Source: Maritimibacter alkaliphilus
GTDB taxonomy: Bacteria; Pseudomonadota; Alphaproteobacteria; Rhodobacterales; Rhodobacteraceae
Assembly (NCBI RefSeq): GCF_019801605.1
Contig: NZ_JAHVIT010000002.1
Location: 372,001 to 436,000 of the forward strand
Length of the DNA: 64,000 nt
Direction: 5' to 3'
This document shows, in pieces, positions 1 to 64,000 of the stretch. Below the pieces are notes generated by a model that saw nothing but the letters and a program-made list of their open reading frames with translations, was not told the origin of the DNA and did no database searches. Position 1 is the stretch's first letter. Each line of letters starts with the position of its first letter. The position numbers were made by a program, and so were the translations under genes.

Positions 1-483
1 ACGATGCGGTCTGCCTCCATGAACTACGACGATCCGCACCAGGTGGAAGAAGTTCTCGAGAAGCGGATGGAGGCAAACCTGCACCATGCCCTGCATTCGA
101 GCCACGCCCTTCAGACCATGGCCGACGGCCTTCCCGCCCTCGGGATCGTCGCGGCGGTGCTGGGGGTGATCAAGACGATGGGATCGATTGACCAGCCACC
201 GGAAATCCTCGGCAAGATGATCGGCGGGGCGCTGGTCGGGACCTTCCTCGGCGTGTTCCTCGCCTATGGTCTCGTCGGCCCCTTCGCGACCAAGGTGAAA
301 ACGGTGGTCGAGGAGGATGGCCATTTCTACCAGCTGATCCGCGAGGTGCTGGTCGCGAACCTGCACAACCATGCCACCAATATCTGCATCGAGGTCGGGC
401 GGCAGAACACGCCCTCGCACTACCGGCCCAGCTTTGCAGAGCTGGAGGAGGCCCTGAAGAACGTGAAACAGGCCGCCGCATGA
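1..483 (+). CDS. motA: Flagellar stator protein MotA, C-terminal part (5' end outside window)
   Basis: MotA is the inner-membrane stator subunit that, with MotB, uses ion flow to turn the flagellar rotor. Only about 160 C-terminal residues are present; the reading frame is open to the left edge, so the gene is partial. The visible part has the last two membrane segments. The first begins at LPALGIVAAVLGVI and includes the conserved proline of the channel; the second is around GALVGTFLGVFLAYGLVG. A cytoplasmic tail follows. The stop overlaps the start of the next gene as ATGA, so the two are probably translated together. motB does not follow, which is unusual. The family call is secure; the true start cannot be seen. 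Confidence 0.95.
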   Translation, partial: TMRSASMNYDDPHQVEEVLEKRMEANLHHALHSSHALQTMADGLPALGIVAAVLGVIKTMGSIDQPPEILGKMIGGALVGTFLGVFLAYGLVGPFATKVKTVVEEDGHFYQLIREVLVANLHNHATNICIEVGRQNTPSHYRPSFAELEEALKNVKQAAA

Positions 484-2744
484 GGCTGCTTCTGCTTCTG
501 CTCCTGCTGTTCGCGCCGCCGCTTGCCGCTCAGACGGTGGAGGTGCGCAGCGGGGAGCATGACACGTTCACCCGGCTGGTGTTCTACCTGCCGGACGGGG
601 TGACAGGAGCGCTGGAAAGTGGCGGAGAGGACCCCGTCGTTCGCCTGTCACGGGCAGGGCTGCGGTTCGACACGGGCGGGGTCTTCGCCCGGATTCCGCG
701 CACGCGCCTGACAGACCTGTTGCCCGTCGCGGGCTCCGGGCTCGCGCTGGCGCTGGCCTGCGACTGCCCGGTCACCCTGCAGAGGGAGGGCGCGCGCCTG
801 CTGGTGGTCGATATCTCCGATGGCCCGGCCCGGTCCGCGGCGACGCCGCCGTCTGCCACGCGGCCTCAACTACGCTTCGGCACCGTCTCTCCCGGCGCCG
901 AGGTGCCGATGACCACCGTTCGGGATCGTCCCGCGGCGCCGCGGCAGGTCCCGACACCAGAGGCGTTTCCGCCTGAGGATGCGGCATCCGCGGTGGCCCG
1001 TGCCGAGCGGGTGAGCGAGGCCGAGCGCGCCCTTCTGCAGCAGATCGCCCGAGCCGCGACGCAGGGGTTGCTCGATCCCGTCGCCCTTGCACGATCGCGG
1101 CCGACACCGACGCCTGAGGCGTCGATGATCCCGTCCGCCCCTCCGCCCGGCCTGCCGGGGGAAGAGGAACCTCAAGTCGCGGCCGAGAGCAGCGTGGACC
1201 AGGCCCTAAGGGATGTCGAAGGTGCGCCCCGGATGACGGCCGACGGGGAGGCTTGCCTGCCGGACACGTCCTTCGACGTCGCGTCCTGGGCCTCGACGGG
1301 TCCGTTCGGATCGCAACTCGGCGCCTTGCGGGTCGCGGCCTATGGCGATGTGGGACGGCCAGACCCGGAGGCGCTCACTGCGTTGGCCCGCTTCTATATC
1401 CACTACGGATTCGGAGCGGAGGCGCTGGAGGCCTTGTCGCGGATCGAAGCGGAGCAGGTGGCCCTGTCCAGCTTGCGCGACATGGCCCGGATCCTCGAAA
1501 TGGGCCAGACCGGGGCGCCCTCCGTACTGGACGGACAGGCCGATTGCGACGGGGCTGTCGCGCTCTGGTCCGTGTTGGCCTCTGCGGTTCCGGTGCGCGG
1601 GGCCGGCATCAACGCGGCGGCCGTGCAACGCACGCTCCTCGCCCTGCCGGACGCCCTGCGCCGATACCTTGGCCCGATCCTGTCGGAACGGTTGCTCCTC
1701 TCCGGTGAGCAGGACCTCGCGCGGCAGGTTCTGCGGTTGTCGGCCATCGGACCCGCACCGCCCGAGGCGGATCTGGCCGCCGCGCGGGTCGACCTGGTCA
1801 CCGGTCAGACCGCCCCGGCGGAGGCGCGGCTCGCACGTGCTGCCAATGCAGGGGGGGAAGCCTCGCCCGAGGCGCTGGCCACATTGCTCGAAACCCAGCT
1901 GTCGTCCGGGACCGAGATTGACCCTGTGCGGATCGAAGAAGCCGCCGCCTACGCCACGCAACTCAGGGGCCAGCCGCTCGGCGCAAGGCTGAAACGGGCG
2001 GAGATCCGCGCGCTGGCGGCCAACGGTCGCTACGAGACGGCCTTCGAGGAACTCGCACGCGCCGAGGGGGTGATCTCCGTAGCGGAGCGCCAGGAATTGC
2101 TGTCGGATATCGCCCTCGGCCTTGCGGCGCGTGCGGGGGATGTCAGCCTGCTCGACGTGGCCTTGTCGCGCCTCACGCTGGTGGCGGGGGAGCTTGCGCC
2201 GGAGGCTGGAAACGCTGTGGCGGAACGCTTGCTGGCGCTCGGTTTCCCGGAGGAAGCGGCCAGTTTTCTCGCCATGGGGGCCGAGGGGGTCGAGGGGCGC
2301 GACCGACGTCTGCTGCGGGCCCGGGCCGCCTTGGCATTGGAGCGGCCGCGGCGGGCACAGGCAGACCTTCTCGGGCTCAGCGGCCCGGATGTGGAGGTGT
2401 TGAAGGCCGAGGCCGAGGCGCTGCTCGGCAACCACGAGGCGGCGAGCGACGGTCTTGCCGCGCTGGATGACGCTGCCGGCGCCGCGCGGCAGGCCTGGCT
2501 GGCGGGGGACTGGCAGCGCCTGCGCGCCTCCGAGGATCCTGTGCTCTCCGATCTTGCCAACCTCGTGCGCAGCGAGACGGAACCCGTGGCCCGTCCCGAG
2601 CGCGGGCCGGGTGGCGGCCTGCCTGACGGAACGCTGGCGCAGAACCGGATGCTGCTCCAATCCAGCGGCGCTGCGCGGGAAACCCTTGAGAAGCTTCTGG
2701 AGTCGGTCGAGATGAGTGGGGCACTGGAGGCGCCCCAGCAGTGA
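480..2744 (+). CDS. Large secreted protein of the flagellar cluster, function unknown
   Basis: This is a 754-residue protein with a strong signal peptide at residues 1-18 (a run of leucines ending PPLAAQ). Residues 20-115 look like a small beta domain with a GEHDTFTRLVFYL motif, which resembles AMIN-like or cell-wall-associated domains. A proline-rich linker follows (about 120-235). The remainder is a long alanine/leucine-rich helical region, probably TPR-like solenoid repeats. It is translationally coupled to motA (ATGA overlap) and occupies the place where motB normally sits. I infer a periplasmic role in stator or basal-body function, perhaps comparable to rhizobial MotC, but no sequence match to MotC is claimed. 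The gene itself is certain; the function is not. Confidence 0.85.
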   Translation: MRLLLLLLLLFAPPLAAQTVEVRSGEHDTFTRLVFYLPDGVTGALESGGEDPVVRLSRAGLRFDTGGVFARIPRTRLTDLLPVAGSGLALALACDCPVTLQREGARLLVVDISDGPARSAATPPSATRPQLRFGTVSPGAEVPMTTVRDRPAAPRQVPTPEAFPPEDAASAVARAERVSEAERALLQQIARAATQGLLDPVALARSRPTPTPEASMIPSAPPPGLPGEEEPQVAAESSVDQALRDVEGAPRMTADGEACLPDTSFDVASWASTGPFGSQLGALRVAAYGDVGRPDPEALTALARFYIHYGFGAEALEALSRIEAEQVALSSLRDMARILEMGQTGAPSVLDGQADCDGAVALWSVLASAVPVRGAGINAAAVQRTLLALPDALRRYLGPILSERLLLSGEQDLARQVLRLSAIGPAPPEADLAAARVDLVTGQTAPAEARLARAANAGGEASPEALATLLETQLSSGTEIDPVRIEEAAAYATQLRGQPLGARLKRAEIRALAANGRYETAFEELARAEGVISVAERQELLSDIALGLAARAGDVSLLDVALSRLTLVAGELAPEAGNAVAERLLALGFPEEAASFLAMGAEGVEGRDRRLLRARAALALERPRRAQADLLGLSGPDVEVLKAEAEALLGNHEAASDGLAALDDAAGAARQAWLAGDWQRLRASEDPVLSDLANLVRSETEPVARPERGPGGGLPDGTLAQNRMLLQSSGAARETLEKLLESVEMSGALEAPQQ

Positions 2745-2815
2745 GGACTTACCGAATCTAAACCAATCGCGCGCACCCTGATCCCGGCAGGAAACAGGCG
2801 ACAGAAGGAGCCGAG

Positions 2816-3658
2816 GTGCAGGTAGTCATGATCCCCGCAGGCCACCGCAGGCTGAGCCTTGACGGGTTGCTCCCCGGTGGCGGCGTTCTACGGTGCCTGG
2901 CCTTCCGATACCTTCTTCTATGGACCTTGGTCTGCGAAGGTGCCCTCGGCGGAGGGCGTCTTGGGGCGCAGGAGGCGCTGCTTTGCGACCACGCGGCGCG
3001 ACAGGCATCGATGGAGAGCGGCGTTCCGCTGGACGTGCTGCTGGCGATCACGCGGACAGAGACCGGTCGTATGCGGGCCGGGCGGATCGAGCCCTGGCCC
3101 TGGACGGTGAACATGGAGGGCAAGGGGCTCTGGTTCGATACCCCGAGAGAGGCGCAGGCCTATATTGCAGAGCGCCACGCGGAGGGTGCGCGCTCCTACG
3201 ATGTGGGCTGCTTCCAGATCAACTATCGCTGGCACGGAGAGGCCTTCTCCTCGCTTGCCACCATGATGGACCCCTTGCCGAACGCGCGCTACGCGGCGCA
3301 ATTCCTGCAGGAGCTCTACGAGGAGACCGGCTCATGGTCCGAGGCGGCGGGGGCCTATCATTCCCGGACCCGCGTTCATGCCACCCGCTACCGGGCGCGG
3401 TTCGACCGGATTCGCCGGTCGGTTGCCGATCTCGCCCCGGCGGATGTGTTGCCCCGCACTCTCGCATCCCGGCGCGGACAAACCCCTCCGCGCGAGATCT
3501 CGGCGCGGGTCAACCGTTTCCCGCTGCTCCAGCTCCCACCGGAGGGTCACCTGACATCCAGTTACGGATCGCTCGTGGCGCTGCCGGCCAACGGGGCGCG
3601 GCCTCTTTCGGCGGCGCCCCGGGTCGCGCTTCTGCCTGACCGTCGGGCACGGCCCTGA
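2816..3658 (+). CDS. Lytic transglycosylase of the flagellar cluster (SltF-like)
   Basis: This is a secreted murein lytic transglycosylase with an SLT-type fold. The GTG start at 2816 has AAGGAG five bases upstream; an in-frame ATG lies at 2828. A hydrophobic export segment lies near residues 30-45 (FRYLLLWTLV). The catalytic domain follows, with the general acid in TRTETG, then DVGCFQINYRWHGEAF and AGAYHS, which are hallmarks of goose-lysozyme/SLT enzymes. The tail beyond about residue 195 is unstructured and proline/arginine-rich. It lies two bases upstream of flhA. In Rhodobacter sphaeroides a separate SltF opens the wall for the rod because its FlgJ has no muramidase domain. The same arrangement is inferred here from the 94-residue rod-binding protein at 18312-18596. 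Confidence 0.88.
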   Translation: MQVVMIPAGHRRLSLDGLLPGGGVLRCLAFRYLLLWTLVCEGALGGGRLGAQEALLCDHAARQASMESGVPLDVLLAITRTETGRMRAGRIEPWPWTVNMEGKGLWFDTPREAQAYIAERHAEGARSYDVGCFQINYRWHGEAFSSLATMMDPLPNARYAAQFLQELYEETGSWSEAAGAYHSRTRVHATRYRARFDRIRRSVADLAPADVLPRTLASRRGQTPPREISARVNRFPLLQLPPEGHLTSSYGSLVALPANGARPLSAAPRVALLPDRRARP

Positions 3659-3660
3659 CG

Positions 3661-5742
3661 ATGCCCCGCCTGGCCCTCGCCACCATCTTCCAGCCGACGG
3701 TGCTGCTTGCACTGGCCCTCATGGCGATCATCGTGATGATGATCCTGCCAATGCCGGCCATGGTGCTCGACATCGGGCTGGCGGCCAGTTTCGCGCTGGC
3801 GATCCTCATCTTCACCGTCACCCTCTTCATCGACCGTCCGCTTGATTTCTCGGCCTTTCCGACCGTGCTGCTGGCCTCCCTGATGCTGCGCCTGTCTCTG
3901 AACGTCTCCTCGACGAAACTGATCATCGGCGAGGGGCACACCGGTCCGGCGGCGGCTGGCGACGTGATCCAGGGCTTTGCGAATTTCGTCATGGGCGGCA
4001 GCATCTTCCTGGGCCTCGTGGTCTTCGGCGTGCTGCTGATCGTGAACTTCATGGTGATCACCAAGGGTGCCGCCCGCATGGCGGAGGTCGGCGCGCGCTT
4101 CGCGCTGGACGGCATGCCGGGCAAGCAACTGGCGATCGACAGCGACATGTCCGCCGGCGCCATCGACCACGCCGAGGCCAAGGCGCGCCGCGAACGGGAA
4201 CAACAGGAGACGACCTTTTTCGGCTCGCTGGACGGGGCGTCGAAATTCGTGAAGGGCGATGCCATCGCGGGCCTGCTCATTACGCTGCTCAACCTCGTCA
4301 TGGGCCTTGTCATGGGGGTTTTCGTCCACGAAATGGCGCTGGGCGATGCCTTTGAAACCTATGCCATTCTGACGGTCGGGGATGGCCTCGTGACGCAGAT
4401 CCCCGCGGTGATCATCTCGATCGCCTCGGCCCTGCTGCTGGCGCGTGGTGGGGCCACCGGGGCCACCGACCTTGCGCTGGTCTCGCAGCTGGGGCGCTAC
4501 CCGCCGGCCCTGGCCACGGTGGCCTTGCTTCTCGCGCTCTTCGCGCTGGTCCCCGGTCTGCCCTTCGTGCCCTTCATTATCGGGGCGCTGACCCTCGGAG
4601 GGCTGGCGTGGCGGATGGCACGCCAGCCTGCCCGCAGGCCGGACGCTCCGGAGGACGAGGTCAAGGACACCCCGGTCGAGCGCAGGCTGGGGGACCTGCT
4701 GGACCTCGACGATATCCACCTGCAGTTCGCCCCGGATCTCGTGTCGATGGTGCTGGACCCCGGGACAGGCCTCGACGCGCGGATCGCGAACATGCGCAAT
4801 CACGTCGCCTCGGTCTATGGGCTCGTCCTGCCGGAGATAAGGCTCACCGATGATGCAGCGCTTCCCTCCGGGCAGTATTGCCTGCGTATCCAAGGGGTTG
4901 AACAGGCGCGCGGCGTATTGCGAGCGGAACAGGTGTTGGCGCTGATCCCCGACGGGCCCGAGGGGCTGCCCCCCGGACAGGATGTGAGCGAGCCGGTCTA
5001 CGGCGCCCCCGCCCGCTGGATTCCGGCGCAGGCGCAGGAGCGGGCGGCGCTGCTCGGCATCACTCTCGTCACCCCGGCGGAGGTCATCGCGACCCACCTG
5101 CTCGAAGTGATCAAGCGCAACTTCCCGCGCCTCCTCACGCTCAAGAGCCTGCGCCGCCTGCTCGACGAGATGGTGAACCTCTCCGACGCGCGGCGGGCCG
5201 AGGCCAACCGCAAGCTGCTGGACGAGATGATCCCGGACCGCGTGCCGATCGATATCCTGCACCAGGTGCTGCGGCTCCTGCTGGAGGAACAGGTGTCGAT
5301 CCGGAACCTGCCGCTGATCCTCGAGGCCATCGCGGAGGCGCGCCAACTCCACCCGCAGCCCGAGGCGATCTGCGAACTGGTGCGCCAGCGGCTTGGCTTC
5401 CAGCTCATCGCGGGGCTGCGGCAGGAGGACGGCAGCCTGCCGCTGATCCAGCTCGCGCCCGAGTGGGAGGAGGCCTTCTCGACCTACCAGATCGACAGCG
5501 ACCGGGGCGGGCTGGACGTGGCCCTGCCGCCCGATCTCTTCAACCGGCTCGCCAGCGGCCTGGCGGAGGAGACCGGGCGCGCGGCGGACAGGGGGCTGTC
5601 CCCGGCGATCATCACCTCCACCCGACGCAGGCGCTTCCTGCGCATGGTCATGGCGGCCCGCAACCTCGCCAACCCGGTGCTGTCCTTCGAGGAAATCGGG
5701 CTCGAGGCGCGCCCCTCGCTGATCGGCATGGTGCCGGCGTGA
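3661..5742 (+). CDS. flhA: Flagellar export gate protein FlhA
   Basis: FlhA (693 residues) is the main membrane component of the flagellar type III export gate; its nonameric cytoplasmic ring docks chaperone-substrate complexes. About eight membrane segments occupy residues 10-310. The FHIPEP-family signature region is present, with RLSLNVSSTKLII, then MVITKGAARMAEVGARFALDGMPGKQ, then the charged loop. Residues about 330-693 form the soluble domain. Length is normal for the family. The start is the ATG two bases after the transglycosylase stop, and the stop overlaps the fliR GTG start (GTGA). Confidence 0.97.
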   Translation: MPRLALATIFQPTVLLALALMAIIVMMILPMPAMVLDIGLAASFALAILIFTVTLFIDRPLDFSAFPTVLLASLMLRLSLNVSSTKLIIGEGHTGPAAAGDVIQGFANFVMGGSIFLGLVVFGVLLIVNFMVITKGAARMAEVGARFALDGMPGKQLAIDSDMSAGAIDHAEAKARREREQQETTFFGSLDGASKFVKGDAIAGLLITLLNLVMGLVMGVFVHEMALGDAFETYAILTVGDGLVTQIPAVIISIASALLLARGGATGATDLALVSQLGRYPPALATVALLLALFALVPGLPFVPFIIGALTLGGLAWRMARQPARRPDAPEDEVKDTPVERRLGDLLDLDDIHLQFAPDLVSMVLDPGTGLDARIANMRNHVASVYGLVLPEIRLTDDAALPSGQYCLRIQGVEQARGVLRAEQVLALIPDGPEGLPPGQDVSEPVYGAPARWIPAQAQERAALLGITLVTPAEVIATHLLEVIKRNFPRLLTLKSLRRLLDEMVNLSDARRAEANRKLLDEMIPDRVPIDILHQVLRLLLEEQVSIRNLPLILEAIAEARQLHPQPEAICELVRQRLGFQLIAGLRQEDGSLPLIQLAPEWEEAFSTYQIDSDRGGLDVALPPDLFNRLASGLAEETGRAADRGLSPAIITSTRRRRFLRMVMAARNLANPVLSFEEIGLEARPSLIGMVPA

Positions 5743-6509
5743 CAGGGATTTCAGCGCTTCTCGGGGTGGGCGAGGCTGGTCTCTGGCACGGGCTGGTCGT
5801 CTTCCTGCGGGCGGGGGCACTGATGGCGCTGCTGCCCGGGTTCTCCGAGCAATCGGTCCCTGTCCGGGTCCGCCTGCTGCTTGCGCTTGCACTTGCGCTG
5901 GTCTGTGCGCCGCTGGTGCCCCTCGTGCCCGGGCCCGCGACGCTGCCCGTCTTCCTGCGCTACCTCCTGAGCGAGAGTATCGCCGGTCTGGCGCTCGGCC
6001 TCGGGCTGCGGTCGCTCGTCTTCGCCCTGCAGATCGCCGGGTCCATGGCGGCGCAGGCCACCTCCCTGTCGCAGGTGTTCGGCGCGGCCGGGGTCGAGCC
6101 GCTTCCGGCGCTCGGCCATGTGCTCGTGGTGGCCGGTCTCGCACTGGCCATGCTCTTCGATCTGCATGTCCGCGCGGTGCTGTACCTCGTGCAGTCCTAC
6201 AGCCTGCTGCCGGCGGGACAGCTGCCAGATCCGCGCGCGCTGTCGCTCTGGGGGATCGCGACGACGGGTCAGGCGGTCGCCCTCGCCTTCACGCTGGCGG
6301 CGCCCTTCGTCGTGATATCACTGCTCTACAACGTGACGCTCGGCGTGATCAATCGGGCGATGCCGCAGCTGATGGTGGCCTTCGTCGGCGCGCCGCTCAT
6401 CACCTTCGGGTCGATCTTCCTGCTCTGGCTTCTTGCGCCCGCGATGCTCGGGGTCTGGATCGAGGCGCTGATGCGCTTCCTCCATGCCCCCTTCGATGTC
6501 GTGAGGTGA
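5739..6509 (+). CDS. fliR: Flagellar export protein FliR
   Basis: FliR is a core export-gate membrane protein that forms the FliPQR channel with FliP and FliQ. The open frame extends well upstream into flhA, but the real start is the GTG at 5739, whose last two bases are shared with the flhA TGA. From there the product is 256 residues, the usual FliR size, beginning VTGISALLGVG. It has about six hydrophobic segments, including FLRAGALMALLPGFSEQSVPVRVRL and a C-terminal FGSIFLLWLLAPAMLGVWI. flhB begins three bases after the stop. fliQ is in the opposing operon at 11379-11645 and fliP is outside the window. Confidence 0.95.
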   Translation: MTGISALLGVGEAGLWHGLVVFLRAGALMALLPGFSEQSVPVRVRLLLALALALVCAPLVPLVPGPATLPVFLRYLLSESIAGLALGLGLRSLVFALQIAGSMAAQATSLSQVFGAAGVEPLPALGHVLVVAGLALAMLFDLHVRAVLYLVQSYSLLPAGQLPDPRALSLWGIATTGQAVALAFTLAAPFVVISLLYNVTLGVINRAMPQLMVAFVGAPLITFGSIFLLWLLAPAMLGVWIEALMRFLHAPFDVVR

Positions 6510-6512
6510 CCC

Positions 6513-7601
6513 ATGGCCGAGCAGGAGGACAGCAGCGACAAACCGCATGATCCGACACAGCGCCGGCTGGACGAGGCACGCCGCAAGGGCGAGGTGGCGC
6601 GGTCGGCCGATCTGGCGACGGCGGCGGCCTATGCCGGATTGCTTCTGGCCGGCCTTGGCATCGGGGCCGAGGCCCTGACCTCTCTGGGCTCGGGGCTTCT
6701 CGCCTTCTTCGATCAGCCGGACAGGCTGGCGCCCCTGGTCTTCGGGGGGGAGACCGGCGCGCCGTTGCCCGGTCTGGTGCTGCAGGAGATCGGTCCGCTC
6801 GCCCCGCTCTTCGTTGTGCCGGGTCTCGCGGCACTGCTGGCCTTCGTGGCGCAGCGGGCGCTGTTGTTCAGCCCGCAGAAGCTGCAGCCGAAAGCGTCGC
6901 GCATTTCCCTCCTGCGCAACGCGAAGAGCAAGTTCGGCCGTACCGGTCTGTTTGAATTCGCCAAGAGCTTCACCAAGCTGCTGGCCTATTCCCTCGTCCT
7001 CGGCCTCTTCCTCGCAGCGCGGCTCAGGGACACGGCGGGTCTTGTCCATGCCGGTCCGGGCCTCGCGGTGCAGGTGCTTTGCCGGCTGTGCCTGGAACTG
7101 CTGTTCCTTGTCGTGCTCATCACCGCGGCGATCGGAACCCTCGACTACCTGTGGCAGCGTTACGATCATCAGCGCCGCAACCGGATGAGCGATCAGGACC
7201 TGCGGCAGGAGCACAAGGAGGCCGAGGGCGATCCGCACATGAAGCAGGCGCGGCGTCAGCGCGGCAAGGAGATCGCGCTGAACCAGATGATGGCCGATGT
7301 GCCCCGGGCGGATGTGGTGATCGTCAACCCGGTCCATTATGCCGTCGCACTGAAATGGGACCGGGGGCGCGGCTCGGCGCCGGTCTGTGTCGCCAAGGGC
7401 GTTGATGCGGTGGCCGCCCGGATCCGGGAGGTCGCGATCGAGGCCGGGGTGCCCGTCCATCGCGATCCGCCGACGGCACGGGCCCTCTATAGCGCCACCG
7501 AGGTCGGGGCGGAAATCGCGCCGCCGCATTATCGCGCCGTGGCGACCGCGATCCGCTTTGCCGACGCGATGCGGCGCCGGGCCCGGGGGCGTGGACGATG
7601 A
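6513..7601 (+). CDS. flhB: Flagellar export switch protein FlhB
   Basis: FlhB (362 residues) controls the export switch from rod/hook to filament substrates by cleaving itself between Asn and Pro in its cytoplasmic domain. The N-terminus has the conserved DPTQRRLDEARRKGEVARS segment, followed by four membrane helices (about 30-210), a linker, and the cytoplasmic domain. The cleavage loop reads N272-P273-V274-H275, so the usual NPTH is NPVH here; Asn, Pro and His are kept, so cleavage is still expected. The stop overlaps the next start as ATGA. Confidence 0.96.
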   Translation: MAEQEDSSDKPHDPTQRRLDEARRKGEVARSADLATAAAYAGLLLAGLGIGAEALTSLGSGLLAFFDQPDRLAPLVFGGETGAPLPGLVLQEIGPLAPLFVVPGLAALLAFVAQRALLFSPQKLQPKASRISLLRNAKSKFGRTGLFEFAKSFTKLLAYSLVLGLFLAARLRDTAGLVHAGPGLAVQVLCRLCLELLFLVVLITAAIGTLDYLWQRYDHQRRNRMSDQDLRQEHKEAEGDPHMKQARRQRGKEIALNQMMADVPRADVVIVNPVHYAVALKWDRGRGSAPVCVAKGVDAVAARIREVAIEAGVPVHRDPPTARALYSATEVGAEIAPPHYRAVATAIRFADAMRRRARGRGR

Positions 7602-8021
7602 CGGGCTGGGACGCGCTGTGCCGGATCACGGAGCTGCATTTCGAGGTCGAGATGGGCGAGATGCGGCGGCTCGGCCAGGCCGAGGCCCGGCTGCTGGCGG
7701 AACGGGACAGTCTGGAGCAGCAGGTGCAGGCCATCACCCTCCCGGGCGAGGTCGGCTCCGAGATGATGCGCCGGGCCGGGGCAGACCGGGCCTGGCGTCA
7801 GTGGGCGGGGCGCCGCCGGATGGAGATCCAGGCGGAACTGGCCCGGCTGCGCGCGCGCAAGCGCGATCATGCCGAGGTGTTGGCCCGGGCCCATGGCCGC
7901 CACGAGGCCGCGCAACATCTGCAGGCTGAGGAGGCGGCGCAGGCGCGGGCCCTGCGGCAATCGCGGGAGCTGGCGCTCTTGTTGCAGCAGGTGGTTGACC
8001 GGTCAGGCACTCCGCGCGACT

Positions 8022-8023
<2 letters not shown>
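7598..8023 (+). CDS. Small coiled-coil protein after flhB, possible FliJ analogue
   Basis: This 141-residue, charged, almost wholly helical protein is rich in Glu, Arg, Gln and Ala, and should form a long antiparallel coiled coil. It has no signal peptide or membrane segment. It overlaps flhB by ATGA and is the last gene of the plus-strand flagellar run. FliJ, the export-ATPase stalk protein, has this size and composition, and no fliJ is seen next to fliI, so a FliJ-type role is a reasonable guess. Such sequences are too degenerate to assign by eye. The stop codon abuts the hexamer repeat array. Confidence 0.75.
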
Positions 8024-8102
<79 letters not shown>

Positions 8103-8142
8103 TCGCGGCGGGGCGCTACGGCCGGCGACGCGGCAGGGACGT

Positions 8143-8631
8143 TCAGCCGTCCTGCCGGGCGATGTCGACGATCAGGATATCGCTGACGCGCTCTCCCAGC
8201 ACGGCGCGGGCCGCCTGCAACAGCCCGGCGCGCAGGATGTCGAGGTTGTTCGATTCCGTGAAGGTGCCCCGGAACCGTCCCATGTTCGCATGGTCGAAAA
8301 GAACCTGCAGGAAGGCGTCGCGCAGCTTGGGCTCCCGGGCATAGACCATCTCGGTCGTGCCCTGCTGGACTTCGAGGCTCAGGGTCAGCACCACCAGCGC
8401 CTGCACCGCGTCCTCGCTGACCACGGGAACGATGAACTGGTTGTTCATCTTGACGTATTCAAGCGTCTCGTCCGGGGCTGGGGTGGCGGGTTCGGCCGGG
8501 GCGGCGGTGTCCTCTGGCGTGCCGCAGGGGTTTTCCAGCACCGGCGCGGGGGCCGGCTTCAGGAGCAGCCCCGCGGCGGTGCCGCCGCCAAGGCCGAACA
8601 GGATCAGGATCACGGGCAGAAGCTTGCGCAT
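8143..8631 (-). CDS. fliL: Flagellar basal-body protein FliL
   Basis: FliL is a single-pass inner-membrane protein that surrounds the stator and supports torque. It has 162 residues. A membrane segment lies near residues 5-25 (LLPVILILFGLGGGTAAGLLL). A short proline/alanine linker follows, then a stomatin-like periplasmic domain with MNNQFIVPVV, AQALVVLTLSLEV-type strands and a C-terminal RVSDILIVDI. It is the last gene of the minus-strand operon running from flgB, nine bases after flgH. Confidence 0.92.
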   Translation of the reverse strand: MRKLLPVILILFGLGGGTAAGLLLKPAPAPVLENPCGTPEDTAAPAEPATPAPDETLEYVKMNNQFIVPVVSEDAVQALVVLTLSLEVQQGTTEMVYAREPKLRDAFLQVLFDHANMGRFRGTFTESNNLDILRAGLLQAARAVLGERVSDILIVDIARQDG

Positions 8632-8640
8632 CGGGTTTCC

Positions 8641-9375
8641 TCAGAAGGGCAGCAGCATGTCGAGCACCTGCTGGCCATATCGGGGCTGCTGCATGTCCGA
8701 GATCTGGCCGCGTCCGCCATAGGAGATTCGGGCGGAGGCGATCTTGTCGTAGGTGATCTCGTTCTGGCGCGAGATGTCCTCGGGCCGGACATAGCCGCTG
8801 ACCAGAAGCTCGCGCATCTCGAAGTTCACACGCACCTCCTGGTTGCCCTGCAGGGCGAGGACGCCATTGGGCAGGACGTCGGTGATCGTCGCCGCGACGC
8901 GCAGCGTCAGCTGTTCGTTCCGGCTGACGGAGCCGTCGCCGCTGGAGGAAGAACTCCCGTCGATGGACACCGCATCGGCCAGCGAGGCGCCTTCGGGCAG
9001 CGAGGGATCGATCCGCTGCGGGATGCCGAGAAGCTGCGGAATGCCGAGGCTTTCAGACCCTCCCCGCGAGCGCGACGTGGAGTTGGAGATCTCCGCCTGA
9101 TCGTCGATCTCGATCACCACGGTGAGGATATCGCCGCGTTTCTCGGCCCGCCTGTCGCCAAGCAGGGAGCGACGGCCTCCGGTCCAGAGCGAGGCCTGTC
9201 CCAGCGGCGGGCGGCGGTCGACCTCCTGCGGCAGGCCGGGGCTCATCATCGCGGTGTAATCGCTGCCGCCCGTGGCGGGGCTGAAGGACGGCGACTTGCC
9301 GAGATGGTCGAGGCGCGCGCCGCAGGCCGCGAGGACCAGCAGGCTCAGAATGCTCGGAAGGAGACTGCGGATCAT
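8641..9375 (-). CDS. flgH: Flagellar L-ring lipoprotein FlgH
   Basis: FlgH builds the L-ring in the outer membrane. The 244-residue product starts with a lipoprotein signal ending LVLAAC, with the lipid-bearing Cys at residue 18. Family landmarks follow: the segment SLWTGGRRSLLGDRRAEKRGDILTV, the Ser/Gly-rich loop in the middle, and a C-terminus with GYVRPEDISRQNEI and the YGGRGQISDMQQPRYGQQ block. The usual P-ring partner FlgI is not in the window. It lies between flgA and fliL in the same operon. Confidence 0.96.
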   Translation of the reverse strand: MIRSLLPSILSLLVLAACGARLDHLGKSPSFSPATGGSDYTAMMSPGLPQEVDRRPPLGQASLWTGGRRSLLGDRRAEKRGDILTVVIEIDDQAEISNSTSRSRGGSESLGIPQLLGIPQRIDPSLPEGASLADAVSIDGSSSSSGDGSVSRNEQLTLRVAATITDVLPNGVLALQGNQEVRVNFEMRELLVSGYVRPEDISRQNEITYDKIASARISYGGRGQISDMQQPRYGQQVLDMLLPF

Positions 9376-9383
9376 GTAAACAC

Positions 9384-9803
9384 CTAGGGGCTGACGCGGA
9401 CGGAGCCGTCTTCCTGCACCTGTCCGGTCAGGGTGGCGCGGGAGGTGAGGTTCATGACCCGGAGCCGCTCGCCGAGGCCCGCCCGCTCCAGCGCGCGGCC
9501 CTCCGCGAGGATCACGAGCCCGGCGTGGGCGTAGACGAGGCGCACGATCTGGTTCCGCTCGACGAGGGCAGGGGGACCGAGGTCGGCGCGGTGCACCGGC
9601 CGCCCCGCATAGAGCGCGACGCGGGTCTCGAGACCGACCACCTCGGACAGGGTCGCGTAAGTCCCCGGTGTCTCCGCCGGATGCAGGGTGACATCGGCGC
9701 GGGTCAGGATCTCCTGCGGCCGGATCGTGCGGGTGGCGACGACGGTTTCGGCCCGGGCCGGTGGCGCGAGGAGGAGAAGGGCGAGAGCCAGGACAGGGAC
9801 CAT
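9384..9803 (-). CDS. flgA: P-ring assembly chaperone FlgA (short form)
   Basis: FlgA is the periplasmic chaperone needed to assemble the P-ring around the rod. This is the short 139-residue form: a signal peptide to about residue 18 (LLLAPPARA), then a SAF-type domain with RTIRPQEILTRADV, the NQIVRLVYAHAGLVILAEGRAL segment, and a C-terminal VRVMNL-type and GQVQEDGSVRV ending. Its ATG shares one base with the flgG stop (TGATG), indicating coupled translation. Confidence 0.92.
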   Translation of the reverse strand: MVPVLALALLLLAPPARAETVVATRTIRPQEILTRADVTLHPAETPGTYATLSEVVGLETRVALYAGRPVHRADLGPPALVERNQIVRLVYAHAGLVILAEGRALERAGLGERLRVMNLTSRATLTGQVQEDGSVRVSP

Positions 9804-10588
9804 CAGCGCACCTGTGTCGTCGCGCCGAGCATCTGGTCCGCGGCGGAGATGACCTTGGAGTTCAGCTCGTATCCGCGCTGTGCCTCGATCAGGTCGGTGA
9901 TCTCACGTACCGGATCGACGGAGCTTTCCTCGAGATAGCCCTGCCGGAGCGTGCCGAGCCCGTCCTCGCCCGGGGTGCCGGCGTTGGGCGGGCCCGAGGC
10001 CTCGGTCTCAAGGAAGAGATTGGAGCCGATCGCCTCCAGCCCCTTGGGGTTCGTGAAGCCGGTGAGGGTGAATTGCCCCAGAAGCTGTGCCTGCACCTGA
10101 TCGTTGAAATAGGCATAGACCTCGCCGTCGGGGTTGATCGAGATCTTGCGGGCATCCTCGGGGATGGTGATGTCCGGCGCGACGGGATAGCCGTCAGAGG
10201 TGACGATGAGCCCGTCGCCGGTGCGCTTCAGCCCGCCGTCGCGGGTGTAGGCGGCGACACCGGAGGGCAGCGTGACCTCGAGATATCCGCGCCCCTCGAT
10301 CGCCACGTCGAGATCCCCGCCGGTGGCCTCCGGTGCGCCCTGCGCCAGCATCATCGACACCGCCGCGGGCCGCACGCCCAGGCCAAGCTGAATTCCGGTG
10401 GGCAGCACGGTGCCATCGGAGGCGTTGATCGTGCCGGCGCGGGCCATCTGCTGGTAATGCAGGTCGGCAAACTCGGCCCGGCGGGCGTTGTAGCCGGTCG
10501 TCGACATGTTCGCGAGGTTCTGCGAGACGGTCTCGACCCGCATCTGCTGGGCGGCCATGCCCGAGGCGGCGATGAAGAGGGCGCGCAT
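9803..10588 (-). CDS. flgG: Distal rod protein FlgG
   Basis: FlgG forms the distal rod. The 261-residue length is typical. The N-terminus carries the rod/hook signature with NLANMSTTGYNARRAEF. The internal stretch SDGYPVAPDITIP and the C-terminus with YLEESSVDPVREITDLIEAQRGYELNSK identify FlgG rather than FlgF. The start codon has AGGAG seven bases upstream. A 65-base gap separates it from flgF. Confidence 0.97.
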   Translation of the reverse strand: MRALFIAASGMAAQQMRVETVSQNLANMSTTGYNARRAEFADLHYQQMARAGTINASDGTVLPTGIQLGLGVRPAAVSMMLAQGAPEATGGDLDVAIEGRGYLEVTLPSGVAAYTRDGGLKRTGDGLIVTSDGYPVAPDITIPEDARKISINPDGEVYAYFNDQVQAQLLGQFTLTGFTNPKGLEAIGSNLFLETEASGPPNAGTPGEDGLGTLRQGYLEESSVDPVREITDLIEAQRGYELNSKVISAADQMLGATTQVR

Positions 10589-10653
10589 TCTGATCTCCTT
10601 TCAGGGGTGCCGGCTGGCGGGCCTTGCCGGGGGCCGGGTGCTCGGCTGTCGGG

Positions 10654-11367
10654 CTACTTGATGAAGGTTTTCATGGCGGTGCGGACGCGCTCATCCTCGG
10701 CATCGAGGAAGCTCTGCCCCAGTTCATAGGCGCGCTGCACCTCGATCATCCGCGCGATCTGGCTGACGGGATCGACGTTGGAGGTCTCGAGAAACCCCTG
10801 CACGACGCGCGGGATCTCGACCGGCTGAAAGCCCCCCTCGGCCCGGAAGCGCACGCCATCCTCGCGGATGAGGCCCTCGGGATCGACGGGTTCGACCACG
10901 GCCAGCTGCGCAAGCGGCTGGCCGCCCGCGCTGAGCGTGCCATCTGCCGCAAGCGCGAGGTCGCCGGCATCGGGGGGCACGAAGACCGGGGCACCGCCGA
11001 GGTCGAGCACGGGGTAGCCGTCGTTGGTCACGAGGTCCCCGGTCGCGGAGGGCGAGAAGGCCCCGGCGCGGGTGAGCCGTTCCCCCTGCGGGGTCTGGAT
11101 CAGGAAGAAGCCGTCCCCCTCGACCGCGAAGTCGTAGGGGGCCCGCGTCATCGTCAGGGCGCCCTGCACCTCCGAGGTGCGCCGCACGTTCGCGGTGGCC
11201 ATCGAGACGGAGGGCCCCCCGTCGATCGCAAGGACGTATTCGGAGAAGACGAGGCCTTCCTGCCGGTAGCCGGTGGTGGCGGCATTGGCGATGTTGTTGG
11301 CCACGATCTGCATCTCGTGGATCAGGCCGAGCTGGCGGGTGAGCGTCGTATAGGCGGTGTTGTCCAT
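10654..11367 (-). CDS. flgF: Proximal rod protein FlgF
   Basis: FlgF is a rod protein joining proximal and distal rod. It has 237 residues. The N-terminal motif NIANAATTGYRQEG and the C-terminal FLETSNVDPVSQIARMIEVQRAYELGQ show the rod family. The shorter middle and the order next to flgG support FlgF. A GGAGG ribosome site precedes the ATG. fliQ is just upstream in the same operon. Confidence 0.95.
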   Translation of the reverse strand: MDNTAYTTLTRQLGLIHEMQIVANNIANAATTGYRQEGLVFSEYVLAIDGGPSVSMATANVRRTSEVQGALTMTRAPYDFAVEGDGFFLIQTPQGERLTRAGAFSPSATGDLVTNDGYPVLDLGGAPVFVPPDAGDLALAADGTLSAGGQPLAQLAVVEPVDPEGLIREDGVRFRAEGGFQPVEIPRVVQGFLETSNVDPVSQIARMIEVQRAYELGQSFLDAEDERVRTAMKTFIK

Positions 11368-11378
11368 GGGGGCCTCCG

Positions 11379-11645
11379 TCAGAACCCGGCGATCATCGGG
11401 ATGATCCGGGTCTGGAAATAGGACACGAGCGTCTGGGTCATGAAGCCCATCGAGAGCCAGTAGATCACCACGATCGCCATGAGCTTCGGCACGAAGGTCA
11501 GCGTCATCTCCTGGATCGAGGTCAGGGCCTGGAAGAGCCCCACCACCAGCCCGGCCACGAGGGCGACCGAGAGGATCGGGACCGAGGTGATCACCGCAAC
11601 CCAGAGACCCTGCCGCAGGACGTCGAAGAACTGGCCCTCATCCAT
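11379..11645 (-). CDS. fliQ: Flagellar export protein FliQ
   Basis: FliQ (88 residues) is the small two-helix gate subunit of the FliPQR channel. The two hydrophobic helices are at about 14-38 (VAVITSVPILSVALVAGLVVGLFQ) and 50-75, joined by the conserved ALTSIQEMTLTFVPKL loop. Finding fliQ between rod genes fliE and flgF, separate from fliR, is a Rhodobacterales-type order. The ribosome site is weak, but the start fits the family. Confidence 0.95.
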   Translation of the reverse strand: MDEGQFFDVLRQGLWVAVITSVPILSVALVAGLVVGLFQALTSIQEMTLTFVPKLMAIVVIYWLSMGFMTQTLVSYFQTRIIPMIAGF

Positions 11646-11664
11646 CGCTCAGACCATCCATCGT

Positions 11665-11955
11665 TCAGACCGGCATCCGCAGGATTTCCTGGTAGGCTTC
11701 GACCACCTTGTCGCGGACGGTGACCACCGTTTCCACCGCCAGTTCGGCCTGCGAGAGGGCCTGCACGAGGGCGTGGGGGTCGACCGACCCGGTCATCGCC
11801 GCGCGGGCCATGTCCTCCCCCTCCTGCAGGGTGGTGGCAAAATCGCGGCCAAGGTCGCGCAGCGCGTCGCCGGCGGTGCGGCCGCCGGGGATCGGTTCGG
11901 TGGCGGGGCGGGCGGCTTGGTATTTCTGGGCCGCGGTGAGGGCGCGTATATCCAT
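11665..11955 (-). CDS. fliE: Flagellar rod adaptor FliE
   Basis: FliE (96 residues) links the MS-ring to the proximal rod and is the first rod substrate exported. The C-terminal half is recognisable: DPHALVQALSQAELAVETVVTVRDKVVEAYQEILRMPV, split here only for description. It lies between flgC and fliQ, as in many gene orders where fliE follows flgBC. Confidence 0.94.
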   Translation of the reverse strand: MDIRALTAAQKYQAARPATEPIPGGRTAGDALRDLGRDFATTLQEGEDMARAAMTGSVDPHALVQALSQAELAVETVVTVRDKVVEAYQEILRMPV

Positions 11956-11967
11956 TCTGGACCTCCG

Positions 11968-12360
11968 TTACTTGCGCAGCAGGTCGAGCAGGGCCGAGGA
12001 CATCTGCCGGGCCTGGTCGAACATCTTGAGGTTGGCCTCGTAGCTTCGCTGCGCTTCGCGCGCGTCCGCGATCTCGATCACGAGGGCCACGTTCGAGCCC
12101 TCGTACCGCCCCGAGGCATCGGCGAGCGGGTGTGACGGATCGTAGATCACCGCCAGGTCGGAGGGGTCCAGTTTCACCGGCCCGGTCCGTACCTCCCCCT
12201 CGCCGCCTCCGACGCCGGTGCCGCTTTCGAACGGCACCGTCTTGCGCCGGTATCCCGGTGTATCGACGTTGGCGATATTCTCCGACACGAAGCGCAGCCT
12301 CTGCGCCTGGGCTTTCAGCCCGCTGGCCGATACCGACAGGGAATTTGCAAAATCTGACAT
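11968..12360 (-). CDS. flgC: Proximal rod protein FlgC
   Basis: FlgC (130 residues) is a proximal rod subunit. The N-terminal rod signature is NIANVDTPGYRRKTVPF, and the C-terminus has YEGSNVALVIEIADAREAQRSYEANLKMF. The glycine-rich insertion TGVGGGEGEVRTG is modest. It begins eight bases after the flgB stop. Confidence 0.96.
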   Translation of the reverse strand: MSDFANSLSVSASGLKAQAQRLRFVSENIANVDTPGYRRKTVPFESGTGVGGGEGEVRTGPVKLDPSDLAVIYDPSHPLADASGRYEGSNVALVIEIADAREAQRSYEANLKMFDQARQMSSALLDLLRK

Positions 12361-12368
12361 GAGCCCCC

Positions 12369-12755
12369 CTAGCCGCGACCGAGGCTGGTGCGCAGGATCG
12401 AGAGGCCGTTGCGGTAGATCGCGAGCGCGCGGTCATGTTGACGGCGCACCTCGACCGCCCTGAGCATCTCTTCCTCGAGGCCGACGGAGTTTCCATTGGG
12501 ACTGTTGGCCACGTGCTCCTCTCGCACGCGGGCCGTGGAGATGCGGCCATCCGGCGCATCGAGATGTCGCGGTCGCGTCGCGCGGAGAACGGACAGACCC
12601 TCCCCCCGCACGATGTCCGCGAAGGGCGAGATATCCCGGGCCTTGTAGCCCGGCGTATCTGCATTCGCGATGTTCTGCGCAATGACGCCCTGACGCTGCC
12701 CGGCGTGGGCGGCCATGGCGGAGGACAAGCGGAACATGTCGAGGTCTTGGAACAT
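12369..12755 (-). CDS. flgB: Proximal rod protein FlgB
   Basis: FlgB (128 residues from the chosen start) is a proximal rod subunit and heads the nine-gene minus-strand flagellar operon. The signature NIANADTPGYKARD is present. An upstream in-frame ATG at 12782 would add nine residues. The ATG at 12755 is preferred because GAGGGAG lies at good spacing before it and the family normally begins MF. The 86 bases to the divergent fliI start hold the promoter region. Confidence 0.94.
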   Translation of the reverse strand: MFQDLDMFRLSSAMAAHAGQRQGVIAQNIANADTPGYKARDISPFADIVRGEGLSVLRATRPRHLDAPDGRISTARVREEHVANSPNGNSVGLEEEMLRAVEVRRQHDRALAIYRNGLSILRTSLGRG

Positions 12756-12778
12756 CGGGGCTTCTCCCTCGATTGGCT

Positions 12779-12793
12779 TCAATCAAGGCTTAA
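12779..12793. promoter_or_regulatory. CtrA-like site between flgB and fliI
   Basis: The sequence TCAA-N7-TTAA matches the alphaproteobacterial CtrA consensus TTAA-N7-TTAA with one mismatch. It lies in the divergent flgB/fliI intergenic region. CtrA controls motility genes in several Rhodobacteraceae. The match is short and is a candidate only. Confidence 0.35.
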
Positions 12794-12841
12794 CGCTGAT
12801 TCCTTTAGAAATGGTTGGGACCAGATGAAGGGAGCGACCGC

Positions 12842-14308
12842 ATGCGCCATACGTCACTGGACGGCCTTCGGGCCGCGCTTGGCCGCGTGAAGCCGGTGCA
12901 TGCCGTCGGGCGGCTCTCCGCCGTGGCCGGCGGGGTGTTGCACGTCACGGGCCTGCATCGGCAGGCGCGCATGGGGGACCTGCTGCGCCTCTGCCGGCAG
13001 GACGGCAGCACCCTCGGCGGGGAGGTCCTGCAGCTCGGACGCGACTCGCTGGCGATGATGCCCGATGCACCGCCGGACGGTGTCTCCCTGGGGGACCGTG
13101 TCGTCCTTCTGGGCCCGGTCGGCATTGCCCCGGATCGAAGCTGGGTCGGGCGGGTGATCGATCCTTACGGCGCGCCGCTGGATGGCGATGGCCTGCTGCC
13201 CGGCGGCGAAGACCGGCCGCTAAGGGCGTCGCCCCCCGCGCCTGCAACGCGGCGCGGGCTGGGGCCGCGGCTGGAAACCGGCATGGCCGTCTTCAACACC
13301 CTGCTGCCGATCGTCGAGGGGCAGCGGATTGGGCTCTTCGCGGGCTCCGGCGTGGGAAAATCCAGTCTGCTCGCCCACTTGGCCTGTCACCTCGACGCGG
13401 ATCTTGTCGTGATCGCGCTCATCGGCGAACGCGGGCGCGAGCTGCGTGAGTTCGTCGAGGAGGTTCTGGGGGCGGAGGGCATGGCGCGCTCCATCATCGT
13501 GGCCGCGACCTCCGACCGTTCGCCGCTGGTCCGGCGGCGCTGCGCTTGGACGGCGATGGCCGTGGCGGAGCATTTTCGCGATCAGGGAGCCCGGGTCCTG
13601 CTGCTCGCCGATTCCATCACCCGCTTTGCCGAAGCGCACCGCGAGGTGGCCGCGGCCTCGGGCGAATTGCCGGCGCTGCGGGGCTATCCGCCCTCGACCG
13701 CACACGTGATCATGGAGCTGTGCGAACGCGCGGGCCCCGGCGCCGATGGCGCGGGGACCATCACGGGCATCTTCTCGGTGCTGGTGGCGGGCTCCGACAT
13801 GGAGGAACCCGTCGCTGATATTCTGCGCGGGGTGCTGGATGGCCACGTGGTGTTGGACCGGCGCATTGCCGAAAGGGGGCGGTTTCCGGCGATCGACCTG
13901 CTGCGCTCGGTCTCACGCAGCTTGCCCGGCGCGGCGACGGAGGATGAGAACGCGCTGATCGCCGAGGCGCGGCAGCTGATGGGCAGCTATCAGCAGTCCG
14001 AGATGATGATCCGCGCGGGTCTCTACACCGAAGGCAGCGATCCGGCACTGGACGCCGCCGTCCGGGCCTGGCCCGAACTGGATGCCTTCGTGGCGGAAAC
14101 CGCGCCGCAAGGGGTGGCGCATAGCTTTGATCGCTTGCGGCTGATTCTGCGCCGCGCGCGGGCCGTACAACCGCCTGTGTCGCGGGGCGGGGGGCAGGCC
14201 GCGCGCCTGCGCGCCGGTGGCGGACGGATTGCCTCGTCGCACGCGGGGCGCGCGATGGCGGGCCCGCCGTCCGATGGTCCGCCCTCCGATGGATCGCGCA
14301 CCGCGTAA
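12842..14308 (+). CDS. fliI: Flagellar export ATPase FliI
   Basis: FliI is the hexameric ATPase of the flagellar type III exporter. The start is the ATG at 12842 with GAAGGGAG upstream; the open frame extends a little further left from a TTG. The 488-residue product has a beta-barrel N-domain (1-95), Walker A GSGVGKSS near 168, the IGERGRELREF segment, Walker B in LLLADSITRFAEAHRE near 255, and the GYPPST region. Residues beyond about 440 form an unusual Gly/Arg/Pro-rich tail (ending GPPSDGPPSDGSRTA). FliI normally ends near 440-450. fliH is not adjacent. Confidence 0.95.
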   Translation: MRHTSLDGLRAALGRVKPVHAVGRLSAVAGGVLHVTGLHRQARMGDLLRLCRQDGSTLGGEVLQLGRDSLAMMPDAPPDGVSLGDRVVLLGPVGIAPDRSWVGRVIDPYGAPLDGDGLLPGGEDRPLRASPPAPATRRGLGPRLETGMAVFNTLLPIVEGQRIGLFAGSGVGKSSLLAHLACHLDADLVVIALIGERGRELREFVEEVLGAEGMARSIIVAATSDRSPLVRRRCAWTAMAVAEHFRDQGARVLLLADSITRFAEAHREVAAASGELPALRGYPPSTAHVIMELCERAGPGADGAGTITGIFSVLVAGSDMEEPVADILRGVLDGHVVLDRRIAERGRFPAIDLLRSVSRSLPGAATEDENALIAEARQLMGSYQQSEMMIRAGLYTEGSDPALDAAVRAWPELDAFVAETAPQGVAHSFDRLRLILRRARAVQPPVSRGGGQAARLRAGGGRIASSHAGRAMAGPPSDGPPSDGSRTA

Positions 14309-14568
14309 CTGCCGCAGCGCCCTGCGTCGCAGCCGCCGCCCGAACGGTCAGGTTGGTTCGCTGCCTTTGACGATCTTCTCTGTGCCCGGACACCTGTTTC
14401 GGTGGGATTTTCCGGTGGCAGCCGCCGACCGACACGGTGAGCGATGAAACGGCGGCAGAGCATTGGCCGGAAAGACTGAGCGTCTCCTATGTCGACGTTG
14501 GGGGTCTCGAAACGCCTTGCGGAGCCTCTTGCTGAGGGTGAGCTGGCGAAGTGCTGGGCCAGCAGGGA
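14309..14568. other. Gene-free gap between convergent fliI and the DUF1217 gene
   Basis: These 260 bases lie between convergent genes. I see no convincing coding frame, strong hairpin with a T-run, or repeat. Its composition is like the neighbouring genes. Confidence 0.6.
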
Positions 14569-15381
14569 TCAGCGCCGGAAAAACTTGGCGAAGGCAACGC
14601 TGTTCTCCAGCAGGCTGACCGCGATCGATGCGGTCGATTGCGTCGCGATGTCCGAGACTTGCGCGCGCGCGAGGTAGCGTTGAACGACGGCGTCGCGCGC
14701 ATCCTTATCCGCGAATTGGGCGAACCCGCTCCCCCCCAGCTGGCGCGCCGCGCGATCCTTGAAGTCTTCCAACTGCCGGTCGATGTCGAGCTTGCCAATG
14801 CTCTCCGGCAATCCCAGGGCGGTCTCCATCACCTTGCGGAGCGGCGCATTTCCCATGAGCCGGAACCACTTCGTGTCATCCGCGCCCGAGGCGGCGGCAA
14901 ACTCCTCCAGCATGCGGTCGGCATTCAGGGCAAAGCGCATCGTTTGATCCTGTTCACCGATGGCGACCTCGAACTGCTGCCGGCGAAATCGGTCAACGAT
15001 TTTCTCCGGGAAGTCGGACAGCTTGGTGTTCGGGGTGCCAAGTTCGAAACCGAAGGCCTTGGCGAATTGCTTGTAGCGGTCATCCGCGAGCTTGTTCGCC
15101 AGGGACTCCTGGTTGATGACCCCGCCCTCGAGGATCTTCTGGAGGAAGGCCTTGCTGTTGATATCATCCTCCAGCCCGTAGGCACCAAGGGCCACCCGCA
15201 AGAGGCGTCGGTCGGCGACCAACTCCTCGGCCGTATTGATTTCGCCAATCTTCTCCGCGAAGTAATCGGTGTCACGGGTAATCGCCGGAGAGGCGTTGAA
15301 GGACCGCGTTTGCAGTTCGTAAGTGCGTGACAGGACGGCCCAGCCGGCCAATCCTCCCATGGGCAGGATGGGTTGAAACAT
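14569..15381 (-). CDS. DUF1217 family flagellar-cluster protein
   Basis: This 270-residue, mostly helical protein belongs by appearance to the DUF1217 family, found beside flagellar genes in Rhodobacterales and rhizobia; its role is not established. The longer frame opens at 15447, but the ATG at 15381 is chosen. It has AGGAGG upstream and shares one base with the flbT stop (TGATG). The start reads MFQPILPMGG. Repeated blocks with FFAEKIG-, FPEKIVDRF- and FADKDARDAVVQRYL-type helices are visible. No signal peptide is seen. It ends the flagellin-flaF-flbT transcription run. Confidence 0.85.
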   Translation of the reverse strand: MFQPILPMGGLAGWAVLSRTYELQTRSFNASPAITRDTDYFAEKIGEINTAEELVADRRLLRVALGAYGLEDDINSKAFLQKILEGGVINQESLANKLADDRYKQFAKAFGFELGTPNTKLSDFPEKIVDRFRRQQFEVAIGEQDQTMRFALNADRMLEEFAAASGADDTKWFRLMGNAPLRKVMETALGLPESIGKLDIDRQLEDFKDRAARQLGGSGFAQFADKDARDAVVQRYLARAQVSDIATQSTASIAVSLLENSVAFAKFFRR

Positions 15382-15785
15382 CACGACAACCTCCTGTTCA
15401 GCAGGCGATCCTCTCGTGGGAGGAGCGCGCGCAGGGATTTGAGGCACTGGTAATATTGGTCCTCGATCACGGCCTCCGTGGCGGCGGCGAGGAGATGCCG
15501 GCTGTCCGGATCCGTGAGGATCTGGCTCAGCTCCTCGATCCGACGCAACAGCTGCAAGCGCACCTCGGCAGGGTCGGCATCACCGGTCAACACCAACTGT
15601 GCCGCATAGCAGACACGCCGCACTGGGGTCGTCGCCTCTTCCGGATGGATCGCGTCCCGCAGCCTCAGGATGTGGGCATTCGGCGTCACGATGGACAGGC
15701 GCGACCGCCTGTCGCCATTCTCGATCACGGCGCCGTTGATCAAGACCCGCTCCTTCGGGCTGAGCTTGAGGACGAGGCCGGTCAC
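15381..15785 (-). CDS. flbT: Flagellin synthesis repressor FlbT
   Basis: FlbT binds flagellin mRNA and limits its translation until the hook is complete (known in Caulobacter). The 134-residue product has the family pattern: a short beta N-terminus with LKLSPKERVLINGAVIENGD, then IVTPNAHILR, then a helical C-terminus ending in ALLPREDRLL. It overlaps flaF by four bases and abuts the DUF1217 gene. The flagellin-flaF-flbT order is the standard alphaproteobacterial one. Confidence 0.94.
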   Translation of the reverse strand: MTGLVLKLSPKERVLINGAVIENGDRRSRLSIVTPNAHILRLRDAIHPEEATTPVRRVCYAAQLVLTGDADPAEVRLQLLRRIEELSQILTDPDSRHLLAAATEAVIEDQYYQCLKSLRALLPREDRLLNRRLS

Positions 15786-16159
15786 TTGGCGCCCCCCTCT
15801 TGCCGGAGCCCGCGCATGATCGCGGTGTTCACTTCGATCAGGGGGGCGACCGATGCCTCGCGCTTGAGAACTTTCGATGTATGAAGCCGCGTGAACTCGG
15901 ACAGGTAGAAGATGCGCCCGCGCAACTCGTCCGGCAGGGCGTTGAGATCGTCGGCGACGTCGGCGGCCAGCAGCGTCCAGAGCTGTCGATTGTCGTGGAG
16001 CGCCTTGGTCAGTGCGGGGAAATCCTGTTTGGCACTGCGAGCGGCGGTGATCAGCTGACGCGTGATCCGGGCGAATACCTCGTATTCGGTACCGCGTGCG
16101 GTGCGGGTCGGCGCCGTGGTCTGGGCATATGCGCGTAACGCCTGAGCATGGGGGGTCAC
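15782..16159 (-). CDS. flaF: Flagellar biosynthesis regulator FlaF
   Basis: FlaF (125 residues) acts with FlbT as a regulator/secretion chaperone for flagellin in alphaproteobacteria. The N-terminus has the family tyrosine/arginine pattern (QALRAYAQTTAPTRTARGTEYEVFARITRQL), and the middle has a WTLLAADVADDLNALPDELRGRIFYLSEFTR segment. Both pieces are typical. It follows flagellin and its terminator and overlaps flbT. Confidence 0.94.
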   Translation of the reverse strand: MTPHAQALRAYAQTTAPTRTARGTEYEVFARITRQLITAARSAKQDFPALTKALHDNRQLWTLLAADVADDLNALPDELRGRIFYLSEFTRLHTSKVLKREASVAPLIEVNTAIMRGLRQEGGAK

Positions 16160-16199
16160 GTCACGTCCTTCCCTATTGCGAAGGGTTAAGGGAATGGAA

Positions 16200-16227
16200 C
16201 TCGGGGGCGCCGGGAGGCGCCCCCGAG
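16200..16227 (-). terminator. Strong hairpin just after flagellin
   Basis: A perfect 12-bp stem (CTCGGGGGCGCC / GGCGCCCCCGAG) with a GGGA loop begins seven bases beyond the flagellin stop. It is followed by a mixed pyrimidine stretch without a clean T-run. It may stop most transcripts or protect the 3' end of the abundant flagellin mRNA while some readthrough reaches flaF-flbT. Confidence 0.75.
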
Positions 16228-16234
16228 GTTACCG

Positions 16235-17710
16235 TCAGCCGAAGAGCGACAGCAGGGATTGCGGTGCCTGGTTGGCAATTGCCATGGCCTGGATGGCCAG
16301 CTGCTGTTGCACCTGCAGGGCCTGCAGCCGCGCCGAGGTTTCCTCCATATTGGCATCGACCAGAGAGCCGATGCCGGATTTCAGGGAGTCCGTCAGCTTG
16401 CCAATGAAGGCCGATTGGGTCTCGATCCGGCCCTGGACAGAACCGAAGGAGGCTGCCGCGTCGATCGCGGTGTCGATGTAGGTCTCGATATTCTGCAGGG
16501 CGGCTGCCGTGCCTTCATCGGTCGTCACATCGATATTGCTCAGCCCGGCAAGGCCACCGGTTGCTTCACCGTCGGAACGGCCGGCTGCGGCGAAGGCGAG
16601 GGAGGCGCCGTCATTGTCAACCTGCAGCACATACTGGCCGGAGCTGTTGGTTGTCACGGCGGTCGAAATGTCGGCCAGGCCGGCTGCATCGATCGCCACC
16701 TTCAGGCCGTTCGCCACGTCCTCGAAGGTCTCGTTCTTGCCCGCGACGTAGTCGAAGTCCTGCGAGCCGATGGTGACGCGATAACCGTCGCCTTCGTTGA
16801 CGCCGGCGGTGGCGGAGAAGGTCACCGTCTCCGCACGCGCCTCGAGAGCCGCGTCGCCGGTATAGGTACCGGTCGTCCCGCCCGTGGAGCTGTAGGCCAG
16901 CGCGGTATCCTCGAAGGCAACGGTGGACGACAGCGTGATTGCCGCACCGGTCGCCGAGGCACTGATGCCCTCGATCCCGGCTGCGTTGATCGCCGCAGTC
17001 AGCCCGGCAGCCGCATCGTTCAGCGTGGTGGTGGTGGCGGTGAATGCAACCGTCTCATCGCCGATTTGCAGCCGCAGCACGTCGCCAATCGACTGCGCGG
17101 TGGCAAGCGTCAGGGTTTCGGTGATCGCCGTGTTCACCGCAGCCGCGGCGGAGGCCGTGGCGTTGGCCGAGAGATCGGTCCCCGCCGCGTTGTAGGACCC
17201 AGCGTCGAAGGTGAGATCCTGCCGGGCAACGGTGATCGAACTGGAGGACACGGTGCCGTTGTTCGCCCGGTCGAGGGACGAGAGAACCTCGACATCCTCG
17301 GAGCCCTGCAGCAGGTTCAGACCGTTGAACTGGGCGGCAGTGACCACGCTTTCGATCTGGTCGCTCAGCGCCTGGATATCGGTCTGAAGCTTGTTGCGGT
17401 CGACGTTTTCTTCCTGTGCGCCGATGATCTTGCCCTTCATCTGGGTCAGGAGATCGGTCACCGTCTCAGAGGCGGCACGGGCGGTCGCCACGGTGGATTC
17501 GCCGAGTGAAAGCGACTCGGAGATCGACTTGAAGCCCGCGACGTCGGATTCCATCACTTTCGAGATGGCCCAGACTGCGGAGTTGTCTTTCGCGTCGGCG
17601 ACGCGTTTACCGGTGGAAATCTGGCTCTGGGTCTCGGTCATCGACTTGTTGACCGATTTCAGGGTTTGCAGCGCAACCATCGCGCTGTTGTTCGTCAGAA
17701 TGCTGGACAT
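16235..17710 (-). CDS. fliC: Flagellin
   Basis: This is the filament subunit, 491 residues from the ATG at 17710 (AAGGGAA upstream). The long frame extends further but has no flagellin sequence there. The conserved D0/D1 N-terminus starts MSSILTNNSAMVALQTL and includes STGKRVADAKDNSAVWAIS. The C-terminus includes ETSARLQALQVQQQLAIQ and ends SLLSLFG. The central 200 or so residues are a Thr/Ala-rich variable region with repeated TVTFSAT- and DGYRVTIG-like strands. It is the only flagellin in the window. Export would use the chaperones and regulators next to it. Confidence 0.97.
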   Translation of the reverse strand: MSSILTNNSAMVALQTLKSVNKSMTETQSQISTGKRVADAKDNSAVWAISKVMESDVAGFKSISESLSLGESTVATARAASETVTDLLTQMKGKIIGAQEENVDRNKLQTDIQALSDQIESVVTAAQFNGLNLLQGSEDVEVLSSLDRANNGTVSSSSITVARQDLTFDAGSYNAAGTDLSANATASAAAAVNTAITETLTLATAQSIGDVLRLQIGDETVAFTATTTTLNDAAAGLTAAINAAGIEGISASATGAAITLSSTVAFEDTALAYSSTGGTTGTYTGDAALEARAETVTFSATAGVNEGDGYRVTIGSQDFDYVAGKNETFEDVANGLKVAIDAAGLADISTAVTTNSSGQYVLQVDNDGASLAFAAAGRSDGEATGGLAGLSNIDVTTDEGTAAALQNIETYIDTAIDAAASFGSVQGRIETQSAFIGKLTDSLKSGIGSLVDANMEETSARLQALQVQQQLAIQAMAIANQAPQSLLSLFG

Positions 17711-17822
17711 ACGATGTTCCCTTGGTCGTACAGCGCGTTTTGGCGCGGTTACATATGCCGTTCGCGCAGGGCGTTTGCCGCTGAGCGCCGGGTGCCATGT
17801 CGTTCTGACCATTGCAGCCATC

Positions 17823-17841
17823 TTCTGAACGATGTTCAGAA
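17823..17841. promoter_or_regulatory. Perfect palindrome upstream of flagellin
   Basis: TTCTGAAC-GAT-GTTCAGAA is a perfect 8+3+8 inverted repeat located 113 bases before the flagellin start codon and 121 bases after the flgN-like stop. No T-run follows on either strand, so it looks like a dimeric regulator site rather than a terminator. Confidence 0.6.
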
Positions 17842-17962
17842 CCGGGCCGCGCCATCCGGATCGGATGCAGGGGCACAATGCACGTTGAAGACCTAACGGA
17901 ACCCTAACTCCTCCCGGGCCAATGTAGTCGATTTGATGCAATTCGCCGGCATCCAGCGAACT

Positions 17963-18322
17963 TCAGGCACGCTTCTCGACCTGGTGATCCTGCTGTGTCG
18001 TGATTTCCCGGCGCTGCCCGGCCTCATCGTAGGTTTCGAGCGTCTTGCGAATCCGCCGCAACGTGCCCATCCGGGTCGCAACTGTGCGAATCCCCCGCAG
18101 GGTGCCGTCGAGCAGCGCCTGGTTCCGCAGAGCCTTGACCTGCAGCCCCTGCAACTCGCGCTCAGCCGCTCCTTCAAGCGTGCCGAGCTGCTCGATCAGG
18201 GTTTCCTTGCGTTCAAGGAGGGCTCGGATCGCAGTCAGGTCACCGGCGAGTAGCACGCGCCGCTCTTCCTCCAAGAGGGTATCAAGAGTATGGAACAGGT
18301 CTCTTTCATCGTCAGTATCCAT
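17963..18322 (-). CDS. FlgN-like flagellar chaperone
   Basis: This 119-residue all-helical acidic/basic protein (MDTDDERDLFHTLDTLLEEERRVL...) has a second helix containing LLERKETLIEQL, the typical FlgN pattern. FlgN is the export chaperone of hook-filament junction proteins FlgK and FlgL. It overlaps the flgJ-like gene by 11 bases, a pairing common in this group. Sequence conservation in FlgN is low, so the call rests on pattern and position. Confidence 0.75.
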   Translation of the reverse strand: MDTDDERDLFHTLDTLLEEERRVLLAGDLTAIRALLERKETLIEQLGTLEGAAERELQGLQVKALRNQALLDGTLRGIRTVATRMGTLRRIRKTLETYDEAGQRREITTQQDHQVEKRA

Positions 18323-18596
18323 GAATTTGCCTTTCTTTCAGTGCGTTGAAGAGGGTTTCTGCAAGGCCGATCCCGCCGGCCGCAGCCATGGCCCGAGCCT
18401 GTTCGTCGCGCAGCAGAGACGCGAACTGCGCCTCTCCGGCGCCACCACCGAAGCCCTCGGGGACTTCGCCCAGCTTGGCGGCCTTGAGCATTTCAGAGAG
18501 GAAGGCAGCCTCCAACTCCATCGCCGCCGCGCGCAGGGCGGGGTCGACGCGTGATGGCGGTGCAGCGGTGGATATGCCGGCAACAGGATCAGGCAT
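18312..18596 (-). CDS. flgJ: Rod-binding protein, single-domain FlgJ (CheL type)
   Basis: This 94-residue protein matches only the N-terminal rod-binding domain of FlgJ: AAAMELEAAFLSEMLKAA and the FASLLRDEQARAMAAAGGIGLAETL helix. The muramidase half of enterobacterial FlgJ is absent. In Caulobacter the equivalent is called CheL. The wall-cutting function is probably supplied by the separate transglycosylase at 2816-3658. It is the first gene of the minus-strand run ahead of the flgN-like gene and is divergent from fliK. Confidence 0.85.
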   Translation of the reverse strand: MPDPVAGISTAAPPSRVDPALRAAAMELEAAFLSEMLKAAKLGEVPEGFGGGAGEAQFASLLRDEQARAMAAAGGIGLAETLFNALKERQIHGY

Positions 18597-18708
18597 TGGT
18601 TAGCTCCAATTGGACCTAGTTTCCCCAAGTCTGGCCGTGGACCGGTAAAGATGTGGTAATCAAAGGGGGGCAGTCTGAGTGCACGAAGGAAGAATTCCCG
18701 AGGCACGC

Positions 18709-21700
18709 ATGACACCCTCTGCCATCCTGACCCTCCTGACCGCGTTCCGCCCCCAGCGTGACGATCTGCAAAAGACGGAGGACCCCACCGCGGCCTCGTT
18801 CGCCTCCTTCATGGAGCTTGAGAGTGGCGGCGGCCCGGAGAATGCGCACGTTAGCTCGGGCTCCGACCCGTCGGATGACGAAACTTCAGGAAAATGGCGA
18901 GAGTCGGAGGCGTCGTCTGCTTCCGAGGTTGAGCCCTTGATCGATGAGCCCGGATGGCAGCTATCGGACACCCCGACTCGGTTAGGCGACTTTTCGTTTG
19001 AATGGGAAGGCCGCGAACAGGCGCCTGAAGCGCAAGGAACCAGGTCTATGGGTCTTCTCGATCTGCGCAGAGACGGGGAGGCGGCGCGCTCCTGGGAGCC
19101 GTCAGCCCGAGGTGAGACAAATGTTCTGCCACTCGTAGTTGAAGATGCGCCGCGTTCGAGTGACGGCGCTGCCGCAAGGTCCGGTGATCGCAATGACGCC
19201 GGGGGATCTGTGCCGGGCTTTCGGGGCGGGACGATGGGCCGCGAGATGCAGGCCGCGACGCCAGAATCGCCCAAGCCAGTCATCGCTCGATCATCGCCGA
19301 CCCTCGATACACCTGGAGGTCGGGACGAAATCACGAAGAACGGCGCTCAACCGGCAAACGCACGCTTGGGACCCGTCTCTCAGGCCGCAGGCGCCTCTGC
19401 AGGCGGACCGGTTGCTAGTGGAAGTGAATGGTCTCGTGATGGTGCTTCCGGACGCGACGGCGCTGCCGAATACGGGGAAACGAAAGTGGCGTGGTCGCAG
19501 GATGAGGGGGCGACTGCGCCACAGCGGCTGCTGCGCGCGGAAAGACCGAACATTGCCGCGCTTCAATATCTAGGGGCCGTGCCGACGATGTTCGGCGCAA
19601 CGAAGCCTGCTGGCCAACGCGTCCAGGATATGAGCCGTGTAGAGCGATCAGAGGCCCTACATGAGTATGATGTGGCCCGTACGACGCCGGATGCTCGCAC
19701 TGCCCTGTCACTGCACGAGCACATTTCACCTCACGAGCGACGGCAGCACCAGTCGAATACGGCCGAGTCGCGCGGGTCGCTGCCGGTTCGCCAGCCCTCG
19801 GAACAGGGGGCGGCCGAGGAAGGTGCACGAGGTATCTTGGACCCGGCACCGGGTGACACCCCGGAACCGGCTTCCAGTCCGCGTATTTCGGGCATCGATG
19901 AGGCGCGGACGTTGGGCCGGCCCCTCCCCGCCTTTACCGATGTACCGACGCAGGCGCGAGACGGTGTGCCGCGTGGATCGACCTTGGATCGGCCCCCGCT
20001 TGAGCCCCCGGGCGACTGGCACGGAGCTGTCCTAAAGGGGCCGCCATCGGCGACGTCCCTCGGACGCCGATTCGAGGGGGAGGGTGAGAGGCCATGGCTG
20101 AGTGCCTTGGCAGGCACGTCCGCGGGCTCAGCAGGGACGAGTGCATTCGCCGGTTCTTCCGAATGTGATGATCGGGGCCGGGCCAATATTGGTGCGGCGT
20201 ATTCGCTGGCAGGGCGCCGTCCGAACGGACAGGTCACGGTTGATTTCAAAGGCGACGTGCGGGTGGAAGTGCCACGCCTGCAGGTGCCGGCGCGAGCGAC
20301 GGGTACGTCGGATGTACAGAGCAATCAGATTGCTGCGCGCCATTCCGGGAAGGTGAGGACAGCGCCACACCGCGAGGTGATGTGGCCCTTGGTTCAGGAA
20401 CCGATGTCGACCAGAACTGCCTCTGCGGACGCCAATGGCGGTCCGCAGCGTGCCATGGGCGGGTCACAGCACCAAGTGCGGCGCATTGAGCGTGAGGTAG
20501 AGGTTTCAGTTAATGCAAACCCACAGAACCCTACCCGGACGGAAATGCGGCAAAGCACGATGCATGGCCGCGACCTGGTCTCCGGGCCTGAAAAAGTGGC
20601 TGAGGGGGCTCGCCATGAGCATGGCCGGATAGGGCGTTTCACGCAGCTCCAGCCCAGAGGGGACAGCACAAAAATCCAGAAACTCACAGAACGTCATGCT
20701 GGGCAGAACGCGGGTGTCGCGCGAAGTTCTGTCACCCCCCCTCTGGCGCCTTCGCAGACGAGTCTGAGTGGTAGTGACGCACGCATACAGGGCGCCATGG
20801 TTCCCCCGGCCAGGCTCGATTCCACTGTGGCGGGCCCGATGAGCGCGAATGTGGCCTCTGCTACCGGCGCGGGGGATGAACCCACTGTCCCACTAGGGTC
20901 AGCCGCCGCGTATAGGGCTGGGCTCAATGCCGGTGGTGCGAGCGATGAGACCAGCCCGGATACGGGGAACCATTTGCTGAGGGCAGCAGGTGGAACATCA
21001 GGGCCTGTGCAGTTGACCGCGCTCGGTTCAGGCATGCATCACCGCGGTTCGACCGATACCCCGCGCATGGACGACGGGCTTGGTCTTCGAAGAGGAGTGG
21101 CAATTGTAGGCCGCAGGGAGGCAATGAACCGCTCGACCCAGCCAGCAGGCCCGTCAGATGTGCCTTCACCAGCGCTTCGTCAGGATGCAGGCGGTCTGCT
21201 TCTGCGAGCGCACGTGCCCGCGACGCGATCAGAACTCCCCCGTGAGAATGCCGGAGCCGTGCCGGTGCCGAGAGCGGATAGTGAGCCCGGCTCGGGTCAG
21301 TCTTTGACCGCTCCGGGCCATGAGCGAACCCGTACCCCAGCTTTGGATGCGCCCCGGTCTCTCGCATCGGGTGAGCCACGACAGCGCGTCATCGCATCAG
21401 GCGTCATGACGCGCGAGGTGCAAGGCGGAGTGTCCTCTTCCGCGGACGTGCCATCCTCCTTCATGACACAGGCGGAACCTCCGTCGCCCCGGGCTTCTCG
21501 GGAGAACTCCGGTAGGGGAATGGCGGACTCACAAGGTAGACGTGCAGCGTCCCTAGGCGATGTCGGAACGGGATCAGTCTCAGCGGTTTCGGCGAAGGTG
21601 GCAGCGACGCGCTCGACCGACGTTCCTCCGCATGGGGCCTTGGTGGATGGGCCGCGGGAACGTGTGGCTTCGAGACCGGAGAGCGCATGGGTAGCAGGCG

Positions 21701-23130
21701 CGGAAGATGGCAAGCGCGATTCAGGACGGAGTGAAGGCCGAGACCGGCAGCCGATTATCCGGAAGCGTTTGCATGAGGCCCCCGCCCGCCACGCGCCGAA
21801 CGCCAAGGTAAAGAAATTTGCTTCTGTCGCCTCTTGGGGTGCGCGTTTGGCGCGCGATCGTACGGCGGGACCCAATGCAAGCCCTGTCGCGGGGCCTGTG
21901 GAGACGGGGGACGGGGCGTTCACAACGCGTGAAGGTAAAAGTCGGGATGCCGGCCACCCAGAGGGTGTGCCAGTCGGGTGGGGCGGCGCCCGGATTGGCG
22001 CGACGCGGCCTACAATTGGTACGCAGAAAACGGCAAGCGTGACCGGTTATTCCTCAGTGCGTCAGGATGGTTTAACCGAAAATCGCAAGACCGAGGCGCA
22101 GCCGGCCCTTGATCCGTTGAGTGGGGAAGGCGCGCAGGCGCTCCGTCCAGAATCCAAGCCAGGTGCGGTCGTGCTGGCTGAGCTGCCCTGCAAGGTGGCG
22201 CTGCCCGTTCGCACAATCGCCGCGCGTGCCGCGGCAAGGCCGTTGCGGCCACCTCAGTTGACCGAGCGGCTCGACACGGGCGGCCAGACACAGGCTCGTC
22301 TTGCCCCGCATGTCAGTGGCTGGACTGCTTCGCCTGAAGCACATCAAAAGCCTCAGTCTCATCCTCAGCCTCAGCCGCAAGCGCTTGAAGACAGGCCTCT
22401 CCTGCGCGCCGGGCCGGTATTGGAGAACCGAAGGGGGCGTTCGTTCGACGCCCCGCGGGAGGCTGAAGACCTGAGGTCTTCGCCATACGCCTCCTCTCGT
22501 CCCGTGGCATCGCCCATGACGAAGATGATGCCCGAGGCTGCGGCTCTGAGAGCGAGGAACGCGGAGGGAGGCGCATCAGGCGATGGTGGGGCGCTGCAGG
22601 CGCCCGATGAGATGTTGCTCTCTGTTGGGCCGTCTTCGATGGCCCCCGAGGAGCGCGGGATGTCCGCTCCGACGCGCGAGGTGCAGGCCGATCTGTTGCA
22701 CCATCCGAAGGCCGCGGTCCGGCAGATGGCCCAGCAGGTCGCCGCTGCGGCGCGCAGCGTCGTGGATACCGCAGTCGAGGTGCGGATGCGCCCGGAGGAA
22801 CTGGGGCATGTGAGGATGGCAGTGCATCATATGGAGGGCGGTGTCTTCCTGCATATCACGGCGGAACGCGCGGAGACACTTGATCTGATGCGCCGCCATG
22901 CGGACCCGCTGATGAAGGAATTGCAGGAGGAGGGATACGGGGACGTCCGCCTCCTCTTTGACCGGCAGGACGGCGCGGGGGACAGCGCAGGCGGTCGGGA
23001 CAGGGACACGGGACAGGAACGCACGGACGGGATGCGGGCCCCGGCTGCTGGACCGGTCGCGATGGATCCTGCGCCGCCCCCGGCAGTGAACGATCCGGCT
23101 GTGCTGGCCGGGCTGGACCTCAGACTTTAG
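18709..23130 (+). CDS. fliK: Very long FliK-type hook-length control protein
   Basis: FliK is the secreted ruler that stops hook growth and triggers the FlhB switch. From the ATG at 18709 (GAGG five bases upstream) the protein is 1473 residues; a GTG at 18679 would add ten. Residues 1 to about 1300 are low-complexity, apparently disordered, rich in Ser, Gly, Ala, Pro, Arg and Glu. The C-terminal Flg_hook domain is clear near 1325-1430, with VEVRMRPEELGHVRMAVHH and ITAERAETLDLMRRHADPLMKEL. Typical FliK is about 400-700 residues. Codon choice in the long middle looks less biased than in neighbouring genes. flgD follows eight to fourteen bases later. Confidence 0.87.
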   Translation: MTPSAILTLLTAFRPQRDDLQKTEDPTAASFASFMELESGGGPENAHVSSGSDPSDDETSGKWRESEASSASEVEPLIDEPGWQLSDTPTRLGDFSFEWEGREQAPEAQGTRSMGLLDLRRDGEAARSWEPSARGETNVLPLVVEDAPRSSDGAAARSGDRNDAGGSVPGFRGGTMGREMQAATPESPKPVIARSSPTLDTPGGRDEITKNGAQPANARLGPVSQAAGASAGGPVASGSEWSRDGASGRDGAAEYGETKVAWSQDEGATAPQRLLRAERPNIAALQYLGAVPTMFGATKPAGQRVQDMSRVERSEALHEYDVARTTPDARTALSLHEHISPHERRQHQSNTAESRGSLPVRQPSEQGAAEEGARGILDPAPGDTPEPASSPRISGIDEARTLGRPLPAFTDVPTQARDGVPRGSTLDRPPLEPPGDWHGAVLKGPPSATSLGRRFEGEGERPWLSALAGTSAGSAGTSAFAGSSECDDRGRANIGAAYSLAGRRPNGQVTVDFKGDVRVEVPRLQVPARATGTSDVQSNQIAARHSGKVRTAPHREVMWPLVQEPMSTRTASADANGGPQRAMGGSQHQVRRIEREVEVSVNANPQNPTRTEMRQSTMHGRDLVSGPEKVAEGARHEHGRIGRFTQLQPRGDSTKIQKLTERHAGQNAGVARSSVTPPLAPSQTSLSGSDARIQGAMVPPARLDSTVAGPMSANVASATGAGDEPTVPLGSAAAYRAGLNAGGASDETSPDTGNHLLRAAGGTSGPVQLTALGSGMHHRGSTDTPRMDDGLGLRRGVAIVGRREAMNRSTQPAGPSDVPSPALRQDAGGLLLRAHVPATRSELPRENAGAVPVPRADSEPGSGQSLTAPGHERTRTPALDAPRSLASGEPRQRVIASGVMTREVQGGVSSSADVPSSFMTQAEPPSPRASRENSGRGMADSQGRRAASLGDVGTGSVSAVSAKVAATRSTDVPPHGALVDGPRERVASRPESAWVAGAEDGKRDSGRSEGRDRQPIIRKRLHEAPARHAPNAKVKKFASVASWGARLARDRTAGPNASPVAGPVETGDGAFTTREGKSRDAGHPEGVPVGWGGARIGATRPTIGTQKTASVTGYSSVRQDGLTENRKTEAQPALDPLSGEGAQALRPESKPGAVVLAELPCKVALPVRTIAARAAARPLRPPQLTERLDTGGQTQARLAPHVSGWTASPEAHQKPQSHPQPQPQALEDRPLLRAGPVLENRRGRSFDAPREAEDLRSSPYASSRPVASPMTKMMPEAAALRARNAEGGASGDGGALQAPDEMLLSVGPSSMAPEERGMSAPTREVQADLLHHPKAAVRQMAQQVAAAARSVVDTAVEVRMRPEELGHVRMAVHHMEGGVFLHITAERAETLDLMRRHADPLMKELQEEGYGDVRLLFDRQDGAGDSAGGRDRDTGQERTDGMRAPAAGPVAMDPAPPPAVNDPAVLAGLDLRL

Positions 23131-23144
23131 GAGACGCCTTGACC

Positions 23145-23834
23145 ATGACAGACTCGATTACCAGCGCAGCGGCTGCGCAGCAGGTCTCGAATACCGGGGC
23201 GAATGTCGCCGCAAGCGCCAAGGCGGGGGCGATCCTAAGTTCGGATTTCCAGACCTTCCTCAACATGATGGCCACGCAGCTGACCAATCAGGATCCGCTG
23301 GACCCGGTAGATGCGGATGACTTTGCCGTGCAGCTCGCCACCTTCTCGGGGGTGGAGCAGCAGGTGCTGACGAACCAGTTGCTGGAGAGCCTGCATGGCC
23401 AGATGGCGATCTCGAGCCTCGCCCAGACATCGGGCTGGGTCGGAATGGAGGCGCGCAGCCTCGCACCCGCCTACTGGGAGGGGGACGCGGTCACGTTGTC
23501 CCCGAACCCGCTGGCCGCGGCCGAGGCGGCCTTCGTCGTAGTGCGCAACGAATCGGGCACCCAGATGGCACGGTTCGAGGTTCCGGTCTCGGCCGATCCG
23601 GTGACCTGGGACGGAACCGACGACAGCGGCGCGGTGCTGCCCTATGGCTACTACAGTTTCGAGTTGGAGAATATCATCGACGATGCGGTCGCCGCCACGG
23701 ACCGGATGGAAACCTACGGCCTGATCACGGAGAGCCAGTCGCAGAATGGCACGCTGCTACTGGTGCTGAAGGGCGGCGGGCGCATCCTGATGGAAGATGT
23801 GACCGGGCTGCGCCGCCCGGTCGACACGGTGTGA
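23145..23834 (+). CDS. flgD: Hook scaffolding protein FlgD
   Basis: FlgD caps the growing hook. The ATG at 23145 with AGGAGA ten bases upstream is preferred over a TTG six bases earlier, giving 229 residues. The N-terminus has the signature FQTFLNMMATQLTNQDPLDPVDADDFAVQLATFSGVEQ (given in pieces in the family profile). The C-terminal half carries the FLG-type beta domain with WDGTDDSGAVLPYGYYSFE. It pairs with fliK as in most flagellar systems. flgE is expected nearby in other genomes but is absent here. Confidence 0.96.
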   Translation: MTDSITSAAAAQQVSNTGANVAASAKAGAILSSDFQTFLNMMATQLTNQDPLDPVDADDFAVQLATFSGVEQQVLTNQLLESLHGQMAISSLAQTSGWVGMEARSLAPAYWEGDAVTLSPNPLAAAEAAFVVVRNESGTQMARFEVPVSADPVTWDGTDDSGAVLPYGYYSFELENIIDDAVAATDRMETYGLITESQSQNGTLLLVLKGGGRILMEDVTGLRRPVDTV

Positions 23835-23863
23835 TCACCGGCGGGTCTCTGCCGGTTGCGCGG

Positions 23864-24535
23864 TCAGCGGCGCAGGTACTGGATCTCGAGATAGCCGTTG
23901 TCGGGCCCGACCCACTGGGTCGACTTCACCACAAGGCCGTTGCCGTCGACCCAATAGGTGTTCTCGAATTCCTCTTCCTTGTTCAGGCACTTCTCGGTCA
24001 TCACCGTGGTCGAGGCCGAGACGACGCCGGCCGATACCGCCTCGCTTCCGGCGCGCTCCACGTAGCAGGTGACGGACTGCTCGTAGGTGTGGTTCTCGGC
24101 GTCGAGGTAGCGGCGGAACCGGTTCGCCACGCCGCCCTTGCGGGTGGTCACCAGTTGCCGGACCTCGCGGTCGGTGGCGTTCATGATGTCCTGCCCCAGC
24201 CCGCGGGTCCCGGTGAGGATACCGTCCACCATGGTCAGGGTCCGCCGGTCGCCGGTGATGAAGGTCTCGTAGGGCCCGTTGGAGGCGATCCGCCGCAGCA
24301 CGGCGGTGCTGTTGCGCGAGGGCACCTGTGCCAGCAGCATCGGCCCGTTGAACCGCTGCAGGGCCCCCTGGATCTCGGCCTGGCTGACGGTGTGGTTCGA
24401 CTGGCCCTTGCCGGGCGTGAAGGAGGCCACGACCCGCTTGACGGCTTCCTGCCGGCCCTCGGTGGTGCCACAGGCGGCGAGGGTCAGCACGACCAGAGCG
24501 GCGGCTGCTGTCTTGAACTTGCGCGTCACGCTCAT
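23864..24535 (-). CDS. yjbF: YjbF/GfcB family lipoprotein
   Basis: This 223-residue outer-membrane lipoprotein has a signal peptide ending LTLAAC (Cys 22). The body matches the YjbF/GfcB family: FNGPMLLAQVPSR, the NGPYETFITGDRRTLTMVDGILTGTRGLG segment, and the Cys-containing VTCYVERAG. Family members work with YjbH in export or anchoring of an exopolysaccharide. It overlaps the yjbH stop by four bases. yjbE and yjbG are not found. Confidence 0.85.
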   Translation of the reverse strand: MSVTRKFKTAAAALVVLTLAACGTTEGRQEAVKRVVASFTPGKGQSNHTVSQAEIQGALQRFNGPMLLAQVPSRNSTAVLRRIASNGPYETFITGDRRTLTMVDGILTGTRGLGQDIMNATDREVRQLVTTRKGGVANRFRRYLDAENHTYEQSVTCYVERAGSEAVSAGVVSASTTVMTEKCLNKEEEFENTYWVDGNGLVVKSTQWVGPDNGYLEIQYLRR

Positions 24536-26631
24536 CTCCAGAATTTCCCCCAGGTCTTGGCCATCTCGGGCTCATGCGAGTCGCGGACGGCGTCGTAGAG
24601 CCGCCCCGGCACGCTCAGGCGTGCGCCGCCGTCGCGGGTCAGGGACTGGATCGAGAAGTTGCTCGAGCGGCGGCTCGGCGTGCCAAGCGCCCAGGCCAGC
24701 GGCACGGTGAAGCGCAGACCCTTGTCGAAGGAACCCTCGCCGAAGTCCTCGGCCGAGATGTCGGTCTTGGTGGCATAGGCCCCGATGGTCCAGCCGTTGT
24801 CGAACTCGCGGTCGATGGCGACGGTCGCGCCCCAGTCGCCGGCGAGGTAGCGGCCCACGTCGACTTGGCCGTGGAAGCCCCAGCCGATATCGTAATAGGC
24901 CGAGACGTGGCCGGTGTAGACGTCATAGTCCTGGAAGCCGAAGCCGCCATCATAGTCCCGCTTCTTGGCGTAGTTGGCCTCGACCCCGATCCCGAGGCGC
25001 GAGTCCTCGGGTTTCCAGAGCACTTCGGCGGAGACGCCGGCATACATCTGTTCGAGGTAACCGGCCGTGAGGCGGCCATAGACGTCGGGCGTGAACTGCA
25101 GGTACTGCGACGCATAAAGCGTCTCGAGCCGCGGATCGGGCCCGGTCTGGTAGCGCGAGCTGTCGGAGCGCACGACCGGCACACCGTTGACGGTGCCGGT
25201 GTTCGGGCTGCTCATCTCGTCCAGCGTTCCCGCCAGTTTCGAGGTGACGGAGCCCGAGACCACGAGGCCGGGGGTCAGGAAGAGCGCCCCGCGGGCCCGC
25301 AGGCCGAGGTCGGCGCGCAGCGGGTTGTTCACGTCGAAGAAGCCGAGCCGCAGGAAGGGGCCGAAGCTCCAGTCGAGGCGGGGATAGGTCTCGTCCAGCA
25401 CGGCGGCCTCGGAGGCGGCCAGCCCGGAGGCAAAGACCGCCTTCTCGCGGATCGTTTCGGCGGGCGACATCTCGAGCTGTTCGATGTCGGCGCGCTGCAG
25501 CGTGACGGAGCCGGTGGGCATGCCGTTCACGTTCTGGGCGATGGTGAAGCTGGTGATCGAGCCCGGCAGCACGCGGGACATGACCCGCGCGGTACGGCCG
25601 ATGGCCTGGGATTCGATGTCGTAGCGCTCGTTCCGGATCTGCACGATGGCCTGGCGCGGCTTCAGCGTCGCGGCCTCGAGGTAGATGCCATAGCCGCTCA
25701 ACTCGTCGGCGAGTTCGGACTTGTAGCCGTTCTGCTGCGAGGCCACCTCGGACCAGCCGAGGTCATCGACGGAGGAGAGCGCGCGCAGCCGCACCGGCGG
25801 CGGGGCGGTCTCGGCGCCACCGGCGACACCTTGGTTGCGCGGGTTCAGCGCCATGCGGAGCGAGACACCCAGCTCGCTGCCATACATGTAGTACCCGCCG
25901 AGGCTGAGGTAATCGGTCACTTGGTAGTCGACGCCGACGTTCCAGTCGGACTTGCGGTCGAAGGTGTCGTTGGTGACGGTCTCCAGCTCGTAGGCGTCGG
26001 AGGAATATTCCGCCTTCAGCGTCAGCCTGTCGGTGGCCGCGTAGCTGACGCCGGCGAAGACGCCGATATCGCCGCGGAACCACTGGTCATAGGTCGGGAT
26101 ACCGCCCTGCCCGAGGATCTCGGTCGGGCGGGTGCCGGTGGAGCCGATCGTATTGGTGCCGCCCAGACGACCCCAGCCAAGGCCGCCGGTCACGCGCAGG
26201 CGCCCGTCCATGAAGCCCTTGGTGGCAGTGATGTATTCCGCCCCGTAGAGCCCGGTGCCGAGGAAGTCCCGCAGGCCGATGGAGAGCGCCGGCCAGCTGG
26301 TCGATTCCTTCAGCAGCAGGACGCTGATGTCGAAGCTGCGGTCGTAGTAGGTGTCGAACCCGGTGGAATCGAGCCCGTCGATCCCGGTGTAGCGGAACGA
26401 GCCGCTGACCCGAGGCAGGATCTGGAAGGACAGGGTCGATTTGAACGAGCCGCCGAAATAGCTGAGGGTCGTCGCCAGTTCACCGTCGGGGGCCACTTCC
26501 GCAGAGGGCATGTCGATCAGCCCGCCGGGGTTGCCGAACATGTTGGTGAGCTGGGTGGTCTGGGCCTGCGTTGCGACCGGAGCGGAAGCGCCCATGACCG
26601 CCAGAACGGCAAGCAGATTGCGCGCGTTCAA
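24532..26631 (-). CDS. yjbH: YjbH family outer-membrane exopolysaccharide protein
   Basis: YjbH proteins are large outer-membrane beta-barrel proteins involved in exopolysaccharide production. The open frame begins at an ATG at 26709, but that start would bury the signal peptide. The TTG at 26631 has AGGGAG eight bases upstream and gives a clean export signal (LLAVLAVMGASAPVATQAQ). The product is then 699 residues. It begins after the signal with TNMFGNPGGLIDMPSAEVAPDGEL and continues with many amphipathic aromatic strands (YFGGSFKSTLSFQ, GLRDFLGTGLYGAEYI). It is the first gene of a two-gene operon with yjbF. Confidence 0.87.
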   Translation of the reverse strand: MNARNLLAVLAVMGASAPVATQAQTTQLTNMFGNPGGLIDMPSAEVAPDGELATTLSYFGGSFKSTLSFQILPRVSGSFRYTGIDGLDSTGFDTYYDRSFDISVLLLKESTSWPALSIGLRDFLGTGLYGAEYITATKGFMDGRLRVTGGLGWGRLGGTNTIGSTGTRPTEILGQGGIPTYDQWFRGDIGVFAGVSYAATDRLTLKAEYSSDAYELETVTNDTFDRKSDWNVGVDYQVTDYLSLGGYYMYGSELGVSLRMALNPRNQGVAGGAETAPPPVRLRALSSVDDLGWSEVASQQNGYKSELADELSGYGIYLEAATLKPRQAIVQIRNERYDIESQAIGRTARVMSRVLPGSITSFTIAQNVNGMPTGSVTLQRADIEQLEMSPAETIREKAVFASGLAASEAAVLDETYPRLDWSFGPFLRLGFFDVNNPLRADLGLRARGALFLTPGLVVSGSVTSKLAGTLDEMSSPNTGTVNGVPVVRSDSSRYQTGPDPRLETLYASQYLQFTPDVYGRLTAGYLEQMYAGVSAEVLWKPEDSRLGIGVEANYAKKRDYDGGFGFQDYDVYTGHVSAYYDIGWGFHGQVDVGRYLAGDWGATVAIDREFDNGWTIGAYATKTDISAEDFGEGSFDKGLRFTVPLAWALGTPSRRSSNFSIQSLTRDGGARLSVPGRLYDAVRDSHEPEMAKTWGKFWR

Positions 26632-26658
26632 AATGTCTCTCCCTGCAAAGGACTTCTT

Positions 26659-26740
26659 TTTTGCGACACTAGGGAATGCCGCCCGGGTTTCATAGCCGCG
26701 CCGTGGCAAGGCCGGATTTTCAACGGCCTGTGTCGCAAAA
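26659..26740. promoter_or_regulatory. 11-bp inverted repeat bracketing the yjbH upstream region
   Basis: TTTTGCGACAC at 26659-26669 and GTGTCGCAAAA at 26730-26740 are perfect inverted copies separated by 60 bases. The second copy also overlaps the small palindrome CGCAA-AA-TTGCG. They sit 28-109 bases upstream of the proposed yjbH TTG start and downstream of no other transcript start, so a paired regulator-binding arrangement is likely. Confidence 0.6.
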
Positions 26741-26760
26741 TTGCGCCGATGCGCTCCGGT

Positions 26761-28293
26761 TCAGAGCATCTCTGCCACGGCGAGGGCAATCGCCGCGCCG
26801 ATGGCCATGCCGGTGAGCGCGGCTGCGATCAGCCCCGGCCAGCGGCGGCGCGGCGGCGGCGTCTGCTCTGACACCTGCTTCATCAGCGCCTGTTCCACGA
26901 GACCGGGCAGGCGCGGACCGAAGCGGGCCATGACCTGTGCCGTCTGCGCGAGGTCGCGCAGCGCCGCCCGCGGTCCGAGGCTGCGGGTGATGTAGTCAGT
27001 GACCACCGGCTGGGCGACTTCCCAGATGTTGATCTGCGGGCTCAGCGAGCGGGCCACGCCCTCGACCACGACCATCGTGCGTTGCAGCAGGATCAGCTCG
27101 ATCCGGGTCTCCATGCCAAAGCGTTCCGTCACCTCGAAGAGGTAGGACAGAAGCTTGCCCATGGAGATCTTGGTGGCGTCCATGCCGAAGATCGGCTCGC
27201 CCACGGCGCGCAGGGCGCGGGCGAATTCGTCCACGTCCCGGTCGGCGGGCACGTAGCCGGCTTCGAAGTGCACCTCGGCCACGCGGCGGTAGTCGCGCTG
27301 GATGAAGCCATAGAGGATCTCGGCGTAGACCCGGCGGGTGTATTCGTCGATATGCCCCATGATGCCGAAGTCATAGGCGATGATGTCGCCGTTCGGCGCG
27401 ACCTTCAGGTTGCCCTGGTGCATGTCGCCATGGAAGTAGCCGTCGCGCAGCGCGTGCTTGAGGAAGAGCTGCAGCACCCGTTCGCCAATCGCCACGCGGT
27501 CGAGGCCCGCGGCATCCAGCGCCTCGTTGTCCCCCAGCGGCAGGCCCTCGGCCCAGCCCATGGTCATCACGCGGCGGCCGCTTTCGTGCCATTTCACCTG
27601 CGGCAGGGTGAAGCCTTCGTCATGGGCGGTGTTGGAGGCGAACTGGTTCGCGCTCGCGCTTTCGAGCCGGAAGTCGAGCTCGCCCTGCACCACGCCGTCG
27701 AAATGCTTGATCACCTCCGAAGGCCGCAGGCGGCGCGAGAAGGGGGCGAGGAATTCGATGATCGAAGCGGCGAAATAAAAGGCGTCGATATCCTTGCGGA
27801 AGGCCCGCTCGATGCCCGGGCGCAGGACCTTCACGGCCACTTCCTCGCCGGTGTCGGCGAGGCGGGCGCGGTGCACCTGCGCGATGGAGGCCGCGGCCAC
27901 CGGGGCGCTGAACTCCGAGAAGACCTCGTCCACCGGCTGCTGCAACTCGGCCTCGATCACGGCCTTGGCGGTCTCGGTGGGGAAGGGGGGCAGCTTGTCC
28001 TGCAGGACGCGCAGCTGCTGCGCCATCTCGGGCCCCACCACGTCGGGACGGGTCGAGAGGATCTGGCCGAACTTGATGTAGGCCGGCCCAAGGGCGGTGA
28101 TCGCCCGGGTGACAGGCGGCATCGCCGGGTCGCCCTTCAGCCCCAGCCACTGGAACGGCCAGCCCGCGATCCGGGCCGCGGTGCGCAGGATCGGCGGCGC
28201 ATCCATGGCGTCCAGCACCTCGCCCATGGCGCCGGTGCGTTCGAAGGTGGCGCCGGTGCGAACCAGCCGCCAGATGTTGTGCGGGCCGCGCAT
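26761..28293 (-). CDS. ubiB: Ubiquinone biosynthesis kinase-like protein UbiB
   Basis: UbiB is a membrane-associated ADCK-family atypical kinase/ATPase needed for ubiquinone synthesis. The 510-residue product has the invariant KxGQ motif in YIKFGQILSTRPD, and a Lys in VAVKVLRPG. The catalytic segments GDMHQGNLKV and IAYDFGIMGHID follow. Two C-terminal membrane helices (PGLIAAALTGMAIGAAIALAVAEML) complete the family plan. It follows ubiE by four bases in the same operon. Confidence 0.96.
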   Translation of the reverse strand: MRGPHNIWRLVRTGATFERTGAMGEVLDAMDAPPILRTAARIAGWPFQWLGLKGDPAMPPVTRAITALGPAYIKFGQILSTRPDVVGPEMAQQLRVLQDKLPPFPTETAKAVIEAELQQPVDEVFSEFSAPVAAASIAQVHRARLADTGEEVAVKVLRPGIERAFRKDIDAFYFAASIIEFLAPFSRRLRPSEVIKHFDGVVQGELDFRLESASANQFASNTAHDEGFTLPQVKWHESGRRVMTMGWAEGLPLGDNEALDAAGLDRVAIGERVLQLFLKHALRDGYFHGDMHQGNLKVAPNGDIIAYDFGIMGHIDEYTRRVYAEILYGFIQRDYRRVAEVHFEAGYVPADRDVDEFARALRAVGEPIFGMDATKISMGKLLSYLFEVTERFGMETRIELILLQRTMVVVEGVARSLSPQINIWEVAQPVVTDYITRSLGPRAALRDLAQTAQVMARFGPRLPGLVEQALMKQVSEQTPPPRRRWPGLIAAALTGMAIGAAIALAVAEML

Positions 28294-28297
28294 CCGC

Positions 28298-29041
28298 TCA
28301 GATCTTCCAGCCGGAATGCAGGGCGGCGATCCCCATGCTCAGGTTGCGGTACTTGGCGTTCTCGAACCCGGCGGCGCGCACCATGGAAAGGAAGGTCTCC
28401 TGGTCCGGGAACTTGCGGATCGATTCCACGAGGTACTGGTAGCTGTCGCGGTCGTTCGCGATCATCTTGCCCATGGTGGGGATCACGTTGAAGGAATAGC
28501 GGTCGTAGGCCCATTGCATTGCCGGGTTCGGCAGCTGCGAGAACTCCAGCACCATCAGCCGGCCACCGGGCTTCAGCACGCGGAAGGCCTCGTTCAGGGC
28601 CTCCTGCGGGCGGGTCACGTTCCGGATCCCGAAGGAGATCGTGTAAACGTCGAAGGTGTTGTCGTCGAAGGGCAGGTTCATGGCGTCGCCCACGACCCAG
28701 TCGAGGCTGTCGGCCATCTGGGCCGCCTCGGCGCGCTTGCGGCCTTCGACCAGCATCGGCTCGGTCAGGTCCAGCACGGTGGCATGGCCGTGGCCCGCCC
28801 GGTCGAGGAAGCGGAAGGAGATGTCGCCGGTGCCGCCCGCCACATCCAGCAGCGTCTGGCCGGGCCGGGGGGCCAGCCAGTCCATCATCGCGTCCTTCCA
28901 GATGCGGTGGATGCCGACGGACATGACATCGTTCATGACGTCGTACTTGCTGGCAACGGAGCCGAACACGCCCTTGACGCGCCCTGCCTTCTCGCTTTCC
29001 GGAACGTCCTCGAAGCCGAAGTGAGTGGTTTTCTCGTTCAT
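28298..29041 (-). CDS. ubiE: Ubiquinone/menaquinone C-methyltransferase UbiE
   Basis: UbiE methylates the ring carbon of demethyl-quinones with S-adenosylmethionine. The 247-residue product has [17 protein letters not shown] near the start, the SAM-binding motif [16 protein letters not shown] near 65, and the downstream blocks [13 protein letters not shown] and [16 protein letters not shown], all standard. It begins an operon with ubiB, divergent from mutM with an 84-base gap. Confidence 0.97.
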
Positions 29042-29125
29042 GCCCTTGCGCTTTCTGTGGCCTGCCCCTCCTTATAGGGCGCTGCGCCGCCGCTGCAATG
29101 CGACGCGACCCCGCGAGAGGACAAG

Positions 29126-29977
29126 ATGCCGGAACTGCCAGAAGTCGAAACCGTCCGCCGCGGCCTTGCCCCCGTGATGGAGGGCGAGGTGATTTCCGAG
29201 GCGCTGGTGAACCGTCCCGACCTGCGGTGGCCTTTCCCCGAAGGCATGGCAGACCGGCTCACGGGCCAGCGGGTGCTGGCCCTGCGGCGCCGATCTAAAT
29301 ACATCCTTGCCGATCTGTCGGGCGGCGAGACGCTGCTGATCCACCTCGGGATGTCGGGGCGCATGCTGGTCTCTGGCGATCCGCTGGGGCGCTTCGTTCA
29401 CGATCATCCGGCCCCCGAGAAACACGATCACGTCGTGTTGAACATGGGCTCCGGTGCGCGGATCACCTTCAACGACCCGCGCCGCTTCGGGGCGATGGAC
29501 CTGATGGCGACGGGCGCAGAGGCGGGGCACAAGCTGCTTTCGGGTCTCGGGCCCGAGCCGCTGGGAAACACCTTCGACGGGCCCTACCTCGCCGAGCGGC
29601 TGGCCGGGCGGCGCACGCCGATCAAGGCGGCGCTGCTGGATCAGCGCGTGGTGGCCGGACTTGGCAATATCTATGTCTGCGAAGCCTTGTTCCGTGGCGG
29701 AATTCACCCGGCGCGCCTATGCAAAAGGATAGGTCGGGCGCGGATCGAGGCCTTGGTGCCGATCATCCGGCAGGTGCTGGAAGAGGCCATCGCTGCGGGC
29801 GGCTCCTCGCTCAAGGATTTCCGCCAAGCCGATGGGGAGCTTGGATATTTCCAGCACAATTTCGATGTCTACGGCCGCGAGGGCCTGCGCTGCCGGACAC
29901 CGGATTGCGGGGCGATGGTGGCTCGAATCGTGCAGTCCGGGCGGTCGTCCTTCTACTGCCCGCAATGCCAAAGATAG
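29126..29977 (+). CDS. mutM: Formamidopyrimidine-DNA glycosylase MutM
   Basis: MutM excises 8-oxoguanine and ring-opened purines from DNA. The mature N-terminus [11 protein letters not shown] supplies the catalytic Pro and Glu. The conserved lysine is in [12 protein letters not shown]. The helix-two-turn-helix and the C-terminal zinc finger (four Cys in [10 protein letters not shown]... and FYCPQC) are present. The length of 283 residues is normal. It is monocistronic, divergent from ubiE as in many alphaproteobacteria. Confidence 0.98.
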
Positions 29978-30041
29978 CTTGAAACACAGTCCGAACCTGC
30001 TAGGGAATCGTGCCTAGCCGTAACGGATGAGAGCTGAATTC

Positions 30042-30818
30042 ATGGCCTATGAGACGATCATCGTCGAAATAGAAGACCACGTCGCACTGGTGAAACTGAA
30101 CCGACCGGACGCGATGAACGCGCTGAACGATGTTCTGCTTGGCGAACTGGCGGACTTCCTGACCTCGATCAGGACCAACGACAAGGTGCGCTGCGTCGTG
30201 CTGACGGGGGCGGAGAAGTACTTTGCCGCCGGTGCCGACATCAAGATGATGTCCGAGAAGAGCTTCACCGATGTCTTCGTCGGCGATCTGTTCGCGACCG
30301 AGGCCGATGCCATCTGCAGCACCCGCAAGCCGGTCATCGCCGCTGTCTCGGGCTATGCCCTCGGCGGGGGCTGTGAGCTGGCGATGATGTGCGACTTCAT
30401 CATTGCCGCCGACAACGCCAAGTTCGGCCAGCCCGAGATCAATCTCGGCGTCATTCCCGGCATCGGGGGCACCCAGCGTCTGACCCGTGCTGTCGGCAAG
30501 GCCAAGGCGATGGACATGATCCTGACCGGCCGCTTCATGGATGCCGAAGAGGCAGAACGCTCGGGCCTCGTGAGCCGCGTCGTGCCGCTGAAGCAGCTGA
30601 AGGAAGAGGCGATGGCCGCCGCGGCCAAGATCGCCGAGAAGAGCATGATCAGCGTCGTGGCCGCCAAGGAGGCCGTCAACCGTGCCGACGAGGCGACCCT
30701 CTCCGAAGGCCTGCTCTTTGAACGCCGTCTGTTCAACGCGCTGTTCTCGACCGAGGACCAGAAGGAAGGCATGTCCGCCTTTATGGAAAAGCGCGAGCCG
30801 CAGTTCCGCGACCGCTGA
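30042..30818 (+). CDS. Enoyl-CoA hydratase
   Basis: This crotonase-fold enzyme hydrates trans-2-enoyl-CoA in fatty acid degradation. The ATG at 30042 ([10 protein letters not shown]) is preferred to one at 30027, giving 258 residues. The oxyanion-hole segment [12 protein letters not shown] and both catalytic glutamates (GGGCELAMM and [20 protein letters not shown]) are present. It stands alone and ends at a good intrinsic terminator. Confidence 0.95.
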
Positions 30819-30840
30819 TCGGGCGCAGGATGCGAGATCG

Positions 30841-30870
30841 AGGCCGCCTTCGGGCGGCCTTTGTCGTTTC
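30841..30870 (+). terminator. Intrinsic terminator after the enoyl-CoA hydratase
   Basis: An 8-bp stem AGGCCGCC / GGCGGCCT with a TTCG tetraloop is followed by TTTGTCGTTT, about 22 bases beyond the stop codon. Confidence 0.85.
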
Positions 30871-30885
30871 TGCCCGCCCGGTCGG

Positions 30886-30931
30886 GAGGGCCCGGTCGCG
30901 AGGGCCCGGTCGCGAGGGCCCGGTCGCGAGG
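30886..30931. repeat. 14-bp tandem repeat, just over three copies
   Basis: Three perfect copies of GAGGGCCCGGTCGC (30886-30899, 30900-30913, 30914-30927) are followed by GAGG. A partial CCGGTCG precedes them. The array lies between the hydratase terminator and the lipoamide-dehydrogenase-like gene, about 60 bases before its start. Confidence 0.95.
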
Positions 30932-30990
30932 GGATGACGCGGCGCCAATTCGGCATAGGTCACGGAGGACCCTGCTGGAAAGGACCTGCC

Positions 30991-32391
30991 ATGCTCCATG
31001 ACTGCGACGTTGCCGTGATCGGCGCCGGGACCGCCGGGCTGAGCGCCGAAAGCCACGCCCGCAAGAACGGCGCGCGGACCCTGCTGATCGACCCGGATTT
31101 CAAGGGCACCACCTGCGCCCACGACGGCTGCATGCCCTCCAAGCTGCTGATCGCCGCGGCGGAGGCGGCGCATGTGGCGCGGTCCTCCGGAGCGCTCGGG
31201 GTGTATGCAGAGCCGCGCATCGACGGCCCCGCCGTGATGGACCGGGTGCGGCACCTGCGCGACGGGTTCGCCGGGGGCGTGCGCAAGACGATCGCGGAAT
31301 TGCCCGACGGTGTGACCCTGAAAGCCCGCGCCGCCTTCACCGCGCCGGGAGAGCTGGCGCTCGACACCGGGGACCGGGTTCGCGCGAAAGCCGTCGTCAT
31401 TGCTACCGGCTCCGCCCCCTTCGTGCCGCCGCCCTACCGCGTGGCGGGCGACCGTCTGCTGACCAACGAGAGTGTCTTCGAGTTGGAGGACCTGCCGGAG
31501 AGCCTTGGCGTGATTGGCGCGGGAATCATCGGGCTGGAACTGGCGCAGGCCTTCGCCCGGTTGGGCGTACGGGTGGCGGTCTTCGACGCGGCCACCTCCT
31601 ATGCCGGGCTGCCGGAGCCGACGGGCGCGGTGCTGCGCGACGCGCTGGAGCGGGAGTTTCCGCTGCACATGGGGGTCAAACCCGAGGTCACGCTCGAGGC
31701 CGGGGGCGTGCGACTCGGCTGGAACGGGCAGAGCGCGGTCTTCGAAAAGATTCTCGTCGCCACCGGGCGGCCCCCGAATCTCGACGGACTCGCGCTGGAA
31801 AACACAGGACTCACGCTCACCGAAAAGGGCGTTCCGCTCTTCGATCCCGACACCCAGCAGTGCGGAGACCAGCCGATTTTCATCGCGGGTGATGCAAATG
31901 GGGCGCGGCCCCTGCTGCATGAGGCCTCGGCCGAAGGCACGATTGCGGGGCGCAATGCGGCGCGGTTTCCCGAGGTCGCGGCGCGCCGTCGGAAGGTCGC
32001 CCTTGCGGTGACCTTCACCCGGCCGGACTGTGCCACCGTGGGCGTCCTTCCAGAGGAGGGCGACCCAGAGACCGTCACCGGAACCGCGGACTACGGGGAC
32101 CAGGGCCGGGCCCGCGTGATGAACGAAGCCCATGGTTTATTGAGGATTCATGCCCGCCGCTGCGACGGGCGGCTGAGCGGCGCGGACCTCGTGGCCCCCG
32201 GCGGTGAGCATCTGGCGCACCTGCTGGCCTGGGCCATCGAATGCGGCATGTCGGCGGGGCAGGTGCTGGAGATGCCCTTCTATCACCCGACGCTGGAGGA
32301 GGGGATGCGCGGCGCCCTGCGGGAGGTCTGCCGGAAGGTCGGCGAGCCCACGCCGTGGCATCGCAAGGACCTGCGCGATCCCGGCGACTGA
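30991..32391 (+). CDS. Dihydrolipoamide dehydrogenase-type flavoprotein (orphan)
   Basis: This class I pyridine nucleotide-disulfide oxidoreductase has 466 residues from the ATG at 30991. It shows the FAD site GAGTAGLSAE near 9, the redox disulfide in TTCAHDGCMPSK (CxxxxC), the NAD(H) site GAGIIGLELAQAF near 175, the FAD site FIAGDANG, and the C-terminal HPTLEE with the catalytic His-Glu pair. The unusual disulfide context matches the stand-alone subfamily of lipoamide dehydrogenases rather than the GGTCLNVGC form of the 2-oxoacid complexes. No E1/E2 genes are nearby, so the substrate is uncertain. Confidence 0.9.
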   Translation: MLHDCDVAVIGAGTAGLSAESHARKNGARTLLIDPDFKGTTCAHDGCMPSKLLIAAAEAAHVARSSGALGVYAEPRIDGPAVMDRVRHLRDGFAGGVRKTIAELPDGVTLKARAAFTAPGELALDTGDRVRAKAVVIATGSAPFVPPPYRVAGDRLLTNESVFELEDLPESLGVIGAGIIGLELAQAFARLGVRVAVFDAATSYAGLPEPTGAVLRDALEREFPLHMGVKPEVTLEAGGVRLGWNGQSAVFEKILVATGRPPNLDGLALENTGLTLTEKGVPLFDPDTQQCGDQPIFIAGDANGARPLLHEASAEGTIAGRNAARFPEVAARRRKVALAVTFTRPDCATVGVLPEEGDPETVTGTADYGDQGRARVMNEAHGLLRIHARRCDGRLSGADLVAPGGEHLAHLLAWAIECGMSAGQVLEMPFYHPTLEEGMRGALREVCRKVGEPTPWHRKDLRDPGD

Positions 32392-32501
32392 GGGGACGAG
32401 GAGAGGCGATTGACGCGGGCGGCGGGATGGTGCAAACCCCCGCCTGCAACCGCCGAGGGCGCATTCCTGCGCATTTCGGCAAGAAACACTGGCCGTATGT
32501 G

Positions 32502-32530
32502 TTGACTCACTGACGAGTCGGCCCTAAAGA
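32502..32530 (+). promoter_or_regulatory. Promoter of rpsT
   Basis: TTGACT (32502-32507), a 17-base spacer and TAAAGA (32525-32530) lie 43 bases before the rpsT start. The spacer contains the inverted repeat GACTC-ACTGAC-GAGTC, which overlaps the -35 element. Confidence 0.65.
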
Positions 32531-32573
32531 CGCGGCTTCAGATTACACCGAACCCTAAAGGGGACGAACGTCC

Positions 32574-32837
32574 ATGGCAAATTCGCCTCAGTCCAAGAAA
32601 CGCGCCCGCCAGGCCGACCGTCGTCTGGCAGTGAACAAGGCGCGCCGCTCGCGGATCCGCACCTTCCTGCGTAAAGTGGAAGAGGCGATCTCGTCCGGCG
32701 ACAAAAACGCGGCACAAACCGCCCTGCAGGCAGCTCAGCCCGAGCTGATGCGCGGCGTCACCAAGGGCGTGTTCCACAAGAACACCGCCTCCCGGAAAAT
32801 GTCGCGTCTTACGGCGCGCGTGAAGGCCATCGCCTGA
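32574..32837 (+). CDS. rpsT: 30S ribosomal protein S20
   Basis: S20 (87 residues) binds 16S rRNA in the small subunit. The basic helical sequence begins [30 protein letters not shown] after Met and ends [13 protein letters not shown], typical of the family. It has its own promoter and terminator. The rpsT-dnaA neighbourhood is conserved in alphaproteobacteria. Confidence 0.98.
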
Positions 32838-32860
32838 TCCGGTTAAGCCGTTGAGTTAGA

Positions 32861-32889
32861 AAGGCACCGCTTCGGCGGTGCCTTTTTTT
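32861..32889 (+). terminator. Intrinsic terminator of rpsT
   Basis: A stem AAGGCACCGC / GCGGTGCCTT with a TTCG loop is followed by a run of T residues, 23 bases after the rpsT stop. Confidence 0.95.
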
Positions 32890-33356
32890 GTTGGTGTGGC
32901 GGTTTTGTGCGGGCCGGAGATTCTTTTCACACCGGTGTGAGTCAAGCGCGTTGTTGCGGTTGCTCACCTCCCGCACCGGTTGCTAACTTCGATCTTGCGA
33001 TTCCGGTCGCCTTGGGGGGATACGGCAGGTCTTTACAGGCCAGATAGCGTGAATAACCAGCCTGCGTTGGGTGTCTTGGGCTGGGGCATTCACACCGTAT
33101 CCGATGAGCGTGCCAAGACGATGCAACCAGAGGGCGAGCTGCCAAGCTGTTGAGTACCTCTGAGAGCTTCGTCGTTCAGGCTACCACATTTGCCTGCACA
33201 TCCCGTGGGGGGATTGGGCAGGTCACCAGTGCCGCGCCTTGCTGCTGCTTGGCGTGACGGGTGTGGTTTTCGTTCTGAAATCCCTCGGCAGTCCAGGTCG
33301 TGCCCGAACCGGCTGCGGGCGTTTGTACCGCCGGACAATAAACGCTTGGGGGCAAA
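32890..33356. other. Gene-free region upstream of dnaA with a palindrome and a DnaA-box-like site
   Basis: These 467 bases between the rpsT terminator and dnaA hold no convincing gene. A perfect 14-bp palindrome TCACACCGGTGTGA lies at 32927-32940. CGTGAATAA at 33048-33056 is one mismatch from the reverse DnaA box TGTGNATAA and could serve dnaA autoregulation. I see no cluster of DnaA boxes or AT-rich unwinding element, so I do not call an origin. The dnaA start is preceded by GGGGG and an A-rich spacer. Confidence 0.55.
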
Positions 33357-34757
33357 ATGACGAAAGAACAATGGGGCGAAGTCAAGCAGAAGCTGCGTGA
33401 CTCCGTCGGGCAAAACAACTTTCTCAACTGGATCGAGCCGCTGGAACTGGCTGCCACCCGCGATGGCGTGGCAGTGATCGGTGCGCCGACGTCCTTCGCG
33501 GGCAACTATGTCTCGCGCAACTTCGGCGACAAGATCCTTGGCGAGATCTCGGCCTGCAACGCCTCGATCCGCCGTGTGGAATTCACCGTGATCGCCGCGA
33601 ACACCGCTGCGAAGCCGGGCCCGTCCGACAGCGCAACCCAGGCCGCAGCCCCCGCCACGGCCGCCTCTGCCACGGCAGCGCCCGCAAGCCTCGCGGCCGA
33701 CCCCCGCGAAGAGCTTCTCCCGCCCGCCCCGCTGGATCCGCGCTTCACGTTTGAGAATTTCGTCGTCGGCAAGCCGAACGAACTGGCCCATGCCGCCGCG
33801 CGCCGCGTGGCCGAAGGCGGCCCGGTGACCTTCAATCCGTTGTTCCTCTATGGCGGCGTCGGCCTCGGCAAGACGCACCTGATGCACGCGATCGCATGGG
33901 AGTTGCGCACGTCGAACCCGCAGCTGAACGTGGTCTACCTCTCGGCAGAGCAGTTCATGTACCGCTTCGTGCAGGCCCTGCGTGAACGCAAGATGATGGA
34001 CTTCAAGTCGCTCTTCCGCTCGGTCGATGTGCTGATGGTCGATGACGTCCAGTTCATCGCCGGCAAGGACAGCACGCAGGAAGAATTCTTCCACACGTTC
34101 AACGCCTTGGTCGATCAGCACAAGCAGATCATCATCTCCGCCGACCGGGCCCCCGGCGAGATCAAGGACCTCGAGGACCGGATCAAGTCGCGGCTTCAGT
34201 GCGGCCTCGTCGTGGACCTGCACCCGACCGACTACGAGCTGCGCCTCGGCATCCTGCAGTCCAAGGCCGAGAGCTTCCGCAAGCAGTATCCGGGCCTCGC
34301 CATCGCGCCCGGCGTGCTGGAATTCCTCGCGCATCGCATCAGCACCAACGTCCGCGTGCTGGAAGGCGCGCTGACACGTCTCTTCGCCTTTGCCTCGCTG
34401 GTGGGCCGCGAGATCACGATGGACCTGACGCAGGACTGCCTTGCCGACGTGCTGCGCGCCTCCGAGCGCAAGATCACCGTCGAGGAGATCCAGCGGCGCG
34501 TGGCCGAGCACTACAACATCCGTCTCAGCGACATGATCGGGCCCAAGCGGGTACGCAACTTCGCCCGCCCGCGCCAGATCGCCATGTACCTGTCCAAGCA
34601 TCTGACCTCGCGCTCTCTGCCCGAGATCGGGCGCCGCTTCGGTGGTCGCGACCACACCACCGTGATGCACGGGGTGCGCCGCATAGAGGAGCTCAAGGTG
34701 CAGGACGGGCAGGTCGCGGAAGACCTCGAGATGTTGCGCCGCGCGCTGGAGGCCTGA
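33357..34757 (+). CDS. dnaA: Chromosomal replication initiator DnaA
   Basis: DnaA (466 residues) opens the origin. Domain I spans 1-80 (QNNFLNWIEPLELA), and an Ala-rich linker runs from about 85 to 125. Domain III has DPRFTFENFVVGKPNELA, Walker A GGVGLGKTHL near 168 and Walker B VLMVDDVQFIAGK near 222. Domain IV carries the DNA-binding signature GRRFGGRDHTTVMHGVRRI near 427. The family length is normal. dnaN follows after 242 bases that hold no obvious gene. Confidence 0.98.
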   Translation: MTKEQWGEVKQKLRDSVGQNNFLNWIEPLELAATRDGVAVIGAPTSFAGNYVSRNFGDKILGEISACNASIRRVEFTVIAANTAAKPGPSDSATQAAAPATAASATAAPASLAADPREELLPPAPLDPRFTFENFVVGKPNELAHAAARRVAEGGPVTFNPLFLYGGVGLGKTHLMHAIAWELRTSNPQLNVVYLSAEQFMYRFVQALRERKMMDFKSLFRSVDVLMVDDVQFIAGKDSTQEEFFHTFNALVDQHKQIIISADRAPGEIKDLEDRIKSRLQCGLVVDLHPTDYELRLGILQSKAESFRKQYPGLAIAPGVLEFLAHRISTNVRVLEGALTRLFAFASLVGREITMDLTQDCLADVLRASERKITVEEIQRRVAEHYNIRLSDMIGPKRVRNFARPRQIAMYLSKHLTSRSLPEIGRRFGGRDHTTVMHGVRRIEELKVQDGQVAEDLEMLRRALEA

Positions 34758-34999
34758 CGGCCTTCCGCGTCCGGCGCACCCCGGCACTGACCCGGCCCCG
34801 GATGTCGCTGAAGGCACCGGTCCCCCTCAAAATCTGCAATCCCGAGCGTCAGGCGCCCGGCCCATGTGCCGAGCGCCTTGACGCTGTCCACGATCCGGCG
34901 GAAAAGTGGAAAAAACGCTTGTGGCGCATCGGGAAACGGGTACCTTGCCCATCCCGGGGCGCGCCGCGCAGCCCCAAGGCGATGGGACAGGAGTAGGCG

Positions 35000-36118
35000 A
35001 TGAAACTCAGTATCGAACGTGCAGCACTGCTCAAGGCCGTCGCCCAGGCCAATTCGGTCGTCGAGCGACGCAACGCGATCCCGATCCTGGCCAACGTGCT
35101 GATCGAGGCCGAGGGCGACACGGTGCAATTCCGCGCCACCGACCTCGACATCGAGGTGGTCGACCGGGCCCCGGCCATGGTCGAACGCGCCGGTGCCACC
35201 ACGGTCAGCGCCGTGACCCTGCACGAGATCGTCCGCAAGCTGCCGGACGGCGCCATGGTGACCCTGACCGATGACAGCGCCGCGGGCCGCCTGACCGTCG
35301 CCGCGGGCCGGTCGCACTTCAACCTCGCCACGCTGCCGAAGGAAGACTTCCCGGTGATGGCGTCCTCGGAATACACCTCGAACTTCTCGGCCAATGCGGC
35401 CGTGCTGCGCCGGCTCTTCGACAAGTCGAAGTTCGCGATCTCCACCGAGGAGACCCGCTACTACCTGAACGGCGTCTACATGCACATCGCCGAGAGCGAG
35501 GAAGGCCGTGTCCTGCGCTGCGTCGCCACCGACGGCCACCGCCTCGCCCGGATCGACGCCGCCCTGCCCGAAGGGGCCGAGGACATGCCCGGCGTCATCG
35601 TGCCGCGCAAGACCGTGGGCGAGCTGCGCAAGCTGCTGGACGACGACGAGATGGCGATCGCCGTCTCCGTGAGCGAGACCAAGGTCCGCTTTGCCACGCC
35701 GAACATCACGCTGACCTCCAAGGTCATCGACGGGACCTTCCCGGACTACACCCGCGTCATTCCCCACGGCAACACGCGCCGGATGGAAGTGGATGCCAGC
35801 GATTTCGCCCGCGCGGTGGACCGCGTGGCAACCGTCTCCTCCGAACGGTCGCGCGCCGTGAAGCTGGCGCTGGACGAGGACCGGCTGATCCTCTCGGTCA
35901 ATGCGCCCGACAGCGGCGCGGCCGAGGAAGAACTGGCCGTGGCCTATGGCGACGAGCGGCTGGAAATCGGCTTCAACGCGAAATACCTGCTCGAGATCGC
36001 CTCGCAGGTGGACCGCGAGAACGCCGTCTTCCTGTTCAACTCCTCCGGTGATCCGACGCTGATGCGCGAGGGCAACGATACCTCGGCGGTCTATGTCGTC
36101 ATGCCGATGCGGGTGTGA
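35000..36118 (+). CDS. dnaN: DNA polymerase III sliding clamp (beta subunit)
   Basis: DnaN (372 residues) forms the dimeric clamp that holds polymerase III on DNA. The three repeated clamp domains are visible. Recognisable pieces are MKLSIERAALLKAV at the start, VAAGRSHFNLATLPKEDFP, the RYYLNGVYMH and ATDGHRLARIDA segments in the middle, and the C-terminal YVVMPMRV. It lies between dnaA and recF in the conserved replication block. Confidence 0.98.
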   Translation: MKLSIERAALLKAVAQANSVVERRNAIPILANVLIEAEGDTVQFRATDLDIEVVDRAPAMVERAGATTVSAVTLHEIVRKLPDGAMVTLTDDSAAGRLTVAAGRSHFNLATLPKEDFPVMASSEYTSNFSANAAVLRRLFDKSKFAISTEETRYYLNGVYMHIAESEEGRVLRCVATDGHRLARIDAALPEGAEDMPGVIVPRKTVGELRKLLDDDEMAIAVSVSETKVRFATPNITLTSKVIDGTFPDYTRVIPHGNTRRMEVDASDFARAVDRVATVSSERSRAVKLALDEDRLILSVNAPDSGAAEEELAVAYGDERLEIGFNAKYLLEIASQVDRENAVFLFNSSGDPTLMREGNDTSAVYVVMPMRV

Positions 36119-36207
36119 CGGCTCTCGGTGACGCGCAGCTTGCCAGTCTCGCCGCTGCGCGGCGGCTACCGGCGGGGATATGTCTTGCAAGAACATGAGG
36201 GCGCGGC

Positions 36208-37323
36208 ATGGAACGCCTCTGCCTGACACAGCTCAGGCTGTCGCATTTCCGCTCGCACCGCGTCGGGAGCATTGCCTGCGACGGGCGGCCGGTGGCGATC
36301 TACGGGCCCAATGGCGCGGGCAAGACCTCGGTGCTGGAGGCGGTCTCGCTGTTCTCGCCGGGGCGCGGCCTGCGCCGGGCGAGCGCCGAGGAGATGGCGC
36401 GGCGGCCCGAGTCCCTCGGCTGGAAGCTGACCGGCGTGATGCAGTCGTTGCGGCAGGTTCACGAGGTCGAGATCTGGGCCGAGGGCGGGGCGGCGCGGCA
36501 GCTGCGGCTGGATGGCAAGGCGGCGGCGCAGGGCGCGCTTGGCCGCGTGGCGCGGGTGCTCTGGCTGGTGCCCTCCATGGATCGGCTCTGGATCGAGGGC
36601 GCCGAGGGGCGGCGGCGGTTCCTGGACCGGATGACACTCTCGTTCTTTCCCGGACATGGCGATGCCTCGCTGGCCTATGAGAAGGCCATGCGCGAGCGCA
36701 ACCGCCTGCTCAAGGACATGGTCCGCGACGGCCATTGGTATGCCGCGCTGGAGGGCCAGATGGCCGAGGCGGGCGCCATGGTGGATGCCAACCGGCGCGC
36801 GGCGCTGGCGCGGCTGGCGGAGGCCGCACAGGGCGCCGAGACGGCCTTTCCCCAGCCTGAGCTGACACTGGTGCAATCCGAGGGCGAGATGCCGGAGGAT
36901 GCGGAGGCGCTGCGCGCGGCGCTGGCGGCGGGGCGTGCCCGTGATCTGGCCGCCGGGCGGACGCTGGTGGGGCCGCACAGGACCGATATGGAGGCCCATT
37001 GGGCGGCCAAGGGGATCGCGGCCAAGGATGCCTCCACCGGGGAGCAGAAGGCGCTGCTGATCTCGCTGATCCTCGCCAATGCCCGGGCGCTGGCACAGGA
37101 GATCGGCGCGGCGCCGATCCTGCTGCTGGACGAGGTTGCGGCGCATCTGGACGCGGGCCGCCGCGCCGCGCTCTACGACGAGATCTGCGCCCTTGGCGCG
37201 CAAGCCTGGATGACCGGGACGGGGCCGGAGCTCTTCACCGATCTGGGTGACCGCGCACAGTACCTTGAAGTGACCGAGGAGAGCGGCGAAAGTCGCATCA
37301 GGGCGGAGGAGGCCCCCACATGA
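36208..37323 (+). CDS. recF: DNA replication and repair protein RecF
   Basis: RecF is an SMC-like ATPase that helps load RecA at gaps. The 371-residue product has Walker A YGPNGAGKTSV near 33, the ABC-like signature STGEQKALLISLIL near 277 and Walker B ILLLDEVAAHLD near 305. The N-terminus LTQLRLSHFRSHR is typical. Its stop overlaps the next start as ATGA, so the VOC gene is read with it. Confidence 0.96.
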   Translation: MERLCLTQLRLSHFRSHRVGSIACDGRPVAIYGPNGAGKTSVLEAVSLFSPGRGLRRASAEEMARRPESLGWKLTGVMQSLRQVHEVEIWAEGGAARQLRLDGKAAAQGALGRVARVLWLVPSMDRLWIEGAEGRRRFLDRMTLSFFPGHGDASLAYEKAMRERNRLLKDMVRDGHWYAALEGQMAEAGAMVDANRRAALARLAEAAQGAETAFPQPELTLVQSEGEMPEDAEALRAALAAGRARDLAAGRTLVGPHRTDMEAHWAAKGIAAKDASTGEQKALLISLILANARALAQEIGAAPILLLDEVAAHLDAGRRAALYDEICALGAQAWMTGTGPELFTDLGDRAQYLEVTEESGESRIRAEEAPT

Positions 37324-37787
37324 GCGAGAGCAGATTGCCCGTGCAGCGCGTGACGCTGATCACCCTCGGCGTGGCCGACCTCGAGCGGTCGCGGGCCTTC
37401 TATGCCGATCTCGGCTGGCAGCCGGTCGAACAGCAGGAGGGCGTCTGCTTCTATCAGATGGACGGCATGGGGCTGGGTCTCTTCGGGCGCGAGGCCCTGG
37501 CCGAGGATCAGGGCCGCAAGGGCACGCGGCTGGAGACGGGCGCGATCACGCTGGCGCAGAATTTCGCGGACCGGCACGGGGTGGACGCGGCCTATGCCGC
37601 CGCCATGACCGCCGGGGCGGAGCCGTTGAAGGCGCCGGAGGAGGTCTTCTGGGGCGGATACTCCGGCTATTATGCCGATCCCGACGGCCATGTCTGGGAG
37701 GTGGCGCACAATCCCTTCTGGCCGCTGGACGGGCAGGGGCGGCTGACGATCCCCGCGGACGGCGGTGCAGTGGATGAGGACGGCTGA
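37320..37787 (+). CDS. VOC superfamily protein (glyoxalase/dioxygenase fold)
   Basis: This 155-residue vicinal-oxygen-chelate protein has the two-module pattern VTLITLGVADLERSRAFYADLGW and YSGYYADPDGHVWEVAHNP, with a metal-type Glu at the end of the second. The exact reaction cannot be told. It overlaps recF by ATGA and is followed by a LysE exporter after three bases, so both are wedged between recF and gyrB. Confidence 0.88.
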   Translation: MSESRLPVQRVTLITLGVADLERSRAFYADLGWQPVEQQEGVCFYQMDGMGLGLFGREALAEDQGRKGTRLETGAITLAQNFADRHGVDAAYAAAMTAGAEPLKAPEEVFWGGYSGYYADPDGHVWEVAHNPFWPLDGQGRLTIPADGGAVDEDG

Positions 37788-37790
37788 GCC

Positions 37791-38411
37791 ATGACCCTGA
37801 CAGGATGGGAACTGGCCTTCTACGCGGGGGCCATGGTGGTGATGTTCTTCACCCCCGGGCCGGTCTGGCTGGCGCTGATGGCGCGGGCGCTGTCGGGCGG
37901 ATTCCGCGCGGCCTGGCCGGTGGCGCTTGGCGTGTGTCTTGGCGATGCGCTCTGGCCCTTCCTCGCGATCATCGGGGTGACATGGGTGGTCTCGGTCTTC
38001 TCGGGCTTCCTGATGGTGCTGCGGCTGATCGGGGCGGCGATGTTCCTGACCATGGGCGTGCTGCTGATCCGCAATGCCGACCGGCAGATCGCCGCGGACA
38101 GCCGCCTGACGCGGCCGGGCATGTGGGCGGGCTTTGCCGCCGGGATCATGGTGATCCTCGGCAATCCCAAGGCGATCCTGTTCTACATGGGCGTGCTGCC
38201 GGGCTTCTTCGACCTGACGCAGGTGACGGCGGCGGACATCGCCGCGATCGTCGCGATCTCGGTCCTCGTGCCCTTCGTCGGCAACCTCGTGCTGGCGCTT
38301 TTCGTGGACCGGATGCGCCGCCTTTTGCAGTCCGGTACGGCGCTGCGGCGGACCAATATCGCGGCCGGTGCGATGATGATTCTCGTGGGGGCGCTCCTGC
38401 CCTTCGTCTGA
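37791..38411 (+). CDS. LysE/RhtB family exporter
   Basis: This 206-residue inner-membrane protein has about six hydrophobic helices. The LysE signature at the N-terminus is MVVMFFTPGPVWLALMARALSGGFRAAW; the GNPKAILFYMGVLPGFFDL segment in the fourth helix is also typical. Members export amino acids or small metabolites; the substrate here is unknown. It is probably co-transcribed with recF and the VOC gene. Confidence 0.9.
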   Translation: MTLTGWELAFYAGAMVVMFFTPGPVWLALMARALSGGFRAAWPVALGVCLGDALWPFLAIIGVTWVVSVFSGFLMVLRLIGAAMFLTMGVLLIRNADRQIAADSRLTRPGMWAGFAAGIMVILGNPKAILFYMGVLPGFFDLTQVTAADIAAIVAISVLVPFVGNLVLALFVDRMRRLLQSGTALRRTNIAAGAMMILVGALLPFV

Positions 38412-40919
<2,508 letters not shown>

Positions 40920-40927
40920 TCCGATCC

Positions 40928-40957
40928 CCGGCCCGTCCTTCGCGACGGGCCGGTTTC
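40928..40957 (+). terminator. Intrinsic terminator of gyrB
   Basis: A 10-bp stem CCGGCCCGTC / GACGGGCCGG with a six-base loop is followed by TTTCGTTTC, nine bases after the gyrB stop and before the convergent ABC-transporter operon. Confidence 0.85.
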
Positions 40958-40986
40958 GTTTCAGGCCCGGGTCTCAGCCCCGCGCG

Positions 40987-41961
40987 TCAGACGGCCGCTC
41001 CGGCCTCCGCCTCGGCGGCAAAGCAGGCCACGCGACGGTCGAGCACCTCGGCCCGGCGTTCCGGCCGTTCCCGACGGCACCGGTCGAAGGCCAGCGGACA
41101 GCGCGGATGGAAGCTGCACCCGGACGGCGGAGAGACCGGCGAAGGCACTTCGCCCCCCATCGGCGCGCGGTCCCGCTTGGGCGCCTCGAGGTCCGGGATC
41201 GTCTCCAGCAGGAGCCGCGTGTAGGGATGCAGCGGGTTGGCGAAGAGATCCTTCGTCGGCTGGATCTCGACGATCCGGCCGAGGTACATCACCGCGATCA
41301 CATCGGCCATGTGGCGCACGACCGAAAGGTCGTGGCTGATGAAGAGATAGGTCAGCCCCATCTCCCTCTGCAGCCGTTTCATCAGGTTCAGCACCTGGGC
41401 CTGCACCGAGACATCGAGCGCCGAGGTCGGCTCGTCGCAGACGAGGAACTCGGGCTCGCCCGCAAGCGCGCGGGCAATGGAGATTCGCTGCCGCTGGCCG
41501 CCGGAGAACTCATGCGGGAACTTCAGCCCGTCCGCCGGGGCAAGGCCGACGGTGCGCAGCAGCTCGTCCACCCGGGCCGAAACGGCCTCGGCGGGCATCT
41601 CGGGGCGCAGGGTGCGCAGCGGTTCGGCGATGATGCGTCCGACGCGCCAGCGTGGGTTCAGGCTGGCGAAGGGATCCTGAAAGATCATCTGCAGGCGGTC
41701 GCGGTCCCCGTGGAAGCGGATCGCCCCGTCCGAGGGCGGATGCAGCCCGGTCACCAGCTTGGCGATCGTGCTCTTGCCGCAACCGGATTCGCCCACCAGC
41801 GCGAGGGTCTGGCCGCGCTGGATCACGAAGTCGACGCCGTCCACGGCGCGCAGGGTGCGGCGCGGCTTGCGTTCGATCAGGCGGTTGAGCCAGGGCGCGG
41901 AGACATCGAAGCGGCGTTCCAGCCCGTCGACCTCCAGGATGGCGTTGGATCGGATCGTCAT
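40987..41961 (-). CDS. dppF: Dpp/Opp-type ABC transporter ATPase (DppF position)
   Basis: This is the second ATP-binding subunit of a peptide/opine-type importer, 324 residues. Walker A is GESGCGKST, the signature is SGGQRQRIS, and Walker B is LVCDEPTSALD. The C-terminal oligopeptide-transporter domain contains the cysteine motif CSFHPRCPLAFDRC. It overlaps dppD by four bases and is the last gene of the minus-strand island that begins with the binding protein at 49238. Confidence 0.93.
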   Translation of the reverse strand: MTIRSNAILEVDGLERRFDVSAPWLNRLIERKPRRTLRAVDGVDFVIQRGQTLALVGESGCGKSTIAKLVTGLHPPSDGAIRFHGDRDRLQMIFQDPFASLNPRWRVGRIIAEPLRTLRPEMPAEAVSARVDELLRTVGLAPADGLKFPHEFSGGQRQRISIARALAGEPEFLVCDEPTSALDVSVQAQVLNLMKRLQREMGLTYLFISHDLSVVRHMADVIAVMYLGRIVEIQPTKDLFANPLHPYTRLLLETIPDLEAPKRDRAPMGGEVPSPVSPPSGCSFHPRCPLAFDRCRRERPERRAEVLDRRVACFAAEAEAGAAV

Positions 41962-42935
41962 GCCACGGCTCCTTCCGTTGCAAGCCAGCAGGCGGCGCCG
42001 GCCTCGGCCGTTGCGGCCAGGCGCGGTACCTCGCGGCGGCAGCGCGGCCCGGCGTGGGCGCAGCGCGGGTTGAAGGCGCAGCCGGGCGGGATCGCGTCCA
42101 GCCGGGGCATGGCGCCGGGGATCATGCGCAGTTCCTCGACCTCGCTGCGCAGCGAGGGGATCGAGCCCATCAGCCCGTCGGTGTAGGGATGGCGCGGACG
42201 GCGCACCACGTCGTCCACCGGGCCGACCTCGGCCAGCCGCCCGGCGTACATCACGGCGACGCGGTCGGCGGTTTCCGCGATCACGCCCATGTCGTGGGTC
42301 ACCAGCATCACCGCCGTGCCGCGCTCGCGGCAGAGCCGCTTCAGCAGTGCCGTGATCTGGGCCTGGATCGAGACGTCGAGCGCGGTGGTCGGTTCGTCCG
42401 CCACGATCAGCTCCGGCTCGGCGCAGAGCGCAAGCGCGATGACGATCCGCTGCCGCATCCCGCCCGAGAACTGGTGCGGGTAGTTGTCGATCCGCTCTTC
42501 AACAGCGGGAATGCCGACCTCCCGCATCAGGTCCATGGCGCGGGCGCGGGCCTGTGCCTTGTCGAGCGCGGTGTGCAGGCGGATCGTCTCGACCAGCTGG
42601 TCGCCGACGCGGAACAGCGGGTTGAGCGAGGTCAGCGGGTCCTGGAAGATCGCGCCGATCCGGCGGCCCCGGACCTGCTGCATCTCGCGGTCGTCCAGCG
42701 TGTCGATCCGGTCCCCTGAAAGGTGGATCGACCCGGCGGCGATCCGGCCCGGCGGCTCCAGCAGGCCGAGGATCGCCATGCCGGTCATGGACTTGCCGGC
42801 GCCCGATTCCCCGACCATGCCGAGGATCTCGCCGCGCCGGATCTGCAGCGAGATATCGTCCACGGCGGTCAGGACGCCCTTGCGGGTGGGAAACTCGACG
42901 CGCAGGTTGCGCACGTCCAGAACGATGTCGGTCAT
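41958..42935 (-). CDS. dppD: Dpp/Opp-type ABC transporter ATPase (DppD position)
   Basis: This is the first ATP-binding subunit of the importer, 325 residues. Walker A is GESGAGKSM, the signature is SGGMRQRIV, and Walker B is LIVADEPTTALD. The C-terminal motif GCAFNPRCAHAGPRC marks the oligopeptide-transporter branch. It overlaps both the following dppF and the preceding amidohydrolase by four bases, so the enzyme and transporter are one translational chain. Confidence 0.93.
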   Translation of the reverse strand: MTDIVLDVRNLRVEFPTRKGVLTAVDDISLQIRRGEILGMVGESGAGKSMTGMAILGLLEPPGRIAAGSIHLSGDRIDTLDDREMQQVRGRRIGAIFQDPLTSLNPLFRVGDQLVETIRLHTALDKAQARARAMDLMREVGIPAVEERIDNYPHQFSGGMRQRIVIALALCAEPELIVADEPTTALDVSIQAQITALLKRLCRERGTAVMLVTHDMGVIAETADRVAVMYAGRLAEVGPVDDVVRRPRHPYTDGLMGSIPSLRSEVEELRMIPGAMPRLDAIPPGCAFNPRCAHAGPRCRREVPRLAATAEAGAACWLATEGAVA

Positions 42936-44368
42936 GGGGCGATCCTCTCGTAGCTGGGGGTGAAAATCTCCGCCACGGGCGGGTGGCCCGCGGTGCGGTC
43001 GGGATACTTGGCGATCAACCGGTCGAACTGGGCCTGAGCGCGGGCGGCCTCGGCCGCGGCATCGACGCCGGGGATCACGCCATCGGCCATCACGCGCCGC
43101 CCGTCGATCCAGACATCGCGCACGTCACGGCCCGATGTGCCGGTCATCAGTGTCTGCACCGGGTCCGGCGTCTGAAGCGTGTGGCGCAGGTCGATCACGG
43201 CGATGTCGGCCTTGGCCCCGGGTGCAAGCCGCCCGAGGTCCGCACGGCCAAGCGCCCGTGCGCCGCCGAGGGTGGCCGCGTCGAACATGTCCTCCGACCG
43301 CAGGGCCAGCGGACCGTCCGCGAGACGTCCCATCATCATGCCGATCTGCATGTTCTGGATCATGTCCGCCGGGTGGGTGTCCGTCCCCAGCCCGATGTTG
43401 ATGCCCATGGCGCGGCAACTGGCGAAGCTGCGCAGCATCATCCCATGGCGGGCCGTGACCAGCGGGCAATGCACCAGCGTTGCGCCATGTTCGGCCATCA
43501 GCTCGAAATCCCGCGCCGTGGCATTGGTGCCGTGGGGCAGAAGCCAGTTCGCCCCGAGGGCCCCGATCCGGTCGAGCCAGTCGATCGGCGTGGTGCCGTG
43601 CTGTTCGCGGACCAGCCGCGTCTCGATCGGGGACTGGCAGGAGTGCTGGCGCACAGGGGCGCCCATCTCGGCGGCGATGGCGTGGGTGCGGCGCAGCAGC
43701 GTCTCGGTGCAGGTCTCGATCCGGTCGGGGGCGAACATGGCGCGGATGCGTCCGCCGGCGATGCCGTCGATGCTGCGCGCGAAGGCGGCCGCCTCCTCCA
43801 GCCCGGCCAGTCCGCGCGCCTCGTCGTAGACCGCGCGGATCGTACCGGCCTCGTCCGTGACCTGCCCGCCGGTGCGGTAGGCGGGGCCAAGGTAGACCCG
43901 CAGGCCAAGGTCCTCGGCGGCGGCAGCGGCGGCCTCGAACTCGGCGACGGTCTCGCCCCATTCCCGGTAGAAGAGAGAGGCGATCGGCAGCGCCGTGGTG
44001 ATCCCGTTGCGGATCAGCTGGGCGAAGGCGTGGCGCTTCTGGAACGCCAGCTCTTCCGCGTCGTACATCTCGTAGGGGCCTCGCGCGATGTAGCTCTCGG
44101 GCCAGACCCGGCCCTTCTGCCACGCGGGGCCGTTGTCGTAGCCGAGGATCGTCGTGTCGAGGTCGGAGAGCGCATCGAGGTCGATGAACCCCGGCGCGAT
44201 CACCGCCTCGCCGTAGTCGATCCGCTCTGCCACCTTCCCGTCGAAGCCCTGCCCGACGTGGAGGAGGCTGTCCCCCTCGATCACCACGACACCGTTCTCG
44301 TACACCACGTGGGCGCCCGCGACATGGCCGATGACCCAGCGGGCCGAGAGGAGGCGGCGCGCGCTCAT
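42932..44368 (-). CDS. Amidohydrolase-superfamily protein lacking the HxH metal motif
   Basis: This 478-residue protein has the layout of the chlorohydrolase/guanine-deaminase branch of amidohydrolases (AtzA/TrzN/SsnA type). The usual GFIDxHxH motif is replaced: residues 59-69 read PGFIDLDALSD. Later ligands are kept: His in VRQHSCQS, His in LLPHGTN, and Asp in GLGTDTHPAD. Loss of the first two histidines suggests altered metal binding or a mononuclear site built differently. It overlaps its neighbours by four bases on both sides. The family call is firm; the substrate is unknown. Confidence 0.85.
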   Translation of the reverse strand: MSARRLLSARWVIGHVAGAHVVYENGVVVIEGDSLLHVGQGFDGKVAERIDYGEAVIAPGFIDLDALSDLDTTILGYDNGPAWQKGRVWPESYIARGPYEMYDAEELAFQKRHAFAQLIRNGITTALPIASLFYREWGETVAEFEAAAAAAEDLGLRVYLGPAYRTGGQVTDEAGTIRAVYDEARGLAGLEEAAAFARSIDGIAGGRIRAMFAPDRIETCTETLLRRTHAIAAEMGAPVRQHSCQSPIETRLVREQHGTTPIDWLDRIGALGANWLLPHGTNATARDFELMAEHGATLVHCPLVTARHGMMLRSFASCRAMGINIGLGTDTHPADMIQNMQIGMMMGRLADGPLALRSEDMFDAATLGGARALGRADLGRLAPGAKADIAVIDLRHTLQTPDPVQTLMTGTSGRDVRDVWIDGRRVMADGVIPGVDAAAEAARAQAQFDRLIAKYPDRTAGHPPVAEIFTPSYERIAP

Positions 44369-45546
44369 GGGGCGGTCACGACGGCGGTGCCGTCCTGCGC
44401 GGTGATCTTGCCGCCCTTCAGCACCAGCTTGCGGGGCGCGCGGATCACCACGGCCTCGGCCAGCGTCTCGCCCTCGACCAGCACGCAGTCCGCGCGGCAG
44501 CCGATGTCGAGGCCATAGCCCTCGGTCTCCATGATCGCGGCCCCGCCGGAGGTGCAGACCTCCAGCGCCAGTTCCACGCCGTCGTCCCGGCGCAGGTTGT
44601 TCTTCATGCCGATCAGCATGGCGCGTTCCAGCATGTCGGCGCGGCCATAGGGGCCCCAGGTGTCGCGGATGCCGTCGCAGCCGCCGCCGGTCAGGATGCC
44701 GCGCTGCTTGAGTTCGAGGATGCGCGGCACGTCCGCGGAAGGGGAGCCGGTGGTGATGATGTGGATCTGGGTCTCCACGAGCGCGTCATAGAGCGCATCC
44801 ACCACGGCGCGGTCCGGCTGGCCGAGGCAGAAGGCGTGGCTGATCGAGACCTTGCCCTGCATCCCGTGCGCCTTGGTCCGCGCGATGATCTCCTCCATCG
44901 AGAAGGTGCCGAGCGCGCCGGGTTCGTGCAGGTGGATGTCGATCGGCTTGCCGTGTTTCTCGGCCATGGCAAAGACCGCGTCGAGGTGCCCCTTGGGGTC
45001 ACGCTCGATCCCGCAGGGGTCGATCCCGCCGACCACGTCGGCCCCCATGGCCAGTGCCTCGTCCATCAGCTCCACCGTGCCGGGGCGCGGCATCATCGAG
45101 GACTGCGGGAAGGCCACGATCTCGATATCGACCAGCCCGGCCAGCTTCTCGCGGGTTTCCATCACGCCTTCGATGCCGGCGAGCCCGTGATGGGTGTCCA
45201 CGTCCACGTGGCTGCGGATCTGGGTGGTGCCGGTGGCGATCAGCTCGATGGCGTGGCGCTCCGACTGGACCTGCGGATGCAGGCCGAGGGACACTTTCAC
45301 CGCGCGCTCGTTGTCGATCTTGTCGATCAGCCGCGGGCCGACCTCGTTGCGGTACCACGGCAGGCCGATCAGCGACTTGTCGAGGTGGGTGTGGCATTCC
45401 ACGAGCCCCGGGATCAGGATCCGTCCGCCGCAGTCGATCACCTCGGCGCCCTCGGGCGCGGCGGCGGCGAAGCGGCCCTCCACGATGTGCAGGTCGGTCG
45501 CGGGGCCGGCCATCGGGCGGACGTTCTTGAGGGTCTTGGCAGTCAT
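44365..45546 (-). CDS. Cytosine deaminase-like amidohydrolase
   Basis: The open frame is longer, but its first 237 codons lie over dppC in another frame. The real start is the ATG at 45546 (MTAKTLKNV), giving 393 residues. All metal ligands of the CodA/AtzB-C branch are present: HTHLDK, the ECHTHL context, DIHLHEPG, ISHAFCLG and GCDGIRDTWGPYG. The enzyme probably deaminates or hydrolyses a nitrogen-heterocycle. It overlaps the second amidohydrolase by four bases and follows dppC by five, so it is part of the transporter operon. Confidence 0.9.
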   Translation of the reverse strand: MTAKTLKNVRPMAGPATDLHIVEGRFAAAAPEGAEVIDCGGRILIPGLVECHTHLDKSLIGLPWYRNEVGPRLIDKIDNERAVKVSLGLHPQVQSERHAIELIATGTTQIRSHVDVDTHHGLAGIEGVMETREKLAGLVDIEIVAFPQSSMMPRPGTVELMDEALAMGADVVGGIDPCGIERDPKGHLDAVFAMAEKHGKPIDIHLHEPGALGTFSMEEIIARTKAHGMQGKVSISHAFCLGQPDRAVVDALYDALVETQIHIITTGSPSADVPRILELKQRGILTGGGCDGIRDTWGPYGRADMLERAMLIGMKNNLRRDDGVELALEVCTSGGAAIMETEGYGLDIGCRADCVLVEGETLAEAVVIRAPRKLVLKGGKITAQDGTAVVTAP

Positions 45547-45551
45547 GTAAG

Positions 45552-46568
45552 TCACCGAAGTTTGGGGTTGAGCGCGTCGCGCAGCCAGTCGCCGATCATG
45601 TTGACCGACAGGACGATCAGGCAGAGCTGGATCGAGGGGAAGACCACGATCCACCACAGGCCCGAGAAGAGGTATTGGTTCCCGATGCGGATCAGCGTGC
45701 CGAGGCTGGGCTGGTCCGGCGGCATGCCGACACCGAGGAAGGAGAGCGTGGCCTCCGACAGGATGGCGAGGCCGAAGTTCAGCGTCGCCGCCACCATGAT
45801 CGGGGTCATGCAGTTGGGCAGGATGTGATGCAGCATGATGCGCCACGCCCGGACCCGGATCAACCGTGCGGCCTGCACGTATTCCTTGCGCGCCTCCACC
45901 ATGGCCGAGGCCCGGACCGTGCGGGCGTATTGCACCCAGGACGGCACGGCGATGGCGAAGATCAGGATCGGTGCGGCCAGCACGTCCTTCAGTGCCGTGG
46001 GCAGCGAGGCGGAGGCGATGGCCGTGATCAGGATCGCGATCAGGATGAAGGGCATCGACAGCAGCACATCGCCCACCCGCATGATCACGTTGTCGATCCA
46101 GCCGCCGAGGTAGCCCGCGACGAGCCCGAGGGCGAGGCCCACGGCAAGCGCCAGCAGCACCGAGGCGAAGCCGATCACCAGCGAGATCCGCGACCCGTAG
46201 AGGATCGCCGAGAGGATGTCGCGACCCTGCGTATCGGTGCCCAGCAGGTAGGGCCACTGGCCCTCCGGGTTCCAGATCGGCGGGATCTCGGCGTTCCAGA
46301 GCTCCAGCGCGGCCAGGTCATAGGGGTTCTGCGGCGTGATCAGCGGCGCAAGGAAGGCCGTGGCTGCGATCAGGGCCAGCAGCGCGGCGGCGAAGATCGC
46401 CGACGGGTGGGTGCGGAAGGAATGCCACAGGTCGCTGTCGCGCATCCGGCTCAGCAGGGCCGCGGGCCGGGGCGGTGTCATCGGCGTGGCGGAGGCGGCG
46501 CTCGCCGTGGGGCCGGGGGAAGGGGCGGTCTTGTCCATCGTGGTCTCCGGTTCAGCCATTTGCGCCAC
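45552..46568 (-). CDS. dppC: Dpp/Opp-type ABC transporter permease (DppC position)
   Basis: This 338-residue permease has a cytoplasmic, Pro/Ala-rich N-terminus of about 45 residues, one membrane helix, the OppC-type extracytoplasmic domain with PYDLAALELWNAEIPP, then five helices. The EAA loop (EARKEYVQAARLIRVRAWRIM) contacts the ATPases. It overlaps dppB by 17 bases. Confidence 0.93.
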   Translation of the reverse strand: MAQMAEPETTMDKTAPSPGPTASAASATPMTPPRPAALLSRMRDSDLWHSFRTHPSAIFAAALLALIAATAFLAPLITPQNPYDLAALELWNAEIPPIWNPEGQWPYLLGTDTQGRDILSAILYGSRISLVIGFASVLLALAVGLALGLVAGYLGGWIDNVIMRVGDVLLSMPFILIAILITAIASASLPTALKDVLAAPILIFAIAVPSWVQYARTVRASAMVEARKEYVQAARLIRVRAWRIMLHHILPNCMTPIMVAATLNFGLAILSEATLSFLGVGMPPDQPSLGTLIRIGNQYLFSGLWWIVVFPSIQLCLIVLSVNMIGDWLRDALNPKLR

Positions 46569-47544
46569 CGGCGCGGGCGGTGTCGTCGCGCAGGCGCGGA
46601 TCGACCCAGGCGTAGGTGATGTCGACGAGGGTGTTCAGCGCCACGAAGATGAAGGAGACGATCATCAGGTAGGCGGCCATCACCGGGATGTCGACGAAGG
46701 TCACCGCCTGGATGAAGAGCATCCCCATGCCGGGCCACTGGAACACGGTCTCGGTGACGAGGGCGAAGGCGATCAGGTTGCCGATCTGCATCCCCGTCAG
46801 GGTGATGACCGGCATCAGGCAGTTGCGCAGCGCGTGGCGCCACTGGACCCGCGCGGTGGGCACGCCGCGGGCACGGGCGAACTTGATGTAGTCGGCGCGC
46901 AGGGTCTCCAGCATCTCGGCCCGCACGAGGCGCATGACCAGCGTGACCTGGAAGGTCGAGAGCGAGATCGCGGGCAGGATCAGAGCGGCGCGGCCCGAGG
47001 GCGTCAGCAGGCCGGTGGACCACCAGCCGATGTCAACCGTCTCGCCCCGCCCGAAGCCCGGCAGCCAGCCGAGCGACACCGAGAAGCCGAGGATCAGCAG
47101 GATGCCGACCACGAAGCTCGGCAGCGAGACCCCGACGATCGAACCCAGCTGCAAGGCATTGGCGAGGCGCGAGTTTCGGTGCACCGCCGTGATCACCCCC
47201 AGCGGGATGCCCACGACCAGCGACAGCACCGTGGCCACCAGCACCAGCTCGAAGGTGGCCGGGAAGCGCTCCTTGATCAGGACCATCACGTCCTGCTGGT
47301 TGCGGTAGGAGATGCCGAAATCACCCTGAACCGCATTGGTGACGAACCGTGTGTACTGCGTGACGAGGCCGTCGTTGAGCCCCAGCCGCTCGCGCAGTTC
47401 GGCCCGGTCGGATTGCGTCGCCTGCTCGTTCACCATCATCTCCACCGGGTCACCGAAGAACCGGAAGATGACGAAGGCCAGCAGCGCCACCGCCAGCATG
47501 ACGAAGGCCGCGTTGGCGGCGCGTTTCAGAAGGAATGCGATCAT
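46552..47544 (-). CDS. dppB: Dpp/Opp-type ABC transporter permease (DppB position)
   Basis: This is the first permease subunit. The frame opens at 47607, but the ATG at 47544 with GGAGA upstream gives the family start MIAFLLKRAANAAFVMLAV and 330 residues. Six membrane helices and the EAA loop (EMLETLRADYIKFARARG) are clear. It is separated from the binding-protein gene by 116 bases that contain a strong hairpin. Confidence 0.94.
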   Translation of the reverse strand: MIAFLLKRAANAAFVMLAVALLAFVIFRFFGDPVEMMVNEQATQSDRAELRERLGLNDGLVTQYTRFVTNAVQGDFGISYRNQQDVMVLIKERFPATFELVLVATVLSLVVGIPLGVITAVHRNSRLANALQLGSIVGVSLPSFVVGILLILGFSVSLGWLPGFGRGETVDIGWWSTGLLTPSGRAALILPAISLSTFQVTLVMRLVRAEMLETLRADYIKFARARGVPTARVQWRHALRNCLMPVITLTGMQIGNLIAFALVTETVFQWPGMGMLFIQAVTFVDIPVMAAYLMIVSFIFVALNTLVDITYAWVDPRLRDDTARAGGANG

Positions 47545-47614
47545 CGGTGTCTCCGATCTTGGCGTGGGGCGGGCAGCCCCGGCCCGTCGCCTCTCGGGGA
47601 CGGACACCGGGGAG

Positions 47615-47640
47615 GGGGCCGCGGAAGGGGGTGCGGCCCC
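47615..47640 (-). terminator. Intercistronic hairpin between the binding-protein gene and dppB
   Basis: A perfect 8-bp GC stem (GGGGCCGC / GCGGCCCC, ten-base loop) lies 21 bases after the binding-protein stop, with no T-run. Such hairpins usually stabilise the upstream mRNA or partly terminate, so the binding protein is made in excess over the membrane subunits. Confidence 0.6.
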
Positions 47641-47660
47641 GTTGGCTCAGACCCTGCGGG

Positions 47661-49238
47661 TCACGAGCCGGGATTGACCTTGGCGAACCAGAGGCGCGGC
47701 TTGTTGTCCGGGAAGAGCGGCATGTCGGTCACCGCGTCGGTGACGGCCCAGGCCATCGGCTGCTGGTGCAGCGGCAGCATGATGTGCTCCTTCTTCACGA
47801 TGCCCAGGGCCTCGGTCTCCAGCGCGAGGCGCTTGTCGAGGTCCAGCTCGCTGCCCGCCGCGTCGATCAGCTTGTCCAGTTCCGGGAAGGACCAGCCGCC
47901 CCAGTTGAACACGCCCGCGTTGCCTTCCTTGGTGTGGAAGATCTGCAGCAGCGGCGAATAGGCGTCGAGCATCGGCAGCGTGGCCCAGCCGAGGACATAG
48001 ACATCGGTCTTGCCGTTGGTGCGCTTGGGCGATTGCACGGCGCGGGGCGCCACGTCGAGTTTCGGCGCGAGGCCGACCCGGCTCCACATCGAGGCGATCG
48101 CCTGGCAGAACTGCTCTTCGTTCACGAGGCCGTCCGAGATGCAGCTGAATTCGAAGGCCAGGTCCTCGGGCACACCGGCCTCGGCCAGCAGCGCCTTGGC
48201 GGCTTCGGGGTCGAAGCCCGGCAGTTCGTCCAGTTCCGGCGCGTAGCCGGGGATCGGCGGGGCGACGGTGGCACCGGCGATCCGGCTCTTGCCGCGCATC
48301 ACCTTCTTGTGGATCAGGTCGAGGTCGATCGCCTTGTAGAGCGCCTCGCGCACCTTCACGTCGGAGAAGGGATTGTCCGCGCCGGTGGTCAGCTTGTCCC
48401 GGAAGGGGAAGCCGATCATCACGGTGCGCAGGTCGACCCCTTCGAGGACCGAGACATTCGGCGCGGCCTCGAGCCGCGGAAGGTCCTGCACCGGCGCATC
48501 GTTGGTGAAGCTGATCTCGCCGGAGAGAAGCGCCGCCACGCGGGTCGCGGCCGAGTTCACCGGCAGCAGTTCGAAGCCGTCGAGGTTGTGCTGGGGCGTG
48601 TCCCACCAGTCGGCGTTCTTGACAAAGACGGTCTTGGCGTCGGGCTGGCGGCTCTCGACGATGAAGGGCCCGGTGCCGTTGGCATTGTAGGTGGCATAGC
48701 CCTCGACGCCCGCACCGATGTCGGTGGGCTTGAGCGCGTCATGCTCCGTCATCCACTCCTTGTCGAAGATGTGGATGTTGGTCAGGTCGTTGAGCAGCAG
48801 CGGGTAGGTGCCGTTCAGGGTGATGTCGACGGTATAGTCGTCCACAACCTCCGAGGAGACATAGGCGGGCAGGTTGCCCTTCAGCGGCGAGGCCTCATCG
48901 CTCACCCGGGTCAGCGAGGCGACCACGTCGTCGGCGGTGAAGGGGTTGCCGTTGTGGAAGGTCACGCCCTGCCGCAGCTTGAAGCGCCAGGTCACCTGAT
49001 CGTCGAGGATCTCCCAGCTTTCGGCCAGCGCGGGCTCGATCTTGAGGTCCTTGTTGTAGCGCACCAGCCCTTCGTAGACGTGGTTCAGCACGTTGATGGT
49101 GAAGCTGTCGCCATAGGAATAGGGGTCGAGCGAACCGATGTCGCGGTTGGCGCCCCACTTCAGGACATTCTCGGCCTGTGCGGCCCCTGCGAGGCCGGCC
49201 ACGGCGGCAGTCGCGAGCAGTAGGTGTCTCATGTGCAT
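47661..49238 (-). CDS. dppA: Periplasmic substrate-binding protein, SBP_bac_5 family
   Basis: This 525-residue family 5 binding protein captures the substrate for the importer. The signal peptide is MHMRHLLLATAAVAGLAGAAQA. The mature part begins with VLKWGANRDIGSLDPYSYGDSF and contains the family blocks VTWRFKLRQGVTFHNGNPFTADDVV and VREALYKAIDLDLIHKKVM. It is first in the operon. Upstream are GntR-type operator copies shared with the divergent regulator. The ligand is unknown and is probably the substrate of the linked amidohydrolases. The dpp symbol marks position only. Confidence 0.92.
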   Translation of the reverse strand: MHMRHLLLATAAVAGLAGAAQAENVLKWGANRDIGSLDPYSYGDSFTINVLNHVYEGLVRYNKDLKIEPALAESWEILDDQVTWRFKLRQGVTFHNGNPFTADDVVASLTRVSDEASPLKGNLPAYVSSEVVDDYTVDITLNGTYPLLLNDLTNIHIFDKEWMTEHDALKPTDIGAGVEGYATYNANGTGPFIVESRQPDAKTVFVKNADWWDTPQHNLDGFELLPVNSAATRVAALLSGEISFTNDAPVQDLPRLEAAPNVSVLEGVDLRTVMIGFPFRDKLTTGADNPFSDVKVREALYKAIDLDLIHKKVMRGKSRIAGATVAPPIPGYAPELDELPGFDPEAAKALLAEAGVPEDLAFEFSCISDGLVNEEQFCQAIASMWSRVGLAPKLDVAPRAVQSPKRTNGKTDVYVLGWATLPMLDAYSPLLQIFHTKEGNAGVFNWGGWSFPELDKLIDAAGSELDLDKRLALETEALGIVKKEHIMLPLHQQPMAWAVTDAVTDMPLFPDNKPRLWFAKVNPGS

Positions 49239-49281
49239 GTCAGGGTCCCTGTCTGGAAAATTGTACTTATGACTCGTCTGG

Positions 49282-49344
49282 ATTGGATACGATTTGTTAT
49301 CGATGGCAGTCCGTATTCAATCTGGCAAGCAAATTGTATCCAAT
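49282..49344. promoter_or_regulatory. Paired GntR-type operator sites
   Basis: ATTGGATACGATTTG at 49282-49296 and CAAATTGTATCCAAT at 49330-49344 are inverted copies differing at one base. Each contains an ATTG-N4-CAAT type core close to the FCD/GntR pattern. Further TTGTA half-sites occur at 49261 and 49357. They lie in the 145-base region between the divergent binding-protein and GntR genes. Confidence 0.6.
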
Positions 49345-49383
49345 TGACGGAAAAATTTGTATGCGATATGACAGGGTGCAAAG

Positions 49384-50091
49384 ATGACGAGCGAACCGAC
49401 CATGAGTGACAGCAAGAACACCCTGACCAACGCGGTGCATGACCTGCTCCGCCGGGCGATCATCGAGCAGGCCCTGAAGCCCGGGATGCGCCTGCCGGAG
49501 GACACCGTGGGCGAGCAGTTCGGGGTGAGTCGCACCATCGTGCGCCATGCGCTCGTGCGGCTCGAGAACGAGGGACTCGTGATCACGCGGCGCAACCGGG
49601 GGGCCTTCGTGGCCGAACCGTCCCGCGAGGAGGCGCAACAGATCTTCGAGGTGCGCAGATGCCTTGAAAACGAAGTGATCCGCATCCTCTGCGAGCGCTT
49701 GCCCTCCAATGCCTGCGACCGGCTGGAGGCCCATGTGCGCAGCGAGGAGACGGTGAAGGGCAAGGATGGCCCGGTGTCGATCCGGCTGGCCGGGGAATTC
49801 CACATCCTGCTGGCCGAGCTGACCGGCAACGAGGTGCTGGCCCGCTACGTCACCGAGGTCGTGCTGCGCTGTTCGCTGATCATGTCGCTCTACGCCCGGA
49901 CCCATTCCTCCGATTGCGCCGTCGACGAGCATTCCCAGATCATCGAGGCGATCCGCGCCGGGGACGCCGCGCGCGCGATCGGGATCATGGACCATCATTT
50001 GGGTGCCGTGGCCGGGCGGGCAGAGCTGTCGCCCCGGGCGGATAGTATCCAATCCATTCTGTCCCGCTACGGCAAGGAGCTGGCCCAGTGA
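49384..50091 (+). CDS. GntR family regulator, FCD domain
   Basis: This 235-residue regulator has an N-terminal winged helix (LRRAIIEQALKPGMRLPEDTVGEQFGVSRTIVRHALVRLENEGLV). An all-helical FCD ligand domain follows, with metal/ligand residues in EFHILLAELTGN and DEHSQIIEAIRAGDAARA. It is divergent from the ABC/amidohydrolase operon and most likely represses it until its substrate or a product binds. The stop overlaps the flavin reductase start. A second candidate start is the ATG at 49402. Confidence 0.92.
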   Translation: MTSEPTMSDSKNTLTNAVHDLLRRAIIEQALKPGMRLPEDTVGEQFGVSRTIVRHALVRLENEGLVITRRNRGAFVAEPSREEAQQIFEVRRCLENEVIRILCERLPSNACDRLEAHVRSEETVKGKDGPVSIRLAGEFHILLAELTGNEVLARYVTEVVLRCSLIMSLYARTHSSDCAVDEHSQIIEAIRAGDAARAIGIMDHHLGAVAGRAELSPRADSIQSILSRYGKELAQ

Positions 50092-50816
50092 CCCAAGATC
50101 CCCTGAAGCAGACCGCAGAGGCCTCGAAGACCCGGGGTGCCGCGGCGAAGAAGGATGGCTACCACGCCTTCGATTTCTCGACGCTGACCCCGCGCGAGGC
50201 CTACAAGGTGATGATCGGCACCATCGTGCCGCGCCCGATCGCCTGGGTCACCACCGTCTCGCCGGAGGGGGTCGTGAACGCGGCGCCCTATTCGTTCTTC
50301 AACTGCCTCTCCGCCGATCCGCCGATCCTCGCCCTCGGGGTCGAGAACAAGCCGGACCGCAGCTTCAAGGACACCGCCCAGAACATCCGCATGACCGAGT
50401 GTTTCACCGTAAACATCGTCGACCGCGCCAATGTCGAGGCGATGGCCGTCACCGCGGCGGGTTTCGCGGCGGATGTGGACGAGGTGGAAATGGCCGGTCT
50501 GACCACCGCCCCGGGGGAGAAGGTGATCTGCCCGCGCATCGCCGAGGCCCCGGTGGCCTTCGAATGCGAACGTTACCTCGGTATCCAGGTGAGCTCGGCG
50601 CGGGAGATCATCCTCGGCCGGATCGTCATGGCGCATATCCGCGAGGACATCATCGACCCGGCCACCTGCTACTCCGATCACGAGAAGCTGGACGCCATCG
50701 GGCGGATGGGCGGCAACGGCTATGCCGGGACGCTGGACTATTTCGATTGGCCCACGCCCTCGGTCGAGGATGTGCTGGCCAACCTGCGCGTGCCCGTTGC
50801 GCGGAGCGGCGCCTGA
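50088..50816 (+). CDS. Flavin reductase-like FMN-binding protein
   Basis: This 242-residue protein of the flavin-reductase (DIM6/NTAB, split-barrel) family has TIVPRPIAWVTTVSPEGVVNAAPYSFFN, DPPILALGVENKPD, NIVDRANVEAM and ECERYLGIQV, typical of its FMN-binding barrel. It overlaps the GntR stop by four bases. It may supply reduced flavin to an oxygenase encoded elsewhere or act directly in the catabolic pathway. The reaction is not evident. Confidence 0.9.
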   Translation: MTQDPLKQTAEASKTRGAAAKKDGYHAFDFSTLTPREAYKVMIGTIVPRPIAWVTTVSPEGVVNAAPYSFFNCLSADPPILALGVENKPDRSFKDTAQNIRMTECFTVNIVDRANVEAMAVTAAGFAADVDEVEMAGLTTAPGEKVICPRIAEAPVAFECERYLGIQVSSAREIILGRIVMAHIREDIIDPATCYSDHEKLDAIGRMGGNGYAGTLDYFDWPTPSVEDVLANLRVPVARSGA

Positions 50817-50853
50817 CACGGGACCCGGTGCCTTTCCGGTGCCACCGCACATG

Positions 50854-50889
50854 AAAAAGGCCCCCGCCGTCGCCGGCAGGGGCCTTTTT
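50854..50889. terminator. Bidirectional terminator
   Basis: AAAAAGGCCCC-type left arm and GGGGCCTTTTT right arm form a long GC stem with flanking A and T runs. It serves both the flavin reductase gene and the converging mlaC gene, each ending within about 40 bases. Confidence 0.92.
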
Positions 50890-50909
50890 CGTAACACGTA
50901 TCGGGGGCG

Positions 50910-51524
50910 TCAGCCCGCGCGCTGCAGCTGCGCCGTGAGCTTGCCGATATCGCCGCCGTTGGCATCCAGCATGGAGCCGATCTCGGTCCGTTCCGAGAGG
51001 CGCATCGAAACCCCCTCGATGACCATGTCGAAGAAACGGTTGCTGCCCGAGCGGTCGGAGACGAAGAACTTCACCTCGAAGGGCGCCTCGCCGCGCAGGT
51101 AGGCAGTGGCGCTGACCTCGGTCCAGGTCTTCACCTGCTTGGCCTCGTTCACCTCGATCCGGCCGCCGATGAACTCGCGGAAGCGCTTGCCGTACTTGCG
51201 CGAGATGTAGCCGCTGAAGGCATCCGTGAAGGCCGCCAGCTGCGCGTTGGAGAAGCTGCGGGCATCCGCGCCGAGCGTCGAGCGCGCGATCACGTTCACG
51301 TCGGCATAGCGCGCGAAGATGCGCTCGAACTGCGAGATCATCTGCGCTTCGGAGGCGCCGGAGCCGATGACCTTGTTGATCTCGCCGACGAGGCCGTCGA
51401 CGAGCGATTTCGCCTGCGCATCGGTCAGCGCGAAGGCGGGCGCGGCGGCCAGGGCAAAGGCCGAGCCCGCAAGGCCCGCCAGAACGGCGCGGCGCGAGGG
51501 GCGGGAGTTAAAGCGATGGATCAT
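50910..51524 (-). CDS. mlaC: MlaC-like phospholipid-transport protein
   Basis: This is a periplasmic MlaC/Ttg2D family protein that shuttles phospholipids between membranes. The ATG at 51524 gives 204 residues with an export signal containing SRRAVLAGLAGSAFALAAAPAFA, possibly Tat-type. The body has FERIFARYADVNVIARSTLG, FTDAFSGYISRKYGKRF and FFDMVIEGVSM, which match the family. It starts inside the end of mlaA (17-base overlap). The rest of the mla system is not in the window. Confidence 0.88.
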   Translation of the reverse strand: MIHRFNSRPSRRAVLAGLAGSAFALAAAPAFALTDAQAKSLVDGLVGEINKVIGSGASEAQMISQFERIFARYADVNVIARSTLGADARSFSNAQLAAFTDAFSGYISRKYGKRFREFIGGRIEVNEAKQVKTWTEVSATAYLRGEAPFEVKFFVSDRSGSNRFFDMVIEGVSMRLSERTEIGSMLDANGGDIGKLTAQLQRAG

Positions 51525-52344
51525 CGTAGGGGTCCTCGTAGTAAGGGTCCGCTGAGGCCACCGGGGCGGGAGCAGCCCCCGCAGCCGTTTCATCGTAGGG
51601 ATCGCCATAGGGGTCATCATAGGGATCCGACTCGCCCCCGGCGCCGCCGCCGACGGAATACCCGAGTTCGTAACGGCGGTTCTGGAGGTAGAGAATGCGC
51701 GCCTGCGCGTAGCTGTCGGCGCTTTCGTAGAGCAGGTCGTCATAGGACGAGGCATAGCGCCCGCGGTTGCTGAGCTGGGTCAGGCCCCAGCCCACGGTCG
51801 AGACGTAGGATTCGGGCGGGCTGAGCGCAAATCCGAGGGGATCGGTGAAGAAGTCAACCGCGCGGCCCCAGGCATCGCGGCTCGTCGACGGCCCGAACAG
51901 CGGCAACTCCACGTAGGCCCCCTCGTTGAAGCCCCAGACATAGAGCGTCTCGCCGAAGTCGGTCTGTTTCGGATCGACGCCGAAGAGGTCCTGCGCCGCA
52001 TCGCCCACGCCGCCGACACCCAGCGTCGAGTTGACCACGAAGCGGAAGGTATTGCGCGCCGCATCCGCGATATCGAACTGCAGCAGGCTGTTCACGACAT
52101 AGCCGGGCAGGCGCAGGTTTTCGGCCGCGTTGTTGACGGCCAGTTCCAGACCGTCCGGCATCACCTTGGAATAGGTTGTGCCGACCGGGCGCAGGAAAGC
52201 GCGGTCGACGGACTTGTTGAACTCGTGTGTCTGCCGGTTGTTCTCCTCGTAGGGATCATAGACCCCGCCTCTGGAGACCTCTTCCGGAGGCGCGGCGCAG
52301 GCGGCAATTGCCAGCAACGAAGTAAGGGCAAGGATACGGTACAA
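51508..52344 (-). CDS. mlaA: MlaA/VacJ outer-membrane lipoprotein
   Basis: MlaA removes phospholipids from the outer leaflet of the outer membrane. The open frame extends to 52494, but a lipoprotein signal must be N-terminal. The TTG at 52344 gives YRILALTSLLAIAAC with the lipid-bearing Cys at residue 16 and a product of 278 residues. The family core is clear: YDPYEENNRQTHEFNKSVD, FLRPVGTTYSKVMPD and GEYVELPLFGPSTSRDAWGR. The last 40 residues are an acidic tail of DPY repeats. No strong ribosome site is seen before the TTG, so the start is a best guess. Confidence 0.85.
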   Translation of the reverse strand: MYRILALTSLLAIAACAAPPEEVSRGGVYDPYEENNRQTHEFNKSVDRAFLRPVGTTYSKVMPDGLELAVNNAAENLRLPGYVVNSLLQFDIADAARNTFRFVVNSTLGVGGVGDAAQDLFGVDPKQTDFGETLYVWGFNEGAYVELPLFGPSTSRDAWGRAVDFFTDPLGFALSPPESYVSTVGWGLTQLSNRGRYASSYDDLLYESADSYAQARILYLQNRRYELGYSVGGGAGGESDPYDDPYGDPYDETAAGAAPAPVASADPYYEDPYDDPSL

Positions 52345-52380
52345 GGTGGCAGGCTCTGATCTGTGCGGACGAATGGGATG

Positions 52381-52518
52381 GTTCAGACATACAGGGAAAC
52401 GCGGCACTGGTCTCGGGTCCGATGTGGAAGGCTGGCGAATCCCCGCTGGCGTCACATTTCTGCTGCGCAGAGACATAAGGGCGATCCCCTCCAAATTGAA
52501 CCCCGCAGTTCAGACATA
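52381..52518. repeat. GTTCAGACATA direct repeats in the mlaA-T1SS divergent region
   Basis: GTTCAGACATA occurs at 52381-52391 and 52508-52518. A third AGACATA lies at 52471-52477. All lie between the divergent mlaA and type I secretion genes (231 bases). Regular recurrence of an 11-mer suggests a regulator site, but no family is identified. Confidence 0.45.
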
Positions 52519-52575
52519 AGTCGGCAAGGCCGCTGGTAAAGGTATTTTAGCAACTGCCGGCGATATCGTGTCGCG

Positions 52576-54324
52576 ATGAAACCTGCGCGTCCCTCCCTCG
52601 ATCCCAGCCCGGCCCCCGGCCATGCAGAGCTGCGCCGCGCCCGGCGCGCCTCGCGCGGGCTGTTCTGGGCGGTGGCGCTTTTCTCCCTGTTTATCAATCT
52701 CCTGATGCTGAGCGGGCCGCTCTACATGATGCAGGTCTATGACCGGGTGCTGGGCTCCCATTCGGTTGAGACGCTGGTGGCGCTGACGCTGTTGATCGCG
52801 TTTCTCTACATGATGCTGGGGGTGCTGGACGGGCTGCGCGGGCAGGTGCTCGCCCGGATCGGGGTCCGATTCCATGACGCCCTGGCGCATCGCGTCTTCT
52901 CGGCGGTGCTGCGTCGCAGCGCGCGGGACGAGGCCGGGGCGACCGGGCTGCAGGACCTCGAGGCCGTGCGGGCGCTGATGGCCTCGCCGGTGCTCGGCGC
53001 GCTTAACGATCTGCCCTGGTCGCCGCTCTTCCTGCTCGGGATCTCGGTGTTCCATCCCTGGATGGGGCTGCTGGCCTTCGGTGGCGGGGCGGTGCTGATC
53101 CTCGTGACCGCCCTGAACCAGACGGTCACGGCTCCCGCGCAGGCGCGCGCGGTGCAGGCGTCGGGCGACGCCTTCGTCATGGCCGAACGGCTGCGCAGCG
53201 ACGCCGAGATCGTGCAGGCCATGGGGTTGGGCGAAAATGCCTTCCGCCGCTGGACCCGGCTGCGACGTGTGGCGCTCGGGGCGGAATTGCGCACCAGCGA
53301 CGTGGGCGGCGGCTTTGGCGCGGCCAGTCGGGCGCTGCGGATGCTGCTGCAATCGGCCATGCTGGCGCTGGGCGCGTTGCTGGTGCTGCGCCAGCAGGTA
53401 ACCCCCGGGGCGATGCTGGCCAGTTCCGTGATGATGGGCCGGGCGCTGGCCCCGGTGGAGGTGCTGCTGGCGCAATGGCCTGTGGTGCAGCGCGGCCGGC
53501 GCGGCTGGCTGGCGCTGGCGCGGCTGCTGACCGCGGTGCCCCCGCCGCAGCAGCGAACCCCGTTGCCCCGCCCCGAGGCCCGGCTGGAGGCGCAACAGGC
53601 CACGGTCGCCGTCCTCGGCGAGGCCGTGGCGACCCTGCGCATGGTGTCCTTCGCGCTTGGCCCCGGCGAGGCACTGGGGGTGATCGGGCCCTCCGGGGCG
53701 GGCAAGTCCACCCTCGCCCGGGCGATCACCGGGCTCTGGCCCGTGGCAGGCGGCAGCATACGGCTGGCGGGCGCCGCGCTCGATCAATACGCGCCCGAAG
53801 ACCTCGCCTCGCATATCGGCTACTTGCCGCAGCGGGTTCAGCTTTTCGACGGCACCATCGCCGAGAATATTGCCCGCCTCTCCCTCACCCCGGACGCCCA
53901 GAAGGTCGTCGCCGCCGCGCAGATGGCGGATGCCCACGAAATGATCCTGAAGATGCCGGCGGGCTATGACACGCCGGTGACCATGGCCAGCAGCCGCCTT
54001 TCAGGCGGTCAGGTCCAGCGGATCGGCCTTGCCCGCGCGCTCTACGGCGACCCGGTGATCCTCGTTCTGGACGAGCCGAATTCGAACCTCGACACCGATG
54101 GCACTGCAGCGCTGAACCGGGCCGTGGCCGCGACCAAGGCGGCGGGGCGCAGCGTGCTGATCATGGCGCACCGCCCCGCGGCGATCCAGCATTGCGATAC
54201 GCTGCTCGTGCTGATGAACGGCACCCGCGCGGCCTTCGGTCCGAAGGAGCAGGTGCTGCGCGACATGGTGCAGAACCACGAGGATATCAGCCGTGTGAGC
54301 GTGGCCGGTGGGGGCCTGCGATGA
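52576..54324 (+). CDS. Type I secretion ABC transporter (PrtD family)
   Basis: This 582-residue exporter ATPase has fused membrane and nucleotide-binding halves. Six helices occupy 30-300, starting LFWAVALFSLFINLLMLSGPLYMMQVYDRVL, the PrtD-type motif. The ATPase half has Walker A GPSGAGKST near 374, signature SSRLSGGQVQRIGLARAL and Walker B ILVLDEPNSNLD. No C39 peptidase domain is present, so it belongs to the RTX-protein exporter class. Its stop overlaps the membrane-fusion gene. No RTX substrate or TolC gene is visible in the window. Confidence 0.93.
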   Translation: MKPARPSLDPSPAPGHAELRRARRASRGLFWAVALFSLFINLLMLSGPLYMMQVYDRVLGSHSVETLVALTLLIAFLYMMLGVLDGLRGQVLARIGVRFHDALAHRVFSAVLRRSARDEAGATGLQDLEAVRALMASPVLGALNDLPWSPLFLLGISVFHPWMGLLAFGGGAVLILVTALNQTVTAPAQARAVQASGDAFVMAERLRSDAEIVQAMGLGENAFRRWTRLRRVALGAELRTSDVGGGFGAASRALRMLLQSAMLALGALLVLRQQVTPGAMLASSVMMGRALAPVEVLLAQWPVVQRGRRGWLALARLLTAVPPPQQRTPLPRPEARLEAQQATVAVLGEAVATLRMVSFALGPGEALGVIGPSGAGKSTLARAITGLWPVAGGSIRLAGAALDQYAPEDLASHIGYLPQRVQLFDGTIAENIARLSLTPDAQKVVAAAQMADAHEMILKMPAGYDTPVTMASSRLSGGQVQRIGLARALYGDPVILVLDEPNSNLDTDGTAALNRAVAATKAAGRSVLIMAHRPAAIQHCDTLLVLMNGTRAAFGPKEQVLRDMVQNHEDISRVSVAGGGLR

Positions 54325-55796
54325 CCGGGCGCACGGTTCAGACGGGCACTGTGTCGGCGGGCAAGGCCGGCCCCGGGACGCGCGCCGAGGCTGGCCCAGA
54401 TACTGACCCCGAGGCTGGCCCTGAGACCGCAGCCGGCGCCGGCCCCCGATCTGGCCCCGAACCGGGTGCTGTTGCTGACCTCGACCCTGGTGCCGCAAAC
54501 GGTCCTGCGATCAGTGCACGTCGTCCCGTGCTGGCCGGAATTGCCGCCGTTCTGCTGCTGGTCGCCGGGGTCCTGGGCTGGGGACTGGGCACGCGGATCA
54601 CTGGTGCGATCATCGTCCCCGCCCTGATCGAGGTGGAGCGCAACCGGCAGGCCATCCAGCACCCCGATGGTGGCGTCGTGCGTGCGCTGCTGGTCTACGA
54701 GGGCGATCACGTCACCCGCGGGCAGGTGCTGCTGCGGCTCGACCCGTCGGACCTCGCCTCCGCCCTCGCGGTGACCGAGGCGCGGCTCCACGAGGTGCTG
54801 GCCCGCGCCGCCCGCAGCGAGGCAGAGCGCAACGCCGCCGATCAGATCGACTTCGGCCCCGTGCTGGAGGCCGCGGCCAAGGACCGGCCTGAGGTGGCGG
54901 AGCTGATGGAAGGGCAGCGCCGCCTGCTCGCCGCGCGCAACGAGGCCTCGGCCCGGGAGATCGCGCAGCTGGAAAAGCGCAGCGCGCAGATCAGCCGGCA
55001 GTTGGAGGGGATCGCCGCGCTGCAGGCGTCTTTCGATCGGCAAAGCGATCTCGTGGGGGCGCAGCTTGTCCTTCTACGGGAGTTGCGGTCGCGGGGCCTC
55101 GCCGAGGCAAGCCGGGTCCTCGCGCTGGAGCGGGACGCGGCCGGGCTCGACGGGGAGCGGGGCGCGCTGCTGGCGCAGGCCGCGCAGGCGGAAGAGCGGA
55201 TGACGGAGATCGCGCTGCAGATCCTCGCGCTGCGCACCGCCCGCCGGGAGGAGGCGCTCGCTGCCCTGCGCGATCAGCAGAGCGAGGCGCGCGAACTGGC
55301 CGAGGAGCGCCGCGCGCTGGAGCTGAAACTGGCGCGGCTCGATATCACGGCGCCGGTCAGCGGCATCGTCCACGGGCTCAGGGTCCACGGCGAAGAGGCG
55401 GTGCTGCGCGCGGCAGAGCCGGTGATGTACATCGTGCCTCAGGACCGCCCGCTGGTGATCGCCGCGCAGGTCGATCCGCGCGACATCGATGCCGTGCACC
55501 CGGCGCAGGATGTCTACCTGAACTTCTCGGCGCTGGATCAACGCAGCACGCCCCGGCTGATCGGGCGCGTGACCCAGATCTCGGCCGATGTCTTCACCGA
55601 TGACCGCGTCCACGGGCGCTACTACCGCGCCGAGATCGTCCTGAACGACGGCGAGCGGGAGCGGCTGCCGGAGGGCACGGCCCTGATCCCGGGCATGCCG
55701 GTGGAGGCCTTCCTGCGCACCGGCGAGCGCACGCCGCTGGCCTACCTGATGAAGCCCTTCACCGACTACTTCGCGCGCGCGTTGCGCGAGGGGTGA
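54321..55796 (+). CDS. Type I secretion membrane fusion protein (HlyD/PrtE family)
   Basis: This 491-residue periplasmic adaptor links the inner-membrane ATPase to a TolC-like channel. The ATG at 54321 overlaps the transporter TGA. The first 70 residues are an odd low-complexity region with AGPxT repeats, then one membrane helix (PVLAGIAAVLLLVAGVLGWGLG). The MFP motif VEVERNRQAIQHPDGGVVRALLVYEGDHV, a long coiled coil (about 180-340) and the C-terminal barrel with RVTQISADVFTDDRVHGRYYRAEI follow. Typical PrtE proteins have a short cytoplasmic N-terminus, so the tail is unusual. Confidence 0.92.
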   Translation: MTGRTVQTGTVSAGKAGPGTRAEAGPDTDPEAGPETAAGAGPRSGPEPGAVADLDPGAANGPAISARRPVLAGIAAVLLLVAGVLGWGLGTRITGAIIVPALIEVERNRQAIQHPDGGVVRALLVYEGDHVTRGQVLLRLDPSDLASALAVTEARLHEVLARAARSEAERNAADQIDFGPVLEAAAKDRPEVAELMEGQRRLLAARNEASAREIAQLEKRSAQISRQLEGIAALQASFDRQSDLVGAQLVLLRELRSRGLAEASRVLALERDAAGLDGERGALLAQAAQAEERMTEIALQILALRTARREEALAALRDQQSEARELAEERRALELKLARLDITAPVSGIVHGLRVHGEEAVLRAAEPVMYIVPQDRPLVIAAQVDPRDIDAVHPAQDVYLNFSALDQRSTPRLIGRVTQISADVFTDDRVHGRYYRAEIVLNDGERERLPEGTALIPGMPVEAFLRTGERTPLAYLMKPFTDYFARALREG

Positions 55797-56324
55797 GGGC
55801 GCTGTGCCGGTGTGGTGCCTGCGGCGAGGCTTCTGGGCCCCTGAGCCCTGTGGGGTCGCGCCGCTGGAGCGCGGCGCGGGGCGTGAGGACGCACCGCTAT
55901 TGCGCTGCGGACGGGATGAGCGTGTATCGCCGTCGTACCGTCGTACCGTCGTACCGTCGTACCGTCGTACCGTCGTACCGTCGTGCCGTCGTGCCGGTTG
56001 CGACGGAGCGAGCGTCGACGGCGTGCGCGGCGTGCGGATGCGCCGTCGTTGTGTCGCGGAGGGAGCCCGTGTCGTCGCTGTGCGGGCTGGGAGTGGGGCT
56101 GCGTTGCCGGTGCGCCGAAGTGATGCAAAACGGGGCGCCGCCCCTGAATTGCGCACGGGGGCCCCGCTCCTTCGCTGCGAGATCCCTGACGGTGTTTGCC
56201 CCGCGCGCCGCATCCGTGGGAGGCCCGGTCCCGGCGCGCGGGGCAACAGCCCGGCCCGGGGCCTTTGCGGTTGCATTCCCCGCCTCCCGGAGTAGCGTCA
56301 CGGCACATTCCGCAGGAGACCCTC
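55797..56324. other. Gene-free region with an octamer tandem repeat
   Basis: No supported gene was found in these 528 bases. A GTG overlapping the membrane-fusion stop opens a long frame that runs out of frame into ridA, but its translation looks like GC-rich noise with repeat-derived RTVVPSYR units. The only clear feature is the octamer array at 55931-55994. Just before ridA there is an AGGAGA ribosome site. Confidence 0.7.
55931..55994. repeat. CGTCGTAC octamer tandem array, eight copies
   Basis: Six perfect CGTCGTAC units are followed by two CGTCGTGC variants, 64 bases in all. The unit is not a multiple of three, so each copy shifts frame and three codon phases cycle every 24 bases. Confidence 0.97.
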
Positions 56325-56786
56325 ATGACCGATATCGAAACCAAACTCGCAGAGATGGGCGAGAGCCTGCCCGACGCCCCGGCACCGGCGGCGAACTACG
56401 TGCCCTTCGTGATCTCGGGCAACATGCTCTTCGTTTCGGGCCAGATCTCGGCCGATGCGGCGGGCCCGATCAAGGGCAAGCTGGGCGACACGCTGGAGGT
56501 GACCGACGGCGCCAAGGCGGCACGGCGCTGCGGCCTCTCGCTGCTGGCACAGGTCAAGGCGGCCTGCGGCGGCGACCTCTCCAAGCTCAAGCGCGTGGTG
56601 AAGCTGACCGGCTTCGTGAACTCCACCGCCGATTTCACCGACCAGCCCAAGGTCATCAACGGCTGCTCCGACCTCATGGTGGAACTGCTGGGCGATGCGG
56701 GCCGGCACTCGCGCTCGGCCGTCTCGGCCGCTGCGCTGCCGCTGGGGGTCGCCGTCGAGATCGAAGGCATCTTCGAGCTCGCCTGA
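56325..56786 (+). CDS. RidA/YjgF family protein
   Basis: RidA-family proteins hydrolyse reactive enamine/imine intermediates. From the ATG at 56325 (AGGAGA upstream) the protein is 153 residues. Family landmarks are VPFVISGNMLFVSGQISADA, the conserved Arg in RSAVSAAALPLGVAVEIEGIFEL and the KLTGFVNSTADF strand. The frame extends upstream but without homology. A phosphodiesterase gene follows three bases on. Confidence 0.93.
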   Translation: MTDIETKLAEMGESLPDAPAPAANYVPFVISGNMLFVSGQISADAAGPIKGKLGDTLEVTDGAKAARRCGLSLLAQVKAACGGDLSKLKRVVKLTGFVNSTADFTDQPKVINGCSDLMVELLGDAGRHSRSAVSAAALPLGVAVEIEGIFELA

Positions 56787-56789
56787 CCC

Positions 56790-57557
56790 ATGCCGGCCAC
56801 CCGCACGGCCCTGCCGGAGGCGTTCCTGACGACGCCGATCGCGCATCGGGCCTACCACGACCGGGCGCAGGGCCGCCCGGAGAACAGCCGCGCGGCGATC
56901 CGCGCGGCCATCGCCGCGGGCTACGGGATCGAGATCGACCTCCAGCCCTCTGCCGATGGCAAGGCGATGGTGTTCCACGACTATGACCTCGCGCGGCTCA
57001 CAGGCGCGGAGGGCATGATCCGGATGCGCAAGGCCGCCGACCTGGCGGAACTGCCGCTGATCGGGGGCGACGAAGGCATCCCGAGCTTTGCCGAGGTGCT
57101 GGAGATCGTCGCGGGGCAGGTGCCCCTGCTGGTCGAGATCAAGGACCAGGACGGGCTGCTGGGCCCGGGTGTCGGCGCGCTGGAGGCCGCCGCCGTCGCG
57201 GACCTCAAGGGCTACAAGGGGCCGGTCGCGCTGATGTCGTTCAACCCCAACTCGGTGCGGACCTGCGCCGGGCTGGCCCCGGAGATCCCGCGCGGGCTGA
57301 CCACCTGTTCCTTCCGTCCCGCCGACTGGCGCGGCGTGCCGAAACAGCGGCTCGACCGGTTGGCGCGCATCCCGGATGCCGATCCGGTGGGCGCGAGCTT
57401 CATCAGTCACGAGCACAGGGACCTCGACCGGCCCCGGGTGCAGGAGCTGAAGGACCGCGGCCTTGCGATCCTGTGCTGGACGATCCGTTCGGCCGAGGAG
57501 GAGGACCGCGCGCGGCGGATTGCCCAGAACGTGACCTTCGAGGGCTACGCGGCCTGA
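56790..57557 (+). CDS. Glycerophosphodiester phosphodiesterase
   Basis: GDPD enzymes split glycerophosphodiesters to glycerol-3-phosphate and an alcohol. The 255-residue product has the catalytic and metal motifs IAHRAYHDR, RPENSRAAIRAAIAAGYGIEIDLQ and MVFHDYDLARLTG, and later VEIKDQDG. No signal peptide, so probably cytoplasmic. It is in a plus-strand run with ridA and the acyltransferase gene. Confidence 0.93.
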   Translation: MPATRTALPEAFLTTPIAHRAYHDRAQGRPENSRAAIRAAIAAGYGIEIDLQPSADGKAMVFHDYDLARLTGAEGMIRMRKAADLAELPLIGGDEGIPSFAEVLEIVAGQVPLLVEIKDQDGLLGPGVGALEAAAVADLKGYKGPVALMSFNPNSVRTCAGLAPEIPRGLTTCSFRPADWRGVPKQRLDRLARIPDADPVGASFISHEHRDLDRPRVQELKDRGLAILCWTIRSAEEEDRARRIAQNVTFEGYAA

Positions 57558-57622
57558 CACATCGCAGGTGCCCGCCCCATGCGGTCTTGATCCGGGGGGC
57601 GGGCACCACAGATAGATCGGGG

Positions 57623-58822
57623 ATGCAGCAGGACATGACACAGGCCGAGGTCGAGATTCAGGCGCATGCCTCGCTGGCGCAGATCGCGCCCGAGGCGTGG
57701 GATGCCTGCGCCTGCCCGGAGGTCGCCGACGGCGGACGGCCCCGTGACCCCTTCACCACCTACCGTTTCCTGAAGGCGCTGGAAGACAGCGGCTCCGTCG
57801 GGCCCGGCACCGGGTGGGAGCCGCTCTACCTCACGGCCCATATCGGGGATGAGCTGATCGCGGCGGCCCCGCTCTATGCCAAGCGCCACAGCCAGGGCGA
57901 ATATGTCTTCGACCACAGCTGGGCCCATGCCTTCGAGAATGCGGGCGGGCAGTATTATCCGAAATTGCAGATGGCGGTGCCCTTCACCCCGGCGACCGGC
58001 CGCCGCCTGCTGGTGCGGCCGGGCTTCGAGGAGACGGGGCAGGCCGCGCTGATTCAGGGCGCGGTACAGCTGGCCGCGAACAACAACCTGTCGTCGCTCC
58101 ATGTCACCTTCTGCACCGAGGTGGAGGCCGAGGCGGGCCGGGCCATGGGGCTGATGACGCGCATCGGCCAGCAGTTCCACTGGATCAACGAGGGCTACGG
58201 CAGCTTCGATGATTTCCTGGCCTCGCTGTCCTCGCGTAAACGCAAGACCCTGCGCAAGGAGCGGCAGCGGGCCAATGCCTTCGGCGGCGAGATCCGGATG
58301 CTGACCGGGGAACAGATCGAACCGCACCATTGGGACGCCTTCTGGCAGTTCTACCAGGACACCGGCGCCCGCAAGTGGGGCAGCCCCTACCTGACCCGCG
58401 CCTTCTTCGATTGCGCCCACGAGAGCCTGCGCGACGACATGCTGCTGGTGCTGGCCGAGCGTGACGGCCGCCCGATTGCGGGTGCGCTGAACATGATCGG
58501 CCGCGAGGTGCTCTATGGCCGTTACTGGGGCGCATTGGAACATCACGAGTTCCTGCACTTCGAAGCGTGCTATTATCGCGCCATCGACTACGCCATCGAG
58601 GAGGGACTCGCGCGGGTCGAGGCCGGGGCGCAGGGCGAACACAAGCTGGCGCGCGGCTACCTGCCCGCGCCGACCCATTCCCTGCATTGGGTGGCGGATC
58701 AGGGCTTTGCCCGCGCCGTGCAGCAGTTCCTGACCGAGGAGCGCCGCGCGGTGGAGGAGGACATCGAGATCCTGACCGCCTATGGACCCTTCCGCAGGGA
58801 GCAACAGGAGGAACAGGACTGA
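57623..58822 (+). CDS. COG3146-type N-acyltransferase
   Basis: This 399-residue protein belongs by appearance to COG3146/DUF482 (GNAT-related, FemAB-like predicted acyltransferases). The ATG at 57623 is chosen within a longer frame; ATG 57635 is an alternative. Recognisable parts are [15 protein letters not shown], the basic turn [16 protein letters not shown], the [20 protein letters not shown] block and the C-terminal [19 protein letters not shown]. The acceptor is unknown. Its stop overlaps the phhB ATG. Confidence 0.88.
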
Positions 58823-59118
58823 TGACCGAATACCTGAGCGAAACCGCCCGCAAGAGCCTGATCGACCCGCTGCTGGACAGCGGCTGGACGCTGGAAGAGG
58901 GCGAAGAGGTGCTGACCAAGACCTTCACCTTCGAGGATTTCACCGAGGCCTTTGCCTGGATGACGCGCGCCGCCCTCTGGGCCGAGAAGTGGGGCCACCA
59001 TCCGGACTGGTCGAACAGCTACAAGACCGTCATTGTACGTCTGACAACACATGACGTCGGCGGGCTCAGCGCGCTCGACGCGAAACTGGCCCGCAAGATG
59101 GATCAACTGACCGCATGA
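58822..59118 (+). CDS. phhB: Pterin-4a-carbinolamine dehydratase
   Basis: This 98-residue protein dehydrates 4a-hydroxytetrahydrobiopterin, recycling the cofactor of aromatic amino acid hydroxylases. The signature [25 protein letters not shown] contains the catalytic His pair and follows the [16 protein letters not shown] helix. It overlaps its neighbours by one and four bases. No phenylalanine hydroxylase is nearby. Confidence 0.95.
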
Positions 59119-59984
59119 ACCTTGACGAACTGCTGACGACACCGATCTGGGGCGACCGCTCCCTTGGCGATCTCCTGACACTCGACACCATGGCCTCGCT
59201 GGTGGGCTCGGTGGTGACGGCGCTGCTGATCCTCTTCCTGGGGATGCTGCTGGCAGGCTGGGCGAACCGGCGGATCACCGGCCTCTCCCGGCGCTATGCG
59301 CGGCTCGACGACACGCTGTTCAACTTCCTCGGCTCGATTGCGCGCTACGCGATCCTCGCCTTCGCGGTGATCTTCATCCTCAACACCTTCGGCATCCGCA
59401 CCACCTCGCTGGTGGCAGTGATCGGTGCGGCCGGTCTGGCGGTGGGTCTTGCCCTGCAGGGCACGCTGTCGAACGTGGCGGCGGGGGTGATGATCATCCT
59501 CTTCCGCCCGATCAAGAACGGTGATTTCGTCGAGGTCGGCGGAGAGAGCGGCACGGTCAAGGACATCTCGCTGAACTTCACCGAACTGGCCAGTCTCGAC
59601 AACGTGCAGATCATCATCCCGAACTCCGAGGTCTGGGGCAACACGATCACCAACTACTCGGTCTATCCGACGCGGCGCGCGCAATGGACCTTCGGCGTGG
59701 GATACGGCGCGAACCTGAAGCAGGCGGAGGAGATCATCCTCGAGACCATCAAGGCCGATCCCCGGTCGCATTCGGAGCCCGCGCCCTTCATCCAGGTCAC
59801 GAACCTCGGCGACTCCTCGGTGGATTTCACGGTGCGTTTCTGGTGCGATGCCTCGGAATATTTCGGCTACAGGGCCGACATGACCCGCAAGGTCAAGGAG
59901 GCGCTGGACGCCGGCGGGATCGAGATCCCCTTCCCCACGCGCACGGTACACCACGTCAGCGACGATCCCGCGCCGCAAGGCTGA
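59115..59984 (+). CDS. mscS: Small-conductance mechanosensitive channel MscS
   Basis: This 289-residue MscS-family channel releases solutes on osmotic downshift. Three membrane helices lie within residues 25-115. The pore helix TM3 carries the Gly/Ala pattern [28 protein letters not shown], followed by the beta domain with [20 protein letters not shown] and [17 protein letters not shown]. Length matches E. coli MscS. It ends the plus-strand run and meets the GntR gene tail to tail. Confidence 0.95.
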
Positions 59985-60014
59985 CGGGGGATCAGAAGGC
60001 GGGGGATCAGAAGG
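59985..60014. repeat. 15-bp tandem duplication at the end of the GntR gene
   Basis: GGGGGATCAGAAGG is present twice with a one-base step. The right copy spans the stop codon of the minus-strand GntR gene, and the left copy duplicates it downstream. Confidence 0.85.
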
Positions 60015-60603
60015 GGGCGTCGGCCAGCGTCAGCATCAGCTGGCGCAGGGTCGGGGCCTCGGGGACGGCGGCCATGGTCGCGCGCCAGTCCGCCACCACC
60101 GGCTCCGGCGCATCCGAGAGGTCGCGCATCCGCCACCGCAGGTGGCGCCAGTGCGCGGCACGCAGGGCGTCCGCGAGGATGCGGTCCTTCACGAGGTCCG
60201 AGAGGATTTCCAGAAGCTCGCTGCGCTGCGAGAAATAGACCGGCGCGATCCGGTCCTCCGGCGCGGCGGCCTGCCGCTGCACGGTCGCGAGCCGCGTGGC
60301 CGCGAGGTCCGGCAGGGTTGCGTCGCAGGTGCAGTCCGCCGCGGCGCGCAGCAGCGAGCGGAAGACGGCGAAATCCATAGGGCGGTGTTCGGGCAGCAGC
60401 GGCGAGACGATCGTGCCGATGCCCGAGCGGGTCTCGACAAGATGCTCGTAGGCCAGCTTCTGCAGCACCTGACGGATCGGCGTGCGCGAAACGCCGAACT
60501 CGGTGGCCAGCATGCCTTCGTGCAGGATCATGTCCTCCTGATCGGCGCGCTGGCAGATCCGTGACCGGACAATATCCGTGATCTCGGATGTCTCCTTGCG
60601 CAT
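60007..60603 (-). CDS. GntR family transcriptional regulator
   Basis: This 198-residue regulator has an N-terminal winged helix (LHEGMLATEFGVSRTPIRQVLQKLAYEHLVETRSGIGTIV) followed by a helical FCD-like ligand domain (FRSLLRAAADCT, SELLEILSDLVKDRILADALRAAHWRH). It is divergent from the phosphatase-like gene with 159 bases between. Its targets are not known; the phosphatase or the locus at 61359-61503 are candidates. Confidence 0.9.
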   Translation of the reverse strand: MRKETSEITDIVRSRICQRADQEDMILHEGMLATEFGVSRTPIRQVLQKLAYEHLVETRSGIGTIVSPLLPEHRPMDFAVFRSLLRAAADCTCDATLPDLAATRLATVQRQAAAPEDRIAPVYFSQRSELLEILSDLVKDRILADALRAAHWRHLRWRMRDLSDAPEPVVADWRATMAAVPEAPTLRQLMLTLADAPF

Positions 60604-60730
60604 GTCTTATTCCGTCATTAGGGCATTAAAGGCCGATTAAGATGCGCTCCGATTGGCCGCGAGGACGGGGGAATGTCAAGGCCCGCTGGCCCGGGACCCC
60701 CCGTCACAGGGGGAAACTCGCCGAAAAATG

Positions 60731-60748
60731 GAATGTTATTTGTCATTC
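60731..60748 (+). promoter_or_regulatory. Short inverted repeat before the phosphatase-like gene
   Basis: GAATG-TTATTTGT-CATTC lies 15 bases before the start codon of the phosphatase-like gene, in the only AT-rich stretch of the divergent region, and may be an operator. Confidence 0.35.
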
Positions 60749-60762
60749 TCTGGAGTTGAACA

Positions 60763-61341
60763 ATGAGCGACCGCATTCGCCCTGTGCTTGAACACCCGCT
60801 ACGCGCAATGGTTCCCGTGCCCGGTGGCGGTTTCTGCCTGATGTCCGGCTATCCGGGGCTTGAGGTCGGGCTCGACGGTGAGGCCTATCTCGACCCGCAG
60901 GCCGCGCGCGAAGCGCTGAAGGCGATGCTGGCGCAGGGGGCCGATACGCTGATCGTTCTGGCGGAGGCGCCCGAGCTGCCCGAGGGCAACCACGACATGC
61001 TGCGCCGGCTCTGCCCCGACGGGCTGGAGCTGCATTTCCTGCCGTGCCGGGACTTCGAGGTCCCCGATGCGACCTTCACGGCCCGCTGGAACAGCCTGCG
61101 CCCGGCCCTCGCCGCGCGCTTTGCGGCGGGCGGGACCATCGCCATGGCCTGCCAGTATGGCGCCGGACGCAGCGGGTTGCTGACCGCGCTGGTGCTGATC
61201 GAGGAGGGGCAGACGCCCGCGGCGGCCATCGCAACGGTGCGGCGCCACTTCCACGAAGCGGTGGAGAGCGAGGTTCAGGAAAACTGGCTGCTTGCACAGG
61301 TTTCGGGCAACACTCTTGGCAAGAATTTATCAAAAGGATAA
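60763..61341 (+). CDS. Dual-specificity/tyrosine phosphatase-like protein
   Basis: This 192-residue protein carries the phosphatase P-loop CQYGAGRSG (CX5RS) near residue 129, in the usual strand-loop-helix setting (GTIAMA before, LLTALVLIEEG after). The common His before the Cys is Ala here. An acidic residue for acid catalysis could lie in FEVPDATF. It is probably cytoplasmic. The substrate is unknown; some relatives act on small molecules rather than proteins. Confidence 0.82.
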   Translation: MSDRIRPVLEHPLRAMVPVPGGGFCLMSGYPGLEVGLDGEAYLDPQAAREALKAMLAQGADTLIVLAEAPELPEGNHDMLRRLCPDGLELHFLPCRDFEVPDATFTARWNSLRPALAARFAAGGTIAMACQYGAGRSGLLTALVLIEEGQTPAAAIATVRRHFHEAVESEVQENWLLAQVSGNTLGKNLSKG

Positions 61342-61744
61342 ATTTTGCCTGAGAATCGTTGACTTAACTCCTGTATACAGGCATCTAGGTCGACGAGGCG
61401 TCGCATGGTCCCGCATCCAATTGGCCATGTAGCGGATACCGCATCGATGCCCCGAAGGAAGGGTAGAAGCAGGCCGGACGGAGACGTCCGGCCTTCGCCT
61501 TTTCGGGGTCCTGCCGTTTCGACACTTCCGTCTCGGGCTCAACCTTTAAGGGTCCTCCCTGCTTCCGTACGATCCCTTTTGTGGCCGACAGGATCGGTCT
61601 GCGGCCTCGGGGCGTTTGCCGTCCCCGGGGCGCGGACAGCGCGGCCCCTGAAACGCAGGGCCCGGCGCTTGCGCCCGAAGCGGGCGCCAGCCGCGGTCTG
61701 CGGATGCGGCGGCCCGGCGTGGAACGCCTGCCGCCGCGGAGGGC
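61342..61744. other. Gene-free region containing a probable small RNA
   Basis: These 403 bases lie between the phosphatase-like gene and the peroxiredoxin stop. The first 160 bases hold a promoter-like TTGACT, a 12-bp palindrome and a hairpin series ending in a terminator. The remainder is GC-rich with no supported gene. A short frame starting at the ATG at 61405 could encode a small peptide, but it has no clear ribosome site. Confidence 0.65.
61359..61503 (+). ncRNA. Candidate small structured RNA with an operator at its promoter
   Basis: TTGACT (61359-61364) is followed by the perfect palindrome CCTGTATACAGG (61370-61381) in the promoter spacer, a GntR-type operator. Downstream are the hairpin CGACG-AGG-CGTCG (61391-61403), GCGG-ATA-CCGC (61432-61442) and a strong 9-bp terminator stem GGCCGGACG / CGTCCGGCC (61472-61493) with a TTCGCCTTTT tail. 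No coding frame fits the whole unit. It is an inferred regulatory RNA; no known family is recognised. Confidence 0.5.
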
Positions 61745-62233
61745 TCAGAGCGCGGCGACCATCGACTTGCCGCCGGAGATGTCGCAGGTGCCCGGGCTCT
61801 CCTCGAGGTGCAGCACGGTGACCTTGCCGTCCTCGACCGCCATGGCGTAGCGCTTGGAGCGGTTGATCAGGCCCGCCGGGGGGGCGCTGAAGTCGAGGCC
61901 GATGGCCGTGGTGAAGGCGCTCTCGGGGTCGCAGAGCATGGTGATGCCGGCCTCGCCCGCGCCGGTGTCCTTGCTCCAGGCGCCCATGACGAAGGGATCG
62001 TTAACGCTGACGCAGATGACTTCGTCCACGCCCTTGGCCTTCAGGTCGTCCATGGCCGCGATGAAGCTGGGCACATGCGCGGTGCTGCAGACGCCGGTAT
62101 AGGCACCGGGCAGGCCGAAGATCACGACCTTGCGACCGGCCAGCTTGTCGGCGAGGGCCACGGGTGCGGGGCCTTCGGCGGTGGGCGCAATGAGGGTCGC
62201 GCCGGGGAGCGTATCGCCTTGGGAAATGGTCAT
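61745..62233 (-). CDS. Peroxiredoxin (Prx5/redoxin type)
   Basis: This peroxiredoxin reduces peroxides through a cysteine. The open frame is much longer, but the ATG at 62233 with GGAGGAC upstream starts a 162-residue product of normal size. The catalytic motif PGAYTGVCSTAHVPSF contains the peroxidatic Cys, and WSKDTGAGE and the SPGTCDISGG C-terminal Cys fit the Prx5 branch. It is divergent from the ferredoxin reductase gene with 93 bases between them. Confidence 0.93.
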   Translation of the reverse strand: MTISQGDTLPGATLIAPTAEGPAPVALADKLAGRKVVIFGLPGAYTGVCSTAHVPSFIAAMDDLKAKGVDEVICVSVNDPFVMGAWSKDTGAGEAGITMLCDPESAFTTAIGLDFSAPPAGLINRSKRYAMAVEDGKVTVLHLEESPGTCDISGGKSMVAAL

Positions 62234-62326
62234 CTGTCCTCCATCGGGATGAATTGTGTTTTGCCTGACGACGGATGTAGAGTGCCGGCGCCGTACGACG
62301 ACGACAGAACAGGAGGATGCGTCCGG

Positions 62327-63547
62327 ATGGAACAGGAAAATCGCCATATTGTCGTTGTCGGGGCAGGACAGGCCGGGGCTGCATTGGTCGCCCGGCTGCG
62401 GGGCAAGGGCTATGCCGGGCCGATCACGCTGATCGGAACGGAGAGGGTGCCGCCCTACCAACGGCCGCCGCTGTCGAAGAAATACCTGCTGGGCGAGTTC
62501 GCGCTGGAGCGGCTCTTCCTGCGGCCCGAGGTCTTCTACGAGGAGCATGACATCACCCTGCGCCTTGGCACCACTGTCGAGGGCATCGACACCGGGGCGA
62601 AGACGCTGCTGCTGGCCGGGGGCGAGGTGCTGGGCTGGGACGAGCTGGTGCTGACCACCGGGTCGCACGCGCGGCGGCTGCCGGCGGCGATCGGGGGCGA
62701 TCTGCCCGGGGTCTACGTGATGCGCGATCTGGCCGATGCCGATGCGCTTGCACCCGAGATGCAGCCGGGCCGCCGGCTGGTCATCGTGGGCGGCGGCTAC
62801 ATCGGGCTGGAGGCCGCCGCGGTGGCGGCCAAGCTGGGGCTGGAGGTCACGCTGATCGAAGCTGCGCCGCGCATCCTGCAGCGCGTTGCCTGCGCCGAGA
62901 CCTCGGACTACTTCCGCGCCCTGCACGAAAGCCACGGGGTCACGATCCTCGAAGGCATCGGGCTGGAGCGGCTGACCGGCGAGGACCGTGTCACAGGTGC
63001 GCGGCTGAGCGACGGGCGCGAGATCGCGGCGGATGCCGTGATCACCGGCATCGGGATCGCGCCGGGCATGTCGCTGGCGGAGGCCGCAGGCCTCACCTGC
63101 GAGAACGGCATCTCGGTCGACCTTCAGGGGCGGACCTCCGAGGCCGGCATCTGGGCGGCGGGCGATTGCGCCTCCTTCCCGCTGCGCGGCCAGCGGCTGC
63201 GGCTGGAGAGCGTGCAGAACGCGATCGACCAGTCGGAAGCCGTGGCGGACAACCTCATGGGGGCCGGTACCGACTATGCGCCGAAGCCTTGGTTCTGGTC
63301 CGACCAATACGACGTGAAACTGCAGATCGCCGGGCTGAACCTCGGCTATGACAGGGTGGTCGTCCGGGCGGGCGAGGGGCTGGTGCGGTCGCATTGGTAC
63401 TATGCGGGCGAGACCCTGCTGGCCGTGGACGCGATGAACGATCCGCGCGCCTACATGGTGGGCAAGCGCCTGATCGACGCGGGCAAAAGCGCGCCGGCAG
63501 AGGCCGTGGCGGACCCCGCGGTCGAGCTCAAGACGCTGCTGCGCTGA
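62327..63547 (+). CDS. NAD(P)/FAD ferredoxin reductase
   Basis: This 406-residue flavoprotein resembles putidaredoxin/rhodocoxin reductases, which pass electrons from NADH to a [2Fe-2S] ferredoxin. The ATG at 62327 begins MEQENRHIVVVGAGQAGAAL with the FAD site; TERVPPYQRPPLSKKYLLGE is typical of the family. The NAD site is VGGGYIGLEAAAVAAKLG and the second FAD site WAAGDCASF. The ferredoxin and oxygenase partners are not in the window. The next gene starts within its stop (TGATG). Confidence 0.93.
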   Translation: MEQENRHIVVVGAGQAGAALVARLRGKGYAGPITLIGTERVPPYQRPPLSKKYLLGEFALERLFLRPEVFYEEHDITLRLGTTVEGIDTGAKTLLLAGGEVLGWDELVLTTGSHARRLPAAIGGDLPGVYVMRDLADADALAPEMQPGRRLVIVGGGYIGLEAAAVAAKLGLEVTLIEAAPRILQRVACAETSDYFRALHESHGVTILEGIGLERLTGEDRVTGARLSDGREIAADAVITGIGIAPGMSLAEAAGLTCENGISVDLQGRTSEAGIWAAGDCASFPLRGQRLRLESVQNAIDQSEAVADNLMGAGTDYAPKPWFWSDQYDVKLQIAGLNLGYDRVVVRAGEGLVRSHWYYAGETLLAVDAMNDPRAYMVGKRLIDAGKSAPAEAVADPAVELKTLLR

Positions 63548-64000
63548 TGCGGATCATCGGCGGAGAGCATCGCGGCCGGGCGCTGGCCGCCGTGGGCAAG
63601 GGCGACGCGGGGGCGCACCTGCGTCCTACCACCGACCGGGTGCGCGAAAGCCTGTTCAACCTGATCCTCGGCGGGCGCTTCGGCGATCCGGTGGAGGGGG
63701 CCCGGGTGCTCGACCTCTTCGCGGGGACCGGGGCGCTGGGGCTTGAGGCGCTCTCACGCGGGGCGGCCCATGTGACCTTCGTCGATGACGGGCGCGTGGC
63801 GCAGGGGCTGATCCGCAAGAACATCGCGGTTCTGGGCGTCGAGGGGGCCACGCGGCTGATGCGCTGCAGCGCCCTGCGCCTGCCGCCCTGCGAGGGAGAG
63901 GGCGCGGGTCTCGTCTTCCTCGATCCGCCCTATGGCAAGGACCTCGGCGCCAAGGCGCTCTCGGCCGCCCTCGCGCAGGGGTGGATCGCCGAGGGTGCGC
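63547..64000 (+). CDS. rsmD: 16S rRNA methyltransferase RsmD, 5' part (3' end outside window)
   Basis: RsmD methylates G966 of 16S rRNA. The ATG at 63547 shares one base with the reductase stop. The visible 151 codons contain MRIIGGEHRGRAL, LRPTTDRVRESLFN, the SAM motif VLDLFAGTGALGLEALSRGA and the catalytic DPPYGKDL. The frame is open to the right edge, so the gene is incomplete. Confidence 0.95.
   Translation, partial: MRIIGGEHRGRALAAVGKGDAGAHLRPTTDRVRESLFNLILGGRFGDPVEGARVLDLFAGTGALGLEALSRGAAHVTFVDDGRVAQGLIRKNIAVLGVEGATRLMRCSALRLPPCEGEGAGLVFLDPPYGKDLGAKALSAALAQGWIAEGA

Follow-up and report, generated by a model that had tools for sequence, protein, structure and literature searches.

The locus and its elements

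In the window, by which we mean the whole 64,000-nucleotide stretch of DNA that was analysed, a gene for a small GntR-type regulator and a gene for a phosphatase-like protein lie next to a short intergenic unit, beyond which a convergent peroxiredoxin gene follows (Table 1). The whole unit covers about 61359–61504 and is enclosed by the stops of the phosphatase-like gene (61341) and of the peroxiredoxin gene (61745). A preliminary description, made from the sequence, had noted here a promoter-like TTGACT with a perfect palindrome in its spacer, a weak -10 element, two small hairpins and a final GC-rich hairpin, and all of these elements were recovered, the hairpins by fold prediction. Its proposal of a regulated small RNA of about 100 bases is supported by the comparative evidence given below, with the size now put at ~110 nt. 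Its other option, a leader of a downstream gene, is rejected because the next gene, that for the peroxiredoxin, is convergent here and in the relatives examined, which were searched for units on the strand convergent to this gene only.

Table 1. Features of the gntR–phosphatase–peroxiredoxin region, in window coordinates
Feature	Position	Strand	Basis or remark
gntR, 198 aa, VanR/FCD-like fold, proposed regulator of the candidate operator	60007..60603	-	
CX5R tyrosine/dual-specificity-phosphatase-like protein	60763..61341	+	distant PRL/DUSP matches in PDB, best E 0.0004
-35-like TTGACT	61359..61364	+	sequence; TTGAC in corresponding gap of 17/21 genus genomes
Spacer, 17 nt	61365-61381		carries palindrome CCTGTATACAGG
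Candidate operator, perfect palindrome CCTGTATACAGG	61370..61381	.	within 17-nt spacer; kept in spacer of other genus members
Weak -10-like CATCTA	61382..61387	+	relatives: weak -10-like hexamers at 16-18 nt spacing (by eye)
Predicted small RNA, ~110 nt	61394..61503	+	5' end inferred from -10, 3' end from hairpin
Closing stem with inner hairpins 61403-61430 and 61432-61442	61394..61454	+	2 pairs changed on both sides in G007
Purine-rich linker GAAGGAAGGGTAGAAGC, candidate pairing region	61454..61470	+	identical in G007
GC-rich terminator-like hairpin, then UUCGCCUUUU	61472..61493	+	fold prediction
Convergent peroxiredoxin gene (Redoxin)	61745..62233	-	syntenic anchor

The RNA of 61385–61505 is predicted to fold at -55.8 kcal/mol, compared to a mean of -42.2 for shuffled sequences (sd 4.2; z -3.2), none of 200 of which folded as low. 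A consensus scanner called no terminator at the unit, the tail of which is U-rich, though not a pure U run. The Rfam search that had been suggested earlier returned no family at gathering score in the window, where a closer look gave sub-threshold matches at chance level (E 0.8–3), and none in the relatives, where matches were likewise below gathering score, which sets aside a known Rfam RNA; likewise, we found no report of this RNA or site in the open-licence PMC literature. The palindrome is the sole site of its kind in the window at up to two mismatches, and 40 of 100 shuffled sequences contained one or more comparable matches. That it occurs at all in 64 kb is therefore unsurprising; its place and its conservation are beyond chance.

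Conservation of the unit within the genus

The genus set comprised 22 Pseudooceanicola genomes, including the window genome (G000) and its nearest named relative, Pseudooceanicola nanhaiensis (G007; locus L046, from P. nanhaiensis DP2Y115-3, is the same place). Among the relatives in a DNA search of 60 genomes, only G007 yielded the unit in full, at 85% identity, while four further matches in the genus (E about 0.004–0.01) covered only 22–32 nt. In an alignment of G000 and G007 that runs from the start of the phosphatase gene to the stop of the peroxiredoxin gene, 121 of 139 positions (87%) were identical across 61359–61499, as opposed to 43–60% in the four 50-nt blocks after the unit.

With the peroxiredoxin gene as an anchor, which is found in 21 of the 22 genomes (G020 has no match), a TTGAC-led, hairpin-ended unit could be recognized in the gap before it in 17 of the 21. 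Sixteen of these combine TTGAC, a weak -10-like hexamer 16–18 nt further on (by eye) and a GC-rich hairpin, with 137–227 nt from TTGAC to hairpin end, and the seventeenth, G018, has TTGACG-N17-TATACT and hairpins; P. sediminis (L053) contributes one additional unit, and none was seen in the peroxiredoxin gap of G004, G006, G011 and G013. As units were picked via TTGAC on the strand convergent to peroxiredoxin, this feature is partly selected, and its rate in other genera serves as the control: no more than 330 nt past the peroxiredoxin stop, TTGAC is present in 11 of 12 named loci of the genus, compared to 9 of 67 others.

Predicted structure and compensatory changes

The most informative group of units is a clade of five genomes (G012, G005, G008, G002 and G019), in which a predicted structure of 46 pairs is paired in 88% of cells. 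Eleven of the 46 stem pairs are changed on both sides, compared to 6.4 in shuffled alignments (2 of 500 as high), and the covariation score is 0.307, compared to 0.133 in shuffles (0 of 500 as high) and at most 0.093 when the structure is slid along the alignment. In this clade, the predicted structure is conserved with compensatory changes. The strong count comes from this one clade only; the other clades hold two to three sequences each, or one. In the pair G000/G007, 96% of cells pair, and the two pairs changed on both sides are only suggestive of compensation, since with two sequences the shuffle control does not set them apart from chance (137 of 500 reach this number) and sliding the structure by +3 yields two as well; in the three-genome clade of G003, G009 and G016, 3 of 52 pairs are changed on both sides. 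The stems and the palindrome, on whose persistence in relatives the preliminary description had made its proposal depend, are both kept.

Between clades, the RNAs do not align (mean column identity 41% in alignment A5), and one structure for all clades was not obtained, a ten-sequence group folding at -3.1 kcal/mol. Built on the five-genome clade, covariance model R1 recovers the loci it was trained on at E < 1e-31 and no other clade's unit convincingly, the best overlapping matches on 64 kb having E 0.07 (G016) and 0.12 (G003); outside the genus, its weak matches (E 1e-4 to 5e-3) fall in three genera. Because the sequences cannot be aligned between clades and R1 does not recover the units of other clades, their descent from a single RNA is argued from place and promoter. 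By eye, a GGGGTAGAAG-like motif, resembling part of the linker, is seen in several other clades.

The strongest competing explanation takes the conserved block for the 3' end of the phosphatase mRNA together with a two-way terminator that it shares with the convergent peroxiredoxin gene, with TTGACT and the palindrome being incidental or serving another function. Two-way terminators are common between convergent genes, which is where the unit sits, and the distance from the hairpin end to the peroxiredoxin stop is at most a few tens of bases in G002, G005 and G012. Furthermore, a consensus promoter scan of 60500–62400 did not call the TTGACT promoter; the sole promoter-like site that it called, TTGGCA-N17-TAAATT at 61316–61344, lies inside the end of the phosphatase gene. 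A terminator, however, would require no conserved promoter beginning with TTGAC and no covarying domain of several helices upstream, and in G002, G012, G016 and G018 the unit is present with no phosphatase gene found beside it, so that we regard this explanation as unlikely.

The neighbouring regulator and its candidate operator

Two FCD/GntR genes had been noted within 12 kb of the unit. This holds in full for the gene at 49384–50091 (+), whose product matches both GntR and FCD in Pfam, while the 198-aa product of the nearer gene matches Pfam GntR only, its FCD-type fold being suggested by its structural model. At E values up to 1, this protein otherwise matches only helix-turn-helix-type models; Pfam FCD gave no match for it, and was absent among the best 25 of 32 families for 23 members. 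Its model (pLDDT 92) has its top Foldseek matches in Atu1419/VanR and other GntR proteins, the best being Atu1419, at modest TM-scores of 0.4–0.6 for the top ten. In a profile alignment, its residues Ser39, Arg40, Thr41 and Arg44 correspond to the Atu1419 DNA contacts Ser44, Arg45, Thr46 and Arg49, and they are invariant in 23 of 23 homologues (alignment A6, with G021 left out as a near copy of G017). The adjacent phosphatase-like protein matches no Pfam or NCBIfam family at the cut-offs applied, and possibly represents an unnamed family.

The candidate operator fits the signature of FCD/VanR-type sites given in the excerpt of PMC7797058, a GT-N(x)-AC palindrome within a promoter, here with a TGTATACA core. 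According to the same excerpt, Atu1419 binds ATGTATACAT and needs the G at position 3, and one such palindrome lies between the -10 and -35 elements of its own gene. The earlier idea that a GntR protein reads a TGTATACA-type site is strengthened by these comparisons, and the nearer gene is the better candidate: since comparable sites are found next to related gntR genes in other genera too, including those of G249 described below, and since the contact residues are Atu1419-like, the palindrome most probably belongs to the neighbouring gntR.

A separate observation concerns the gene at 49384–50091, which carries ATTGTATCCAAT upstream of its start (49333–49391) and has a flavin reductase gene behind it; it is possibly an autoregulated second system.

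The operator could also be real and read by another TGTATACA-binding regulator, such as this second protein with its GntR and FCD domains. Many other places carry CTGTATACAG, so that the motif may have several readers. We nevertheless consider this quite unlikely, as the probable site of that protein, upstream of its own gene, has different flanks, and as the palindrome accompanies the neighbouring gntR in several genera.

Distribution of the candidate operator

Within the genus, TGTATACA is found in the RNA promoter of G000, G007, G001, G016, G021 and G017, and a variant takes its place in G010 (CGTATACA), in G003 and G009 (TGTGTACA) and in G014 (AGTATACA). In all ten of these genomes, gntR lies beside the unit. 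The gap between gntR and the phosphatase gene carries TGTATACA in G010, G013 and G019, and, in G015 and L053, TGTATACC, which agrees with the core at 7 of 8 letters. G010 therefore has a site in both positions, and G019, G015, L053 and G013, the last of which has no unit, have one in the gntR/phosphatase gap and none in the RNA promoter. No clear palindrome was seen in either gap read in G002, G005, G008 and G011, all with gntR and G011 also without the unit; G012 (77% complete) and G018 have the unit, no gntR in the 8 kb read and no RNA-promoter site. In a tree of the GntR proteins, several branches of which are weak, the genomes with an RNA-promoter site are spread over all three groups of the genus, and this arrangement is therefore probably old and was sometimes lost.

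As with TTGAC, the position of the motif sets the genus apart: TGTATAC, GTATACA or TGTGTACA occurs within 1.5 kb beyond peroxiredoxin in 9 of 12 genus loci, compared to 2 of 68 others (L067 was too short and was dropped from one count of named loci). CTGTATACAG itself is not enriched genome-wide, with 20 places in 22 genomes compared to 18 for the reversed pattern; five of the 20 are in this cassette and one is upstream of a phosphatase paralogue in G007, with most elsewhere. TGTATACA sites number 1 to 16 each in 20 genomes, compared to 4 to 52 for reversed-pattern controls. The significance of the motif lies in its placement, not in genome-wide enrichment.

Outside the genus, the phosphatase was found in 7 of 246 genomes at E < 1e-25. 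A related gntR is present in six of the seven stretches read (L168 sits on a 7.8-kb contig), and TGTATAC-type sites are present in all seven. The site lies directly upstream of gntR in five of six non-genus loci; in L169 it is just behind gntR, before a transporter-type gene. In L166, L167 and L168, TGTATACA-type sites precede binding-protein genes, behind which the phosphatase-like gene lies; the binding proteins were assigned to SBP_bac_3 by Pfam for L166 and L167 and by eye for L168, and in L169 such a site precedes an apparent phosphonate-type binding-protein gene (by eye). The most clear-cut example is G249, in which the only two TGTATACA sites in 4.2 Mb are found upstream of gntR and upstream of a solute-binding-protein/phosphatase pair; located at 3303 and 5634 of L167 (G249:C11:215000-229000), they make a clean test case for the regulon.

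Some further sites were observed away from the cassette. Two CTGTATACAG sites are apparently conserved between G000 and G007 (G000:C2:1125454 with G007:C1:314562, and G000:C1:576903 with G007:C4:300702), one of which lies near an apparent D,D-carboxypeptidase gene (by eye). Moreover, two TGTATACA-type sites are spaced exactly 63 bp apart in three genera (G006:C17:107786/107849, G022:C7:143544/143607 and G026:C22:37448/37511); in G006, one of the pair falls within a promoter-like stretch, TTGACC-N17-TAGCCT, near an apparent TRAP permease gene (by eye).

Coding tests of the unit

In agreement with the preliminary description, no gene spans the unit: no co-directional gene lies directly behind it, and plus-strand coding is contradicted by the open reading frame from 61405, in which 9 of 14 substitutions fall on codon position 2, the opposite of what coding would give. 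Nor is any frame kept across the clades, which had been named as the observation that would speak against an RNA, with the caveat of a minus-strand frame in the two closest genomes. A conserved 46-codon protein in this frame (61525–61385), downstream of peroxiredoxin and with the RNA as a by-product, is highly improbable: between G000 and G007, 11 of 19 substitutions are at third positions, the period-3 bias in the part tested has P = 0.009 (uncorrected for frames) and 82.5% of 40 residues agree, but five other clades show no such bias (9 of 9 pairs, P 0.15–0.46), the peptide's best match outside the two genomes among 25 loci searched has E 0.002 and lies away from the slot (G004), and the frame would cross the terminator-like hairpin and the stems.

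Proposed model: a small RNA gene under GntR repression

We therefore favour the view, to which we give a probability of roughly 60%, that the unit is a repressible, stand-alone small RNA gene of ~110 nt, set in a cassette of gntR, phosphatase and small RNA. A small structured RNA would be transcribed from its own sigma70-type promoter and would end in the GC-rich hairpin. A dimer of the neighbouring GntR protein would act as repressor by occupying CCTGTATACAGG between the -35 and -10 elements, thereby blocking RNA polymerase, and a ligand would release it, so that the RNA would be expressed together with gntR and the phosphatase-like gene, the other members of the cassette; in some relatives, the promoter gap shared by these two genes carries a comparable site. 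A small nutrient is plausible as the ligand, by analogy, since in other genera a comparable site precedes binding-protein genes before the phosphatase gene.

The RNA would most likely act by base pairing, perhaps via the invariant purine-rich linker. No convincing target emerged: at up to one mismatch, no complement of the linker in a 5' region was common to G000 and G007. The matches numbered 3+1 in G000 and 4+1 in G007, each including the unit itself, compared to 1+1 and 1+2 for reversed-pattern controls. One match common to both genomes is apparently inside coding DNA; another, in G000, precedes a start codon and is absent among the G007 matches.

Comparison with known systems

The closest parallel to the proposed regulator is Atu1419, a VanR-type FCD GntR repressor of Agrobacterium fabrum (excerpt of PMC7797058). 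The two systems have in common the TGTATACA core, a palindrome placed between the -35 and -10 elements, and the same Ser-Arg-Thr-x-x-Arg contacts in helix 3, and Atu1419 is the best structural match of the modelled GntR protein. However, the window protein is shorter (198 aa), is 16–17% identical in structural alignments and has no Pfam FCD match, and the Atu1419 targets described in that excerpt are protein genes, not an RNA.

On the RNA side, denR (sRNA-29) and NirR of the related bacterium Paracoccus denitrificans (excerpt of PMC6686037) likewise form a circuit that joins a small RNA to a GntR regulator. According to this source, the 84-nt denR acts on the gntR mRNA, whereas here the GntR protein is proposed to act on the RNA promoter. 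Small RNAs have also been mapped in the related bacteria Ruegeria pomeroyi (PMC4809877) and P. denitrificans (PMC5107571). The word peroxiredoxin is absent from the main texts of both papers; many Paracoccus small RNAs are restricted to close relatives, according to PMC5107571.

Implications for the genus and the regulator family

A small RNA gene controlled by a repressor is a known kind of control, of which this would be a lineage-restricted example; the novel part is the cassette. Tentatively, and with the odds somewhat against us, we suggest a three-part cassette, in which a GntR repressor reading TGTATACA, a phosphatase-like protein and a fast-evolving structured small RNA are held under one operator. 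In other genera, the related repressor and the phosphatase-like gene occur with solute-binding-protein genes and a comparable site; the RNA gene may have joined this regulon in Pseudooceanicola, and in the course of evolution the site may have been gained and lost in turn at the gntR and RNA promoters.

If this holds true, the regulator, operator and gene neighbourhood of a small RNA in a marine genus would all have been predicted ahead of experiment, and a GntR subfamily would be linked to a phosphatase-like protein that belongs to no named family. The unit would also be a case of a non-coding gene with a stable place and promoter whose sequence is almost completely replaced within a single genus.
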